NCBI GenBank assembly: GCA_035771165.1
Contig: JAWNZC010000314.1
Span: 3,939,001 to 4,003,000 of the forward strand
Reading direction: 5' to 3'
Length of the DNA: 64,000 nucleotides
Source of the DNA: Paragorgia papillata
Taxonomy: Eukaryota > Cnidaria > Anthozoa > Scleralcyonacea > Coralliidae
The notes below the pieces were generated by a model. It saw only the letters and a program-made list of their open reading frames with translations. It did not search any database and was not told where the DNA came from. The translations under genes were made by a program, and so were the position numbers. Positions 1 to 64,000 of the stretch are shown here, piece after piece; the stretch's first letter is position 1, and each line of letters begins with the position of its first letter.

Positions 1-2110
1 GAAATGGCCTAATATGAAATGGCCTAACATGAAATGGTTTAATGTGAAACGGCCTAACTTGAAATAGCCTAACTTGAAATAGCCTAATGTGAAATGGCCT
101 AATATGAAATAGCGTAATGTGAAACCAAATAACTTGAAATAATATTAAACGGAAATATGTCTCTAGCATTGCATCCCACGGCGTTCGCTCGCAATTTTTT
201 TCCAAAATGTCGATTATAGAATTTTATAAAATTAAACTTGAATGTTAATTGAGTAATCTTGATTATTCGTATAATAGCAACGAATATCTATGAAAAGAAC
301 ACTAAAGATTGTGGGTATTCGGCAAACTGTCAAGGTTTCACGGCTTAATTGAAATTGCATAAAGTTTAGCACAAATGGTAACTGAGTAATCCTCTTTTTA
401 TCAATGTCAATGGTGTCGTATAACTCCGGTCGACGTCTAACTGCGAATGTTTGCTGAAATCTTACTGAAAGCAATGCGTCTCACAACGTTCGCACTCGAA
501 TTCAAAAACTTCCAAAGATATATTCAAAACTATCGCACGCAAGTTTATAAAACTTAAATGATATCTTCTCAGTTTTGTTTTTAATTAAGCAAAGTCAGAA
601 ATCTTCTCAGCTCATGTGCAGCCATTTCAGGCAGCTCGAAATCGGTTATTAATTCTAACCTTTTTGATTGACAGATTATGCGCTAACTGCTAAGCGAATC
701 GCGTTTATAAATGGAAATGGCCCGCTAATTCAGCGCGTGGGATAAATGATAAAAATTAAAATAAAAAATAAAAATAAGTTATATTACTAACCCCCACCCC
801 CTACCCCCTACCCCCTACCCCCATAAAATTCAAAACTTATAATCCACTTCATAAAACCTAATCCTAACCCACCCCTACCTCAACCCTTCAAATCCCAACC
901 CTAACATTAATCTCAACCCTAACCCCACCCACCCTACTTATAAAACCCCACTAACCCTAAACCTAACCCTGACCTTAATCACATTTATTTTACACATTAA
1001 AATAAGTCATAATTAAATTTAAAAATAAAAATAAATTATAATACTAATCCCCACCCCCATAACTTAAAAGCCACCTCCTAAAAACCTAACGTCAACCCTA
1101 AACATAACCCTCTTAACCCCAACCCCAACCCTTCTCTGTAATCTCAATCATATTTATCACCCCAACACCTTAGACCTCAAATTATTAATCATTTTTCACC
1201 ACTACTCACCAACACAATACACCAAGGATGGTAGGTCACAACCAGGATCTAAATACCTGAACCTTATGGTTTACTTTTACTTTTATTTTACATTTTACAA
1301 AACACTTAAATATATCTATAGTATAGTTCACCTTTAATATAAACATGAAAAGATTATTGTATATACTTAACTTACCTTCTTGATAATGAAAGACCACAAA
1401 AGATAAAATAAAGAGGAGAGAATTCGGAGAGAATAGTCGGATCACAATCAGCTACTAAAACGCGCCTGGTCTATTTCTCGATCTTTCTCCACACACGCGC
1501 GATTCGCTTAGCGCATAATCTGTCAATCAAAAAGGTTAGAATTAATAACCGATTTCGAGCTGCCTGAAATGGCTGCACATGAGCTGAGAAGATTTCTGAC
1601 TTTGCTTAATTAAAAACAAAACTGAGAAGATATCATTTAAGTTTTATAAACTTGCTAATGCATGCGATAGTTTTGAATATATCTATGGAAGTTTTTGAAT
1701 TCGAGTGCGAACGTTGTGAGACGCATTGCTTTCAGTAAGATTTCAGCAAACATTCGCAGTTAGACGTCGACCGCAGTTATACGACACCATTGACATTGAT
1801 AAAAAGAGGATTACTCAGTTACCATTAGTGTGCTAAACTTTATGCAATTTCAATTAAGCCGTGAAACCTTGACAGTTTGCCGAATACCCACAATCTTTAG
1901 AGTTCTTTTCATAGATATTCGTTGCTATTATACGAATAATCAAGATTACTCAATTAACATTCAAGTTTAATTTTATAAAATTCTATAATCGACATTTTGG
2001 GAAAAAATTGCGAGCGAACGCCGTGGGATGCAATGCTAGAGACATATTTCCGTTTAATATTATTTCAAGTTATTTGGTTTCACATTACGCTATTTCATAT
2101 TAGGCCATTT
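1..2110. mobile_element. Large foldback (long inverted repeat) element
   Basis: Bases about 1-703 reappear in reverse complement at about 1498-2110, with only small indels (for example a 7-bp difference near 685). The arms carry matching blocks, such as the reverse complements near 180-240 and 1965-2035. The outer ends of both arms run into the same 15-bp tandem repeat (1-145 on the left, from 2078 on the right). Long arms ending in short tandem repeats around a unique spacer are typical of foldback-type DNA elements. No transposase is visible. The left end is cut by the window edge, so no target-site duplication can be read. Confidence 0.85.
704..1497. repeat. Telomere-like C-rich spacer of the foldback element
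   Basis: The spacer between the arms contains degenerate runs of CCCCCTA (790-830) and CCCTAA-like units (855-1160), interleaved with A/T-rich stretches. The repeats are irregular and flanked by unrelated DNA, so this is interstitial telomere-like sequence rather than a chromosome end. No coding region is supported here. Confidence 0.7.
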
Positions 2111-2735
2111 CACATTAGGCTATTTCAAGTTAGGCTGTTTCAAGTTAGGCTATTTCACATTAGACCATTTCATGTTAGGCCATTTCATATTAGGCCATTT
2201 CACATTAGGCTATTTCAAGTTAGGCTATTTCAAGTTAGGCCGTTTCACATTAAAGTAAACCATTTCATGTTAGGCCATTTCATATTAGGCTATTTCACAT
2301 TAGGCTATTTCAAGTTAGGCCGTTTCACATTACGCTGTTTCACAGTAGGCTATTTCTAGTTAGGCCATTTCAAGTTAGGCCATTTCACATTAGGCCATTT
2401 CACATTAGGCCATTTCAAGTTAGGCCATTTCACATTAGGCCATTTCACATTAGGCCATTTCAAGTTAGGCCATTTCACATTAGGCCATTTCAAGTTAGGC
2501 CATTTCACATTAGGCCATTTCAAGTTAGGCCATTTCACAGTAGGCTATTTCAAGTTAGGCCGTTTCACATTACGCTGTTTCACAGTAGGCTATTTCTAGT
2601 TAGGCCATTTCACATTAGGCCATTTCAAGTTAGGCCATTTCACATTAGGCCATTTCACATTAGGCCATTTCACATTAGGCTATTTCAAGTTAGGCCATTT
2701 CACAGTAGGCCATTTCAAGTTAGGCCATTTCACTG
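2078..2735. repeat. 15-bp minisatellite (CATTTCACATTAGGC / CATTTCAAGTTAGGC)
   Basis: About 44 copies of a 15-bp unit. Two main variants alternate (CACATT versus CAAGTT in the middle). Because 15 is a multiple of three, several frames stay open, giving spurious Lys-Trp-Pro-Asn repeats on the minus strand. A block of about 68 bp with rare variants (GTTTCACATTACGC, then CACAGTAGGC) occurs at 2306-2373 and again at 2546-2613, which implies a 240-bp higher-order duplication. Confidence 0.9.
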
Positions 2736-3050
2736 ACTTAAGTTGAATCATCGCACAACTAGTTGAATGATTTCATAACACGTTCAATCATTTCACAACC
2801 AATAGTTGAACCATCACACAATCTATCGAATCATTGCACGATACGTTGAATCAATTCATATTTAGTTGAATCATTGCACAACTTGTTCAGTCATTTCACT
2901 GCGCACTGTTCAGCCATTTCAATTTATGTTGCATCATTTCTGTTTAGTATCTATGATTCCTCACCGGAAAGTTGAATCACTTCATATTACGATGGATCAT
3001 TTGTGTTTTTGTTGAGTCATTTCACAATAAGCTGTTCCATTTCACTGCCG
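2736..3050. repeat. Degenerate GTTGAATCA/TTTCAC repeat
   Basis: Loose repeats built on GTTGAATCATTTCAC with variable spacing continue the minisatellite in decayed form. No coding potential is seen. Confidence 0.6.
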
Positions 3051-3059
3051 TACTATTTT

Positions 3060-4490
3060 TGGTGGTAACGGCCGCCCATACTCCTCACCTACTGAGGGAA
3101 CGAAATACTTTCACTCATACCAAACAACAACTTCTTCACATTGGATGACATTTTTGCATTATTGACACATGGTATTTATGCCCTCAATGAATTTTTAGAA
3201 TATTTAAACAAATTCCACCCAACAATTAAATTTGACAATACACACTCCTACAAATATGTTAACTTTCTCGTTACCACAGTTTACATCAATAGAACAACAA
3301 ACTTAAATCAGACCTGTACATAAAACCAACAGACAGAACAGTCAACACTACTTCTACATAACAATTCCATCCATCCAAAGTCTTGTAAATATAGTATCAT
3401 CTATAGTTCATGCACTTTGATATTATCGCGGATGATACATTCAAGGACTAAACAACCTTTCAGTTATACTGATCAACTGTGGTTAGAAACAAGAAACTAT
3501 ACCCGCAGCCTGCTTTTCAACAGGCCAAACAACATACACAACTGGAACTACTAAACAAGGTACAACACAAAACTGACAACGAAAGCCTTATATTTTCCAT
3601 TCCATACAACAACAATACAACATACATTAAACAAATATTACGAAAGCATTGGCACATAATAGAACAAGATCCTACATTGAGCATTCTCTGACCAGAAGCA
3701 CCAATTGTAGCGTATCAAAGAAATACGAATCTTAAAGATTCTCTTATTCGTGCTAAACTACAAGATGACAATTATATAACAAACAATACTCAATAACTAC
3801 AACACAGAATACAGTACATCAACTGAGAGTGAGACAAAGTTGACTCAAATTGTTCTATCCTATACCCATCCCCACAAATTCTATCTACAGGGATCCTGGG
3901 TTACCCCATACATCATCCACTATAGAAAACCAATGACATAATAACGAACAACCAACCGATCTCATTACATGTCTGACTGAATAACTGATCCCTAACTGAT
4001 ATGACTACCAACAAGAGAACAAGACTTGAGGACTGCTCTTGCAAAATGAAGGCACGACGCATTGGTTGTCAAGAAATAACAACAACTTCCGGTAAGCACA
4101 CACTTTTATTTATATTTATTAGCCTCGTTCTATGCTGTTTATTGTTTATTTTCCAACATAATTACATTGACTGCCAAACCCAATCCCTCCTGAAGAGACC
4201 ACGGGAAGGTCGAAACAATTGTCGAGGGTTATTTCCCATGTACTATATATACTGAATATTACTTACGTATCTTTAATCCTATCTTATAATTGTTTAACTT
4301 ACTCCCGTATCATATTTACACTGCGCCTTCAACCATCGTTGCCTAACTTGCCTTCAACAAAAAATACAGCAAGATGCGCTTTTTGGCCTGAGGCCATGCA
4401 TATACCGCATTCTTTGCAAATTTTATTCATCTACATTATATAACCCCAGTGTCAGTCCAATTACCTACATCTTATTAAAAAAAAAAAAAG
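3060..4490 (+). mobile_element. Penelope-like retroelement remnant (RT C-terminal part and 3' end)
   Basis: Broken plus-strand frames carry Penelope RT signatures in the right order: DDIF followed by LNKFHPTIKF (from about 3140), a KPTDR motif (about 3325), the SCKYSIIYS region (3375-3400), then the YNNNTTYIKQILRKHW stretch and PEAPIVAYQRNTNLKD (3580-3750). It is 5' truncated and carries frameshifts and stops. A downstream hydrophobic frame (4001-4255) and an A-run at about 4477-4489 mark the 3' end. No GIY-YIG endonuclease is recognised in this copy. Confidence is high for the family and low for the exact ends. Confidence 0.8.
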
Positions 4491-4789
4491 TCAATTCATT
4501 TCACATAGAAAACTCTTGATACGTTTTCGATACGAGGTCTCCGTTTTTCTTTGAAAATGGATTAGTGTGGACGATATGGCCTTATTTCGAGTGTGCAATC
4601 TATTTGTCCAAATACTTGGAAATACTCCAAATACCATGCCAGGGGTTTCTCAAAAACATAGCGATGGTTGGCTTGAACAATAGATAGATCGTATCGGGTC
4701 GCATTGGTTTGTTTATCTAATCGTAATAAAAAATATTAATCCCCAGGATAAAAACGAAATATAGCCATATTATATAATATTAATAATAT

Positions 4790-5480
4790 TTATTAAGGAG
4801 TAGAACTAACGTTTCGTCGCATCGCGCAACATCATCAGAGTGAGATAAAATACAGTAAACAATGAATAAATCAGAAATATATGAGTATTATATTACATAC
4901 ATGTTCAGAAAGGCGGAAGTGAAGTAGAAAAGTCAAAATAAGGAAAGAGGGACGAAGCTAATATTGGCATTTAAAGAAGATTTAGGTTTGGGAGATTAGA
5001 CTAAGACTTTCACGTACGAGCAGTTCAGACGTTGAAGAACAAGAGAAAATGATTTTGAAATCGTTAAGTGAGGCAGTGTGGCCAGTTTCAGTGAGATGTG
5101 AGAGGATGCTGGTCGGTGGAGGCATAGTTAATAGAACATATGGTTTGGAAGCTCTATTGTCTTTCAACTTGATGTAATGTTATGTTGAAAGACAATGGAG
5201 TTCCTTATATGGAAGTAAATTCTATGAACACGTGACGACGAAGGACAACACTAATTAAACCCGATCGTTGCTATTGGATGACTGCTTCATTATACAGAAA
5301 ATACAATACCGTGAAGTTGCACAAATTTCCATTAAATTGAACAAAAACATAGTGCAATGATTTTGGACGACTTTTCAAACCATGTAAGTAAGAGCAGATA
5401 CCCCCAAGTGATATGAGACTCGTGTGTGTAAATGGGGAGCCGTTTGGCCCACATACAATGCGGTACAGCATTGACACCTA
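4790..5480 (-). mobile_element. Penelope-like element, GIY-YIG/C-terminal remnant
   Basis: Minus-strand frames show a GIY-YIG-like core (ALYVGQTAPHLHTRV, about 5411-5470) and the downstream C-terminal signature SHLTETGHTASL ... DFKIIFS ... LLVRESLSLI (about 4985-5110). Beyond it, at about 4805-4840, lies the LTLMMLRDATKR-type end (reverse complement of ACGTTTCGTCGCATCGCGCA). It is interrupted by frameshifts. The second copy lies at about 30230-30960. Confidence 0.75.
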
Positions 5481-5496
5481 AAAGAATAAACAACAT

Positions 5497-5677
5497 AGAC
5501 CTTATTCAAAAATGGCCGCCGAATTATAATTCTTTTATGTGCATATAAATTAGCCCTTATGACCTCATTTTAAAGTAAAAATTCTTTTGAATTTCACACA
5601 TGAAAACGAGTTCATAAGGGCTAATTTATATGTATATAAAATAATTTTAATTCGGCGGCCATTTTTTAATAAGGTCT
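5497..5677. mobile_element. 181-bp MITE with about 65-bp inverted repeats
   Basis: The ends AGACCTTATTCAAAAATGGC and its reverse complement flank a small loop. Two-base AT repeats border it (5495-5496 and 5678-5679). The matching position in the duplicated block (about 30975) lacks the element, so copy 2 serves as an empty site. Confidence 0.85.
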
Positions 5678-5739
5678 ATCAGATCTTTATAGGCCCTTAG
5701 GAATTCTGTCCTTGAAGGTGAAAAAGTGTGAAAGACGTT

Positions 5740-6050
5740 TGGTTGGGCGGGAAATGCATTGGATGTTGGTGGAAGGACAATTAGGCTGATGATTTGTGTG
5801 CGGATTTGAAGAGAATGAATGCCTGTGAAAGGAAGAGAAAAATAATAGAAAAATAAAGAAACTGTTCTCAGCAGTCCACCAAAGAATTCAACGGAGGGCA
5901 ACGAAGTTCATACTGAGTGTGCTCTTCGAAACCGACATAACATGATACTCAGGTTAAAACCGACATACCACATACAAAGCAAGACTATATCAACCCTAAA
6001 TATGTTGTATTTGTGCTAGTGCATGGTACGAATATTTCGATATCTTATTC
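5740..6050 (+). pseudogene. LINE RT C-terminal scrap (copy 1)
   Basis: Together with its better preserved twin (31068-31300), this reads as a short piece of the post-RT region of a CR1/L2-like LINE. An RRATKFILS-like motif is followed by FETDIPFKARLSTLN and LPC. Both copies are frameshifted. The call rests on motif resemblance only. Confidence 0.45.
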
Positions 6051-6062
6051 AGTTGTGTTTAA

Positions 6063-6990
6063 AGTAACACATGGTTTGGTTGTAAAAATAAAGTAAACTT
6101 AACCGTGAATCTTGGCGCAATGGACAGTTCTTTCATCACTTATCACACTAGAATCCTTCGCGACCCAAATTACCGTAATCCGGTGATCTCTTTACAAAAG
6201 TTCAAGTCACTACTTTTTAACTATTATTATTCAGCTACTATATCTGTTTACGACACAGAAAAATAACAATCATGGAAGTCCATTTGTTTGAAATACCACC
6301 AAGCAAGACAGTTATCTGTCTCAACAACTGAATGTTGTTTTTAACTGCAATTCATCGTTACCGGGGGTGGAGTGGGGGTGGGGGGTAGAGGTGGGAGTGA
6401 ATCTCAGAATTAATTGATTACAGCTGTACTTGTTTTATAACTCATATTCTTACTTTAACTAAGGTCACTAACGTAATTGGCTCACGCTGTGTTGGTGTTC
6501 CTGAGCTGTTTTATAATACTGACAAAGTTAATAAATAAATAAAACCTTTTCACTTTGCTCTATCTAAAACACTGTCTACACGGACGGCACTCTACTTTTA
6601 TACACTTTCGCCTTATTTTTAGGTTGGTTCTTACTTAAAATTAGAGTATCTAATCTACTACACGTAGATTTATAGTGTATAAAAGTAATATTTTCTGAGA
6701 TATACTGATGTTATAATACCAGAAAATGCTGAAAACGAAAGCATTTTAAGCAAGTGGTGTGTAATGGTGATATGGCATCTCAATCGAGCGATTTCAATTG
6801 AAAAATACAAAATGAGATTTTATTCATGGTGTGTGTATATATTTGGAATATAATTTTAGCTTAAATGCGCCACCAACGTGTGCTGAAATAGTGATTATTT
6901 AATAGTTGAGTCGGTTTTCTTTGTTCTTTCTAGAGCTGTATCTACGATATATCCCAAGAGAACCGATCAGCTGTATATAGATATTGCCCT
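6063..6990. other. Non-coding part of the duplicated block
   Basis: AT-rich sequence with a G-run at 6365-6390 and no supported gene. The stretch at 6545-6615 (CTTTGCTCTATCTAAAACAC...) is a recurring MITE-end sequence, also found near 31850, 36035, 36150 and 57870. Its right part contains a repeated ATATTGCCCTG/CAACAGGGCAAT hairpin (about 6985-7035). Confidence 0.5.
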
Positions 6991-6991
6991 G

Positions 6992-7678
6992 GTGAACAGG
7001 ACAATATCAAGATATTGCCCTGCATGGTCAACAGGGCAATATATCAGTAATTATATGTTTTTTAGATTATTCATTAGCATAAACATGGCAAGACGTGTTG
7101 TTTTGATCTCTGCAATCTTTTTCGTTTTATTGCTAATATCGGGTTTAGATCTTGAAAACTTTATCAACAAATCGTGCCTAAAGGTAAATTCGATCGAGGA
7201 GTGTCGTCATTTCACTGAAATTCTCAAGAATTGGAGCAAGAATTCGCTTTTATTTTCGACAAGGAAATGCAAATGGCTTAAAAATCGAACACTTTATCAT
7301 TGCAACTCGACCTCATCCTTTAATATTACTGCTTCAGCGATACTCGCTTGCGGAGATGTTCATCCACACCCTGGACCAGACTCGGATACTACGAATAAAC
7401 CGAAATCGAAAGGCCCCGCAGCGAAATGTCCTAAGTGCACAAAGCCAGTACAGCGAAATCACAAACGCCTACAGTGTGACAAGTGTTATGATTTGATTCA
7501 TGTTCGCTGTGCAAATAGTAATGCCAACTTTTGTAAGGCCATCTCTGTTAGCCAACCTGGCATTTGGACATGTAATAACTGTATATCATTTGAACTTCCT
7601 TTCTTTAAAGTGAGAGACAAAGGCAGCTTTCGTTTATGCACCGCTCAACACACAGAGTATGACATCTACCTTCGATGA
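6992..7678 (+). CDS. LINE ORF1-like protein with hydrophobic N-terminus, 2A-like motif and PHD finger
   Basis: The open frame has 228 codons. The first 31 lie in the duplicated block, so the Met at 7085 (MARR...) is the better start. From there one sees a hydrophobic segment (residues 36-51), a Cys-bearing stretch with several N-x-S/T sequons (59-114), then ACGDVHPHPGP (119-129). That last motif resembles the 2A-like D-x-E-x-N-P-G-P seen in some CR1-type LINEs, but with His in place of the conserved Asn. A C4HC3 PHD-type finger follows (residues 146-197: CxxC, CxxC, HxxC, CxxC). The endonuclease domain lies directly downstream, which supports ORF1 of a CR1/L2-like retrotransposon. The element is a truncated relic, so present expression is doubtful. 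Confidence 0.75.
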   Translation: MNRTISRYCPAWSTGQYISNYMFFRLFISINMARRVVLISAIFFVLLLISGLDLENFINKSCLKVNSIEECRHFTEILKNWSKNSLLFSTRKCKWLKNRTLYHCNSTSSFNITASAILACGDVHPHPGPDSDTTNKPKSKGPAAKCPKCTKPVQRNHKRLQCDKCYDLIHVRCANSNANFCKAISVSQPGIWTCNNCISFELPFFKVRDKGSFRLCTAQHTEYDIYLR

Positions 7679-7679
7679 C

Positions 7680-8260
7680 CTACTTCTCGTTATTCAAAGA
7701 TATGGTTTTGATGTGGTTACGCTTAGCGAAACATGGCTTAAAGATATAACCCTCAGCTACTTAGCCATGTTTCTATTCATGGTTATGCGAATGAGTTCAG
7801 AAATAGAGACAAAATCAAAGGCGGGGGCGTAGGTGCATATATTAAGGAAAACGTGAAGTACAAAAGACGTAAGGACATTGAATCAAGATACCCTGAATTA
7901 GAACATCTGTGGCTAGAACTTCCAGCGCGTAATGAAAACAGTCGCCTTCTAATGGGAACTATGTATAGATCTACAAGAATGTTACATACCCAACAGTGGC
8001 TGGTGCAAATGGAGAATATGCTATCTGACATATCAACTTCATGGGATGGTCTACTAGTAATTACAGGAGATTTAAATATCGATATGCTGAAACCAAATGC
8101 TCCATTGACAAAACAGTACACAGATTTATTGTATACGTTTAATCTAACACAACATGTACAAAAGGCAACCAGAGTGACACGTTCCAGCGAAACTTTGATC
8201 GACCATATAGTTTCGAATGATCCTAGGCGTGTTACATATACTGATGTGCTACCATGTTCA
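7680..8260 (+). pseudogene. LINE apurinic-type endonuclease (EEP) fragment
   Basis: Frameshifted continuation of the ORF1 frame. Motifs run in the order expected for a LINE endonuclease: LSETWLKD (about 7717-7742), GGGVGAYIKE (7822-7851), WLELP, GDLNIDML (8069-8092) and LIDHIVSN (8198-8221). A frameshift near 7750 breaks the domain, and the sequence stops before the RT. The longest piece is 7853-8302. It is non-functional as it stands. Confidence 0.8.
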
Positions 8261-9226
8261 AATACTTTATACTTTATTAAGTGTTCCCAACAGGGCTTTT
8301 AAACACCAATTTACAAATGTAAAATCTAAAACCTAGTTTCTAATAAATGGCATAATATATTTACAAAAGTTAAAATACTGTTTTAAGAAAGTGGTGTTTA
8401 AGTTTAGATTTAAAAATACTTAATGACTTTGCACTCTTAATGTCATCTGCTAAGTTATTCCATAATTTAACAGCTCTATACTGAAAAGATCTTTGACCTG
8501 AAGCTGATTTACAAAGTGGTATTTGCAAGAGCCCGCTGCTACGGGTTTTACAAGAATGTATTTCGGACCGTTTAGAAAACTTATCGCATAAGTACGAAGG
8601 AGCAAGGCCATTCATACATTTATAAGTCATAATTAACTCTCTAAACAAAAGATGTTATGCAGAACAGGCGTAATATGATCATATTTCCTTGTCTTAGTAA
8701 CTAATCTACCAGCAAAATTCTGAACAGATTGAAGTTTTTTAACATTTGTAGCTGATGTGTTTGACCATACCGAGGAGCAATAGAACAGTTTACTAAAGAC
8801 TAAAGTTTTGATGATTAAACAGAGTGTATTGTGATCAAAACTATCCTTTACCCGATTAATTTGGCAAAGTTTCGACATACACGAGGAGACAAGTTTGCCT
8901 ATATGGTAATCATAAGTCAAATGAGAATCAAATGTGATTCCCAGATCCTTCACAAAAGACTCTGGCTTAATCTGCTTCCCTAGGAATGAAAGTGACATCT
9001 CGACGGGTAGCCTTTGTAACAGCTGACGCGTGCCCACAAGGAGGAATTTGGTTTTTCCCGGATTGATTAAAAGTTGATTTCCTGAACACCATTCAGCCAC
9101 ATGGCGTAGGTCGTCCTCTAGATGCTTTTTGGCCATGTCTGCGTCTTTTATCGAAAAAGACATAAAGACTTTTGAGTCATCAACGTAAGACTCCATGCGA
9201 CAGGATTGAGGTGCCAGCGAAAGATC

Positions 9227-10948
9227 CAGGCACGTAGCTACGGGGGGGCGAGGGGGGGCAACCGCCCCCCCCCCCCAAAATTCTTTCTTGCCCCCCCAAC
9301 CAGAGACTGCATGCCCAAAAAAAATCCGCAGCGTGAGTGGATAAGTAATTGAAGTGTGAACGCTGTTGCGTACTTGCGTAACGTAAATAAGTGATGTTGT
9401 TATATCGAAAGCGTCTAATGGCGTTATGATTTAGTAGCATAACCCGGTGAACTCGATGTAAGTTAAAACGTGATAACTGGAACGCTAACGCGTAAACCAA
9501 AAGGTGAGGCAAAAAGTTCCAGGCCCCTACGCGGTTTGCAGGTACGAAGACTCGAAAAAAGGTTTGAAAAAATTATTTATCAAATTATTTTGTCAGACTC
9601 AACGTGCATTTAATGGTTTCCCATTGTTGTGCAGTGCTGTTGTTGTTTTATTTACTATATAGCAGTCAAAAACTATACAGTAAATTAAGCTAGGATGGAA
9701 ACAGCCAGATGAAAAGGTGAGAACAAGAGTGCAAACTTTCTTATGTAAAATACATTTTCGCCGTGCAAAGGTTCAAACAACATAAGAGTGAGAAAGCTAT
9801 TCTTGTACGAGTCTAAAGACGTTTATACAATACCCTAGTTGCTATGCGTGTTTTCATTGGTTGTTAGTCATGATCTATTAGAGGACAGACACATGGTCAC
9901 GTCAGATCACGTCAGCTGACTTGCCTTTTTCCTTCTTCATGCCCCAAAATCCGGCACGAGTTTCGACAAAGACCTTTTAAATTTGTATTGTATAAAACAA
10001 ATAGATTCCATTTTTTTGTTGTCTGTTCAGTTATAGATGCACAGAAGACGTCACAACGTGGTAAGAACATCAGTGACTCGACTGCGTCTCGTGGGCCACT
10101 TTTTTGTTCTTACCACGTTGTGACGTCATCTGTGCATCTATAACTGAACAGACAACGGCAAAATGGAATCTATTTGTTAAAGTGATACTTGATATTTCAT
10201 AATTTACATCTAATGTGATTTTCTTAGTATTCTGCTCCTTTAATTTTTTGTTTGAATCTGTTAAACGGCCTCTGACAACTAGACTTTTATTTTTCACGTT
10301 TACTCAATGTTGTTTTCGGTACGAATGCGGAATGCTTTTTAAACAAAATGACACTTGAAACTGGTACTAATGGCATATTCTACACTACGTTTGTGTTGAT
10401 GTTTTGTCATCCTCTTCGGAGTAACGAAACTCTAATATATGGTTTATATTATAACGAAAAGTTTGATTTAATTTCTTGACTGACAAACTTCGTGCACGTT
10501 TTGTAAAGGCAATAATGACTTTTACTATAGCAACAAATAAACAATTACTGCATGATTAGTTCGACAGCATAGCACAACCAATCAAAATTGAAAATACACG
10601 TTTAGCAAAGCGTGATAAAATGATGCAATAAAAGTGAATAAATATTAATTTTTCAAACCTTTTCGAGCCTTCGCGGTTCGCTCAAGACCGGTGGCCGTGT
10701 CAAAAAACATTTTGTATCCTGCAAATCGCACAGGGGCCTAGAAATTTGCCTCACTTTTTGCCCCACGAATGACTGGACTAATTAGCGTTCCAGAGAGAGT
10801 TCCAGTGCATAAACCATGTGACAGACTGGGGGGGGGGGGGTAGTGTGATTGCATCAGTTGCCCTGAGGGCTCAACTTTTGTACCGTTCCACTTGCCCCCC
10901 CAAAATAAAACTTGCCCTCCCAGATTTCTTAGTCTAGCTACGTGCCTG
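9227..10948. mobile_element. hAT-like non-autonomous DNA transposon, 8-bp TSD
   Basis: The termini CAGGCACGTAGCTA and TAGCTACGTGCCTG form a perfect inverted repeat. Both are flanked by GAAAGATC (9219-9226 and 10949-10956), an 8-bp target-site duplication as expected for hAT elements. G/C homopolymer tracts sit just inside both ends (9241-9298 and 10830-10925). No transposase is visible. A smaller hairpin element (9820-10186) is nested inside. The insertion disrupts LINE RT coding sequence. Confidence 0.92.
9820..10186. mobile_element. Hairpin MITE, copy 1
   Basis: Arms of about 75 bp, starting ACAAATAGATTCCATTTTTT at about 9999, face each other across a GGGCCACTT loop. The sequence 9820-10186 is repeated at 58208-58572 in the same orientation with few differences. 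It contains repeated TGACGTCA-like and ATCACGTCAGCTGAC motifs. Confidence 0.85.
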
Positions 10949-12422
10949 GAAAGATCGTTCATATATATGCAAAACATCAATGGACACAAAATCGCACCCT
11001 GAGGCACACCGTGAGTAATGGGAATGGATGATGACACTGTAGATCCGATTCGAACACGTTGAGTTCTTCCGGTCAGGTAACTTCTAAACCATTTTACGGT
11101 TGAAGGGGAGGCACCCATGCCACGTAACTTTTGCAGTAATATAAGGTGTCTTATGCTATCAAATGCTATGGATAAATCTAATAGAATAAGCGTAGACAGC
11201 ATTTTCTTATCCATTGTTTCTAAGAATATATCGCTGACGAGGATGTTCAGTGTTTCTGTGGAGTGATATTTTCTATTGCCACTTTGATGAGATGACAAGC
11301 GACCGTTTCTCTTTAAATAGTCACTAAACTGGTTTAGCACAACTTTTTCGCAAACTTTGGAAGCCACAACCAAAAGCGAAAGTGGACGGTTGTTCGATGC
11401 CACTTCATGGTCTCCCTCTTTAAGCAGCGGTATCAACTCACTCTCTTTCCATGCATTGGGAAATATGGAGTTGACAAGAGAGGAATTTATGATATCTGTA
11501 AGTTTAACTGGTCTAAGATCAAATAGTTCACCGATATGGTCTGTGATTATTGATCTGGATGAGATGCTTGAGGGAACTATATTTAAGTTATGAGATTCAG
11601 CTAAAAGAGTTGTTGCTTCAGCGGTTTTCCTACCGACGGAAGAAAAAAACTGATTGAAGTCCTCAACTACTATTTTGAGATCTCTGCTGTAGGTGTGAAT
11701 TTCTTTGATCTTAGAAGGGATACTGTTGTTAATTATTTTCCAAAGAGATCCAGAGTTGTCTTTATGTTTTTGGACTTCATGAGCAACATGATCTTTTTCG
11801 GCCTTTCTGAGTATCGCTTTAACAGCGTTTCGGGAATCCTTAAAAACGCACCAGTCGGTGTTGTTTCTAGTGTAGAGAAAACGGCGATGTAGACGGTCTC
11901 GTGATTTCATGAGCTCCTTAATTTCGGATGTAACATAAGGGCAAGGCCGACTTCGAATTTTCAGTGTCTTTACTGGGGCATGGGTTTCAAGAGTAGACTG
12001 TAGAACGTCGTTGAAAGTCTTCAGTTTGACATCGACGTCCTCTTCTAAGAAGATGGATAAAAGACGATCCGATTTAGCAGCAAGGTCGGTAGTAAAAAAC
12101 GTTGGCTCATAGTGCTTGAAGCTCCGCATAGTAATGTAGCATGGTGGAGGTTTAGGGATTTTCAATTTCAGAACAGCATAAACAGGGAGGTGATCACTAA
12201 TGGTGGTGTTAATAACACCACTGTCGCCCACAAGTTCAGGGAGGATACCAGGATAACGTCAATCAAAGACTGACATGTATCCGTAGATAGGTCAGTGAGT
12301 GCTTTTTGTTCAGGGCATGTTTTTAACATGTTGCAGTTTAAATCTCGAGTGATCACGACGTTTAAATCTCGAGTGATCACGACGCTCCCTATGGGTGTCT
12401 TAACATTCGTGTTGAGCGATTT

Positions 12423-14775
12423 GTTCCGCGATTTAAGATGATCCGAAATGAGCGAGGGTTCCAAGAGGAAGAATATATTCGAGACTTTTCATCTCTCCCG
12501 TTTAGTGTCATTCAAGTTGCAGATGATCCTGAAGAAAAACTGGAGATGTTCACTAGTCTTGTTACTGAATGCATTGAACGACACGCACCACTGAAACGTA
12601 CAAAGATCACACGTGCACGACGAGGAAATTAGAAGCCTTCAAAACCAAAGAGATTTGTTACGACGTAAGGCACATTCTCTGAAAACACTAGATGTCTGGC
12701 AAACTTTTCGCGATATACGTAATCGTCTGAAAACAAAAATCAAGGAGGCGAAACGATCTTTCATCAGCATAGCACTGTCGTCATCGAAACCGAAAGCGAT
12801 CTGGCGCGTCATAAATCGTATATTGAATCCAAGTCCTCAACCTCTTCGACTTAATGTCAACGAACTAAACAAGTATTTTGCAGAAATAGCTCAGCGCACC
12901 ACTGGAGATTCATATGTGGACGTTAAAGGGGACTTGTTGAACTTTGTTGACAGTTTACAGCCAGTATCCGTGGAGCAGGATGGACCATTTAGCCTGCGTC
13001 GTGTCACATACAATGAGGTACTCTATGAGATAAAAAAACATTCGTTCCGATACATCTACAGGACCTGATCGAATACCTGCTAAATACCTTAAGCCTGTTG
13101 CCGAGCTGATTGCAGGACCATTGACTGATATCATAAATTCATTTATTGATATATCTCTGTTCCCTGAAGCATGGAAAGTAGCTAGGATAACTCCAATACC
13201 AAAGTCCAACAACTTTGTCAGCGCATCAAACATGCGACCTATATCCATACTTCCGGTACTTTCCAAAGTATTTGAAAGACTCGTACACCATCAAGTTATT
13301 GATTACATTGACTCCCGCACCATATTCAAGGATAACATCTCGGGCTTTAGGAAAGGTCACTCGACGACTACAGTATTACTGGGGATTAGGGATGACATAA
13401 TTCGTGCCATGAAGCGTGGAGAAGTCACTCTTATGGTTCTAGCCGACTACTCAAAGGCATTTGATACTATCAAATATAAAACCGTTCTCAAGAAACTTAG
13501 CCTTCTGGGTTTCTCCAAAGATTACCTCAAATGGATGATACAATATCTCACTGGAAGGAAACACTTTGTTCAGATAGATGATAAGATGTCAGAACCTTGT
13601 ACAGTAAATTTCGGTGTGCCTCAAGGTTCAATAATGGGGCCACTGATCTTTAATCTCTATGTTGCAGATCTTCAATCATGCATAGACGGTGTTAAGTGCC
13701 ATCAATATGCTGATGACACTACAATGTACAAACATTGTAAACCAGCAGATCTTCAACCTACTGTTACTGAGCTTTCTGCAAGCGTGGGTAAATTGGAGGA
13801 ATGGTCGCGTGATGCAAACTTACTATCAACCCAAACAAGACAAAGGTGATGTTACTGTCCACTTCGCAATTATCGAAAGTCCATCACTTAGATGTTGCAG
13901 ATATTAACATTGCTATTCATGACGGTGCCCCTTTAGAGCGAGTTACTACCACTAAGCTATTAGGATCCCACATTCATCAACATTTGAACTGGGACGAAAA
14001 TGTCAAGCATGTCGCAGCGTCTTGCTATGCTACCCTAACAACACTAAGAAAATTAAAGAATGTTTTACCTTTTCATATCAAGAAGAATTTAGTACATGCA
14101 CTTGTTTTGAGTAAACTATATTATAATGGTATTGTATATCATTCTCTTCCAGACTATTTAACGAAACGCCTCCAGAGAGTTAAAAAAGCTGCAGCTAGTT
14201 TTGTTCTTAATAGATACGCTTCAACTGAAGACATAATATTGAAACTTAAATGGCTTCCCCGCCTTCCCGTAAAGGAACAGCGTGAGTGGCATTTACTCAA
14301 GGCTATTCATAAATCCCTTCACAACCCTAACTGGCCAAACTATTTTAAGTTGAAAGTATTTCAACACAACAGATGCTTAAGATCTAGCAATAGCATACAA
14401 CTAGAAAGGCCATTGGTCAGCAATACATTGCAGGATCAGACTTCCAACCTTTTTAATACATTACCCAGCAATGTGAGATGTTGCCCAGATTTTATTACCT
14501 TTTGTAAAGACACTAGAAATATTATTTACAATAGGGCATTAGAACGTCTTAAGTAGCTCCCATTTTAATTGTATATAGTAAGCATGTCAATAAGTATATT
14601 CTAGTATTTAATTTTAATCTTATTGTTTATCTATATTGTAGTATATATTTATTATCATATTTAATAGTTAAATAGTATTATTGTATAGTAAGTTAGTGGA
14701 CAGGTGAAGAGCCACTCTGTGGAAATATTGTCCAATAAAATCATTATTATTATTATTATTATTATTATTAAATAA
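12423..14775 (+). pseudogene. CR1/L2-like LINE, plus strand, RT nearly complete
   Basis: The 5'-truncated element begins in the linker upstream of RT (MIRNERGFQEEEYI, 12438). RT blocks follow: STGPDRIPAKYLKP (about 13050-13090, after a frameshift), MRPISILPVLSKVFERL, SGFRKGHSTTTVLL, ADYSKAFDTI (motif A), GVPQGSIMGPLIFNLY (motif B, about 13612) and YADDTTMY (motif C, about 13708). A second frameshift near 13825 leads into the C-terminal domain, which ends with a stop at 14556. A (TTA)n tail (14747-14770) marks the 3' end. Only two or three disruptions make it a fairly young copy. Its start abuts the minus-strand LINE head to head. Confidence 0.9.
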
Positions 14776-15049
14776 GTCAGTTAATTACCTTGAACCTCGG
14801 CTTTTATCCAAATAAACCCCTGGGGCCTGCGGCCCCTGGAATGGCCCCTGAGCCACAGAATAAAGAACTGAGCAGAAGGGCCACTCGCAGTCGCTCTGAG
14901 TATTTCCCGCGCGTTTTTTTTTCGCAATCCTGAAATTCCACGCTGGCGCGTCCTGCGAGGAACCCGCGAGGCGACCAGTTGGCCCGCACTTCCGCGCGCT
15001 TATATACAAATTGTGATCAGCCAGAGCCTCTGAAAGCCGTGTGATCAAT
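14776..15049 (+). promoter_or_regulatory. Gene A upstream region and core promoter
   Basis: The first about 80 bp (GTCAGTTAATTACCTTGAAC...) is a repeat shared with 32826-32890. After it the DNA becomes unusually GC-rich (about 14880-15000). The motif CGCACTTCCGCGCG (14985-14998), with an ETS-type ACTTCCG core, is followed at once by CTTATATA (TATA-like). The same arrangement occurs upstream of paralog gene B (43171-43192). The ATG lies about 45 bp downstream, so this is probably the core promoter of gene A. Confidence 0.6.
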
Positions 15050-18000
15050 ATGGCGCCATCATGTTCAGCTCGCCTTGCAAGCACCATTAGAAATTACATA
15101 AAAAATCGTTATATGTTATGGAATAAAGGAGAAAATGCAGCGAGTCGAAAAGATATCTGTGATGTCGTTGGTCAATTAGATATTTTGTTCGCGTTCTTCG
15201 AACAAATTGGTTTAAAGGAAGAACGTTTTAATATAAAGTTATTCGAAAGCGTTCCAATAACTTCAGAACTTTCTCGTTTGAGAAAATGTAGCACGAGTGT
15301 TAAAGATTTTATCAGAAATCACTGGTACGAAATAGAGGATGTTGATGATGGATGTGTGCTGTCCTTTAAAGACGAAATAGGCGATGTAGTCTGCACGGTC
15401 TTGTATGAAGAAGCAAGGGCACTTGTGGAAGAATGTGCCTACATCGTTCGTGATCTCATTAAAGATCACTGTAAAGCCCATGGTGACACTGTTTGCCAGT
15501 TGTGTGAGAACGAAGTCTTGATTGGAGGAATGGTGTGTTCCCAAGAAACAGATAGAGAGTCTGGCATACATCCAGCTATAAACGCCAAAAAAGCAATTGA
15601 GGATGAATGCAGCCCTGCAAAAATCTATCCAGAAAGTTTTAGCACCAGTTCTTCATCAGTTTCAAGTGATGAAACAAACAGAAGATCTTGTGCACCGACT
15701 CACAAAGGAGCTGCTCGTGGTCTGCCTAATTTCCCTCCCAAGGATAAGGATTCCAATCTATTAGATGGTGAGTGTTTTTAAAAGGGCATATTTACTGGTA
15801 TAATAAAATCAATTGCATTGTTAATGAAATTGTGTACATATCTTTATCACATATAAATTTACCACATATAAATTTACCAACATGCCCCTGATGTCCTTTG
15901 TGTTTTCCTTGTGAATTATATATTATTGCAAGTAGCAGCCTCCCAGTGATGAATAGATCTGAAAATAAATGGGGCCACTACTTTTGGGATTGTAGATTCC
16001 ACAGTAGCATGGTATGTTTAATAGAGGGGGGATTTACCAGCCCATGGTAACTTTATGATCCTGGGAAAATATACTAAGAATTATATTCAACAGTATTTGA
16101 GTACTGTACATGGGATTGACAATGTGAAGATACTAAAAGTTTAATTTTCCCATTTTTCTTCTAGAATTTATTCCTAGGTCAGGGGTAGATCCAGACCCTA
16201 CGACAAGTCCAACACCAAGCTCTCACACAGATAAATATCAAACAAATGAGGTACAGATGCTAAGTAAATATAGAAAGTATTAATAAATAGCATTATTGAT
16301 ACCATAAGTGTAGTACAGACTCAAGCTCAAAGTTAAATAAAAAGTTTGTGAGCCAAATAAAATTATTAGGAACTAAATTAATACATATTAATAAAGACAT
16401 TGATTCATGGTATTTAGTAACACTCAGCTGAGAATTTTGTTTTTATCTAAATTCAATTTATTAGGTCAAGTACTGATGTAGACTATACACTACAGCCATA
16501 GGAGTTCATTTTCTAGATTAACCCATTTATTTGTTTGCCAATGATAAATCATACAATATTTGTTAAATCAACCCTTTTAAGTGTTGAGCTCCCTCATCTC
16601 TTCCAATTATTAATTGTGATGCCCCAATCAATGCAGTGGTGGGATTAAACCCTCCCAGACTTGGGGGGGGGGGGGGGAAGAATATTTTGAGGCCAGTCAT
16701 AACACTAGATCGAGCTGCTCCTGGAGGGCTTGCTACTTTCTGGGGGGGCATTACTTTTGGGAGGCTGTTACTTTCTGGGGGCCACTACCTTCTGGAGGGC
16801 TGCTATTTTTGATGGGCCAACTACTTTTGGGGGCTGTTACTTTCAGGATTCTACGAAAATGGATAAAAATGTTCAGTATAGTTTGCACAGGTCTGCCATT
16901 AATATTGCATGATAAGTTGATACCACTATTCATGTATATTAATATACTGAAGTATTTGTAAAGAAAAGAAAAGAAACTGAACAATTTTTTCTATTCACTC
17001 ATTTTTTGGGCTGGTCAAAATCTGAGGCTGGGGCAAATGCCCCCTTCACCCCATAGATAATTGTCTTCCTTTACGGAGGACTCATCCTCAGAGGAAAACA
17101 CAAATGATTCAAGATCTGCATCACCACCATATAATACATATGAAGGTAAAATAAAAGCAGAACTAGCCTGCATACTGCGTAGCAGGCGTTCTGTTCTGGG
17201 GGAGAGGTGTCGGTGGAGTGCGCGCGAGAGGTGAGAAAAAATAAAGCGAGGCGAGATGAAAATAGGGGGGGCGGGAAAATATTGGGGGAGAGGCGGAAGA
17301 ACGCCTGGCAAAATCCTATTCATAAACGAGACTTTTGTGTCCAAAACCTTTGGTTAAACTCCCATTGGTTTATATGCCTTTTGGCGTCAACACTCAGTGA
17401 GTCCTCAATGAAACCTGTCAACACATCTGTGTAAAGCTTGCAAACCAAGTTAACCAACAGAGCTCGTTCACTCTGTATAACAGTTCTTTCAGTATTTCAG
17501 TTATTTCAATACCCCCACTATTTTTTCTTCTCGCCTCGCTCTATTTTTTCTTCGCCTCTCACGCACGCTCCACCAGCACCTCTCAAGCCTCTTTCCGCTA
17601 TCTCCCCTGGAACAGAACGTAGCAGCAGGCTAAAGCAGAGCATGAATCATTGAACAACCTACTTGATTACTGACATGTTGACAGATCAATGGCTACGAGC
17701 ATAGCCAACCTCGTACCCAGGGCCTTCTCAAAATGGTGGGGCGAAGAGAAGACATGATTGGAAATCGCATAGAAAATCGGCCACTTTCATGGGGTTGTTC
17801 GCAGTCCACGTGCGTGCTGGCTCAAGTGAGGTGTCGGCTGTGTATTGATGATGTTTACATGCAAGATATTCGTTCTACGCATGCGTAGCTTATACGGGTC
17901 AGCCTGTATTTCGTGAGCCACCATTTCCAATCGTGCCCTAGCAAAGGCTGGTCCCAAGAATTTTGGAATATTTTGATGAGTGACTCACACTGTACCGGGG

Positions 18001-20167
18001 GTACATATTTGCTTTATACTAAATGCAAGCAAGAAGTGTTTATTTGTTTCTGGACTTTCCGAATCTAATTTAAAAAGTTTAGAAATATACAAAGTCAAAG
18101 TCTTCAGTGCTGATCTAATTATGTTCGTCGATCGTGGTATTGTTGTTGATCGAATATTTGTATTAAAATACAACCTCGACGAGGATAGTAGATTCGAATA
18201 TGTCGTTTGAATATCAAATTGACAGATACAACAATTAAGATTGTTGCATGACAACCTTCTACATTTATAAGAACCATGATAAGAACCGAATCAACCGTTC
18301 CCCCCAGGACTGGTGAAGTTCAAATTATCCACATGACCAAATACTCCACGAATCCACGAGTATTTCGGAATCACATGCCCAGCCTTCTCATAGAGATCAT
18401 ATAAATACTAGAGGGGGCATTGGCAGGAAAATTTGGTATGGGTCTTCTCCTCTCGCCATTTTGAAAACAGACAAGACCCTGGGTACGAGGTTGGAGCATA
18501 GTCTGGTACCCTGGCCCAATCAAAGAATATGGGCCAGGTAACCACTAAAGACTTCTGCTTTCCTATTGGTTAAAATTTTGCCCGTTTTTATTGGCTATGA
18601 GTGAAACTGCAATCGTCATAAGTGGATTTAGCCCTGATGACGCGAGAATGAGATTGGTTACCTGTGGTTACCTGGTTACCTGGCCCATATAATAATAATA
18701 ATAATAATAGTCTTTTATTAATGAACATAACTCCTAAACAAACATAGGAGCTTTATAATATCAGTAGTTAAAAAGTACAAAGTATTTACAATGTATTTAG
18801 AAATACTAGTCCTATATAAACTCTAATAATACGAAACATATAAAATATCAATCAAAATCAAAAAGACATCTATTTACAAATACTCGTTTAAATCTCTCTG
18901 TGTTAACATTAGGAAGAATATAATTATGCTTACGCTCTCTCAATTTCCTAGCTCTCTGGGGTGGTAGCAGTTCATTAAGTGGATTACAGTGATTGCTAAT
19001 AATTTTGTTCCATAATTTACAGTCCCGTTGATTAATAACATCATGCAGTAATAGTAATAAGATCGCGAGTATACCCAAACCTGTGTGCACGACGAAGAAA
19101 ACGGTCTATCTGTCCGAAATACTTATTTGTATATGCACAGCCCCATACCTCGATACTAAAATAAAAGACTGGCATAATTAAACAATTAAATAATAGGTAG
19201 AGATCCTCTTTAGTATAACCATAAAATTTACATACTCTTAAAATATGAAGAGTTGAACTGGCCTTATTTAGTATGTATTTAAAATGCATATCCCAATTAT
19301 ACGGGTTGTTTTGAAAAGTGCTGGCATTTGAGAAGAGCCATTGTGGAGTTGTGCCCTTTCTTGTACGCGTACTGGTCAGATCCAATAAACTCAGTATTCA
19401 GATGAGATAATTCATTTTGGTAAACAACAAACTATATTAGAGTACTGTATAATGTATATTTCTTTACTTAATTTGAAGGAACATCATCAAGTGATTCTGA
19501 TGTAGAGTTTGCGAGTGTTGCCTCCCAGGAGACTTTTGAAGACTTTCCTAAATACAACGAAGAAATATTAAGAAAATTCGAAAGATTTTCAACCTACTGG
19601 CGTAACCGCAAAGTGAGGAAGGTTGACGAAGGTGCGAATTATGCCCTTATTTATCATGTGGTTAAGGAAGATGACATTAAACACAAGTTATTTGAAAGTG
19701 TGGAAGATAGCTGGAACTGGGCTCATGAACATATAGGTTTAATGGAAGAAAACTATCCATTTATACTTGTGAAAATACTTAAAGCTGCTCCACGTTCTTC
19801 CAATGTTGGCATAGAGGGTACTCCTAAGTTTTCAGTAGTAATTAAAGACCCAAGCAAGCGTTTAGACCCCCTAAAATTGCAAGCTGGTGTGGACACAGCA
19901 GCTGATGAATCAACAATGGGTTTTAACTCTGAACATGTTAAACGCCGCTTGCACTCAGTTCGGAAGATTGAACATGATTGGAAGCCTGTAGTATATGGCT
20001 ATATGAGTGTGGAAGGAGAGGATATTGAGCATATTTGTGAAATGGATGTTGATCCTGATTCTCCCTGGAATGGTGTGGGTATACGACAACTAAAGGCTCT
20101 TAATGAAGACACTCTGAAAAGTATATTTTATCGTCTTTGTCAGTCCTTCAGCACTGCTCAGAACTAA
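15050..20167 (+). CDS. Gene A: novel four-exon protein, degenerate retropepsin-like C-terminus
   Basis: Exons 15050-15767, 16165-16250, 17079-17145 and 19479-20167 join in phase (1, 0, 1) with GT/AG ends to give 519 residues. Exon 1 encodes a conserved domain (residues 1-165), probably helical, with C141-x2-H144-x4-C149-x2-C152, then a Ser-rich stretch (197-206). Exons 2-3 are short and Ser/Thr/Pro/Asp-rich. Exon 4 holds a small domain (about 320-395) and a region (405-500) with VDTAAD (428-433) and later VGIRQL (490-495). This spacing resembles a retropepsin flap and the hydrophobic-Gly element, but the active-site Gly is replaced by Ala429+2 (D429-T430-A431). Gene B (43230-50182) is a paralog in all parts. 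The start is chosen by alignment with gene B (MAPS...). Intron 3 carries several transposons. I do not recognise the family. Exon 3 start is the least certain boundary. Confidence 0.78.
16660..16850. repeat. G-run and degenerate GGGGCTGTTACTTTC repeat in gene A intron 2
   Basis: A 17-base G-run (about 16662-16678) is followed by five to six imperfect repeats of a 20-25-bp unit (GGGGGCTGTTACTTTCTGG type). No coding potential. The rest of introns 1 and 2 shows nothing recognisable. Confidence 0.6.
17165..17631. mobile_element. MITE with imperfect 130-bp inverted ends (gene A intron 3)
   Basis: The left end AGCCTGCATACTGCGTAGCA and right end (GCTGCTACGTTCTGTTCCAG in reverse complement) continue as imperfect arms, with GGTGAGAAAA... 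mirrored near 17520-17560. It starts only 20 bp after the exon 3 donor. No coding sequence. Confidence 0.6.
17705..18493. mobile_element. hAT-like non-autonomous element, TSD GAGCATAG
   Basis: The termini CCAACCTCGTACCCAGGG and its reverse complement (ending at 18493/4) extend about 45 bp inward as an inverted repeat. The flanks read GAGCATAG at 17697-17704 and again at 18494-18501, a 7-8-bp target-site duplication. No transposase is seen. It lies in gene A intron 3. Confidence 0.8.
18503..18690. mobile_element. GGTACCCTGGCCCAAT-type MITE, copy in gene A intron
   Basis: It shares about 180 bp with the complete copy at 41525-41731, including the stretch TCATTCTCGCGTCATCAGGG (in one orientation or the other). 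Both ends carry CTGGCCCA motifs. The right end is blurred by repeats of TGGTTACCTGG. Confidence 0.7.
18695..19390 (-). pseudogene. LINE RT C-terminal fragment with (ATT)n tail
   Basis: Minus-strand frames 19385-19041 and 19090-18848 together read as the post-RT domain of a CR1/L2-like LINE (WDMHFKYILNKASSTLHILR, LIMPVFYFSIEVWG, then CKLWNKII). A frameshift lies near 19050. The tail (18691-18712) is an ATT/AAT microsatellite, as on the LINE at 12.4-14.8 kb. It is a 5'-truncated insertion in gene A intron 3. Confidence 0.8.
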
Positions 20168-20339
20168 CCTAACAAACATTTACCTGGAAAATTACCTGGA
20201 AAATGATCCTCAGTTTATCATGCTCTACCGGCCATGTTTTCGGCTTTGGTCAAACTGACACTGCATATACAATGACTAAAATACAGTAAAAACCAGCATA
20301 AAAGAAACTGCAGATTAAGACCCTCCAGGCTGAAATTTA

Positions 20340-20597
20340 GTTAATATTAAGCACCCAAAACGGCCGTTTATATATACGAAAGCCACGGTAAGACACGGCT
20401 TACATAAAACTCGCCTTATATAAAGACGCGAACTGACCCATTTATACGGCGTTTTTGAACAAGCCACGGCGGGCTTGCATGTGTAAGACGCGAACATAAG
20501 TCTTTGTACCTTTTATACGAATGTTTTGCGCCTTTGTAAGGCGCGTCCTGTGTAAGTCGCGTCTTATCAGCTCTCGTATGAACGGCCATCGTATTGG
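20340..20597. mobile_element. CG-rich MITE inserted in a LINE remnant
   Basis: The ends CGGCCGTTTATATATACGA and TCGTATGAACGGCC are near-inverted copies. The interior repeats GACGCGAAC/GTAAGTCGCGTCTTA motifs. It interrupts the minus-strand LINE frame downstream of the C-terminal motif. Confidence 0.55.
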
Positions 20598-20965
20598 GCG
20601 AGCAGTTGTACTCTTTAGCCCCACTGAACCTAAAAGTATTTTTACCAAAGTTTCTATTCGCCTTCAGTAATATTAACTGGTCTTTTCCTCTAGTATTATA
20701 ATCATGCTGACTACTATGACTTTTAAAATAGCCTAACAAGTAGACGGGAGTTGGCGATTTAAATACGAATAGAACTTTATGAATACCCGCCTCCGGTCTA
20801 TTGGAGGCCACTTTAACTGGCTCATTGCAACTACTCCACTTGCATGTCCTTCGACGATCTTAGCAGCACGCTTCTGTAGACTTTTTAATTTTTCAACATC
20901 TATTGACCGAAGGTTTCCCCAAGCGACATCACAATAGTCCAATACCGGCAAAATCACTAGTAGTG
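20598..20965 (-). pseudogene. LINE RT C-terminal fragment
   Basis: The minus strand reads PVLDYCDVAWGNLRS, KLKSLQKRAAKIV, then after a frameshift YFKSHSSQHDYNTRGKD and FRFSGAKEYNC. These are typical post-RT motifs of CR1-like LINEs. It ends at the CG-rich MITE. Confidence 0.75.
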
Positions 20966-22019
20966 TACTAAATCAATGCCAGAAAAATAGTGCCACCGAC
21001 CGTATTTAATATTAAATGGTGGTATTCTATTGTTCATTTGCCTCTTTATAGCAATTATTAGTGTAATACATTGTGTTCTGGATATATTAATACACTGCTT
21101 TTTAACCAGATGCATGTACTCCATAAGGAAATACATTGACAATTGTTTTTGCTCTATAAATAAGAACTTGGTAAGAGGCTATCAGCCTGATTGCTCACTA
21201 AACACCAAACATATAAGAACCATTTCAACCTGACTTGAAAAAATAGGTATTCTAATTTTATGCAGGGCTCAAAGATTGTTTTCATTAGTGTTCCTCTGTG
21301 TAAAATAAGAGAATTTATGTCTCACCATCAAAAACAACCAGTCCCAGTTAATAACTGAAGACAAATTTGATTTTTGGTTCGGTACAATATATATTTTATC
21401 ATGTAAAACTGAGCTACCGGATTATTCAAAAATATAATTTTATATCCAAAATATAATTTTTGATAACTTTTTCCTATCAAGCCACCTTAATAAAATATAA
21501 TATGGAAATGTCATGTATAAAAATATTTATTAAATAATGATATATATATGCATACATATGTATCACTAGTATTTATTAGCAGTTACTATATATCTGACGT
21601 TCAGATCTTATTTGATATTTTTTTATATGAAAATATAAGTATATTGGCACCAATTGCTCTTCCAGAGAAAATCCAAAATATGTCTTTTATAATGCTGATT
21701 ATTGTTTTATTGGTATTCAGACAATTATATAACACAAGTGCTAAAAAAGTACTGAAATCATAAAAACATTTATAAAATCTCTGGAGTGCACAAAAAAAAC
21801 TCTTTTTGACAACATACATGTACTGTATTTTTGGGCACTATATAGAATTTATAAGCATTTGTCTTACTGCCCCGGCCTGGCTAAAAAATCCTGCGTATGT
21901 TCCTGTATATTACATGTACATTGTACTGTTATGAAATTTTGTGGAAAGATCTGACCATTATTTTCTAAAAATTGAGTTACACCACTGCTTAACACTGTAT
22001 GACAGAAACTAACTCAAAA
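20966..22019. other. AT-rich DNA without a recognised gene
   Basis: Short open frames here (for example 21548-21763) are composition-driven. No splice-supported exon, RNA or inverted repeat is evident. Confidence 0.5.
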
Positions 22020-24400
22020 GCTTAGATATTCTAGTCTCTACATAAAAATTATGTTGTAAAATAGTATTTTATAGATTTTCCTATTGCTATTTCCAGTTGT
22101 ATGTCTTGTATTGTATTGCCATATTTTGTAAACAGTGTAAATCTAATAAAATGGTGAACGCTCAATTCATTCAAATCACCAAAATTATGTTGTAAAATAG
22201 TATTTTATAAATTTTTCTATTGTTATGTTATTTCCTTGTATTTTATTTTCTTGTCATATTTATTTACGTAATGTAAACAGTGTAAATCGAATAAAATGGT
22301 GAATGATGAATTCATAAATCACCAAAATTAAGTTGTAAAATTACGAAAGCCGGGTAGGGACTTCAGACTTTGGACTTCGGATTTCGGACTTTGGACTTTG
22401 GACTTCGGACTTCGGACTTCAGAGTTTATCACCTGCTCGCAGGCTAAGTTTGCCAGCCATTCAAAATAAATAAAGAGGTGAATGTATTGAATTTAATATT
22501 CATGCCCCTCAGTGGTCTTCCATTACCAGAAATTGATGACAAAATGGCCGCCGCTTAAGGGCTAATTTACATATAGTCCTTATAAAATGGCATCTAGTTT
22601 TGAACAGTAAACAAATAAGTAGGTCATGCACCACTGGATTGCCGTAGGATTTTGTTTGATACTTTCGAAATCATCTTTGGTCAAATGTTCCAGTGTTGAT
22701 AGAGGAATCTTTACCTTGCATGTAATAGATTACATATTGACTAAATTGGCTGAAGTTGTATATCTCTAGTTTAACAACTACCCGATGACAACAAGACAAT
22801 GGGCATTTTGAACTCACCATGATTGATGGAGGCTCAAACACTGACAAACGATAGCTCGAGAGATATCGTATAGGTATACCCGATTTAAAGAAATAAGGAA
22901 GGGAACAATTTGAAAATCGCTGTTGCTTAGATAGCGAGGTCGGCAAATAGTAGGCGAGATACTCAATTAGCAGAATTTTCATTTTAATATTTCCCCTCTA
23001 TATATTTACTATTTTCAACACAATTTGGCAGATCGTATATATTCCTGATGAAAATAAATAGGTCACTGAATGATTGGATAATGGTCGTTGTTTAGATCAG
23101 GAGGTCGGCAAATAGTTGGCAAGCTACTCAATAAGCAGAATTCTCACTTTAATATATTCGCCTTATATATTTACTGTTCAAAATGGGACGCCATCTTCTA
23201 AGGAATATATGTAAATGGCTTTCAAGCAGTGGCCATTTTGTCATCAATTTCTGGTAATGCGTTGCAAACTGTGTAAAGTGACAAGCCCAAATTATAAAAG
23301 CCCCGGGAATATTACTACACATTTCGTTATGTGCACACGGACATATGTATATCTGCTCAGCCGTAAACACAACGTCATAATGAAAATATTGTTTTATTTA
23401 TTTTATTTATCAAATAACGATATTTTTTATGTTTTTATGTCGTCGTGTTTACGGTTGAGCAGCGGTAAACCGGTCTGCGGTCTAGTCTGCGTTGGACGTC
23501 GGACGGTGTACACCAAAGATTCGGTTTGGTCTGACAGTGTTTCAAAGCACAGACTACGTCATCAGCGATGTTTATAATCAAACACAATTAACAAATTGAC
23601 TAGTATTAACGGTAGAGACACAATATTAAAACACCAAACAACAGAAATAACAATCAAGACAAGCTAGTGCTCGTGCCCACATTGTCCACTTTTAAACTGT
23701 GTTTACGGTTCAAAAAAAAGTCTATGCTATAGCATAGGCAATTGGAATTGGCAATATAGGCAATTGGAACGTTTACAACAGACGCCTATGTACCAATAGA
23801 GAACTATAGGCAGCATACTTAAAAAAATCTTATTATAACATCGGATAATTGATAAGCTCTGCCAGCAGGGTAGCTTACTTTAATATTCCTGGGACTTTTA
23901 TTCATCCATTTTGAGCGGCTATTAACAAACTCCTTAACTCCGAATTCGAAGTCCGAAGTCTGAAGTCTTTTTTATTAACTTTACAATCATTAAATATGAT
24001 TCGTGGAATAGACAAGAGGACGTAAATTTAATTTTTTTAGTCTAACCAGAGCATATAAAAACAAGAACAAGAACAAAAACTAAACTAAACTAAGTTTACT
24101 GTGAAGTCTGAAGTCTGAAGTCCCTACTCGGCTTTCTTATAAAATAGTATTTTATAGATTTTTCTATTGTTATTTCCTTGTATATGTATTGTCTTGGCAT
24201 ATAATTTATGTAAATGTAAACAGTGTAAATCGAATAAAATGGTGAATGGCCAATTCATAAATCACCAAAATTGTGTTATAAATCGAATAAAATGGTGAAT
24301 GGTCAATTCATAAATCACCAAAATTATGTTGTAAAATAGTGTTTTATGAATAGTATTTTATAGATTTTCGTATTATTTCCTTTTATATGTATTGTATTGT
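22020..24400. repeat. About 140-bp tandem satellite, split by a 1.8-kb insertion
   Basis: Units contain TTGTAAAATAGTATTTTATA, then a TTTCTATTG...CTTGTAT block, GTAAACAGTGTAAAT, AATAAAATGGTGAA and AATCACCAAAATTA. They recur at about 22042, 22180 and 22320, and continue after the insertion at about 24137, 24270 and 24330. The insertion (22345-24136) sits in the TTGTAAAAT part of a unit. Confidence 0.8.
22345..24136. mobile_element. 1.8-kb element with GAAAGCC...GGCTTTC ends, nested in satellite
   Basis: Both ends carry GAAAGCC(G/A)GGTAGGGACTT-type inverted repeats followed by GGACTTCGG-like short tandem repeats (22372-22430, 23945-23970, 24100-24125). TTGTAAAAT on the left and TTATAAAAT on the right are consistent with a 9-bp target-site duplication. 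A second inverted pair (about 22518-22610 and 23176-23260, TTGATGACAAAATGGCCGCC) nests inside. A small hairpin lies at 23353-23464. No transposase was recognised. Confidence 0.7.
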
Positions 24401-24436
24401 CATATTTATTTTCATTATTATTATTGTCATATTTAT

Positions 24437-24720
24437 GAAAGGGGCTATGTCACGCTATTTTTAGCCTCGATTGTCGTGTGCCCGGAGGGTACTCCCTAAA
24501 ATTCAGGATAGGGGCGTACCCAGGGGAGAAACTAAAACAGAGGTCGGAACATGACATTCTTGGGCCCACTTTCAGGGGTCGTCATGCATTGGAAGAATTT
24601 AAAACTCCCAACTTTCAAATTTGTTTTGAACCCACATATTTAGGGGGGTCCGGAGGCATGCCCCTCGGAAAATTTTTGAACTTTGGGTATCTGAGATGGC
24701 ATTTCCTGCGTTCTAACAAC
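24437..24720. other. Probable transposon-end fragment
   Basis: Contains AGGGGGGTCCGGAGGCATGC and a GGGCGTACCCAGGGG motif, sequence typical of the G-rich ends of degraded DNA transposons. No paired terminus was found. Low certainty. Confidence 0.3.
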
Positions 24721-25499
24721 ACCTTTTAGCAATTTTAAAAGTTTAAAAACAGACTTCTCTGCTGCAAGCTTCTGCCCAGAATTACAGAGGCATTTGCTTG
24801 ACGAATTATTGATCTTGCTGCCTCGATGATTGTACGATTTAGACGTTCGGCAACTCCATTTGCTCCGGACAATATGGATTCGTGAATTCATGGGAAATAC
24901 CCTTTTCTGCACAATATCTAGCGAAAATGTGAGAAGTATACTCTCCCCCATTATCACTTCTGAGGGCTTTAACCTTTCCATCCTTGCCGAATGTTCAGTT
25001 TCTTGATTTGGTGTCCAGACTGTTTTTCCACAAAGTTAACATACTCCTTGAACTTTGAAGAACTTCACTCTTTTTCTTGATGAAGTAAGCAGTGGTGTTC
25101 TTGAAAAATCATCAGTAAACGTCAACATATATCTACTTCCACCCTTTGATTCAACTTGCATCGGGCCACATCCTTCACATTCTTTCTCATGGTGATGATC
25201 AGCAACCACAATTTCCTTCTTAGCCAATTGATGAATATAATTGTAGTTTAAATGACCCAATCTTTGGTGCCAAACTCCAAGTGTTGGTACACTAGACGCT
25301 GTTGAAGCTTGTGCGAACTCAGCAGTGTTGACTGTGCACAGCTTGCCATCTAGTGGCTGTCCAATAACAAACTGTTTGTCACCCTTCAACACAATACATT
25401 TCTCCCTGTGAATTTCGGCTCTCATTAAGGCCATTGCAGGGACTGAGACTAGGTTTTTAGTCAATTTGGGTACAAATAATACTTTATACAATTCTACAG
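24720..25499 (-). pseudogene. Ty1/copia integrase fragment
   Basis: From 25499 downward the minus strand reads VLFVPKLTKNLVSV, then the GAG-pre-integrase motif VWHQRLGHLNYNYIHQL, GPMQVESKGGSRYMLTFTDD (start of the integrase core, about 25100-25165), and after frameshifts [15 protein letters not shown] (about 24825-24870). These are in copia order. Several frameshifts and stops are present. No LTR or RT is seen. Confidence 0.88.
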
Positions 25500-25501
25500 T
25501 A

Positions 25502-25676
25502 CCACAGTTAGAGTTCTTCAGGAATAGGACGAGATTTACCTGGAATCAAATATCATGAATGCTCTATGTTTCGAGAACTGACTCTTCGCCAAAGTGTTGT
25601 TATCGAAACAAAGAGCATTGATGAAAGTTTGATTCCAGGTAAATCTCATCCTATTCCTGAAGAACTCTAACTGTGG
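25502..25676. mobile_element. 175-bp hairpin MITE with TA flanks
   Basis: Arms of about 48 bp start CCACAGTTAGAGTTCTTCAG and are mirrored at 25629-25676. TA dinucleotides flank both ends (25500-25501 and 25677-25678), as for Tc1/mariner-type insertions. It lies at the 5' edge of the copia fragment. Confidence 0.85.
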
Positions 25677-25689
25677 TATAGAAATGTCA

Positions 25690-26336
25690 TATATATGATG
25701 GACGACCAACTCGAGATCTTCGAAGAGTTGGGTTATTATTCACATCGGGTAGTATTTTTTGCAGGATTATAACTCTGGTGCATGAGCTTGCTCCGATATA
25801 GTTAAAACTTCCCAAGGAATCAAGATGTTGTAGTACTTCACCCGGCCCTAATCTTTTTCTTGAATTTTTGACTGAGGAGCATGGGCCTGAGTTGCAGCGT
25901 GATTTGCATCTTGAAGTAGCAAACATGGCGTCAGAACCTAGTAATGTGCTCAAATTTAGCTTTAATAAATGTGCTACCGTAATTGATATTTGGTTTTTGA
26001 AAAAATATTTTATGCCATGCATGCTTGGGCACTATATTTTTATCTAAGTTTTTATGAAAAGGAATTGTTTGTTTTTTTGTTTTTTTTCATGCATCAGACG
26101 TTCAACTGACTCGACAGCAACTTCTAAACGAATAACTATAAGTTTTCTGCCATATTATACGCAGCCTGTCGTCCGATAATGTCTTCTACAATCATTTAAT
26201 ATAAGTCTTATCTTATATACTGTCCATCTTTTAGAAAAGGAAAACATTCGTTTTTCGTAAGCCGTACCATGAATCTTCTCGCTCGGTAGGCCCGGCCGTA
26301 TATATATACGGACAAAAACACACGCGTGCATATTAG
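25690..26336. other. No recognised gene
   Basis: A 111-codon minus frame (26022-25687) has no recognisable motif. TATATATATACGG and similar AT stretches occur near 26300. Nothing else is supported. Confidence 0.4.
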
Positions 26337-26497
26337 CCATTTCAGAATTGCGCTAGAGACCTGTGGATAGCAAGGTTGACAATGCATCATGGAACTGTTT
26401 TTGGGGACGGGTTCTTTGTTCTCGTCTCCCAAAACAACCCCATGATGCATTGTCAACCTTGCTATTCCCATGTCTCTAGCGCAATTCCGGAATGGCC
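26337..26497. repeat. Long palindrome (about 70-bp arms)
   Basis: GCCATTTCAGAATTGCGCTA (26337) mirrors TAGCGCAATTCCGGAATGGC (ending 26497), with the inner arms (GCAAGGTTGACAATGCATCATGG) near-perfect. It is probably a MITE. The target-site duplication is not clear. Confidence 0.75.
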
Positions 26498-26694
26498 AAT
26501 CTTCTTAGCTTTCCTGCTAGCTATAGCACGAAACATTTGGTTCATACACTATTTTCAATTTTGTTACTGGTGGTGCAATCACTGATCTCTATATAACAGT
26601 GGTTACAAGCTGTCGTTAGTTAGTATAGTACTCTCCGCTTGGAGTTTGTCAAATTTTTGTTACGGTTCTTACTGCATGTAGAAACTCTAATGAT

Positions 26695-26975
26695 GATGAT
26701 AATAATAATGATAATAATAATAATAATAATTAATATTTATATTGCGTATGTTCCATAGATATATGCTCACTTGCGCATTACAATACAGTGTACTGAAATA
26801 CTAATAGACTAATAATATTAATATACAGACTAATATACAGACATGTTATCTATATTATATTATATATATATTATATTTTATTATATTATATATTATATTA
26901 TATTACATTACATTACATTACATTACATTGCATTGCATTGCATTGCATTGCATTGCATTGCATTTTATTTTATTT
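26695..26975. repeat. AAT microsatellite and ATATT/ATTAC/ATTGC pentanucleotide tract
   Basis: (AAT)n with (GAT) interruptions occupies 26695-26730. From 26850 to 26965 a pentanucleotide tract grades from ATATT through five ATTAC units to about nine ATTGC units. Confidence 0.9.
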
Positions 26976-26984
26976 ACGCATGAG

Positions 26985-27480
26985 CTACATTGAGTTTACT
27001 GGTCATTCCATGTTTCCAAAGGTGAAACAAATCGTCTGGTATTAGTGAAAGGAAAAATTAAGTCTGTCATATTTGAAAGAACACTTATAAAATGACAAAG
27101 TAACATCTTTTGTAGTTTTCTGTTCCCTTGTTGAGATACATAACTTTCTCCCAGTAAGTCATGTGACATCAAGATGTTTAATTTACGTAACAAACAAACA
27201 AACTGAAGTATCTAAACAACGAAACAAAAGTACTGAAAAAGATGTTTGGCTTTGTCATTTTAAGTGTCCTTTCGATTAAGACAGATTTCAACAAACAGAA
27301 ATATCTCAACAATTAAATAACTCATACGGAAAGTACTTCTAGCCGGATAAAATCAAAATTGATTGAAGAGAAAATTTTCCATCTTACTGCCCCTTTAACG
27401 AAGCAAGGAAACGAAAAAGTTGTGATTTTAAGTATTCTTTCAAATAAGACAACATAAGTTTTGCTTCATAGACATTTTGA
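26985..27480. mobile_element. Fragments of the AAGTCTGTCTTATTTGAAAG MITE family
   Basis: Inverted arms at about 27055-27115 and 27238-27290 match the ends of the elements at 59459, 61993 and (more distantly) 36352. A further piece lies at 27370-27460. It forms the 3' flank of the minus-strand membrane-protein gene. Confidence 0.6.
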
Positions 27481-27501
27481 ACTTTATAAAGACGTGTTAT
27501 A

Positions 27502-29112
27502 TTAGTGTGCAAAAGGCATCGAACAGTTTCTAATGTGCGAGTGGTCCGTACGAACTTGAAAAACACTAATCATTACTGGAGAAAAATAACACATAGCTAC
27601 AGTCACTGATATAACATTAGCCATCAAATGACGTAACCAATACTTTGACCAAACTCTCTTGATTGGGATATCATGAAAATGAATCTGAATCCAGATTGCA
27701 ATCCAGTTAAAAACAAACTCGATTCCGACACCAATCGCAACCCGAATACAGACATTTTCTCGGAGTAGTACTTCACTCAGCGAAACCTCCGCGATTTCAA
27801 ACTGCGAGAGAACAACAAAAGCTTGACTGAGAATAAAAGCGATATACTGAAACAGCATAGTCTGAATTTCAACATCGGCACGAAGGCGTCTGTTTTGTGC
27901 TGTATCAAACGGTACGTGTCCACGTTTTGCACAACAGGGACAACAGCTTTTCGAAGACTTGATAATGAACTTCCACATTCTAATCTGAAGGCTTTGTGTC
28001 GCGTGGAATATTATATTGAGGCCGCCATCAAGAAGAGAAAGGCCGGTAAACAATCCCAGACTTTTGAAATCGGCTTGCATAATACGGTACAAACTAATCG
28101 GGATACTTTGAATGAAATACACGAACACAAAACATCTTTCTGCGTAGACCATGCCTGAGCTAGCTGTTAAAGCAATGTAATTCGCAATAGCTACAGCTGG
28201 AAGGTTTATCATTGGCGAAATGGCTGCAAGAATGGCCTTTTTTAGTTCATCTTCGTAATTATTAAAAGCAGGGATAATACAATACCTATACAGCAAACAC
28301 CATATGAAGGTAAGCACAAACGGCATTGCAATAATCAGACCGATTTTCGTTTTACTCCATTGGAACCTGGGTCGTGATTCATGAAGCTTTCTAGCCACAA
28401 CCGCACTACTGCAAATGACACCTGCAAAATATAATATATTTCCAGGAATTGTGTAGACAAGACCCTTTCCAAAAAGGCCGAAAATCAGCGAGAATGCTTT
28501 GTAGATTATAATTACTGCTCCAACCGCAAGCCCAATAGCTACAGTAGCGAGATAATGAGATTTGAATTCTGTCCAACCGAATAGTAAGGCTATTGTGGCT
28601 GCAAACCATAAATTAATGGGAATCGTTTGAATAGATACACCGAGAAATTGCCATCTTTTAACGGAGAATGATGTACTCGTGTTTTCGTTCTTTGTTTCCA
28701 AGCATAAATCTGTAGTATTAAGATCAATGTAAAGCGTGATGATAGGAATAACTGCTAAGGGTAGGGCCACAAACATGATTGTGAAACTCGTCCAAAAACT
28801 TTTTGCGACAGATCGAAGATAATTTCTGGGGCTTGCTTCTTCCTCATTCTCTCTAGATGTCGCAGTTATGGGGGTTGTAAAGATCTCGGACTTCTCTTGT
28901 AGTAACTGATATCCGAGGAGGGACGGCTCAGCTGCTTTGGGATGTTCTCGATCAATGTGATCCGACCAAAGCGTTCTTGTATTATCCGGAGGATACTCTT
29001 GACAACTCAAGTCCGTCTCACTCTCTACGTTTGCATTGAAATTTCTTGCCTGCTCTGAAGTGCAACCAGTCATAAGCCATACAAGAATACTTACAATCTC
29101 TTCGAGAATCAT
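27502..29112 (-). CDS. Intronless multi-pass membrane protein (about 10 TM), unknown family
   Basis: An open frame runs from 29211 to 27502 (569 codons). The first Met lies inside the adjacent MITE (29195-30016), so the Met at 29112 (MILEEIV..., 536 residues) is the more likely start. Hydrophobic segments, in numbering of the long frame, lie at about 141-163, 195-213, 219-239, 250-273, 289-310, 327-350, 355-378, 450-470, 488-508 and 528-550. A CCPCC cluster (423-427) with basic residues lies in the loop between segments 7 and 8. An acidic soluble stretch (51-135) precedes the first strong segment. A long uninterrupted frame amid decayed transposons suggests selection. I do not recognise a transporter or receptor family. 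It could be an intact retrogene or a lineage-specific membrane protein. Confidence 0.75.
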   Translation of the reverse strand: MILEEIVSILVWLMTGCTSEQARNFNANVESETDLSCQEYPPDNTRTLWSDHIDREHPKAAEPSLLGYQLLQEKSEIFTTPITATSRENEEEASPRNYLRSVAKSFWTSFTIMFVALPLAVIPIITLYIDLNTTDLCLETKNENTSTSFSVKRWQFLGVSIQTIPINLWFAATIALLFGWTEFKSHYLATVAIGLAVGAVIIIYKAFSLIFGLFGKGLVYTIPGNILYFAGVICSSAVVARKLHESRPRFQWSKTKIGLIIAMPFVLTFIWCLLYRYCIIPAFNNYEDELKKAILAAISPMINLPAVAIANYIALTASSGMVYAERCFVFVYFIQSIPISLYRIMQADFKSLGLFTGLSLLDGGLNIIFHATQSLQIRMWKFIIKSSKSCCPCCAKRGHVPFDTAQNRRLRADVEIQTMLFQYIAFILSQAFVVLSQFEIAEVSLSEVLLRENVCIRVAIGVGIEFVFNWIAIWIQIHFHDIPIKRVWSKYWLRHLMANVISVTVAMCYFSPVMISVFQVRTDHSHIRNCSMPFAH

Positions 29113-29194
29113 TTTCGTAGTAAGCTCTGCCTTTACTCCCTTCTCAATTATGCGAGGTCTTATACAACATTTCTTACACTGATCTAATAACTTA

Positions 29195-30016
29195 GGCCAT
29201 GTCCACACCAATCCGTTTTCAAACGAAAACGGAGACCTCGTATCGAAAGCGTATCAAATGTTTTCCGTCTACATGCTATCGTTTTCGAATAATTTTTGTC
29301 ATCCACTAAAAGACCGCCTTTGGCCACGTCCATACACTAATCCGTTTTCAAACGAAAACAGAGGCTTCTTGATATACGGTAAGGTAATGGTCTTTCGTCC
29401 ACACTAATCCGGCGTCTTCGGTGACCGAAAACGGAGCTTCTCGAAAACGCTGATGTCACGATGATTATGCATTTATGCGATCTGGGTTCCAGTCACCCAC
29501 GGCCTTTACGATGCTATTAAAGACGACGACGGCGGTTAAAAAGCAACATAAAGTTTTGTATTAAAAAAGGTCACGACTGATATTTGAAGCTATTTTAATG
29601 ACTTTCAAAACGCCCCAGTTCTGCTAAAATGTGTCAGTATTGAAGTCAATCTTAACCAACATGCAGTTCTCATATTTTGGTAAGTTGACGTCGCCCTGAA
29701 GACGTGAAAATGCTCTATTTGCGTTGAATAAAGAACGAGGACGCTGTTCAGAGATTATATACTCTAGGGAGGAAAAATTATTCATTCTCTTTGTTTCGCA
29801 ACTAATTATTTTATTTAAACGACGACGTCGTTGAAGTTGCCATTGTACTTCGTAAAGTCCCTATATATAATGTGCTTTTTCTGGCTCATTTCGGTGTTTC
29901 AGTGTGGATGGCAAAAACGATTCGAAAACGATAGTGTATACGGAAAACTCTTGATACGTTTTCGATACGAGGTCTCCATTTTTGTTTGAAAACGGATTAG
30001 TGTGGACGATATGGCC
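29195..30016. mobile_element. PIF/Harbinger-like MITE, TSD TTA
   Basis: The ends GGCCATGTCCACACCAATCC and its near reverse complement (ending 30016) continue about 100 bp inward (CGTTTTC...CGAAAACGGAGACCTCGTATCG). TTA flanks both sides (29192-29194 and 30017-30019), the 3-bp duplication expected of PIF/Harbinger. An internal third copy of the end lies at 29315-29365. Copy 1 of the duplicated block begins inside the right end of another copy (about 4508-4580). Confidence 0.85.
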
Positions 30017-32528
30017 TTATTTCGAGTGTGCAATCTATTTGTCCAAATACTTGGAAATACTCCAAATACCATGCCAGGGGTTTCTCAAAAACATAGCGAT
30101 GGTTGGCTAGGAAACAATAGATAGATCGTATCGGGTCGCAATGGTTTGTTTATCTAATCGTAATAAAAAATATTAATCCCCAGCATAAAAACGAAATATA
30201 GCCATATTATATAATATTAATAATATTTATCAAGGAGTAGAACTAACGTTTCGTCGCATCGCGCAACATCATCAGAGTGAGATAAAATACAGTAAACAAT
30301 GAATAAATCAGAAATATAAGAGTATTATATTACATACATGTTCAGAAAGGCGGAAGTGAAGTAGAAAAGTCTAAATTAAATAAGGAAAGAGGGACGGAGC
30401 TAATATAGGCATTTAAAGAAGATTTAGGTTTGGAGATTAGACTACGACTTTCACGTACGGGCAGTTCAGACGTTGAAGAACAAGAGAAAATGATTTTGAA
30501 ATCGTTAAGTGAGCAGTGTGGCCAGTTTCAGTGAGATGTGAGAGGATGCTGGTCGGTGAAGGCATAGTTAATAGAACATATGGTTTGGAAGCTCTATTGT
30601 CTTTCAACTTGAAGTAATGGTTATGTTGAAAGACAATGGAGTTCCTTATATGGAAGTAAATTCTATGAACACGTGACGACGAAGGACCACAACACGTGGC
30701 GATGAAAGACTACACTAATTAAACCCGGTCGTTGCTATTGGATGACTGCTTCATTATACAGAAAATACAATGCCGTGAAGTTGCACAAATTTCCATGAAC
30801 TTGAACAAAAACATAGAACAATGATTTTGGACGACTTTCCAAACCATGTGTATACGTTCTATTAACTATGGTGGAGGGTTAACAAGTGATATGAGACTCG
30901 TGTGTGTAAATGGCGAGCCGTTTGGCCCACATACAATGTGGTACAGCATTGACACCTGTAAAAGAATAAACAACATGAAATCTTAATAGACCCTTAGGAA
31001 TTCTGTCCTTAAAAGTGAAAAAGTGTGAAAGACGTTTGGTTGGGCAGAAAATGCATCGGATGTTGACGTGAGGAAAGGCGGAAGAACAACGGCTGATGAT
31101 TTGTGTGCGGATTTGAATGTGAATAGAAAAATAAAGAAACTATTCTCAACAGTTCACCAAATAATTCAACGGAGCGGGAGGGCAACGAAGTCCATACTGA
31201 GTTTGCCCTTCGAAACCGACATACCGTTCAAAGCAAGACTATCAACCCTAAATATGTTGCCTTGTGCTATTGGTACGAATATCTGGATATCTTATTACTC
31301 GAGCTATACCTATATGGTAGGCCGAATCTAGGTTTCGGCATTTTTTATTTTGTTTGGGGGGTATTTGCGAAACTGTAAGGTATGTTGCGTGTTCGATTTT
31401 TCGAGTTTGACCATCGCTTGAATCTGCTGAATTCAGCACTGTATGTTTTGTTTACTGAAGGTATTACTGTAAGATCGTTTAATACTTTAATTATATTCGG
31501 CTAAATGGGCTTATTGTCGCTTGTTGTTTACTATTAGACCTAGCAATCGCTTCGTGGAACCAAGTACTTCATATAAGATCATCTATACATGCTTTTTACA
31601 AACACGTATTATATATTATGCACACGCTGTTCCGCAGGTTTTCTAGATGTGCGAAGGCTACGCCAATAGCAGAATCAGTAGCCCGAGTGAGCAGGCGTGA
31701 ATCTCAGAACTAATTCTATTACAGCTGTACTTGCCGTTTTATACTTTAACTAAGGTCACTAACGTAATTGGCTCACGCTGTGTTGGTGTTCCTGAGCTGT
31801 TTTGTAATACTGACAGTCAAAGTTAATAAATAAATAAAACCTTTTCACTTTGCTCTATCTAAAACACTGTCTACACGGACGGCACTCTACTTTTATACAC
31901 TTTCGCCTTATTTTTAGGTTGGTTCTTACTTAAAATTACAGTATCTAATCTACTACACGTAGATTTATAGTGTATAAAAGTAATATTTTCTGAGATATAC
32001 TGATGTTATAATACCAGAAAATGCTGAAAACGAAAGCATTTTAAGCAAGTGTTATGTAATGGTGGTATGGCATCTCAATCGAGCGATTTCAATTGAAAAA
32101 TACAAAATGAGATTTTATTCATGGTGTGTGTAAAATTTATTCATACAGCAACTTGTTTATTTCGCATAGTTAATTGCGATCCTAAGAATTAGATGGACAC
32201 CGGTTTTCATCTAATATCTTAGCCGGTTCCCAACTTCAATCAGATGATTGAATGAACTATTGTAATTGGCTGATTATCTCATGAATTATTAATGAGTTTT
32301 AGATATATATTTGGAATATAATTTTAGCTTAAATGGCCACCAACCTGTGCTGAAATAGTGATTATTTAATAGTTGAGTCGATTTTCTTTGTTCTTTCTAC
32401 AGCTGTATCTACGATATATCCCAAGAGAACCGATCAACTGTATATAGATATTACCCTGGTCAACAGGACAATATCAAGATATTGCCCTGGTCAACAGGGC
32501 AATATATATATAGTAATTATATGTTTTT
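29938..32528. repeat. 2.5-kb duplicated block, copy 2
   Basis: Direct repeat of 4508-7062. It contains the second Penelope-like C-terminal remnant (minus, about 30230-30960), a LINE scrap (plus, 31068-31331) and the ATATTGCCCTGGTCAACAGG hairpin (32455-32510). Differences from copy 1: no 181-bp MITE at about 30975, extra sequence at about 32117-32300, an unrelated middle (31300-31690), and a small duplication CACGTG...GACGACGAAGGAC at 30672-30712. Confidence 0.85.
31068..31331 (+). pseudogene. LINE RT C-terminal scrap (copy 2)
   Basis: Plus frame with SGRATKSILSLPFETDIPFK then ARLSTLNMLPC, resembling the region after the RT palm in CR1/L2-like LINEs. It is short and has no flanking RT. It matches 5740-6050 in copy 1. 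Confidence 0.45.
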
Positions 32529-32554
32529 TCAAAGACCTCCTCAACTATTAAATA

Positions 32555-32900
32555 TGTATAGGTTAGTGACCGAAACCGAGGTCACTACGCTGGTTATTAA
32601 CCCCGAGGGCCGCAGGCCCGAGGGTAATAACCAGCGTAGTGACCGAGGTTAAGGTCACTAACCGACTTAGTTTATTCATGACACAGACGATATTTGTCGT
32701 TATTTAACAAAAAAATGGTATTCTAGACGTAGTTTTAAAGCGATATAGTAGGTCATTTAATATGCAAGGTCAATAACCTATTTATTGACCGCGGCACATC
32801 AAAGATAATTTATGCATGAATAAACTAAGTCAGTTAATTACCTTGAACCACGGCTTTTATCCAAATAAACCCCTCGGCCGCCTGCGGCCCCCGGAATGGT
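32555..32900. mobile_element. Palindromic MITE cluster
   Basis: The near-perfect palindrome at 32560-32662 (GGTTAGTGACC...GAGGTCACTACGCTGGTTAT mirrored about GGCCGCAGGCC) is followed by an inverted pair, ACTTAGTTTATTCATGACAC (32664) and GCATGAATAAACTAAGTCAG (about 32812-32831). The part at 32826-32890 also occurs upstream of gene A (14776-14850). A related palindrome lies at 58138-58200. Confidence 0.65.
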
Positions 32901-32937
32901 TCAGCGGTCTGGAATCTGCCGTTCCAGACCGCTGAGA
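32895..32937. repeat. 15-bp perfect stem-loop
   Basis: TTCAGCGGTCTGGAA and its near reverse complement face each other across a six-base loop. No U-run follows, and the meaning is unknown. Confidence 0.5.
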
Positions 32938-32939
32938 GA

Positions 32940-33400
32940 ATTTAATAAACCGGCTACATGCAACAAGAAGGATAATAATTTCAGAACTACTCATTGTTGA
33001 AATCTATCGTACAGGTATGTTGTTAGAAATTGTGTTAAGCTTTCATTTGATGTATAGTTTAAGTTTCCATGTTATGTGAAACATTTTTTCAAAATGTTCG
33101 TAGTTATGTTCGTAATAATATAACATTTACTTCTCACAAATACAGTATAGAATTTCAAATGTTTTTTATTCAACTACGTAACGTACAACCTTGAGCGATA
33201 TGTCAAACAAAAGCAATTGAAAAATGCTATTTGGGGTAGAAAGTTCAGGATTCTAGCTAAACGGAAAGTACTTTAAAAATGGGAAAACATATATATGCCA
33301 TTTTGGTTTAGTTCGCAAGAAAGATGGTGGCGAATACGAGCCTAACACTTTGTCAAGTTTTCACAGAACGTTTACAACACTTGTAGTCATATAATAAACT
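32940..33400. other. No recognised gene
   Basis: AT-rich sequence with no supported exon or paired repeat. Confidence 0.4.
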
Positions 33401-33519
33401 ACTTATTGACCTCGCTTGTTCGGTCTGTACTAGTGAAATATCGGACCTCCGTTTTCTGCACGGACCTCGCTTCGCTGCGCTCGCTCGGTTGGCATGGTTT
33501 GAAAACTTTGCAATCAATA

Positions 33520-34325
33520 ATATTTTTATTACGTATTAAAGCCAGACTCATGTATAACATTACTCATGATTTAGCTCCAAAAACACTTACAGATTTATTC
33601 AATAGATCGTCCACTACACCACATCATTATAATTTACGAAATTCGGATATGAAGCTTTATTTGCCATTTCCGAAAACGGAGTACATGAAAAAAAGCAGTC
33701 TGAGCTATGTAATATTTAAAACACGAGCAGGAGTGTTTTATCAGATTTAAAACCACGAGGGCGCAGCCCGAGTGTTTTAGATCTGATAAAACACGTGATG
33801 CGAGTGTTTTGTAATGGCTTCAAAAACGCTTCGTTATTGCATGTTATGTTCATTAATATTCTTTATATAAAATTGTATGTTCATTAGTATTCTTTATATA
33901 AAATTGTATGTTCATTAGTATTCTTTCTGACGTCAAGAAGTTTTATCAGGTATTAAAACCACGGACATGGTACTGATTTCCTTTGTGTTTTCCTCGTGAA
34001 TTATTAATGAGTTTTTGAAAGTGAGCTAAATTATGGAATAGTCTTTCCAATGAATTGAGAAACGCGGAGACATTAAATAATTTCAATGTTCTCCTTACTG
34101 AAACCATATAGCCTTTAACTAGCCTGTAACTAATCAAGTATACTAATATTTATTTCTCTTATCAGTTTATGTACATTTGTAAATAATTTTCTCTTTGTAA
34201 ATATTTGTATTTTATAATCGTTTTGTATCAATAGTTAGTTTTCACCATGGTTTTCACCCCCTTGGGAATCAACATTATTCTGTTGAAGGGGTTAGTGACT
34301 AAATAAAGTGTACCTTACCCTTACC
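33520..34325 (+). pseudogene. LINE C-terminal domain and 3' UTR, split by a MITE
   Basis: Plus frame LLRIKARLMYNITHDLAPKT ... HHYNLRNSDMKLYLPFPKTE (33520-33700) is the C-terminal domain of a CR1/L2-like LINE. It stops at an insertion (33708-34022) and resumes with AKLWNSLSNELRNAETLNNF (about 34027-34090). A 3' UTR then runs to a TACC(C)TT-type tail near 34310-34325. Confidence 0.8.
33708..34022. mobile_element. About 315-bp MITE inserted in a LINE (copy 1)
   Basis: It starts GTAATATTTAAAACACGAGC and ends GAGTTTTTGAAA, with weak inverted termini. An inverted copy lies at about 61140-61412. It holds the internal palindrome around AAAACCACGAGGGCGCAGCC and a 36-bp tandem (GTATGTTCATTAGTATTC) at 33845-33920. 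Confidence 0.75.
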
Positions 34326-34591
34326 TACTCGTTCAACCATGATAACAACAGCATTCGTTACTACACAGTTTATACGGCTACGTTATGTAAAATGTACGCC
34401 GGTTTTTGTGTCCTGTGGCTAAAAGAACGCGAAATTCTATTTTTGTTAGATCTGAAGAAATTGAACGAAGTTCTCAGTTGAGAACTCGTGCCATGGGAGA
34501 AAAAGAGGATAAGAATCCAGCTAGAATATATCGCTTTACATTGTTACGAGTCGAGTCTCCTGATAGAATCATCTTGCGAGGTAAAGAAGAT

Positions 34592-35190
<599 letters not shown>

Positions 35191-35204
35191 TTTCGTAAAA
35201 ACGA

Positions 35205-35340
35205 CTAATTTGAATATTTTATGTGCATCTTAATACGTCTTTGTCGCCTCGTTTGTGTGTCTGTAATTCAAAAGAATCTTTGCTTCATACCAAAGCCAGA
35301 AAGGCTCATTTAGATGCACATAAAAGAATATTTAAAGAGT
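35205..35340. mobile_element. Small MITE
   Basis: TTTGAATATTTTATGTGCAT (35211) mirrors ATGCACATAAAAGAATATTT (35317). The spacer includes a TTCAAAAGAATC motif also present in the 5497 and 60190 elements, suggesting one family. Confidence 0.65.
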
Positions 35341-35616
35341 GGTCATTATATAGGCAATTGGTCTAAACTGCAGACTTTTTTGCCGAGTGTGGTAGAGAGC
35401 CTCCTTCGCAGGCGTCTTGTGGGCGTTTTTATTCCCGCCCACCAACGTCTACTCTACGGAGCATGAAATTATTTTCCCCATTGTCTCTTAATAGACCAAT
35501 CATAAGCGCTTTTAGAAATCGATAAGACGCAATCCTGTCCAAATTTCCCACGAAAATCTGATGGGGCATTATACCAGTACTATAAAATATGGGGGATGTT
35601 CCATAACATTACGTGT

Positions 35617-35717
35617 ATGAATGAATGAATGAATGAATGAATGAATGAATGAATGAATGAATGAATGAATGAATGAATGAATGAATGAATGAATGAATGA
35701 ATGAATGAATGAATGAA
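35617..35717. repeat. (GAAT)n microsatellite, about 25 units
   Basis: Perfect tetranucleotide tract. The minus-strand Phe-Ile-His-Ser repeat frame is an artefact. Confidence 0.97.
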
Positions 35718-35868
35718 ACTCCGAAAAAAATTGACGAGGAAGGCTTCCACTGTTTCCTGTGCGTCATGCACAGTTGTCCTACGAATGCCGATCGGATTAG
35801 TTACAACAAAACTTTTACCTTTTTAAAAAGTTGTAAAAAGTGCAAATGCGGCCAACCCAACTGTTACT

Positions 35869-35968
35869 GTAAAAAATATGGTTTAATGAGATTAGCTTTC
35901 GTCGTACAACGATGTTATCGATGATGTTGTACAACGAAAGGTAAAGTCATTAAACCATATTTTTTACA
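35869..35968. repeat. 100-bp palindrome
   Basis: GTAAAAAATATGGTTTAATG is mirrored as CATTAAACCATATTTTTTAC, with inner arms CTTTCGTCGTACAACGATG / GATGTTGTACAACGAAAG. Probably a solo MITE. Confidence 0.8.
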
Positions 35969-35989
35969 ACTTTTATTTTACTCTATATG

Positions 35990-36205
35990 TTACTGAAGGA
36001 TACCTTTATTCGCCTTTTACAGTACCTTTTTACTTTGCTCTATCCAAAACACTGTTTCAGCACTCAGCTGCGGTTTTACTCAGCTGAAGGACTTCGCTTG
36101 AAACGTCAGTATTTTGTTATCAAACGTATTTTCGCCAGTTTACCATCTTTTCACTTTGCTCTATCTAAAACACTACCTACGCAGCACTCTACTTTTTTAC
36201 CCACT
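35990..36205. mobile_element. CACTTTGCTCTATCTAAAAC-type MITE
   Basis: Two copies of the CTTTGCTCTAT(C)CAAAACACT end (36033 and 36151) flank a middle with CGCTTGAAACGTCAGTATTTTGTTATC. Related sequence occurs at 57735-57890 and in both duplicated blocks. Confidence 0.55.
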
Positions 36206-36351
36206 CTAATAATAATTATATTAACCCTTTATTGACCAGGTTTCCGGGAGCTCTCCTCTTGACGCGTAAAATCGTCTGGCGTTAGCCAGAGTAAAATTAA
36301 TAAGTAGACAAAAAGCAACTGTGGTCAGCAAAGGATTAAGTAACTATGATA

Positions 36352-36836
36352 TTAAAGTGCCCCTAACCTCGACAGTTTTTATTGTCTTATTTGGAAGAAC
36401 TTTTAAAATGATAGAGTAACTTCTTTGGAAGATTTTCGCCTTTTCGCTTTGATTTTGAGATATTTCATTTTGTTTGATATGCAAATGTCCGGAATTTACG
36501 TCACACATGCATAATGACTTATCAGAGAATGTTATATATCTTTGCGTTCATCAAATAAAAACTGACTAAAGTATGAATAACATGTGTGCGTGTTTCTCCC
36601 ACAACACCAAACTTCTCGATTTTAAAGGATTTCGTTCGAGAATGAAAGAGACACACAAACCTCTTCGAAAAGTCTATGCATATGTGACGTAAATTCCGGA
36701 CATTTGGATATCAAACAAAATGAAATATCTCAAAAATAGAGCTACAAAGCGAAAATCTTCCAAAGAGGTTACTTTATCATTTTAAAAGTTCTTCCAAATC
36801 GGACAATAAAAACTGTCGAGGTTAGGGGCACTTTAA
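36352..36836. mobile_element. TTAA-flanked MITE (TTAA|AGTGCCCC...GGGGCACT|TTAA)
   Basis: Inverted arms of about 130 bp start AGTGCCCCTAACCTCGACAG. TTAA lies on both sides (36352-36355 and 36833-36836), the target preference of piggyBac-type elements. Elements at 59459-59891 and 61993-63516 share the TTAA|AGTG ends. Confidence 0.8.
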
Positions 36837-37095
36837 CGGTAATCTATTTTTCATTTAAAAAGTTTCCCGCTGGAATTCTTCACTTTATTTGGGGTGCTTC
36901 AGTTGTGGCGGACATTCAGGCAACTGGCACAACCTCTATTTAATCAAATTATCTAAAACTTGAACTCCTGGGGCAGTTATAAGACACAAGACTTTGGTAA
37001 AAGCTGGTAAGAACAAATACTTAATATCCTCATCAATAATCTTTAATTTTGTTTTGAAGTCCGATGTATTTACTACTGATGATTTCATAATAAAT

Positions 37096-37139
37096 GATGA
37101 CGTCATACTGAGTGATGACGTCACGATAACTGATGACGT
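37096..37139. promoter_or_regulatory. Cluster of three TGATGACGTCA-type sites
   Basis: ATGATGACGTCAT, GTGATGACGTCAC and CTGATGACGTG occur within 45 bp, each with a CRE/ATF-like TGACGT core. They may be a simple tandem duplication rather than a regulatory module, and no neighbouring gene start is evident. Confidence 0.35.
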
Positions 37140-37325
37140 GTTATATGCATACCGTTTTCCAGTATACAAATAGTCGGATGGTGGTTGTATGCAGGTGGTT
37201 ATATGCATACCGTTTTAGGCATGCAAATAACCAGCTGGTGCTTATATGCATACCGTTATCCGGCTACCGTTATCCGGTATGCAAATAACCGGTTGGTGGT
37301 TATATACATATACCGTTTTCCACCC
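37140..37325. repeat. About 55-bp tandem repeat (ATATGCATACCGTTTTCC ... GGTGGTT)
   Basis: Three to four imperfect units, each with ATATGCATACCGTT, TATGCAAATAACCGG and TGGTGGTT segments. Confidence 0.7.
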
Positions 37326-37364
37326 TCCTCACCACTCTCTAACTGGTTGGGCGAAAGTGGGTAG

Positions 37365-38440
37365 CCCTCTTGGTAGGCTAGCCCAGTGAACACCGCTGCC
37401 AAACGTTTTGCGCATACGCGACGGCCGAGCTCGCACCTCAAAAAAAGAGCGGGAAAACACTGAAATATTTGGATTGGTTCGAGAGTCCGACACAAAGGTT
37501 ACAAAAAGATAAGGCACGTAATTTGTGCATGGCTTCTTTGTCAATATTGTAACATATTCTGAAATGACCCCTTCGTAATTTTCATTACCCTTTTTTAAAA
37601 CACAAATTAAGCCGTCGGCTTGTCGGCGTCCTGCCGGCGACTTAGCCTGCGACCTAACGCCGGCAAGGAATTTTTAATGAACAGATTGCGCCGGTATGCC
37701 GGCGGTGCCGCTATGTTTATACTCTAGCAAATTAAATTCACGCATGCGCAAACGTTTGGCAGCGGTATTAGCCCAGCTCTATATATAACTGGAGGGACAT
37801 GTACGCGGTCTTTTGACTGGATAAGACCAGACCGCGTAGACGACTGGAACTATACGTACTGAAATTCAGGCCCAAATTAAAGGATCGCGGGCTCTGGGAA
37901 CAAGATCACTCCAGTTATATATAATCAGCCGGGGGCAGTTTTAGTGTAAACTATTTCTAGTATATAGAGCCCACTGGGCTAGCCCTAGTAAGAGGGCTAG
38001 ATTTCGCCTCGCGTTGGCTTGTTTACTGACTTGTGCAGCTTTCCCACGAAGCCCGAAATCATGTTTTCGCAAACACGATTGAATTTATAACAAGCACATG
38101 AACAAACGCAACTTGTAAAATAAAAAGTTGACCAAAAAATATTAGTAAAGGTAAAGCTCAGTGTATACTGAGCTTCGATTTGCTAGCCCTCCTAACTCCT
38201 AAGAGGGCCAGCCCTTGACTAGCCTCCTTCGCAGCCCTTCTTTGCGGGCCTCGATATTTTCGTCCCCCACTATTTTCGTCCCCCTAGTGCGATATTTTCG
38301 AGGCCCGCAAAGAAGGGCTGCGAAGGAGGCTAGCCCTTGACGAGATTGAGCTATTATGTGAGATCAGTGATCTCGGCAAAGAGGGCCAGCCCTACTAAGA
38401 GGGCCCTCCTCCATATAAACACTCCCTAAGAACAATTTTG
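37365..38440. mobile_element. Nested palindromic elements with GAGGGCTAGCCC motifs
   Basis: An inverted pair (CTGCCAAACGTTTTGCGCAT at about 37392 and CATGCGCAAACGTTTGGCAG at about 37743) encloses about 330 bp. To its right, GGGCTAGCCCTAGTAAGAGG-like modules recur at about 37975, 38183, 38205, 38335 and 38383-38405. A TATATAACTGGAG / CTCCAGTTATATATA pair lies at about 37782 and 37908. No coding sequence is seen. Confidence 0.6.
38219..38333. repeat. Perfect 36-bp inverted repeat with 43-bp loop
   Basis: CTAGCCTCCTTCGCAGCCCT... (38219-38254) is exactly mirrored at 38298-38333. The loop repeats ATTTTCGTCCCCC. Perfect identity suggests a young insertion or recent gene conversion. Confidence 0.9.
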
Positions 38441-38679
38441 TACAGGCATAAAATTTTTATTTTAGTCACGTGACCAGCTACACTATCGCAATTTTCTCTA
38501 AGGCAATGCCAATTTCGAAATATATATATTATATAAAATTTTGTACTTGCTAATTAGATCACGTGACTGCTTTAAGCCAGCTTCTTATGTCACAATCTCG
38601 TACCCAGCGCCTGCGATCCTTTTGGAGAATCAGAGGCTTTGGGAAACTCCGATGAAACTCGTCATCTGATTGGTTAGTT

Positions 38680-41099
38680 CATAGTCCCTGGAATTAAAGT
38701 GTCTGGAAACGCGGCGTACTTCAAAGGAAAAACACGGCAAGATTTGCCCATATTGAGGTAAGCGTATCACGTGACGCGAAGGGGCACGGTCAAGGCTATC
38801 AATACGGCGACAGAACAAGGCGCGAGCGCTTTCCAAGTGAAATATTGACGATGATGAGTTTGATTTTGGAGATGATACCTTAGCGATAAATTTAAATTTA
38901 CTGGAGATGGATGCGGCGGAGATTGAAGCTCAAATGGAGACTATTGTCAGCGCTGTAAGTGTTTTATCGATGTTTATAATACGATAAGTGCTGCTCTCAG
39001 GACATTAGGAACACCGAAGGCTGAAATGGTTCTTTGTATTTTCAGATGCAGGAACCCCCAAGTGCTTTTTGTGTGTTATGTGCATCAAAACATGAAATCG
39101 AAAGATGGTTTGACCTTACATGTTCGAAGGAACCACAGTTAGCTTAGTAAAAGGCTGTGAAACGGGAGAAGACAACCACAAGCTGGCATCCTTACATGTG
39201 CGGTGTTGTCAAACCATCAAACATTGCCGAAGGGGCTAAACAAAATTTTCTGCAGTTGGGTGTTTATTCGCAATAACTAACCGCTTTCTGGCTTGTCGAA
39301 ATCAGAAACATATACAGGCACCGAAAAGGGGAATCGAGCGATTAGCAATTCTATGGCTATTTATTTTGCGCTCAGCCAAGTTGTTGGAAAATTCTAATTA
39401 AACTTCTGTTGTCGACTGTGACCTGCTGAGATTTAAATTATTAGTTTTGTCAAAGCATATTGTCTTTTGGTAATTAGTAACTATCTTGTGTTTTTAAACT
39501 TGTTATCATTTTCTGTACATATTAAAATGAGTGGTCTTAACTTTTTCATCAATTAAATGCTATTTAAAGATTATATACCATGCAATTGTTATCTTTGTTA
39601 TTATTTTACTGGTAATACATAATAAATTATCCTGTGCAGTGATCACAGACTTCTCTACAGTGTGCTTTCTGGCTTTTAATGGCAGATTAGTGATATCAGT
39701 GCTTTTCCTTTTTATGACATCCTGAAACATTTCCTTGTATCACTGGCAAACATTTTTTCTTTGAATAGAAATGGCATTAGCATTTATAATGTACTTGAAC
39801 TCATACAGATCAAGTTTGGGTTGCCTGAGCGTTTCCCTGCAATCCTCATTTGATGGACTCTAACCATCAAATTACTCTTTAACCATCAACCATGCACATC
39901 GTGACAGATTTCAGCCATCAGGATGTATTTTAATCCTTGAAGAAGGAATTGAAAAGAAGTAGGTTGTAATTTTATTAGACTGTTTGTGTTGAGATAAATT
40001 CTACATTGTGAGAAACATTGGGGTCTTTCCAACACTTGATAAAAGGTAAAAATTCTGTTGTCAACTACTGCACGCGTACGTGCATCATTCAGAATTTTCA
40101 CTCTGTGCTTAACTTGACTCGTGCATGGGGTTTTTATGGCCAATTTTGTGATGCTCCAGCTCCGGTTTCTCTGTAGTTGTCTAAAATTTGTATTGAAATG
40201 CAGCATGTTAAGTAAACAAACTCACCCGACCCGCGGATTATTTTGTCGCGAAACCCATATATATGGACGTTTTATTAATGCAATCTGAGCGAATTCGACC
40301 ACTTGTTTTAACGATTCTCTCCGCTTCACAAAACTGGTATATTGCCTTTAACCACTTGGAATGGATAGCGGTATTTTCGACTTTAGTCAGTTTACCAAGG
40401 CCATGCCCACTGACCGAAGGTTTGCGCGGTGCATGACATAACAACAGACTTATTCCCCGCTCTAGCACCCGTTTTGGCAAAAGTGATGCGCAACTGCTTG
40501 TTGCATTTAGGGCAGGCTAGTTCTGAGTCACAATCTGTTGTTTTTTTAACGATTTAAAGTAAGAAATAATCGAGAAATATTAAATAAAGTGAGACCAAAC
40601 AAATGCGATCAAGGCCTACTATTATTAACCAGCTGTCAAGTCATTCTATCATCGGATAAAGTATAACTTTCTCTGGAAATCATTAAATTCAGATAACCAA
40701 ATTATATAATGTAGCGTGTATATACTAACTTCAATGTCACATGGTTGGAAATGTCTATTAATTTATCTGCGAATATCTTTTACATCAACAACGACGTGTC
40801 GTCGTGTTCCTTTGTAATACCGTAATATTTATTATTTCTCTTCGCCAAGACGCCTTTGCAACATTTGACGTAGATGGAATGCTTAATAGACTTATCCTTT
40901 CGTGTTTTTTCTCCGCGATTATTACTCTACATCCAAATGTTGAACAATTTGCGCCAGGCAGTACTTTTGCTGAGTGTGGCTAAACAGATAACATCTGAAA
41001 CGTGCCCCTTCTTCCCACGTGATCAGAATTGAGAGGGAACAAAAAGTGTGCTCTTTGAAGTACGCCGCGTTTCCAGACACTTTAATTCCAGGGACTATG
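38680..41099. mobile_element. 2.4-kb DNA transposon with CATAGTCCCTGG termini
   Basis: The inverted termini CATAGTCCCTGGAATTAAAG extend about 47 bp (right end at 41053-41099). GTTAGTT flanks both sides (38673-38679 and 41100-41106). The interior holds a small two-exon frame near the left end and no recognisable transposase. Minus frames at 39886-40206 and 40238-40480 lack motifs. It could be a non-autonomous hAT-like element. Confidence 0.8.
38841..39147 (+). CDS. Possible small two-exon gene inside the transposon
   Basis: An acidic frame (DDDEFDFGDD..., from 38841, first Met at 38907) ends in a consensus donor, GCT|GTAAGTG (after 38954). An acceptor (TTGTATTTTCAG) at 39045 is followed in matching phase by MQEPPSAFCVLCASKHEIER and a stop at 39145-39147. 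From Met 38907 this gives about 49 residues with a CVLC motif. It may be the 5' remnant of a transposase gene. No upstream Met exists in the acidic frame after the TGA at 38838. Confidence 0.35.
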
Positions 41100-41435
41100 G
41101 TTAGTTTAAAAACAGTAAAATTTCAAATAGTGTGCACGTTGCTAACTTGTTTAATCAATTTCTCGACGTTCTGTAACACATAATTATACACGACAGACCC
41201 AAAATATAATTGAATACATGAAATAATTAAAAACAGCAAAAATCCCGACAATTTACAAGTTAAAACTATTATTATTGTCGCTTCGTCGCCAAACAAACAT
41301 CCATCGTCTGACTCGTCTCGTAATTCTTCGCAGTTTCGTCTCAGAACTTAAAAATTATATTAGAGAATACAAGGTCGATGTAGTTTAGCCAAAATTCCTG
41401 GCAAAAAGTACAATTTCTTACCTGAGCGGCTGAGC

Positions 41436-42634
41436 CAGTGAACTCTATATAAGGACTGGAACGATACCTCCATAAGGTCGGCCCTATGATTGGATGAAGC
41501 CAAACTTCCGGCTGCTGGGGGCATAGCTTGGTACCCTGGCCCAATTTCAAAAGAAATAAGGGCCAGGTAACCACTAATCTCATTCTCGCGTCATCAGGGC
41601 TAAATCCACTTATGACGATTGCAGTTTTACTCATAGCCACTAAAAACGCGCGAAATTTTAACCAATAGGAAAGCAGAAGTCTTTAGTGGTTACCTGGCCC
41701 ATATTCTTTGATTGGGCCAGGGGACCAGGCTACTGGGGGCATCACATGAACGTCTGACCAACGTCCAAGGAGCGGTAGGAAACAGACAATGGCCCAGCGA
41801 GAATTTTTTATTTTTTTGTAGTTGAACTTCATTTGAATTGATATAACGAAGCTAGTATGTATTAAAATCATTGTCCTTTCTGTCTGAGGTATGTTTGCTG
41901 GCAAAAATAGATTGAAGCAGGAAATATATTACCAAACGAAAGCAAAATTTTGCTTGGATTGATGGAAACTCCTGACGAAAATTCAGGTTATATTTAGTAT
42001 TTATTCGTCTTTATTTTATGAATTCTTGCAACCCTGTCAAGCTGTGCCTTTGCTCTTATGAATAGTCTCCTCATACCTTTTGAATCATTGTAAGACCACA
42101 TATATTTTGATCTTTGATGCCTTTAAAACACTGTCGGTTCGTATTTCTGTGTTTTGTTCGATTTTTTGACTGTTCAGAAAATTTAATATTTATGGTTTTT
42201 ATTGATCATGTCAACATCCATATGCTCGACAGATTATAGCCACTATATTTCAGTAGGCCTTAGCCCTGATTAATGCTATCTTTATTTGATTCAAGATAGT
42301 TCATAGACTTTTTTCTGGACTTTTGATTCCTCAACTGGCTCAACACTTGGAGCTGCCCTACACAAAATCAAGAGATCCGCGCGGTTTCGAACTCAAAATG
42401 TGTTTTTTGTCAAATATTCAAGCTACGTTTTTGCTGCTAAAAGGCTTTAGAAGAAGTATCTATTACTGTAGCATGTTTGCATTTCTTTGTAATTAGTTCA
42501 TAACAAAATATAACTTAAAAATAAAGATTTTCTTGCATATAAAGAGGACTGGGGCCGCCCTGCATGTCAGCCTCCATGACGGCTTCAAAATTTGGTTTGT
42601 AGGTATCGTTCCAGTCCTTATATAGAGTTCACTG
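41436..42634. mobile_element. hAT-like element, TSD GGCTGAGC
   Basis: The termini CAGTGAACTCTATATAAGGA and its exact reverse complement (ending 42634) continue to about 33 bp. An 8-bp duplication GGCTGAGC flanks them (41428-41435 and 42635-42642). Another MITE (41525-41731) is nested near the left end. No transposase. Confidence 0.92.
41525..41731. mobile_element. Palindromic MITE with about 10-bp TSD (Mutator-like?)
   Basis: The ends AGCTTGGTACCCTGGCCCAA and its near reverse complement form long arms (about 95 bp). CTGGGGGCAT precedes (41515-41524) and, after one extra base, follows (41733-41742) the element. A 9-11-bp duplication would fit a Mutator-like element. A relative lies at 18503-18690. 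Confidence 0.75.
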
Positions 42635-42649
42635 GGCTGAGCCGATTAC

Positions 42650-42768
42650 TGGTAATAATTCCATGTCCTACATAACCCAAGTACTTCATGAAAGCCTTAC
42701 CCCAACACACAACCTAACCTAAGGATGGCAATTCGTGTAAATAGGACATGGACGTATAACCGAACGGA
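42650..42768. repeat. Repeat copy in inverted relation to 47247-47372
   Basis: GGTAATAATTCCATGTCCTA ... ACATGGACGTATAACC recurs in reverse complement at 47247-47372. A partial third copy begins at 43054. It is probably a MITE. Confidence 0.75.
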
Positions 42769-43229
42769 GGCTCTGGAAACTCCGATGAAAAAGACCCCAA
42801 AATTGGGTTTTTGTTCCCAGTCCTCTGGTTCCCAGTTCCCTATAATTTGTACAATCATCGACGATCGTTCGCTTGTTCGAAGACCAGGAAAAATATTTGT
42901 TTACCGATAAAAAGGCCCAACATGTTTTACAAAGCTCTCGACAATACAATCGATAGAAATGGCCTTTCTTCACTTTTCTCAAAATCGTCAACCAGACGAT
43001 TTGACGAGTGTGTTTTAAATGTCCGCGTCGCCGTCAGCACTCGGCAGTAATCGGGTAATAATTCCATGTCCTACATAACCCAAGTACTTCATACCCTCCG
43101 TTCCTTGGTAATGACCAAAAGGATCGCAGGCTCTGGGTACGAGATTGCTTATGTCACTGAATCCTTTTGCCGCACTTCCGCGCGATTATATATTGTAACA
43201 AATGTACAGATGCATCAGATGAAACTAAG
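42769..43229 (+). promoter_or_regulatory. Gene B upstream region with core promoter motif
   Basis: Up to about 43150 the sequence is repeat-like (TCGCAGGCTCTGGGTACGAG resembles the reverse complement of 38592-38612). CGCACTTCCGCGCG (43171-43184) followed by ATTATATA matches the arrangement before gene A. The ATG is about 45 bp downstream in both genes. Confidence 0.6.
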
Positions 43230-46200
43230 ATGGCACCTTCACCTTCTCGCATTGCTACCACCGTAAAAGATTACATAAAAAATCGTTATATATTATGGAA
43301 TAAAGGAGAAAATGCAGCGAGTCGAGAAGATATCCGTGCTGTCGTTGGCCAATTAGATACTTTGTTCGCCTTCTTCGAACAAACTGGTTTAAAGGAAGAG
43401 CTTTTTAATAACCTATTGGAGAACGTTTTAAGAACCTTAAAGCTCCCCGATTTGGGAAGATGTGGTGCGAGTCTTAAAGACTTAATCAGAAATCATTGGT
43501 ACGAAATCCAGGATGTTAATGGTCGATGTGTGCTTTCTTTTAAAAACGAAAGAAGCGATGTAGTCTGCACGGTCTACTGTGAAGAAGCAATCAGACTTGT
43601 GGAACAATGTGCCCATATTATCGTTAAAGATCTCATCAGAGATCACTGTCAAGCCCATGGTGATACTGTTTGCCAGTTATGTGAGAACGAAGACTTGATT
43701 AAAAGAATGGTGATAACGTCCCCAATTGAGACAAATAGTGAGTCTGACATACATCCAGCTATAAACGCCAAAAAAGAAATTGAGGATGAATACACTGATA
43801 CTACATCGTATGTAGATTATTCTAGCCCTGCAAAAACATATCCAGAAAGTTTTAGTACCAGTTCTTCGTCAGTTTCAAGTGATGAAACAAACAGAAAATC
43901 TTGTGCACCTGCTGGTGGTCAGGCTAATCTCCTTTTCAAGGATGAGGGTTCAAATCTATTAGATTTAGATGGTGAGTGTTTTTAAACGGTATAATAAAAT
44001 CAATTGCATTGTTAGTTGAGTAAAAACACGTTTACACACGTAAAAACATGTTTACACACGTAAAAACATGTTTGCATACAACACAATTTTTGTTTCTGAT
44101 TTGATGAATGTTGCAATTTGCAATGCATAATTAATTTTATCAATTCTGGCAAGACACAAAATCTCATTGTTTTAAATACTGTATGAACTGTACATGAACA
44201 AACAGAACTTGTAAATTACTAATATGTTGAAAAAAGCTGATAAAAACAAATTTTGTTGGGTGTTCGAAGCTTTTAGTGCCAGCCCAGGTTGGAAAAAAAC
44301 CAGCCTGGGTAACCGAGATCTTGGTCTCACCATAGACAATCCAGAAGACAGGGACTAGAAACGCCACTGATTTCGCGCGACTCCTTTCGTGACATCCGTG
44401 ATATGATTTTCAGCACGTAAGAATTATCGGTTGTCAAGGCAACCGGCTTTAAACCAGAACAAAAACGATAGTAAACATACGCGGTTTATGCAAATTTATT
44501 CGAAGAAGATACGTGCTATAGAGATTTTTGAAGTTTACCTGTCAACAGAGATATATTTTCAAGGTATGTACGTTTTTTAATGTTTATTCTTACAGTAAAT
44601 AGCGATTATAATTCTCGTCTTGTTTTGCTCTTTGTGTCAAAATGGCGCACGTAACAATCACGCTAGTTAGATAGAGCTCTTTGGAACCCTGTAACTTTAA
44701 ACTCAGACTCTCAGTAGCCCTCTCCTTTGGATATTTTGAATCTCTGATGGGATATTTACGAAATTAAAGCAGTTTCAAATTGTCAATCTAGTGTAAAAAG
44801 TGCTTTACTTTCGTCACTACGTACACGAGTACAAAAAAGTCGCCATTGTTGTTGTCGAAGTATGCTCTCAAAAGGAACCCTGTAACTAAAATTTGAAAGA
44901 GTTTTAGGACCTTGGAATTAAATATTTAGAATAAGAAAATAATTATCAACGAAACTGTCGCTTCTTTATTATCTGTTTAGTTTTCTATTAACCAGAAACT
45001 CCCATTGATTGTGCGCGTAGTGTTCACGACTACAACAAAGTCGCCATTTTTGTTGTCGAAAGATGCTCTCAATAGGAACCCTGTAACTATAAAATTTGAA
45101 AGAATTTCAGGACTTTGTATTTTTATATTTAGAATAAGAAAAGAATTATCAACGGAACTGTCGCTTCTTTATTATCTGTTTAGTTTTCTATTAACCAGAA
45201 ACTCCCATTGATTGTGCGTGTAGTGTTCACGACTACAACAAAGTCGCCATTTTTGTTGTCGAAAGATGCTCTCAATAGGAACCCTGTAACTATAAAATTT
45301 GAAAGAATTTCAGGACTTTGTATTTTTATATTTAGAATAAGAAAAGAATTATCAACGGAACTGTCGCTTCTTTATTATCTGTTTAGTTTTCAATTTACCA
45401 GAAATTTCCATTGATTGTGTGTATGATATCTGAGTTTATACTTGTAGAATGTAAGAAGGTCTAACGGTATAATATCTCAACAAACTGTTTAGATGCCATA
45501 TAGAAAAGGCTATTCAGTCAAAAAAAGGTTCAAGTTGAAGAGAATGGAATCCAAATGAGAACTGCAACATTCTCAATTTAAATAATTTGTGCCAGCACCA
45601 GACTGGTCTGCCAAGCCTTGGCAACTTGCTAGCTTGGTGGTGTAATGATTGCCAGCCCGAGATACCCCACTGGGGATTGCGACCCTCCAAATTTAGTACT
45701 GTGTACATCTATTTACTGACTTTATCTATGCATCCTTATATCTTGCAACTACACAGTGCTGTTATCCATTAATAATAATGCAATAAATAATATTAAAACT
45801 AGCCGTGTGTTGTTTATGTGGCTCCAACCCCCCGGTTCATTGTGGCTATCTGGTCACGCATGGCACACGTGAAGTATCACACTCCAGCGATTAAAGAATC
45901 AGGCACTGTTGAACAGAGGCACGTGATACATGCATGCTTAGAAGGCTGATGCAATATCTGGAACTACTAGTCAGGGTTTCCTGGGCCCGAGCTCAGCATT
46001 GTTGGCACCATTTCTCGAGTGGTTCAAAACAATTTGTGTTTGAAAACAATTTGTGAATCACAGATTGAATGAAAAGCTTGGTACTAGGTTGCTGAAATAG
46101 TGCTGGATTAAAGGTAAACCTCAAATTTTCTGACAAAATCAGGATCTGAACAGAGGACATGAAAAGCTTGCCACATGTTTCATGCTGATTGGTAGGTAAC

Positions 46201-49200
46201 TACTTTAAATCCCCTGCTGTTGCTGCAAAGTTTAGCTAATATGATGTGAAGCATTTTCACATCACATAGTCTTCTATATTTTGTAGCATACATTCAGCAG
46301 AAGAAATTATTTTAGGACCATGTTAGGATCCTTTAATTTTGTTAAAGGGATTAGATATTATTTCAATAAGTGTTTCCACCAATAACCGTTCACCATCATT
46401 ATATAAGTTGGTGAACAAGTATTTTGTATCACTGGTATGAGGAATCTCTGTATTAAAAAACAACAACAAAAAAACAAAAGCTAGGAAGGGTGAAAATCCA
46501 TACAGAATTTAATACAAAAAACTTATACCCATTGTACACTGAATTAATTCCATCTGAATTTTGTGGATATTACTGTATTTCCCCAAACTCATTATTCCAT
46601 AAGTTTTATGTATTGTTTGATCTGTGCATGTTTGAACAACTTAATATACTACAAGATATTTAACAGTCTTAACAGTACTAAAATCGTACAAAAATATTAA
46701 CACCACATACTACAATTCATAGTTTATTCCATATATCTGTAGTTAATACAAAATCATTTATACATATACTGTACTGCATTTATACAAATGAAACAGACTC
46801 ACTTTCTTTTTAAACATAATCTTCCTGTAGTTTATATGTTCACAGACAATCCAGAAGACAACATTTGTCTTCTGGACTGTATAAAGATCTGTTACACAAG
46901 TCAGTTAATATGAGTGAAGAGGTATTATCTCTTAAACTACTGCCTACGACAATTTGTAGCAAGAATTAAACCATAATTTTGAAGTTTTACCCAGAGGCTT
47001 TGCTCTCTTTTTACTTGAATGTACGTTTGTGTTTTCCATCTGAAATTGAGAAATAAAAGGGATACATCGAAACATAATTTATTAGATTTTTAATTCAAGA
47101 CAAAAAATGAGCATATGAAAACGTTTACCACAAGGGAATAATTAATTACCTTCATTTTCAGTTATTTCTCCGTCTTCGCTACTTGAATCTTCGCCCTCGC
47201 TCTCACTGTCTTCTACAAAATCTATCTCCAATATCAGAATATCTGGTTATACGTCCATGTCCTATTTACACGAATTGCCATCCTTAGGTTAGGTCATATG
47301 GTTAGGTTGTGTGTTGGGGTAAGGCTTTCATGAAGTACTTGGGTTATGTAGGACATGGAATTATTACCCAATATCTCATCCCAGTTGACCGCATCCGCCA
47401 TATTTTATTATTTTGGTATTAAACGAGCCCGCACAATTTATGCACAGACCGTATCACGGATGTAACGCGCGAAATCAGTGGCGTTTCTAGTCCCTGTCTT
47501 CTGGATTGTCTATGGTCTCACAAAGCGAGATCTCAGCTAGGTGGAATGGCTTGGCTCTCATATAAACACAAGATGAAAATTAAGAAGAAATAATATATTA
47601 ACACCATCTTACAGTTGCTTGTTGGTGAATGTCATGATGGTATAAAGGATGTTAGTGATGATATTAATTATAATCATGATAATCAGAATGTTTCTGAACT
47701 CCAGAATGGCAGATGTATTAAAAAATACTCTTGCACCTTAAAAGGTGAGTACCGGTAGTGGTAACTTTACAATCGTGATAAAAAATTTATATACTGTAAT
47801 AAGAATTACATTAAACTGGGGTAATTGGCAATGTGGTTGATAATGAAAGAAAATACTAAAACTTTTTCCTGTTTTTCTTCTAGACTTTATTATTAGTTCA
47901 GACCCTGAGTCCAGAAGAGAACCACTGCCAGCTGTGGGAAAAAGTCAAACCTCTGATGCAGATGACTGGTCAGATACATCAGAATATGTAATTTTGCCCT
48001 GTATATTATTAATGCATAAAATTTTGTGACTTTTCATAACTAGTGTTGCAGAACACTTAGAACTGTGTACGTAAAAAATTTTTTTACACTGATTAGTGTT
48101 GCCATAACCACATTTTTTGATGAAAAAATAGTTTCTGAGATATTAACCACAGGCACTCCCCCCCAAAAAAAAACCACAAAAACAACCAGAAGACAAAAAA
48201 AAGCCCAGTCTAGATAGGGTTAAGGCAAGTGACCTTGATGGCCAGGAAAGCTCAAGTGACTCATTCACTCTATATCATTAAAGGCAACATCACCCACAGA
48301 GGACTCATCCTCTTCAAGCTTTAACCTAGTTGTGTAGCTCACGAAGACACTCGGTGACCCGTTTTCCCCCCCCAACTATTAATTTCCTCTACCAGCTCTA
48401 CAGCATATATAAAATAACAGAGGAAAAATCACTTTTTTATAATAAGAAATATTGTTTGTTTTTCATTCTTGTGGCTTCAAATAAACATGCAACAAGAAAG
48501 AATGTGTTCATTCCTATATTGCAAGTTCTGTAGTTCCACCATTTTGAAATTCTCAACCATCAGCAGTCATCTGATCTGTAGTACAGCAAGTCATTTTATT
48601 CTGTCAATATGTGTAAATAAACTACATCTACTTTCCTTTACTCCATCTTATCTTCAGTTCTACTATTTATAATTATTTGATATAATTACACTTAAATTTC
48701 TTTAAGGCAAGTGACGTTAATGGCCAGGAAAACTCAAGCGATTCAGATGGATCTTGCTCTATTTCATTTAAGTCAACCTCATCCTCAGAGGAAAGCACAA
48801 ATGATTCAAGATCTACATTACTACCATATAATACATATGAAAGTAAAATAACAGGAGAGCATAAATCATTGGGGCAGTACTGGGACACAAAGGAAAAGAA
48901 AATTACAAGTCATGCCCAAAATTCTGGTAGGTATTTTATTGACAATAAAATTATTGTCATTTACAAGAATGAAAAGGAGACAGAATACAGTCTCTTCAAG
49001 AATGAACAAGATGCAATAAGTTGGTGTTATAAAAGTAAAGGTATAATGAAAAAAATATTCCCAGTTATATTTTTGTCCAAAATATTCAATAAAAGTCAAA
49101 GCCCATCCACAAAGGAATCAAATTTGGAAAATGTTGATGGAGAGATTACCCCAAAGTTTCCAGCACATGAGCCTGATTCACCAGGTGTTGGCAGAGACAG

Positions 49201-50182
49201 TACTACAATATTCACAGTATGTCCTGATTCACCAGGTCTTGGCAGAGACAGTACTCCAATATTTACAGCACGGCCTGATTCACCAGGTGTTGGCAGAGAG
49301 AAAACCCCAAAGTTTACAGCACAGCTCAGAGTGCCAGGCATGAAGTTCCCACAAATGTCTTTTTACATGGACACAGGAGCTGATGGTGGTTCAGTTGGTT
49401 TCAATCCTGAATTTCTTAAGGGTTGCCTGCATTCAGTTGAAATGATTGCAAATGAGATGACGATCATAATATTTGCCAAAATCTCTGTGGAAGGACATGA
49501 ACTTTCAAAGTTTTATCATTTTGATGTTGATCCTGATTCACGCTGGTGTTGTTTGGGTATTGAGCAATTAAAAGACCTTCCAGATAAATTAGGTTGTGAA
49601 ATGTTTTTAGATGCATGGGAACAAATTAAGTCCTCTAAGAACTCCCAACATCAGAAGCCATTATCCTGCTACCAGCCATGTAGCAAATCCATCAGTAAAT
49701 ACCAAGAGGACCAACCACCATCTAGCCAATCCACAAGCAACTACCAAGAGGACCTACCATCATCTAGCCAATCCACCAGCAAGTACCAAGAGGACCCACC
49801 ATCATCTAGCCAATCCACCAGCAAGTACCAAGAGGACCCACCATCATCTAGCCAATCCACCAGCAACTACCAAGAGGACCAACCATCATCTAGCCAATCC
49901 ACCAGCAAGTACCAACCATCATCTAGCCAATGCATCAGCAAGTACCAAGTGGACCCACCATCATCTAGCCAATCCACCAGCAAGTACCAAGAGGACCCAC
50001 CATCATCTAGCCAATCCACCAGCAAGTACCAAGAGGACCAACCATCATCTAGCCAATGCACCAGCAAGTACCAAGTGGACCCACCATCATCTAGCCAACC
50101 CACCAGCAAGTACCAAGAGGACCAACCATCATCTAGCCAATCCACCAGCAACAGTGAACATAACCAACCTGACCCACTATGA
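43230..50182 (+). CDS. Gene B: paralog of gene A with DTGA motif and 14-residue repeats
   Basis: Exons 43230-43971, 47884-47987 and 48707-50182 join in phase (1, 0), giving 773 residues. Residues 1-165 match gene A exon 1 closely, including C140-x2-H143-x4-C148-x2-C151, followed by the same Ser-rich SFSTSSSSVSSDETNR stretch. The last exon fuses what are exons 3 and 4 in gene A. It contains a small domain (about 345-410), three copies of a 17-residue PDSPGVGRDST-type repeat (437-485), and a region (490-570) with YMDTGADGG (502-510) and CCLGIEQL (563-570), as expected for a retropepsin-like aspartic protease monomer. Residues 608-765 are about eleven copies of a 14-residue unit (STSKYQEDPPSSSQ). 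Intron 1 (3.9 kb) hosts a large transposon. The family is not recognised. The protease assignment is inference from motif spacing and paralogy. Confidence 0.78.
44816..45420. repeat. About 203-bp tandem repeat, three units
   Basis: Units starting near 44816, 45014 and 45217 share GTGTTCACGACTACAACAAA, AGTCGCCATTTTTGTTGTCG and AGGAACCCTGTAACT. The last two are almost identical and give the same 68-codon frame twice, which I regard as non-coding. Confidence 0.9.
47247..47372. mobile_element. 126-bp MITE nested in the intron transposon
   Basis: Inverted copy of 42650-42768. AATATCT flanks it on both sides (about 47238-47244 and 47371-47377), a 7-bp target-site duplication. Confidence 0.7.
47615..47744 (+). 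CDS. Possible alternative exon in gene B intron 1
   Basis: An acceptor (ACCATCTTACAG) and a strong donor (AAAAG|GTGAGTAC) bound a 130-bp open stretch, LLVGECHDGIKDVSDDINYN and onward. It ends in phase 1, compatible with exon 2 at 47884, but needs an upstream exon ending in phase 0, whereas exon 1 ends in phase 1. It could be an alternative first-part exon or a decayed exon. Confidence 0.35.
48222..48335 (+). pseudogene. Ghost duplicate of the gene B last-exon start
   Basis: GGCAAGTGACCTTGATGGCC at 48222 parallels GGCAAGTGACGTTAATGGCC at 48706. Similarity continues through CAGGAAAGCTCAAGTGACTC and the GACTCATCCTC motif. A stop follows after about 18 codons. It lies in intron 2, about 485 bp upstream of the real exon. 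Confidence 0.7.
49684..50150. repeat. 42-bp coding minisatellite in gene B
   Basis: About eleven units of 42 bp (CATCTAGCCAATCCACCAGC core) encode the 14-residue repeat. One unit is shortened (near 49905). The period keeps the other forward frames and one reverse frame open, which explains shadow ORFs at 49611-50255 (plus) and 50253-49867 (minus). Decayed units continue to about 50300. Confidence 0.92.
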
Positions 50183-50416
50183 CCTAGCCAATCATCGAGC
50201 AACTGTGAACACACGTGTAACCAACATGATCCACCATTATAAACTGCAAACATAACTACATAACCAACAGAGCTAGACCAACCATCATCTAGCCAAAATC
50301 AAATGTGAATATTTTAGTCTAGTAGGAGAGCCATCAATGTTTAAATAACGTTAATTACCAATAATACTAAAAGCATCAATATGGTGTTATATTATGTACT
50401 GTATCCTGTATTCTAT

Positions 50417-53400
50417 TTATTCTGCAGCAGGAACTTTGGAAGTACAAAACTTTCTTAGCTTGATTCTTGGTAGGTGATCCAAATTACCATTCCATGCTCT
50501 AAAAATATAGATAAAATCTTAAATTACAGTAAATGTCTCAGTCGAGGTACAGCAGTCACAGAACATCAGTGGTGTAGCCTGGGGATGAAGAGGGATGACC
50601 ACCTTCCCCCCCCCCCCCCCCCCCCAATTGGTTGCCAAGACCGTTCTGGTGAAAAGTTAAATCTGTGGAGAAACTTGTTGGGGGTATAGTTGTTCCATGG
50701 TCGAGTGAGTTGCCCCATAACAACTAAATTATACAACTTATGGATTTGAGATTACCTCATTACGGTACTCTTTAAAACTCTTAAAGGGGACCATTTCCCT
50801 GGACCCCTAGAGGTCTTGCGCCTTCACTGCTTGTTTCAAACTACACCATTACCAGGACCCCGGCTACACCACTGACAAACATATTTCTTTAAAAGGAAAA
50901 GCTATAATGTAAAATGTTTAGTACTGGTATAATTATATACTTTACCTTAACAATTTCACATTGTCTGGTATTGTTATGTCTGGGATTTCTAAAGAAAAAT
51001 AGTAAAAAATTGGATCTGTTGTTCAAAAAACACCAGAAGTTCTCACTTGATGAGTAAAATCGTCTCACGTTAGACAGAGTACAATGATAGTGTAAAGGGG
51101 CTGGTTATTGCTGGTCTGGGAGTGACATGGTTAATCCTGGATCATTGAACAAGAAATGCTCTGTGGAGCATGTACCACATCTTGTTCTTAAATCTTGTTC
51201 CCACAATCCAGAGCAAAAAGACAGACGACTTATACCACAATAAAGCTAATTTCCTGTGACTGAGTAAAAATCTCAGAAAATCCCATGGGATTTTGAAAAT
51301 CCTAAAAATCTTGTATGCTTTTTCAGCAGTGATTTCCCCCATAGGTGTAGCAGGTTGCCCTCGCAACATTTGAAAAAGGGAAATTCAGGCACTTTCTGTT
51401 TGGAATTTCAGGCAATTTTGACATGTATTGCTGTGAAATGTTCAAGAAAAATTCATACGTTAGCTAAGACTGAAAAATACGACTTAAAAATCAACATTTA
51501 ACCCTAAATTTTTTGGGCAAAAATATCTGCCTCCCCAACAGAATTAGGCTGCTACACCCATGTTTTCCCCTCGGTGTTAAACAGATTTTGAGCAACTCGG
51601 CTGAACTGTACCTAAGCCAGTGGAATCATAGACTTGTTTTTCTCTTGCCAAAATCATCTTGATTGCATTTTCTCTGGAGAACCGAGCTCCTGCTTGTTGC
51701 TGTCTTCCTTTTATACTGTTCCCAATTCTTAACTGTTCAAGCTCTTTATCAAATCTTTGAAAATACCTAAAAATATAAGAAACAGCAATGAATCAGTTAC
51801 ATGTACATTACAATGTCATAACATTTGGAAAAACAACCCGTTTCAGGGCTTGAAATTTGCGGTATCCCAATATCCATGGGATACTAGATTTTCGTTTTGG
51901 ATATACTAGAAATCTTAACTTCAGTATCCCAACAGGATATACTGTAATAAAATTTTCGATAGCACACAGCCAAAGAATCTGAGTGATGCAACGTCCTAGA
52001 ATACTGTAGTATCTTAACATAGACTTACATATTAATCAAATTATGAACTTCTTGAACAGAATATTGTTTTATTTCCGAGTCCATACAATCTTTGAACCAC
52101 TGCACTTTCTCCGCTAAACATTGTAAGTTATAAGAATTGTTGTAAGACATTTTAAGAAAATAGAAATAAGTAAGTAAGAGGGACTGTCTTAAGACAAACA
52201 GCAACTTTATAATATATTATGCATATAAGAATGAAAAAATGAAATGAATATTAAATAAATGTGTGAATGAATGAATCTGATACTCATTCCTTCATTAATT
52301 TTCACATTTATTCATTCATTTGCTCCAAACTAATGAAGGAATGAGTGAATAAAATTAATGTGAAAATGAATGAACAAACAAATGAGTAAAGAAATGAATG
52401 ACTGAATGAACAATCAATGAAGTAACAAATGAGTGAGTGTTCATGCAGGAACAAATGAATGAATGTGTCAATGACACACAGTCTGAATGAATGAAATACT
52501 CCAGTACGAGTACAAACCTAATGTTTGTAAAATGGCTGTCCTTTCAGACTTCCTCCTGCAAGCATTCAAAGATATATTTATTGATAAAACTTATTTTCAT
52601 GTCTCGGGGATGACCACCCCCACCCCCAAATGGTTGCCAAGACCGTTCTTGTGAAAAGTTGAAATCTGTGGAGAAACTTGTTGGGGGTAAAGTTGTTTCA
52701 TGGTCGAGTGATTTGCCCCATAACAATTAAATTATGCAACTTATGGATTTGAGATTACTCTTTAAAACTCTTCTCATAAAGCAGGAAATGCTGTTTCAGA
52801 TATCCTAGAAATAAAAAATTCTCCAGGGGACTAGGTATCTCCCTGGACCCCTAGAGGTCTCATCCCTGGCTATTATCCTAAGTGGCCAAGACTATCCCCA
52901 AAATAAGCCTAATCCTAACCTTAAATACAACCATGACTACATGTAACCCTACAAAAGTGCCATAAATGTAGCTTATTACAGGCCTGTTCACATGAGACAA
53001 GTTATCTCAGCCATTCTTGGGGGTACAAGGTAGGGTTATCCCTATCCCCCAAGATAAATTCTCAATGTCAGTCTATGTTAAAAAATGTTTAAAAAGTAAA
53101 CCATTCACATGAGACCAAGATAACTCGAGCTAGAGCCAGATTGAGTTATGCCACCTCCTTGTGAACACTTCCACCCGCGTTATCTTGAAAAGTAGGGTCA
53201 ACTTTTATGTAATGATACAGTACATGCATGCATCAACATAGCTCTATTGTTACCTGGGATAACTTGGCATGAAGCTGGGGTTTGATCTCAAGGGCCAGGG
53301 ATAACTCTGGCTGTACTGTATCATGTGAAATAGAGCCAACTTTGGCAAGTTGGCCCTAGCCCCTGAGATAACTGAATAGTCTTGTGTGAACATACCCTAA

Positions 53401-55355
53401 TTAATGCTGTTAGTTTGGCTATATTTATTAATAAGAGTTCAATGTGGGGGTCTGGAGAATTTAATACTACAACCTTAATTTGTTTTATAATTTATAGAGT
53501 ATACTGTACTTGTGTTTTTATTTTTTAATATTATATACCTATCTACTTTGTCTTGTCTGTGGGCATTTTTTATCATCTGAGCAGCTTTTCTTGATCTTGG
53601 ATGAATGACCTTTTCAGAGACTTTCACTTTAGCAGCTTTAGGCTTTTAGACAAAACAGATCACAATTTAGAAACCCTTTTTATAATATACTTTCTCACTA
53701 TGAAAAATATGGCTTTAGAAATGTATGGAAATAGACAAATAGTACTGGTGAAACACTAATAATTCTATAAAGGTAGTAATTGATATTTTAGTTGTTAAGA
53801 GAATAGACAGATACTAGCTTGGATATGAGATTAATTCAGTGTAAATAAAATGTTCTTTTTACTCAGAAAAATTTCTGAGTTCCCAAGTGGGACCACAATC
53901 TTCTAATTGTCAGAGTGTACACTTAACCATGCATTTGAGCTACTAGGATTCATATAGTTGAACCTGTGTACAACCTACAACCTTCTGATCACTGGTGAGA
54001 CACTCTAACCATTGAGATACCTGTACTGGAAGTAGGATGGTTTAATGTAGGTTGTACAACCCACAACTTTATGATCACTGGTGAGACACTCTAACCACTG
54101 AGCTACTGGGAATAGGATGGTTGAATGTAGGTTCGTTGAATGTGTGTACAACCCACAACCTTCTGGTCACCAGTGAGACACTCTAACCACTGAGCTACTC
54201 TAATACTGCAACTTGGGTGGTTGAACGTAGGTTGAATGTGTGTACAACCCACAACTTTATGATCACCAGTGAAACACTAACCATTGAACTGTGTACAACC
54301 CACAACCTGCTGATCATCAGTGAGATGCTCTAACCATTGAGCTACTGGGACTAGGATGGTTGAATGTGTGTACCACCCAAAACCTTCTGATCACCAGTGA
54401 GACACTGTAACCAGCATTGAGCAACTGGGACTCAGATAGTTGAACTGGTTTACAACCCAAAACCTTCTGATCACCAGTGAGACACTAACCATTGAGCTAC
54501 TTACTAGTGATTTGAATGCGTACATGTAGATTGAGATTGATGTATGACATTTTATTATATGGCTCACATGTTGATTGGTTCCTGAGCTGTCGGGATTTTA
54601 CGATATTGACCTCCGGTCTGTGACCGGGCAATACGCTTTTTTCTCGGCTGTAAGTTTTGGCGAGAACATTTCTGAGTTGATTTGAATACAAATAAAAGAG
54701 AACTGGTTATCTTTATTCAAATATTCTGAACAATAAAATGTGCTACAACATTGCTGCTGGTTTTCTTTAAAGCTGTTTATCTAAAAACACGACAAATAAA
54801 AGCCGAACTGGTGTAAACAAGAAGGGTCAAAAGTTGTCAACCAACAGGTAAGGTAAACAGCATATTCCGAAGACGAAAACAACGCTTGAAACTTAAAAAT
54901 AAAATGAACCAATAGCCATATAATAAATTCCTTATTAACCTCGTTTGCTCGGTCTGTACGGGAAAGTATTTGCCCTCGGTTTTATCGCACAAACCTCAGG
55001 CAAATACTTCCCCGTGCAGACCTCGCACTCGGTTAATAAGTCTTTAATATTTATACTGTTACGTGCAAGTATGATAATATATTAAACACTAACATATATC
55101 ATCATAAATGCACGTAGCAGTATAATGTCATACGCCGAACTCAATCTACGTTCAAAATCATAGTAGGTCAACAAACTTATTAGAGCATCTCACAGGTGAT
55201 CAGAAGGTTGTGGGTTCAAGTCGAGCTAGGAACTCAGGAATTTTTCTACGTAGGAATAGCTCAATGAACATTTACCCTGAATAATATTTTAGTGTTATTA
55301 AAGACCATTTTATCTAATACGTGTAAGATTTTATTAAAGAAAAACTGCTCACCAT
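50417..55355 (-). CDS. TMA16: TMA16 homolog (pre-60S ribosome biogenesis factor)
   Basis: Six minus-strand exons are visible: ATG only (55355-55353, directly before donor GTGAGC), 53642-53539 (PKAAKVKVSEKVIHPRSRKA), about 52113-52029 (EKVQWFKDCMDSEIKQYS), 51766-51612 (YFQRFDKELEQLRIGNSIKG ... REKQVYDS), 50988-50946 (EIPDITIPDNVKLL) and 50498-50417 (AWNGNLDHLPRIKLRKF, stop). These follow TMA16 in order, including the KVIHP-SRKAAQ, EK-QWF, RF-ELEQ-NSI-RQ and LP-IK-RK signatures. Phases agree except between the second and third exons, where a short exon (about 12 residues) seems unseen. Human TMA16 is about 203 residues and associates with nuclear pre-60S particles. AATAAA overlaps the stop codon. 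It converges on gene B (235 bp between stops). The introns host transposons and a tRNA-like array. Confidence 0.92.
50567..50874. mobile_element. 308-bp hAT-type MITE (CAGTGGTGTAGCC ends)
   Basis: CAGTGGTGTAGCCTGGGG and CCCCGGCTACACCACTG are inverted termini with the CAGTG...CACTG hallmark of many hAT elements. A 19-base C-run lies at 50607-50626. The flanks CAGAACAT and ACAAACAT are only loosely alike. It lies in the last intron of TMA16. A relative without clear ends lies at 52600-52868. Confidence 0.8.
51050..51092. repeat. Short conserved repeat (GAGTAAAATCGTCT...)
   Basis: GAGTAAAATCGTCTCACGTTAGACAGAGTA closely matches 36262-36295 (CGTAAAATCGTCTGGCGTTAGCCAGAGTA), in otherwise unrelated DNA. 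In both places a GGTCAGCAAAGGATTAA / GGTCTGGGAGTGACATGGTTAA context follows. Identity unknown. Confidence 0.5.
52240..52500. repeat. Degenerate AATG/CATT tetranucleotide region
   Basis: Imperfect AATGAATG and ATTCATTC runs form an imperfect palindrome around 52310. TMA16 intron 2. Confidence 0.7.
52600..52868. mobile_element. Relative of the 50567 hAT MITE, ends lost
   Basis: GGTTGCCAAGACCGTTCTTG through CCTGGACCCCTAGAGGTCT parallels 50629-50815. No terminal CAGTG or CACTG remains. TMA16 intron 2. Confidence 0.75.
52975..53401. mobile_element. MITE with TGTTCACATGAGAC-type ends
   Basis: CTGTTCACATGAGACAAGTT (52984) is mirrored by GATAACTGAATAGTCTTGTG (53368 onward). The interior has paired GATAACT(C)GAGC / TTATC motifs forming further hairpins. 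TMA16 intron 2. Confidence 0.6.
53960..54505 (-). repeat. Tandem array of seven tRNA-like units (SINE-type)
   Basis: Read on the minus strand each unit is GTAGCTCAATGGTTAGAGTG, then TCTCACCAGTGATCAGAAGG and TTGTGGGTTGTACAC. The first part is an A-box/D-arm-like segment and the last resembles a B-box/T-arm that has decayed. Units recur at about 53981, 54063, 54156, 54250, 54305, 54378 and 54456. A single plus-strand cousin with an intact GGTTGTGGGTTCAAGTC lies at 55185-55235. These are tRNA-derived repeats rather than tRNA genes, and they lie in TMA16 intron 1. Confidence 0.65.
54520..55045. mobile_element. About 520-bp element, inverted copy at 62155-62700
   Basis: TAATAAATTCCTTATTAACC (about 54922), the AACGCTTGAAACTTAAAAAT stretch and the CCTCCGGTCTGTGACCGGGC stretch all reappear in reverse complement at 62155-62700. 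The right end includes an inverted pair around CTCGGTCTGTACGGGAAAGT. The 60-84-codon frames in both copies share no clear protein. Confidence 0.75.
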
Positions 55356-55468
55356 TTTCAGTCTTCTGTTTTCACAAACTTTGTTGCACCACGTGGTTGA
55401 AATTCATGTAATCTTCATTATTGAGGACTTTAGTTCGTTAGTTCCCAGACTCTTCCCACACGTCCAAG
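55356..55468. promoter_or_regulatory. Bidirectional promoter between TMA16 and TIMM29
   Basis: Only 113 bp separate the two divergent start codons. It contains a CACGTG E-box (55390-55395). TIMM29 starts in the context AAGATGGCGGC (55466-55476), which matches a YY1-type site often found at start codons of housekeeping genes. No TATA box is seen. Confidence 0.65.
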
Positions 55469-56059
55469 ATGGCGGCTTCCAGCGCACGAAACGCTTTTAA
55501 AACTCTGGGCAAAGTAAACCGTGTACTTTTACCACAACTGGAAAACATTCGTGATTCACGGCTTGGTAAACCGTTTTTCCTTATCTACGTGGACTACAAG
55601 AACGTTTTTGTAGACTTGTGTTTATTTCTTTACAAGAAGCCACTCCGTGGTTTGGTAAACTTTTCGATTCTTGGTGTTTTTGCTGGAATATGGGCGAAGA
55701 ACCCCGAAGCGGAGTCATACACAGTGCAATTAATGGAGAACGCAAACACTTTGCTTTTGCTTGGCGATAAAGTACGAAACCCGAAATCAAATGCTTATAT
55801 TCAACGACTGGTGGGGCTTCATTCAGAAAACCGACTTAAAAAATACAACTTGGGACTGTTTTCGTTGGTTTTAGAGCAAGAGTATAGTGATACGTCTTGT
55901 TATTACGAAGCCAAGTGCTATTATTTTAAGGCACGTTGGATTTACATGTATAAAAATATCATCGATATTGGACTTGTGGGAAAGTGGTATTTCTTGGACA
56001 AGGCAATGGTGGATTATGATATCAATGAAGAGGAGCTTGCAATATTACCAGTTGATTGA
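55469..56059 (+). CDS. TIMM29: TIMM29 homolog (TIM22 complex subunit of the mitochondrial inner membrane)
   Basis: An intronless frame of 196 residues. The C-terminal two thirds carries the Tim29 signature: a membrane segment (about residues 60-77, LRGLVNFSILGVFAGIWA), then NTLLLLGDKVRNPKSNAYIQ (about 92-111), NLGLFSLV, YEAKCYYFKARW, then DIGLVGKWYFLDKAMVDYDI and NEEEL. Tim29 is known as a metazoan subunit of the TIM22 carrier translocase, which inserts multi-pass carriers into the inner membrane. Human TIMM29 is about 260 residues. This one ends soon after the DYDINEEEL motif and so has a much shorter C-terminal tail. AATAAA follows at 56104-56109. The ATG is supported by AAGATGGCGGC context and the absence of upstream frame. 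It is divergent from TMA16. Confidence 0.92.
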   Translation: MAASSARNAFKTLGKVNRVLLPQLENIRDSRLGKPFFLIYVDYKNVFVDLCLFLYKKPLRGLVNFSILGVFAGIWAKNPEAESYTVQLMENANTLLLLGDKVRNPKSNAYIQRLVGLHSENRLKKYNLGLFSLVLEQEYSDTSCYYEAKCYYFKARWIYMYKNIIDIGLVGKWYFLDKAMVDYDINEEELAILPVD

Positions 56060-56242
56060 ACAGATGGTCAGATGGAAGATATCAGATATGTACCAAGTTG
56101 TTAAATAAATATGTTCTAAGGATTTTGGGTGAAGGAAAATTTGAGTGTAGAATATATACATTTTAAGTGCGCGCGGAAGATATTCTGCGCGTAATTTTTC
56201 CACGCGCGCAATTACCAACATGCACCATCAAAATAGCGGATG

Positions 56243-56420
56243 AATAAAATTATATCCAAAAAATATGGATTTTTTTGGTGGTCATTTTTCCACAATTTGT
56301 TATTTTTTGGTAATAACTAGGATAAGCCAGGTGGTGGCCTCTTTCCCTCTTCCTAGTTATTACCAAAAAATAACAAATTATGGAAAATGGCCATTTGGAT
56401 ATAATTTTATTTGGCCGCCA
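56243..56420. mobile_element. Hairpin MITE
   Basis: TAAAATTATATCCAAA and CACAATTTGTTATTTTTTGG... are mirrored at 56362-56412 around a CCAGGTGGTGGCC centre. Confidence 0.75.
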
Positions 56421-56790
56421 TTTTGATTTTAGTTGTTCCCAGGCCCCTGCAAATGCGCATTTTGCTTTGCCAGGCACGCATTTTTTGTCGCGAAAAAAGT
56501 ATTCCACGCGCGGTTAGCAAAGTTAGCAGTCTGGGGTAGGTAATGCTCAAGATCTTCAGTGTGGACCAAAATAGCACTTGGCATACTGGTGTGCAATCGT
56601 AGTGTTTGCGGCATACTGGTGTATGTTGTGTACATGTAAGTACTTGGTGTATTTTCATTGCAGAAATTGCTATGGGAACAATGTTTCCAATGTGCACACC
56701 CATCATCTTTGATCTTTGATGGTATAGCATAGCATTTTGAGGACCTTGGTGTGGCATTTTTGCCATTTTGAAGATCACTTGGCGTGGCAT

Positions 56791-57359
56791 CAGGCCTCGA
56801 ATTATACTTTTTGCATCCAAAGACAAAAATGTCCTCTGATAATGAGTTTCCATGAGGCTATCCAAGGACATTTTTCTCTCAGCTAGGACAAAACTGTTAT
56901 CCTATACAGTCAGGAAATGACTAAATCCATGATAAAGAGTGACTAACATTCACATGATATTATGTCATTTATGTGCTATAGTATTAGTTAGTAGTGACTG
57001 GTATATAGATATAGGACTGTCTTCTTCGCTTGGACATGCAGATTGCTTCACTCCGATACTGAACAATGTCCTCTGCATATTTTAATGTCAATGCACAATA
57101 TGGCCACCAGTGTTTGAACACGTGGTTACCACAGTTGTGCCTGCATTTCCGGGCTGATCCCGCAATGGCCGCCAAAACATTTACACGCTGATAATTCAAT
57201 CATTGGCTGGGATATTCTATTGCTGAACATTTTCTTACGATCATACGTTCAATCGATCGGGAAAATTTAAAAACTCAAAACTCCATCGGTGGACAAAAGT
57301 GTCCTACATATTATTGGGGAAAAATCGGAGGACATGTCCTCGATGAAATTCAAGGCTTG
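56791..57359. mobile_element. hAT-like element, TSD CGTGGCAT
   Basis: The ends CAGGCCTCGAATTATA and (reverse complement) CAAGCCTTGAATTTCA are flanked by CGTGGCAT on both sides (56783-56790 and 57360-57367). Internal AGGACATTTTTCTC and GGAGGACATGTCCTC motifs continue the inverted structure. No transposase. Confidence 0.85.
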
Positions 57360-57429
57360 CGTGGCATATTTTTGGTCTCGGTCTCGGTGTGACATTTTAA
57401 AAGGCTTGGTGTACCTTCAGCATGACGTT

Positions 57430-57734
57430 TACATGCCCCCTAGACAATAGGTTTATTGGGAAACGGGATAACGATTATTTTGATAATGGATTCAAGAGAA
57501 AAAATTAATGAGATCCAGAATTTCAAAAAATTTCAGGAAGTGAGATCTAGAAATTTTTGCTGTAATGATTCTACCCTGCTGACAGAGTGCCCCTTTTACC
57601 CCACGTGCAGAGAAGGAGACTCTACCAATGAGCTCCACTTTTCTTACTGAGCATGCATCTAATCCTTTGTATAGAGCCAATGATAAAACAACACCATTGA
57701 ATCGGATAGTGTAAAAAAAGCAAAGTGTTGCGTA
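57430..57734. other. No recognised gene
   Basis: Short frames only. No paired repeat apart from the start of the following element. Confidence 0.35.
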
Positions 57735-57890
57735 GGCAGTGTTCGAGATAGAGCAAATTGAAAAGGTGATAAAATGCCGAGAATATAGTTTGCACGATGA
57801 AGGACTCCGCTCGAAACGCCAGTATTTCGTTATCAAAATTAAAATATTCTCGGCAGTTTACCACTTTTTCACTTTGCTCTACTATTGAGT
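57735..57890. mobile_element. GTGTTCGAGATAGAGCAAA MITE
   Basis: GATAGAGCAAATTGAAAAGG and ACTTTTTCACTTTGCTCTA are inverted ends, and AATGCCGAGAATAT/ATATTCTCGGCA forms inner arms. Related to 35990-36205. Confidence 0.65.
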
Positions 57891-58207
57891 CGGTTCTGGC
57901 TAGTTTCATATTCGGCCGGTTTCGAAATCTTGAAATTCGTTAAAAACGGCGTTTGGGGTCATTATGAGCGTGTAAAAAAAGATTATTTCTTTTTTGCTCA
58001 AATCCGTGTTTTGGCCGTAAAATAGCAAAACATTTATTGGGTCAGTGCAATTGCCAAATTTTTGATCGCGACAGTTCACCATCATTTCGCTTTGTTATAA
58101 GTATATAGGCCACTAATAAGTTTACAGTATTATGTTTACTAAATATGGGTTAGTTACCTCAACCGAGGTAACTACGTTAGTTATTTACCGAGGGCCTAAC
58201 CTACTTT

Positions 58208-58572
58208 ATACAATACCCTGGTTGCTACGCGTGTTTTCATTGGTTGTTGCCCATGATCTATTAGAGTACAGACACATGGTCACGTCAGATCACGTCAGCT
58301 GGCTTGCTTTTTTCCTTCTTCATGCCCCAAAATCCGGCAAGAGTTTTGATAGAAACCTTTTAAATGTTTGTATTGTATAAAACAAATAGATTCCATTTTT
58401 TTGTTGTCTGTTCAGTTATAGATGCACAGAAGACGTCACAACGTGGTAAGAACATCAGTGACCCACTCGACTGCGTCTCGTGGGCCACTTTTTTGTTCTT
58501 ACCACGTTGTGACGTCATCTGTGCATCTATAACTGAACAGACAACAAAAAAATGGAATCTATTTGTTAAATA
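58208..58572. mobile_element. Hairpin MITE, copy 2 (of 9820-10186)
   Basis: Same order as copy 1: the leading unpaired about 170 bp, then ACAAATAGATTCCATTTTTT arms about TGGGCCACTT. Its arms are more alike than those in copy 1. Confidence 0.88.
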
Positions 58573-58740
58573 GTTCACGATCACCGAGGTTGCCTAAGAA
58601 AACTGGGATACTGAGTTCGTTATCACAGAGGTTGTCTAAAAACACTTCGCTCGCGATGATAAATCCTTTATCACATTTGTGACCATGGATTAAAGCTTAT
58701 TTTCCCAACCACGCATAAATCAAGTTAATTGCCCCGGGCT

Positions 58741-59090
58741 AATATACAGGGTGAATCAAAAAAAACTGATGCCTTTCATATTCAAATTAGCCGCATAGCG
58801 GCTGTAATTTGACAGAAGTTCCCTAAATATCTCATGGTATACGAAGCCGATATCAAATAAGTGAACCCTAAATATCTCATGGGTATACGAAGCATATCAA
58901 ATAAGTGAATATCAAATAAGTGAACCTTATTTGATATGCTTCGTATACCCATGAGATATTTAGGGTTCACTTATTTGATATGCTTCGTATACCCATGAGA
59001 TATTTAGGGAACTTCTGTCAAATTACAGCCGCTATGCGGCTAATTTGAATATGAAAGGCATCAGGTTTTTTTTATTCACCCTGTATATTA
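58741..59090. mobile_element. 350-bp near-perfect palindrome, mariner-type ends
   Basis: Arms of about 150 bp start TACAGGGTGAATCAAAAAAA and the element ends in the mirrored TTCACCCTGTA. The ACAGGGTG start and TA-rich borders are typical of Tc1/mariner MITEs. A 52-bp unit (CCTAAATATCTCATGGGTAT...) is tandemly repeated in each arm. Confidence 0.85.
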
Positions 59091-59165
59091 GGTGGAGTGA
59101 AGTTGAGTGGAGCAGAGCGGAGTGCAGTGCAGTGGAGCGGAGTGAACTTGTCGGGAGTAACTGTT
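59091..59165. repeat. GTGGA/GCGGA pentamer-like tract
   Basis: About 13 degenerate five-base units of the type GTGGA, GCAGA, GCGGA, GTGCA. Confidence 0.8.
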
Positions 59166-59267
59166 AAAAATAAACAACCGCGGTACATCAAAGAAAACCG
59201 AGGTGATCGTGAACTAATTAAAATTATTAGTTTATAATTTACAGTCATTTGCAACACACATTACTTT

Positions 59268-59458
59268 TCACCAAAATGTTTGGAAGCTCGTTCCGAAGTT
59301 GAGTTCGTAAGTTCATTACACAGTACGCAAGTTCCTTTTGAATAGGTATTTGATTGGCTATTTGGTTCCTAGTAGCCAATCAAATGCGTAGTTCAAAACA
59401 AATTTACAAACTTCCCAATGAACTTGCGAACTTCAGAACGAACTTCCAAACATTTTGG
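59268..59458. mobile_element. 190-bp hairpin MITE
   Basis: CCAAAATGTTTGGAAGCTCG (59273) mirrors CGAACTTCCAAACATTTTGG (ending about 59458). Inner arms hold AGTTCGTAAGTTCATT and GATTGGCTA. It abuts the TTAA element. Confidence 0.85.
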
Positions 59459-59891
59459 TTAAAGTGTTTATGAAACGAAAATTAAGTTTGTCTTATTTGA
59501 AAGATCTTTTGCAAATCCTTTTCAGTTTGTTTGATATGCAAATTAAAAATTTTACGGTCACATGTGCATAATGAGTTATTGAAAAAAGTTATATATCTTT
59601 GCTATTATCAAACCAAAATAATTCGAAAGAAGCATGTGCGTATGTTTCGCCCAGAAAACTAAACATGTAGATTTTCAAGTGATTATATTTGACAATAGCA
59701 AAGATATATAACGATTTTCGATAACTCATTATGCACGTGTGACGTCAAAATGTTTTGATTTGAAAATCAGACAAACTGAAATATCTCAAGAACGAAGCAA
59801 GGAAACGAAAAACTTCAAAGGATGTTACTCTATCATTTTAAGTGTTCTTTCAAATAAGACAAATTAAATTTTCGATTCATGGGCACTTTAA
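59459..59891. mobile_element. TTAA-flanked MITE, copy 2
   Basis: TTAA|AGTGTTTATGAAACGAAA on the left (59459) and the mirrored TCGATTCATGGGCACT|TTAA on the right (TTAA 59888-59891). Arms of about 110 bp. Same family as 36352-36836 and 61993-63516. Confidence 0.8.
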
Positions 59892-59928
59892 AAGTATATT
59901 GTAAATGTCTGTGAAGATGAAGTAATAC

Positions 59929-60187
59929 GAGCAACAAATTGCTGCAACATTGTTGCGTTGTAAGTTGAAAAGCGTTGTTGCGCGTATTACCACCCACCTT
60001 AAACATTGTCACACAACAATGATTTTGTTGTAAGTTGAAAACATTTGTTGAAAAAAGTAGTCCAAATCATTGTGGCGTGACAATGTTTAAGGTGGGTGGT
60101 AATACGTGCAACAACGCTTTTCAACTTACAACGCGACAAAGTTGCGTTGAAAGTTGAAGAAAAATGTTGCCCATATTACCTCACCTT
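59929..60187. mobile_element. Hairpin MITE with TTGTTGCGTTGTAAGTTGAA repeats
   Basis: Arms of about 110 bp include ATTACCACCCACCTTAAACA mirrored at 60079-60103. The ends are TAATACGAGCAACA and TGTTGCCCATATTA. Confidence 0.8.
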
Positions 60188-60277
60188 AAATCTTCTTTTA
60201 TGTACAACTTAATAAGCCTTTCTCGTCTCGGAATTCAAAAAAATCTTGCTTTATAACGAGGCTTTTTGGCTCATTTA

Positions 60278-61112
60278 GGGCCTGTTAAGTTTATATGATC
60301 CCAGTATACCGGGATCTCGGCTTGTAGATAATTTACTGTTATTTTCCAAGTTACGTTTATTTATTTTTATTTATTTATTTACAAGCTTTGCCACGAGTGG
60401 CAGGGAAGTCCCACAGAGTGGTTGCTCCCTATATAATACAAAATGAAATGTAATGGCCTACACCAAGGCGTAAATAGGTACTTCTAAGCTAAGACTATAA
60501 AACATAAACTAACAGCACATTTTAACAAGAAGACTAGATAGGGGACGGCACGAGTGACATTTTACACAGACGGTTTTAAAGGTTTGTGGAATTTCGACAT
60601 CGTATACGAGTTCGGTTACATGTTGGTAGTATTTTAACAATTCGGATTTGAATTGGCCTATAGAGAGATTGGGACCTCGCAAAGGTGATGGCAAGCACGT
60701 TTATATGAAGACCGGGACGTCCCGCCTGACCGGGATCTCGGTTGACTAGCAACAGGGATCCCAGTCAGGCGGGACAAACGTTTGTCCATATAAACGCAAC
60801 ATCCCGGTAGTAGACAGGGATGAAGTTTACTGAACTGCAATGCTGGTAACTTTGAATATTACGGTCAGAATTTCGTCCAAACGGTCAGGTCTAGAGTCAA
60901 AACACTGAATAAAAGTGAAATAACTTCTAACATAGTAGAATTAGAGTGAGTTTTTGCTGTTTTGCGCCATTTCCTTAAATTCCCGCGCTTTTTGACCCAG
61001 GCCTGAAATTCATCCCGGTCAACCGGGACGAGCACTTTGTTTACTCCATATAAACCCGGGATGAACAACCAGGACATCCCGGTACACCGGGATCATATAA
61101 ATAGGCCCTTAG
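60278..61112. mobile_element. 830-bp element with TTATATGATCCC...CCGGGAT ends
   Basis: TTATATGATCCCAGTATACC with flank TAGGGCCTGTT (60280) mirrors GGTACACCGGGATCATATAA with flank ATAGGCCCTTA (ending about 61111). At least six further CCGGGAT/ATCCCGG modules lie inside (60710-60815 and 61010-61090), giving nested hairpins. A LINE 3' piece is included. Confidence 0.7.
60360..60694 (-). pseudogene. LINE 3'-terminal fragment
   Basis: Minus frame IPQTFKTVCVKCHSCRPL ending in a stop near 60509 resembles the C-terminal Cys motif of CR1/L2-like LINE polyproteins. A 3' UTR with GGGACTTCCCTGCCACTCGT then leads to an (AAAT)n tail (60356-60383 on the plus strand as TTTA repeats). Confidence 0.55.
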
Positions 61113-61139
61113 ATGTGCGCATGCATAAAAGGTATTTCA

Positions 61140-61412
61140 AAACTCATTAATAATTCATGAGGAAAACAAAGGAAATCAGTACCATGTCCGTGGTTTTATA
61201 CCTGATAAAACTTCTTGACGTCAGAAAGAATACTAATTAACATACAATTTTATATAAAGAATACTAATGAACATAACATCCAATAACGAATCGTTTTTGA
61301 AGCCATTCAAAACACTCGCATCACGTGTTTTATCAGATCTAAAACACTCGGGCTGCGCCCTCGTGGTTTTAAATCTGATAAAACCCTCCTGCTCGTGTTT
61401 TAAATATTACTT
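61140..61412. mobile_element. Inverted copy of the 33708-34022 MITE
   Basis: Reverse complement similarity from AAAGAATACTAATTAACATA to CTCGTGTTTTAAATATTAC. It lacks one of the 36-bp internal repeats present in the other copy. Confidence 0.85.
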
Positions 61413-61858
61413 CAAGTTAGTGGCCTTTATAAAAGTGATCTATCTAAATATATATCGATCGAAAACACTCCCTACGCAGCACTCTACTCTTTTCCATCAA
61501 CCAGATGGTTTGTTTATGTTATAGGAAAAAGTGGGAGCGGATCAACAGGTATTGCATGTCGTAACGTTTGACTGAAGACAAGAAAAACAATTGCCGTGGG
61601 CCGTGTTTTCCCTTAATTAATCATTATATAAACGAGAGGGGTGAGTACATTTATTTGTAAGCTTTTTATAGTGCTCCTTATAGTTTATTTTTGTGTGTTA
61701 ACTCTTATTTTATTCATGCCTTTCCAATGAAGGGATTTTAGTGTTTCGTCTTTTTTAGTTTTTCTTACACATTCAGTGACTTCATTAGTTTTCAATATTT
61801 TTATTATACTTTGATATTTTTCAAATTATTATTAAGATATTTAACCGTCTAAACTGAA

Positions 61859-61913
61859 ATGAAGAAGAAACTAAAAGGTTTATTGGCTCTGGTCGTATTT
61901 TTATTTTGTCAAG
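61859..61913 (+). CDS. First coding exon of a possible secreted protein (signal peptide)
   Basis: ATG at 61859 opens MKKKLKGLLALVVFLFCQ, a basic then hydrophobic signal-peptide-like stretch. It ends in a consensus donor (CAAG|GTAAGG, exon end 61913, phase 1). ATTATATAAACG (about 61621-61632) is a plausible TATA box about 230 bp upstream. The next exon is not found. The following 1.6 kb is occupied by a TTAA-flanked transposon, and the gene probably continues beyond the window. It could be chance. Confidence 0.4.
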
Positions 61914-62154
61914 GTAAGGGAGAAATTGCATGTTTTTATTATATACAAAGACGAAACCACGGTTCACTAGTATTGGTCATTAGTATACTCTGTTAAAGTG
62001 CACATGACACGAAAATTAAGTCTGTCTTATTTGAAAACACACTTAAAATAACAAAGTAACATCTTTTGCAGTTTTTGGCTTACTTGCTTTGTTCTTGAGA
62101 TATTTTAGTTTGTTTGATGTGCAGATTAAATATCTTGGCATCGCATGTGCATTA

Positions 62155-62700
62155 TTAACCGAGTGCGAGGTCTGTACGGGAAAGTATTTGCCTGAGGTTT
62201 TCGTACAGACCGAGCGACGAAGGAGCGAGGTTTGTGCGATAAAACCGAGAGCAAATACTTTCCCGTACAGACCGAGCAAACGAGGTTAATAAGGAATTTA
62301 TTATATTGCTATTGGTTCATTTTATTTTTAAGTTTCAAGCGTTGTTTTCGTCTTCGGAGTATGCTGTTTACCTTTACCTATTAACTTTTGACCTGTTAAC
62401 TCGTGTCGCTACTTGGCCTTCTTGTTTACACCAGTTCGGCTTTTATTTGTCGTGTTTTTAGATAAACAGCTTTAAAGAAAACCAGCAGCAATGTTCTAGC
62501 ACATTTTATTGTTCAGAATATTTGAATAAAGATAACCAGTTCTCTTTTATTTGTATTGAAATCAACTCAGAAATGTTCTCGCCAAGACTTGCAGGGCCGA
62601 GAAAAAAGTGTATTGACCCGGACACAGACCGGAGGTGAATATCGTAAAATCCCGACCTCTCAGGAACCAATCAACATGCGCCGTTTTGCGTACGGACTGG
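62155..62700. mobile_element. Inverted copy of the 54520-55045 element
   Basis: Begins TTAACCGAGTGCGAGGTCTG. It carries an inverted pair of CGGTCTGTACGGGAAAGTAT (62170 and about 62258) and ends near GATTGACTATATG. The 84-codon frame at 62556-62810 spans the right half, but no homologous frame stays open in the other copy. Confidence 0.75.
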
Positions 62701-63148
62701 AAATCAAACCCAGCCATATAATAAAACATATAGTCAATCGAGATATGGTCTGGAAACTCGGCAAACTTCAAAGCGCCTATAATGAGCTGGGATTTTATGT
62801 TGAACCGTAACTTACACCGTGCACATCCTTTGTTTTAGGTTTATTAATATTTAAATAGCACGGTTGAGTGATTGAACTGAAACGTTGCTATTGGACAATT
62901 CGTTCATTATACAAAAATACAATGTGTTCAGTGACCGTGCACCGTGCAAAGGCGAACAAAAAGATATATAGACCAAAGACTTTAGCTGAGTTTACAGACC
63001 ATATCTCGATTGACTATGAATAAAATGAGTTATTGGAGAAGGTTATATATCTTTGTTATTATCAAACAAGATCACTTGAAATTCTACATGTTAGGTGTTG
63101 TGAGATGAACACAAGTACATCCTTTCTTTTAATTGATGGCAAAGATCT

Positions 63149-63321
63149 ATAGAGCGTTTTCACTCACGTGATCGGTGGCCCATTGGGGTGGTGAAAGTGA
63201 AACAATACGAATTATTTGAATAAGAAAGAGGTAATTCCCATACCGTACACCAATATGGCCGCCATTTCATTGTTTTGGTACACCAATATGGCCGCCGTGA
63301 CGTCAGATGAAAACGCTCTAT
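63149..63321. mobile_element. TA-flanked MITE (TAGAGCGTTTTCA ends)
   Basis: ATAGAGCGTTTTCACTCACG and the mirrored TGAAAACGCTCTAT are inverted ends. Two copies of TACACCAATATGGCCGCC lie within the right half. Confidence 0.75.
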
Positions 63322-63514
63322 AAGTCATTATGCATGCGTATACATTACTACATTACTACATGTAACATTCAGACATATACATATATCAAACGAACTGAAA
63401 TATCTCAAAAACGAAGTAAGGAAACCAAAAACTGCAAAAGATCTTACTTTGTCATTTTAAGTGTTCTCTCAATTCTCAAATAAGAAAACTTGACCTTCAT
63501 GTCAAATGCACTTT

Positions 63515-63518
<4 letters not shown>

Positions 63519-63556
<38 letters not shown>
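63519..63556. repeat. (AT)n microsatellite
   Basis: Uninterrupted AT dinucleotides. A shorter AT tract lies at 63778-63788 and another at 63828-63842. Confidence 0.97.
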
Positions 63557-63559
<3 letters not shown>

Positions 63560-63752
63560 TAAAATTTGTTCTCAAGCTTTATACTCAAAAAACGAACCAG
63601 ATCGCGATTTATCCTTCTCACTACCGTCTGAGTCCCAGTAGCTCAGTCGGCAGAGCGTCTGTCTAGATATCAGAAGGTCGCGGGTTCGAATCCCGTCAGG
63701 GATACTCAGACATTTTTCTGAGTGTAAAGCTTGAGAACAAATTTTACTCATA
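63554..63752 (+). mobile_element. tRNA-like sequence inside a 34-bp inverted repeat (SINE/MITE hybrid)
   Basis: TATGAGTAAAATTTGTTCTC... (63554-63588) is mirrored at 63718-63752. Between them, 63637-63708 folds as a tRNA-like cloverleaf: D-arm TAGCTCAGTCGGCAGAGC, anticodon-arm TCTGTCTAGATATCAGA, T-arm GCGGGTTCGAATCCCGT, and an acceptor stem with an A-A mismatch. The anticodon loop would read AGA, yet there is no long variable arm as tRNA-Ser requires. A and B boxes are good, so this is probably a tRNA-derived repeat rather than a tRNA gene. Confidence 0.7.
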
Positions 63753-63789
63753 TTACACCAAGCTACAAATTTCACTCATATATATATAT

Positions 63790-64000
63790 GAGTTGTACAG
63801 CGAAACACCGTGTCTGTAGATTGAACTATATATATATATATATTGTCGCAATGGATGAACCAGGTGGAAATCTAATTCTTATAAGACATATTATTGACTT
63901 AGACGTGCCGATGCTGCCAGGCATCCGCATATGTTGGCGAAACATGCCGACTTCTACACACTTAGACTGGAAAAGCACTTTCTCTGTCTGCCATGTCCAG
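63790..64000. other. Window end, no recognised gene
   Basis: After an AT tract no supported exon is visible. Frames are short. Confidence 0.3.

Follow-up and report, generated by a model that had tools for sequence, protein, structure and literature searches.

A probably lineage-restricted gene pair in Paragorgia papillata with unequally diverging N- and C-terminal domains

Clan AA domains are found in DDI1, ASPRV1 and PEG10 and in the proteases of LTR elements, and PMC2642776 gives their template as a DTG motif followed by ILG. Cnidarian genomes are also described as holding taxonomically restricted gene families (PMC6158316). The two genes reported here, A and B, from the cnidarian Paragorgia papillata, bear on both. 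They resemble the restricted families in having no detectable relatives in the (non-animal) collections searched, in their probable local duplication, and in their low-complexity and tandem-repeat segments; they differ in that their restriction is presumed from non-animal collections and that they are known here from the genes alone. B resembles the clan AA domains in having a hydrophobic strand, a DTGA motif, an LG-hydrophobic motif and a likely helix, in the order of the template. A and B differ from that clan in lacking a profile match, in the shorter motif spacing of B, in the DTAA of A, and in showing no flap motif by eye. The pair very probably represents host protein-coding genes that arose by an old local duplication, from an ancestor that was probably lineage-restricted.

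Both genes lie on the forward strand of the window, the whole 64,000-nucleotide stretch of DNA analysed, and were modelled from an open-frame listing with splicing by hand. Gene A (15050-20167, +) has four predicted exons encoding 519 amino acids. Exon 1 (15050..15767) carries the N-terminal domain and a Ser-rich linker and ends in phase 1, exon 2 (16165..16250) continues the linker and ends in phase 0, exon 3 (17079..17145) is again Ser-rich linker and ends in phase 1, and exon 4 (19479..20167) holds the middle and C-terminal domains, with the DTAA motif. Gene B (43230-50182, +) has three predicted exons and encodes 773 amino acids. Its exon 1 (43230..43971) likewise contains the N-terminal domain and a Ser-rich linker and ends in phase 1, exon 2 (47884..47987) ends in phase 0, and exon 3 (48707..50182) is equivalent to exons 3 and 4 of A combined, comprising linker, middle domain, C-terminal domain (DTGA, LGIEQLK) and a 14-residue tandem tail. 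The tail is encoded by an in-frame 42-bp tandem array of 11.5 SSSQSTSKYQEDPP-like copies (49677..50151, +). Reverse transcriptase pieces and a copia-like frame are also present near the gene pair.

The sequence-only reading had proposed that A and B are paralogous multi-exon genes with intact frames over all exons and common exon phases. The first two points agree with the predicted exon models: splicing leaves a single open frame in each gene, all five modelled introns are GT-AG, and residues 1-519 of A align to residues 1-594 of B (BLASTP, 349 bits, 3e-116). The third holds for two of the three introns of A. As judged from exon lengths, introns 1 and 2 have identical positions and phases (1 and 0) in both genes, whereas intron 3 of A (17146-19478, 2.3 kb) is missing from the B model, where the homologous sequence is a continuous open frame. 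A stretch of 81 bp with 91% identity links exon 3 of A to exon 3 of B. Two splice sites, the acceptor of A exon 3 and the donor of B exon 2, look weak by eye. The exon 1 proteins are 72% identical, and the last-exon pieces, at 32% identity, are far more diverged.

The host is probably an anthozoan: a single GFP-family exon occurs in the genome, and the best 60 of its 310 PDB matches are fluorescent proteins, of mainly anthozoan origin. The assembly of 617,864,297 bases (~618 Mb) in 473 contigs was scanned for further copies of the N-terminal domain, of the exon-3 DNA of B and of the domains in the last exons, all counts being lower bounds. At E 0.01, the N-terminal peptide of B gave two matches, A and B themselves (all three candidates scored), and the exon-3 DNA of B was likewise found in only these two places. 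At E 10, the last exon of A matched itself and two pieces of B, and the C-terminal domain of B matched A and B only. Since these parts match nothing but A and B, the pair is not a high-copy repeat; a transposon-encoded protein in hundreds of genomic copies, a possibility raised when the genes were first noticed, is for practical purposes excluded.

The genes had at first been matched to no known family, and in Pfam and NCBIfam, libraries that are not animal-specific, none rose above cut-off. Pfam returned only chance-level rows (E 0.15-1.4; whole exons and cut domains), and NCBIfam a single match far below its cut-off (E 0.028, 13.4 of 310 bits). The best hit among PDB sequences, a phosphopantetheinyl transferase (E 0.018), is not credible. 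Among 5.8 billion proteins, there was no match at E 1 to full-length A (7995 candidates scored), to the exon-1 alignment (7994) or to the last-exon alignment (1819). GTDB contigs and IMG/VR yielded no relative confirmed by tblastn, in scans that use short query peptide patterns and bring few distant relatives within reach. Because the genome collections searched are bacterial, archaeal and viral by description and no collection searched is an animal one, finding no relatives counts only weakly towards novelty. In the literature on domesticated retropepsins and restricted cnidarian genes, no such gene appears in the titles among the matches listed. A and B are a real gene pair that is probably restricted to its lineage.

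The C-terminal domain of B reads MDTGADGGSVGF, with DTGA at residue 504, followed by LGIEQLK 62 residues past the Asp; that of A reads VDTAADESTMGF, with DTAA at residue 429, and VGIRQLK. Retropepsin controls were drawn from the same genome with the PF13975 profile, which has at least 150 sites there; 150 of 1231 candidates were scored and 30 loci fetched. Five of these contained a stop and were excluded, and the other 25 were thinned at 85% identity to the nine used for hhalign. For the two-block score, one stop-containing piece was returned, cut at its stop, giving a reference set of ten, nine of which yielded both motifs by pattern.

Aligned locally with the nine retropepsins by hhalign, B scored 20.9 (E 0.006), above all 150 column shuffles (maximum 19.3) and the reversed control (11.0), in a match that spans only 10 columns around DTGA and has a probability of 6%. 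The global mode was no better than chance, being equalled by 57 of 150 shuffles. The two-block clan AA score of B, 14.3 with CLG at +62, was equalled by none of 2000 shuffles and ranks first among 100 open reading frames of at least 80 amino acids in the window, B included, the next being 11.2 and 10.5. A scored a weak 5.1 (equalled by 51 of 2000 shuffles), with a second block that differs from the VGIRQLK segment. All ten local references lie above B, at 22-57, the low scores of three (L021, L034 and L036) reflecting an allowed spacing that stopped at 72. In the nine local retropepsins for which it was measured, the distance between the motifs is 70-74 residues; in B it is 62. Neither whole exons nor cut domains brought up an aspartic-protease family in Pfam at E 10, a search in which the filters of HMMER discard most matches above about 0.1. 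On this motif-level likeness, clan AA ancestry of the two genes is possible but rather doubtful, and we do not file them as proteases, a protease-like tail being only faintly hinted at.

A rival explanation is a domesticated Gag-Pro remnant, with an LTR retroelement as the ancestor of the pair: Gag would account for the N-terminal helices and the Cys/His cluster, and the protease of the element for the C-terminal domain, as in mammalian ASPRV1 or PEG10. The domain order and the DTGA and LG motifs of B would suit this origin, and PMC11402058 describes, in mammals, domesticated retroelement genes that combine a Gag-like domain with a protease domain. It is nevertheless unlikely: Pfam gave no Gag, zinc-knuckle or protease family at E 10, the genes share at least two introns, and their N-terminal, exon 3 and last-exon domains match nothing else genome-wide, although the genome has at least 150 PF13975 sites. 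Moreover, the cluster HCxAHGDTVCQLC, which is kept in both proteins and begins at residue 140 of A and residue 139 of B, has the spacing C-x2-H-x4-C-x2-C, which departs from that of the retroviral zinc knuckle. A bolder proposal, to which we give little credence, would make B a working retropepsin-like protease (DTGA) and A its inactivated partner (DTAA), both cnidarian-restricted, with a new N-terminal recognition domain, one private promoter element and a fast target-facing half.

The intact frames across all exons had been taken as a sign of selection, which is shown here for exon 1 and not shown for the last exon. Over the 232 codons of exon 1, the NG86 comparison of A with B gave dN 0.155 and dS 0.28, a ratio of 0.55 that indicates purifying selection; its bootstrap range was 0.36-0.91, with one of 500 replicates at or above 1. 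The dN/dS components were 0.158/0.279 by YN00 and 0.156/0.269 by ML. Over the 113 codons of the C-terminal domain, NG86 gave 0.617 and 0.664, a ratio of 0.93 that is indistinguishable from 1 (bootstrap 0.58-1.48), while YN00 gave 0.577/1.568 (0.37) and ML 0.685/0.703 (0.97). From these ratios and their bootstraps, constraint is demonstrated for exon 1 but not for the last exon, and dN is about four times higher in the C-terminal domain than in exon 1 (0.617 versus 0.155). Within exon 1 the DNA alignment has internal gaps of 3, 4, 2, 30, 3, 3 and 15; the gaps of 4 and 2 are close neighbours in A and add up to 6, which keeps the frame. The adjoining intron aligns poorly, and of its 12 gaps 3 are divisible by three and 9 are not. 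Gene conversion was considered as a source of the contrast between exon 1 and the last exon, and the two measures of synonymous change disagree: codons for the same amino acid, which differ at 24 of 163 positions in exon 1 versus 16 of 50 in the last exon (Fisher p 0.012), indicate more of it in the last exon, and four-fold sites, at 13 of 61 versus 3 of 17 (p 1.0), do not.

Alignment and a genome scan delimit a 22-bp element upstream of both genes, CCGCACTTCCGCGCG[C/A]TTATAT, which reads CCGCACTTCCGCGCGCTTATAT in A (14984..15005, +) and CCGCACTTCCGCGCGATTATAT in B (43170..43191, +) and sits 66 bp and 60 bp, respectively, ahead of the ATGs. Within it, we take CACTTCCG to be ETS-like and TTATAT to be TATA-like. 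At up to two mismatches the element occurs at two sites genome-wide, both at A and B, and the reversed pattern at none; its flanks align poorly between the genes (17 internal gaps per 127 aligned bases). Short of transcripts, the element is the best sign of a kept promoter function, although its conservation is also owed in part to common descent alone. Both genes are presumably transcribed.

These results also bear on whether A and B could be non-functional or decaying duplicates whose frames have survived by chance, with selection weak or absent. Decay would be in keeping with the mild overall dN/dS, with the C-terminal ratios near 1 (0.93 by NG86 and 0.97 by ML), with exon-1 differences that are spread almost evenly over codon positions (36, 34 and 41, a slight third-position excess), and with the weak-looking splice sites and the confinement of intron 3 to A. 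It is harder to reconcile with two intact sets of frames at an exon-1 synonymous divergence of about 0.28, with exon-1 gaps that keep the frame, with an exon-1 ratio that stays below 1 in 499 of the 500 bootstrap replicates, and with a promoter element conserved upstream of both genes, and we judge it quite improbable.

AlphaFold models were poor, with a mean pLDDT of 48 for exon 1 and of 32 for the last exon, the latter too poor to search or use, and Foldseek with the exon-1 model found no match at E <=0.001 in PDB and BFVD. A HEPN-type RNase domain at the N-terminus, as in AbiV, whose fold carries a conserved R-x4-6-H, is very improbable. The strand region of exon 1 was compared with the middle domain as a possible internal repeat, an idea that was dropped because 90 of 100 shuffles reach its hhalign score of 7.4. 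A membrane span usually reaches a KD19 value of about 1.6; the maximum in A is 1.26 and that in B 1.28, and neither protein has a segment typical of such a span. Ser makes up 18% and 22% of residues 166-330 in the two proteins. The products look like soluble, acidic proteins, presumably intracellular.

The explanation that we favour, tentatively, is that A and B are old duplicates acting as adaptors, with a conserved N-terminal domain and a fast-evolving C-terminal domain. Their ancestor would have supplied the promoter element, introns 1 and 2, and the N- and C-terminal domains to both. The N-terminal domain, predicted to consist of helices, a three-strand sheet and a long helix with a possible zinc site at C-x2-H-x4-C-x2-C, would bind a conserved partner. 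Ser-rich linkers, probably disordered and possibly phosphorylated, would join it to the C-terminal domain, which may meet variable targets or pair A with B, and whose fold may be a degenerate, retropepsin-like one of clan AA (DTGA in B, DTAA in A).

Lineage-restricted genes of obscure origin and role occur in animal genomes, and A and B offer a tidy test case, with two copies, a private promoter element, and an N-terminal half that is conserved next to a C-terminal half that diverges. Membership of the C-terminal domain in clan AA, if proven, would make the pair an aspartic-protease-like protein of the host, joined to a novel partner domain, together with a naturally occurring copy in which the DTG motif is lost. 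Should B prove to be a protease and A its inactive partner, they would form a pair of enzyme and pseudo-enzyme whose target-facing half is evolving quickly.

Within the first intron of gene B, a 51-bp inverted repeat with 100% identical arms (44329-44379 and 47466-47516) encloses ~3.2 kb of sequence and has the look of a recent DNA-transposon insertion. A tandem repeat lies in the same intron at 44824-45419, with a unit of 203 bp present in 2.9 copies (94% matches). Further downstream, ~0.5 kb upstream of the third exon of B, a partial copy of the start of that exon (77%) occupies positions 48220-48303; it is a putative failed or alternative duplication of the exon.

Elsewhere in the window, an open frame of 583 aa on the minus strand (27502-29253) contains hydrophobic stretches that are numerous by eye, and a Pfam search with it returned no family above the cut-off. 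The open frame at 55442-56059 encodes TIM29 (Pfam PF10171, E 1.2e-47). A satellite with the 15-bp unit TTTCACATTAGGCCA in 43.4 copies spans 2078-2733, and a related 15-bp unit occupies positions 1-124 in inverted orientation.

Among the PF13975 candidates scored in the genome (150 of 1231), the top match, locus L011 on contig C396, reads DSGAQMTIM and is presumably the cellular DDI1 gene.
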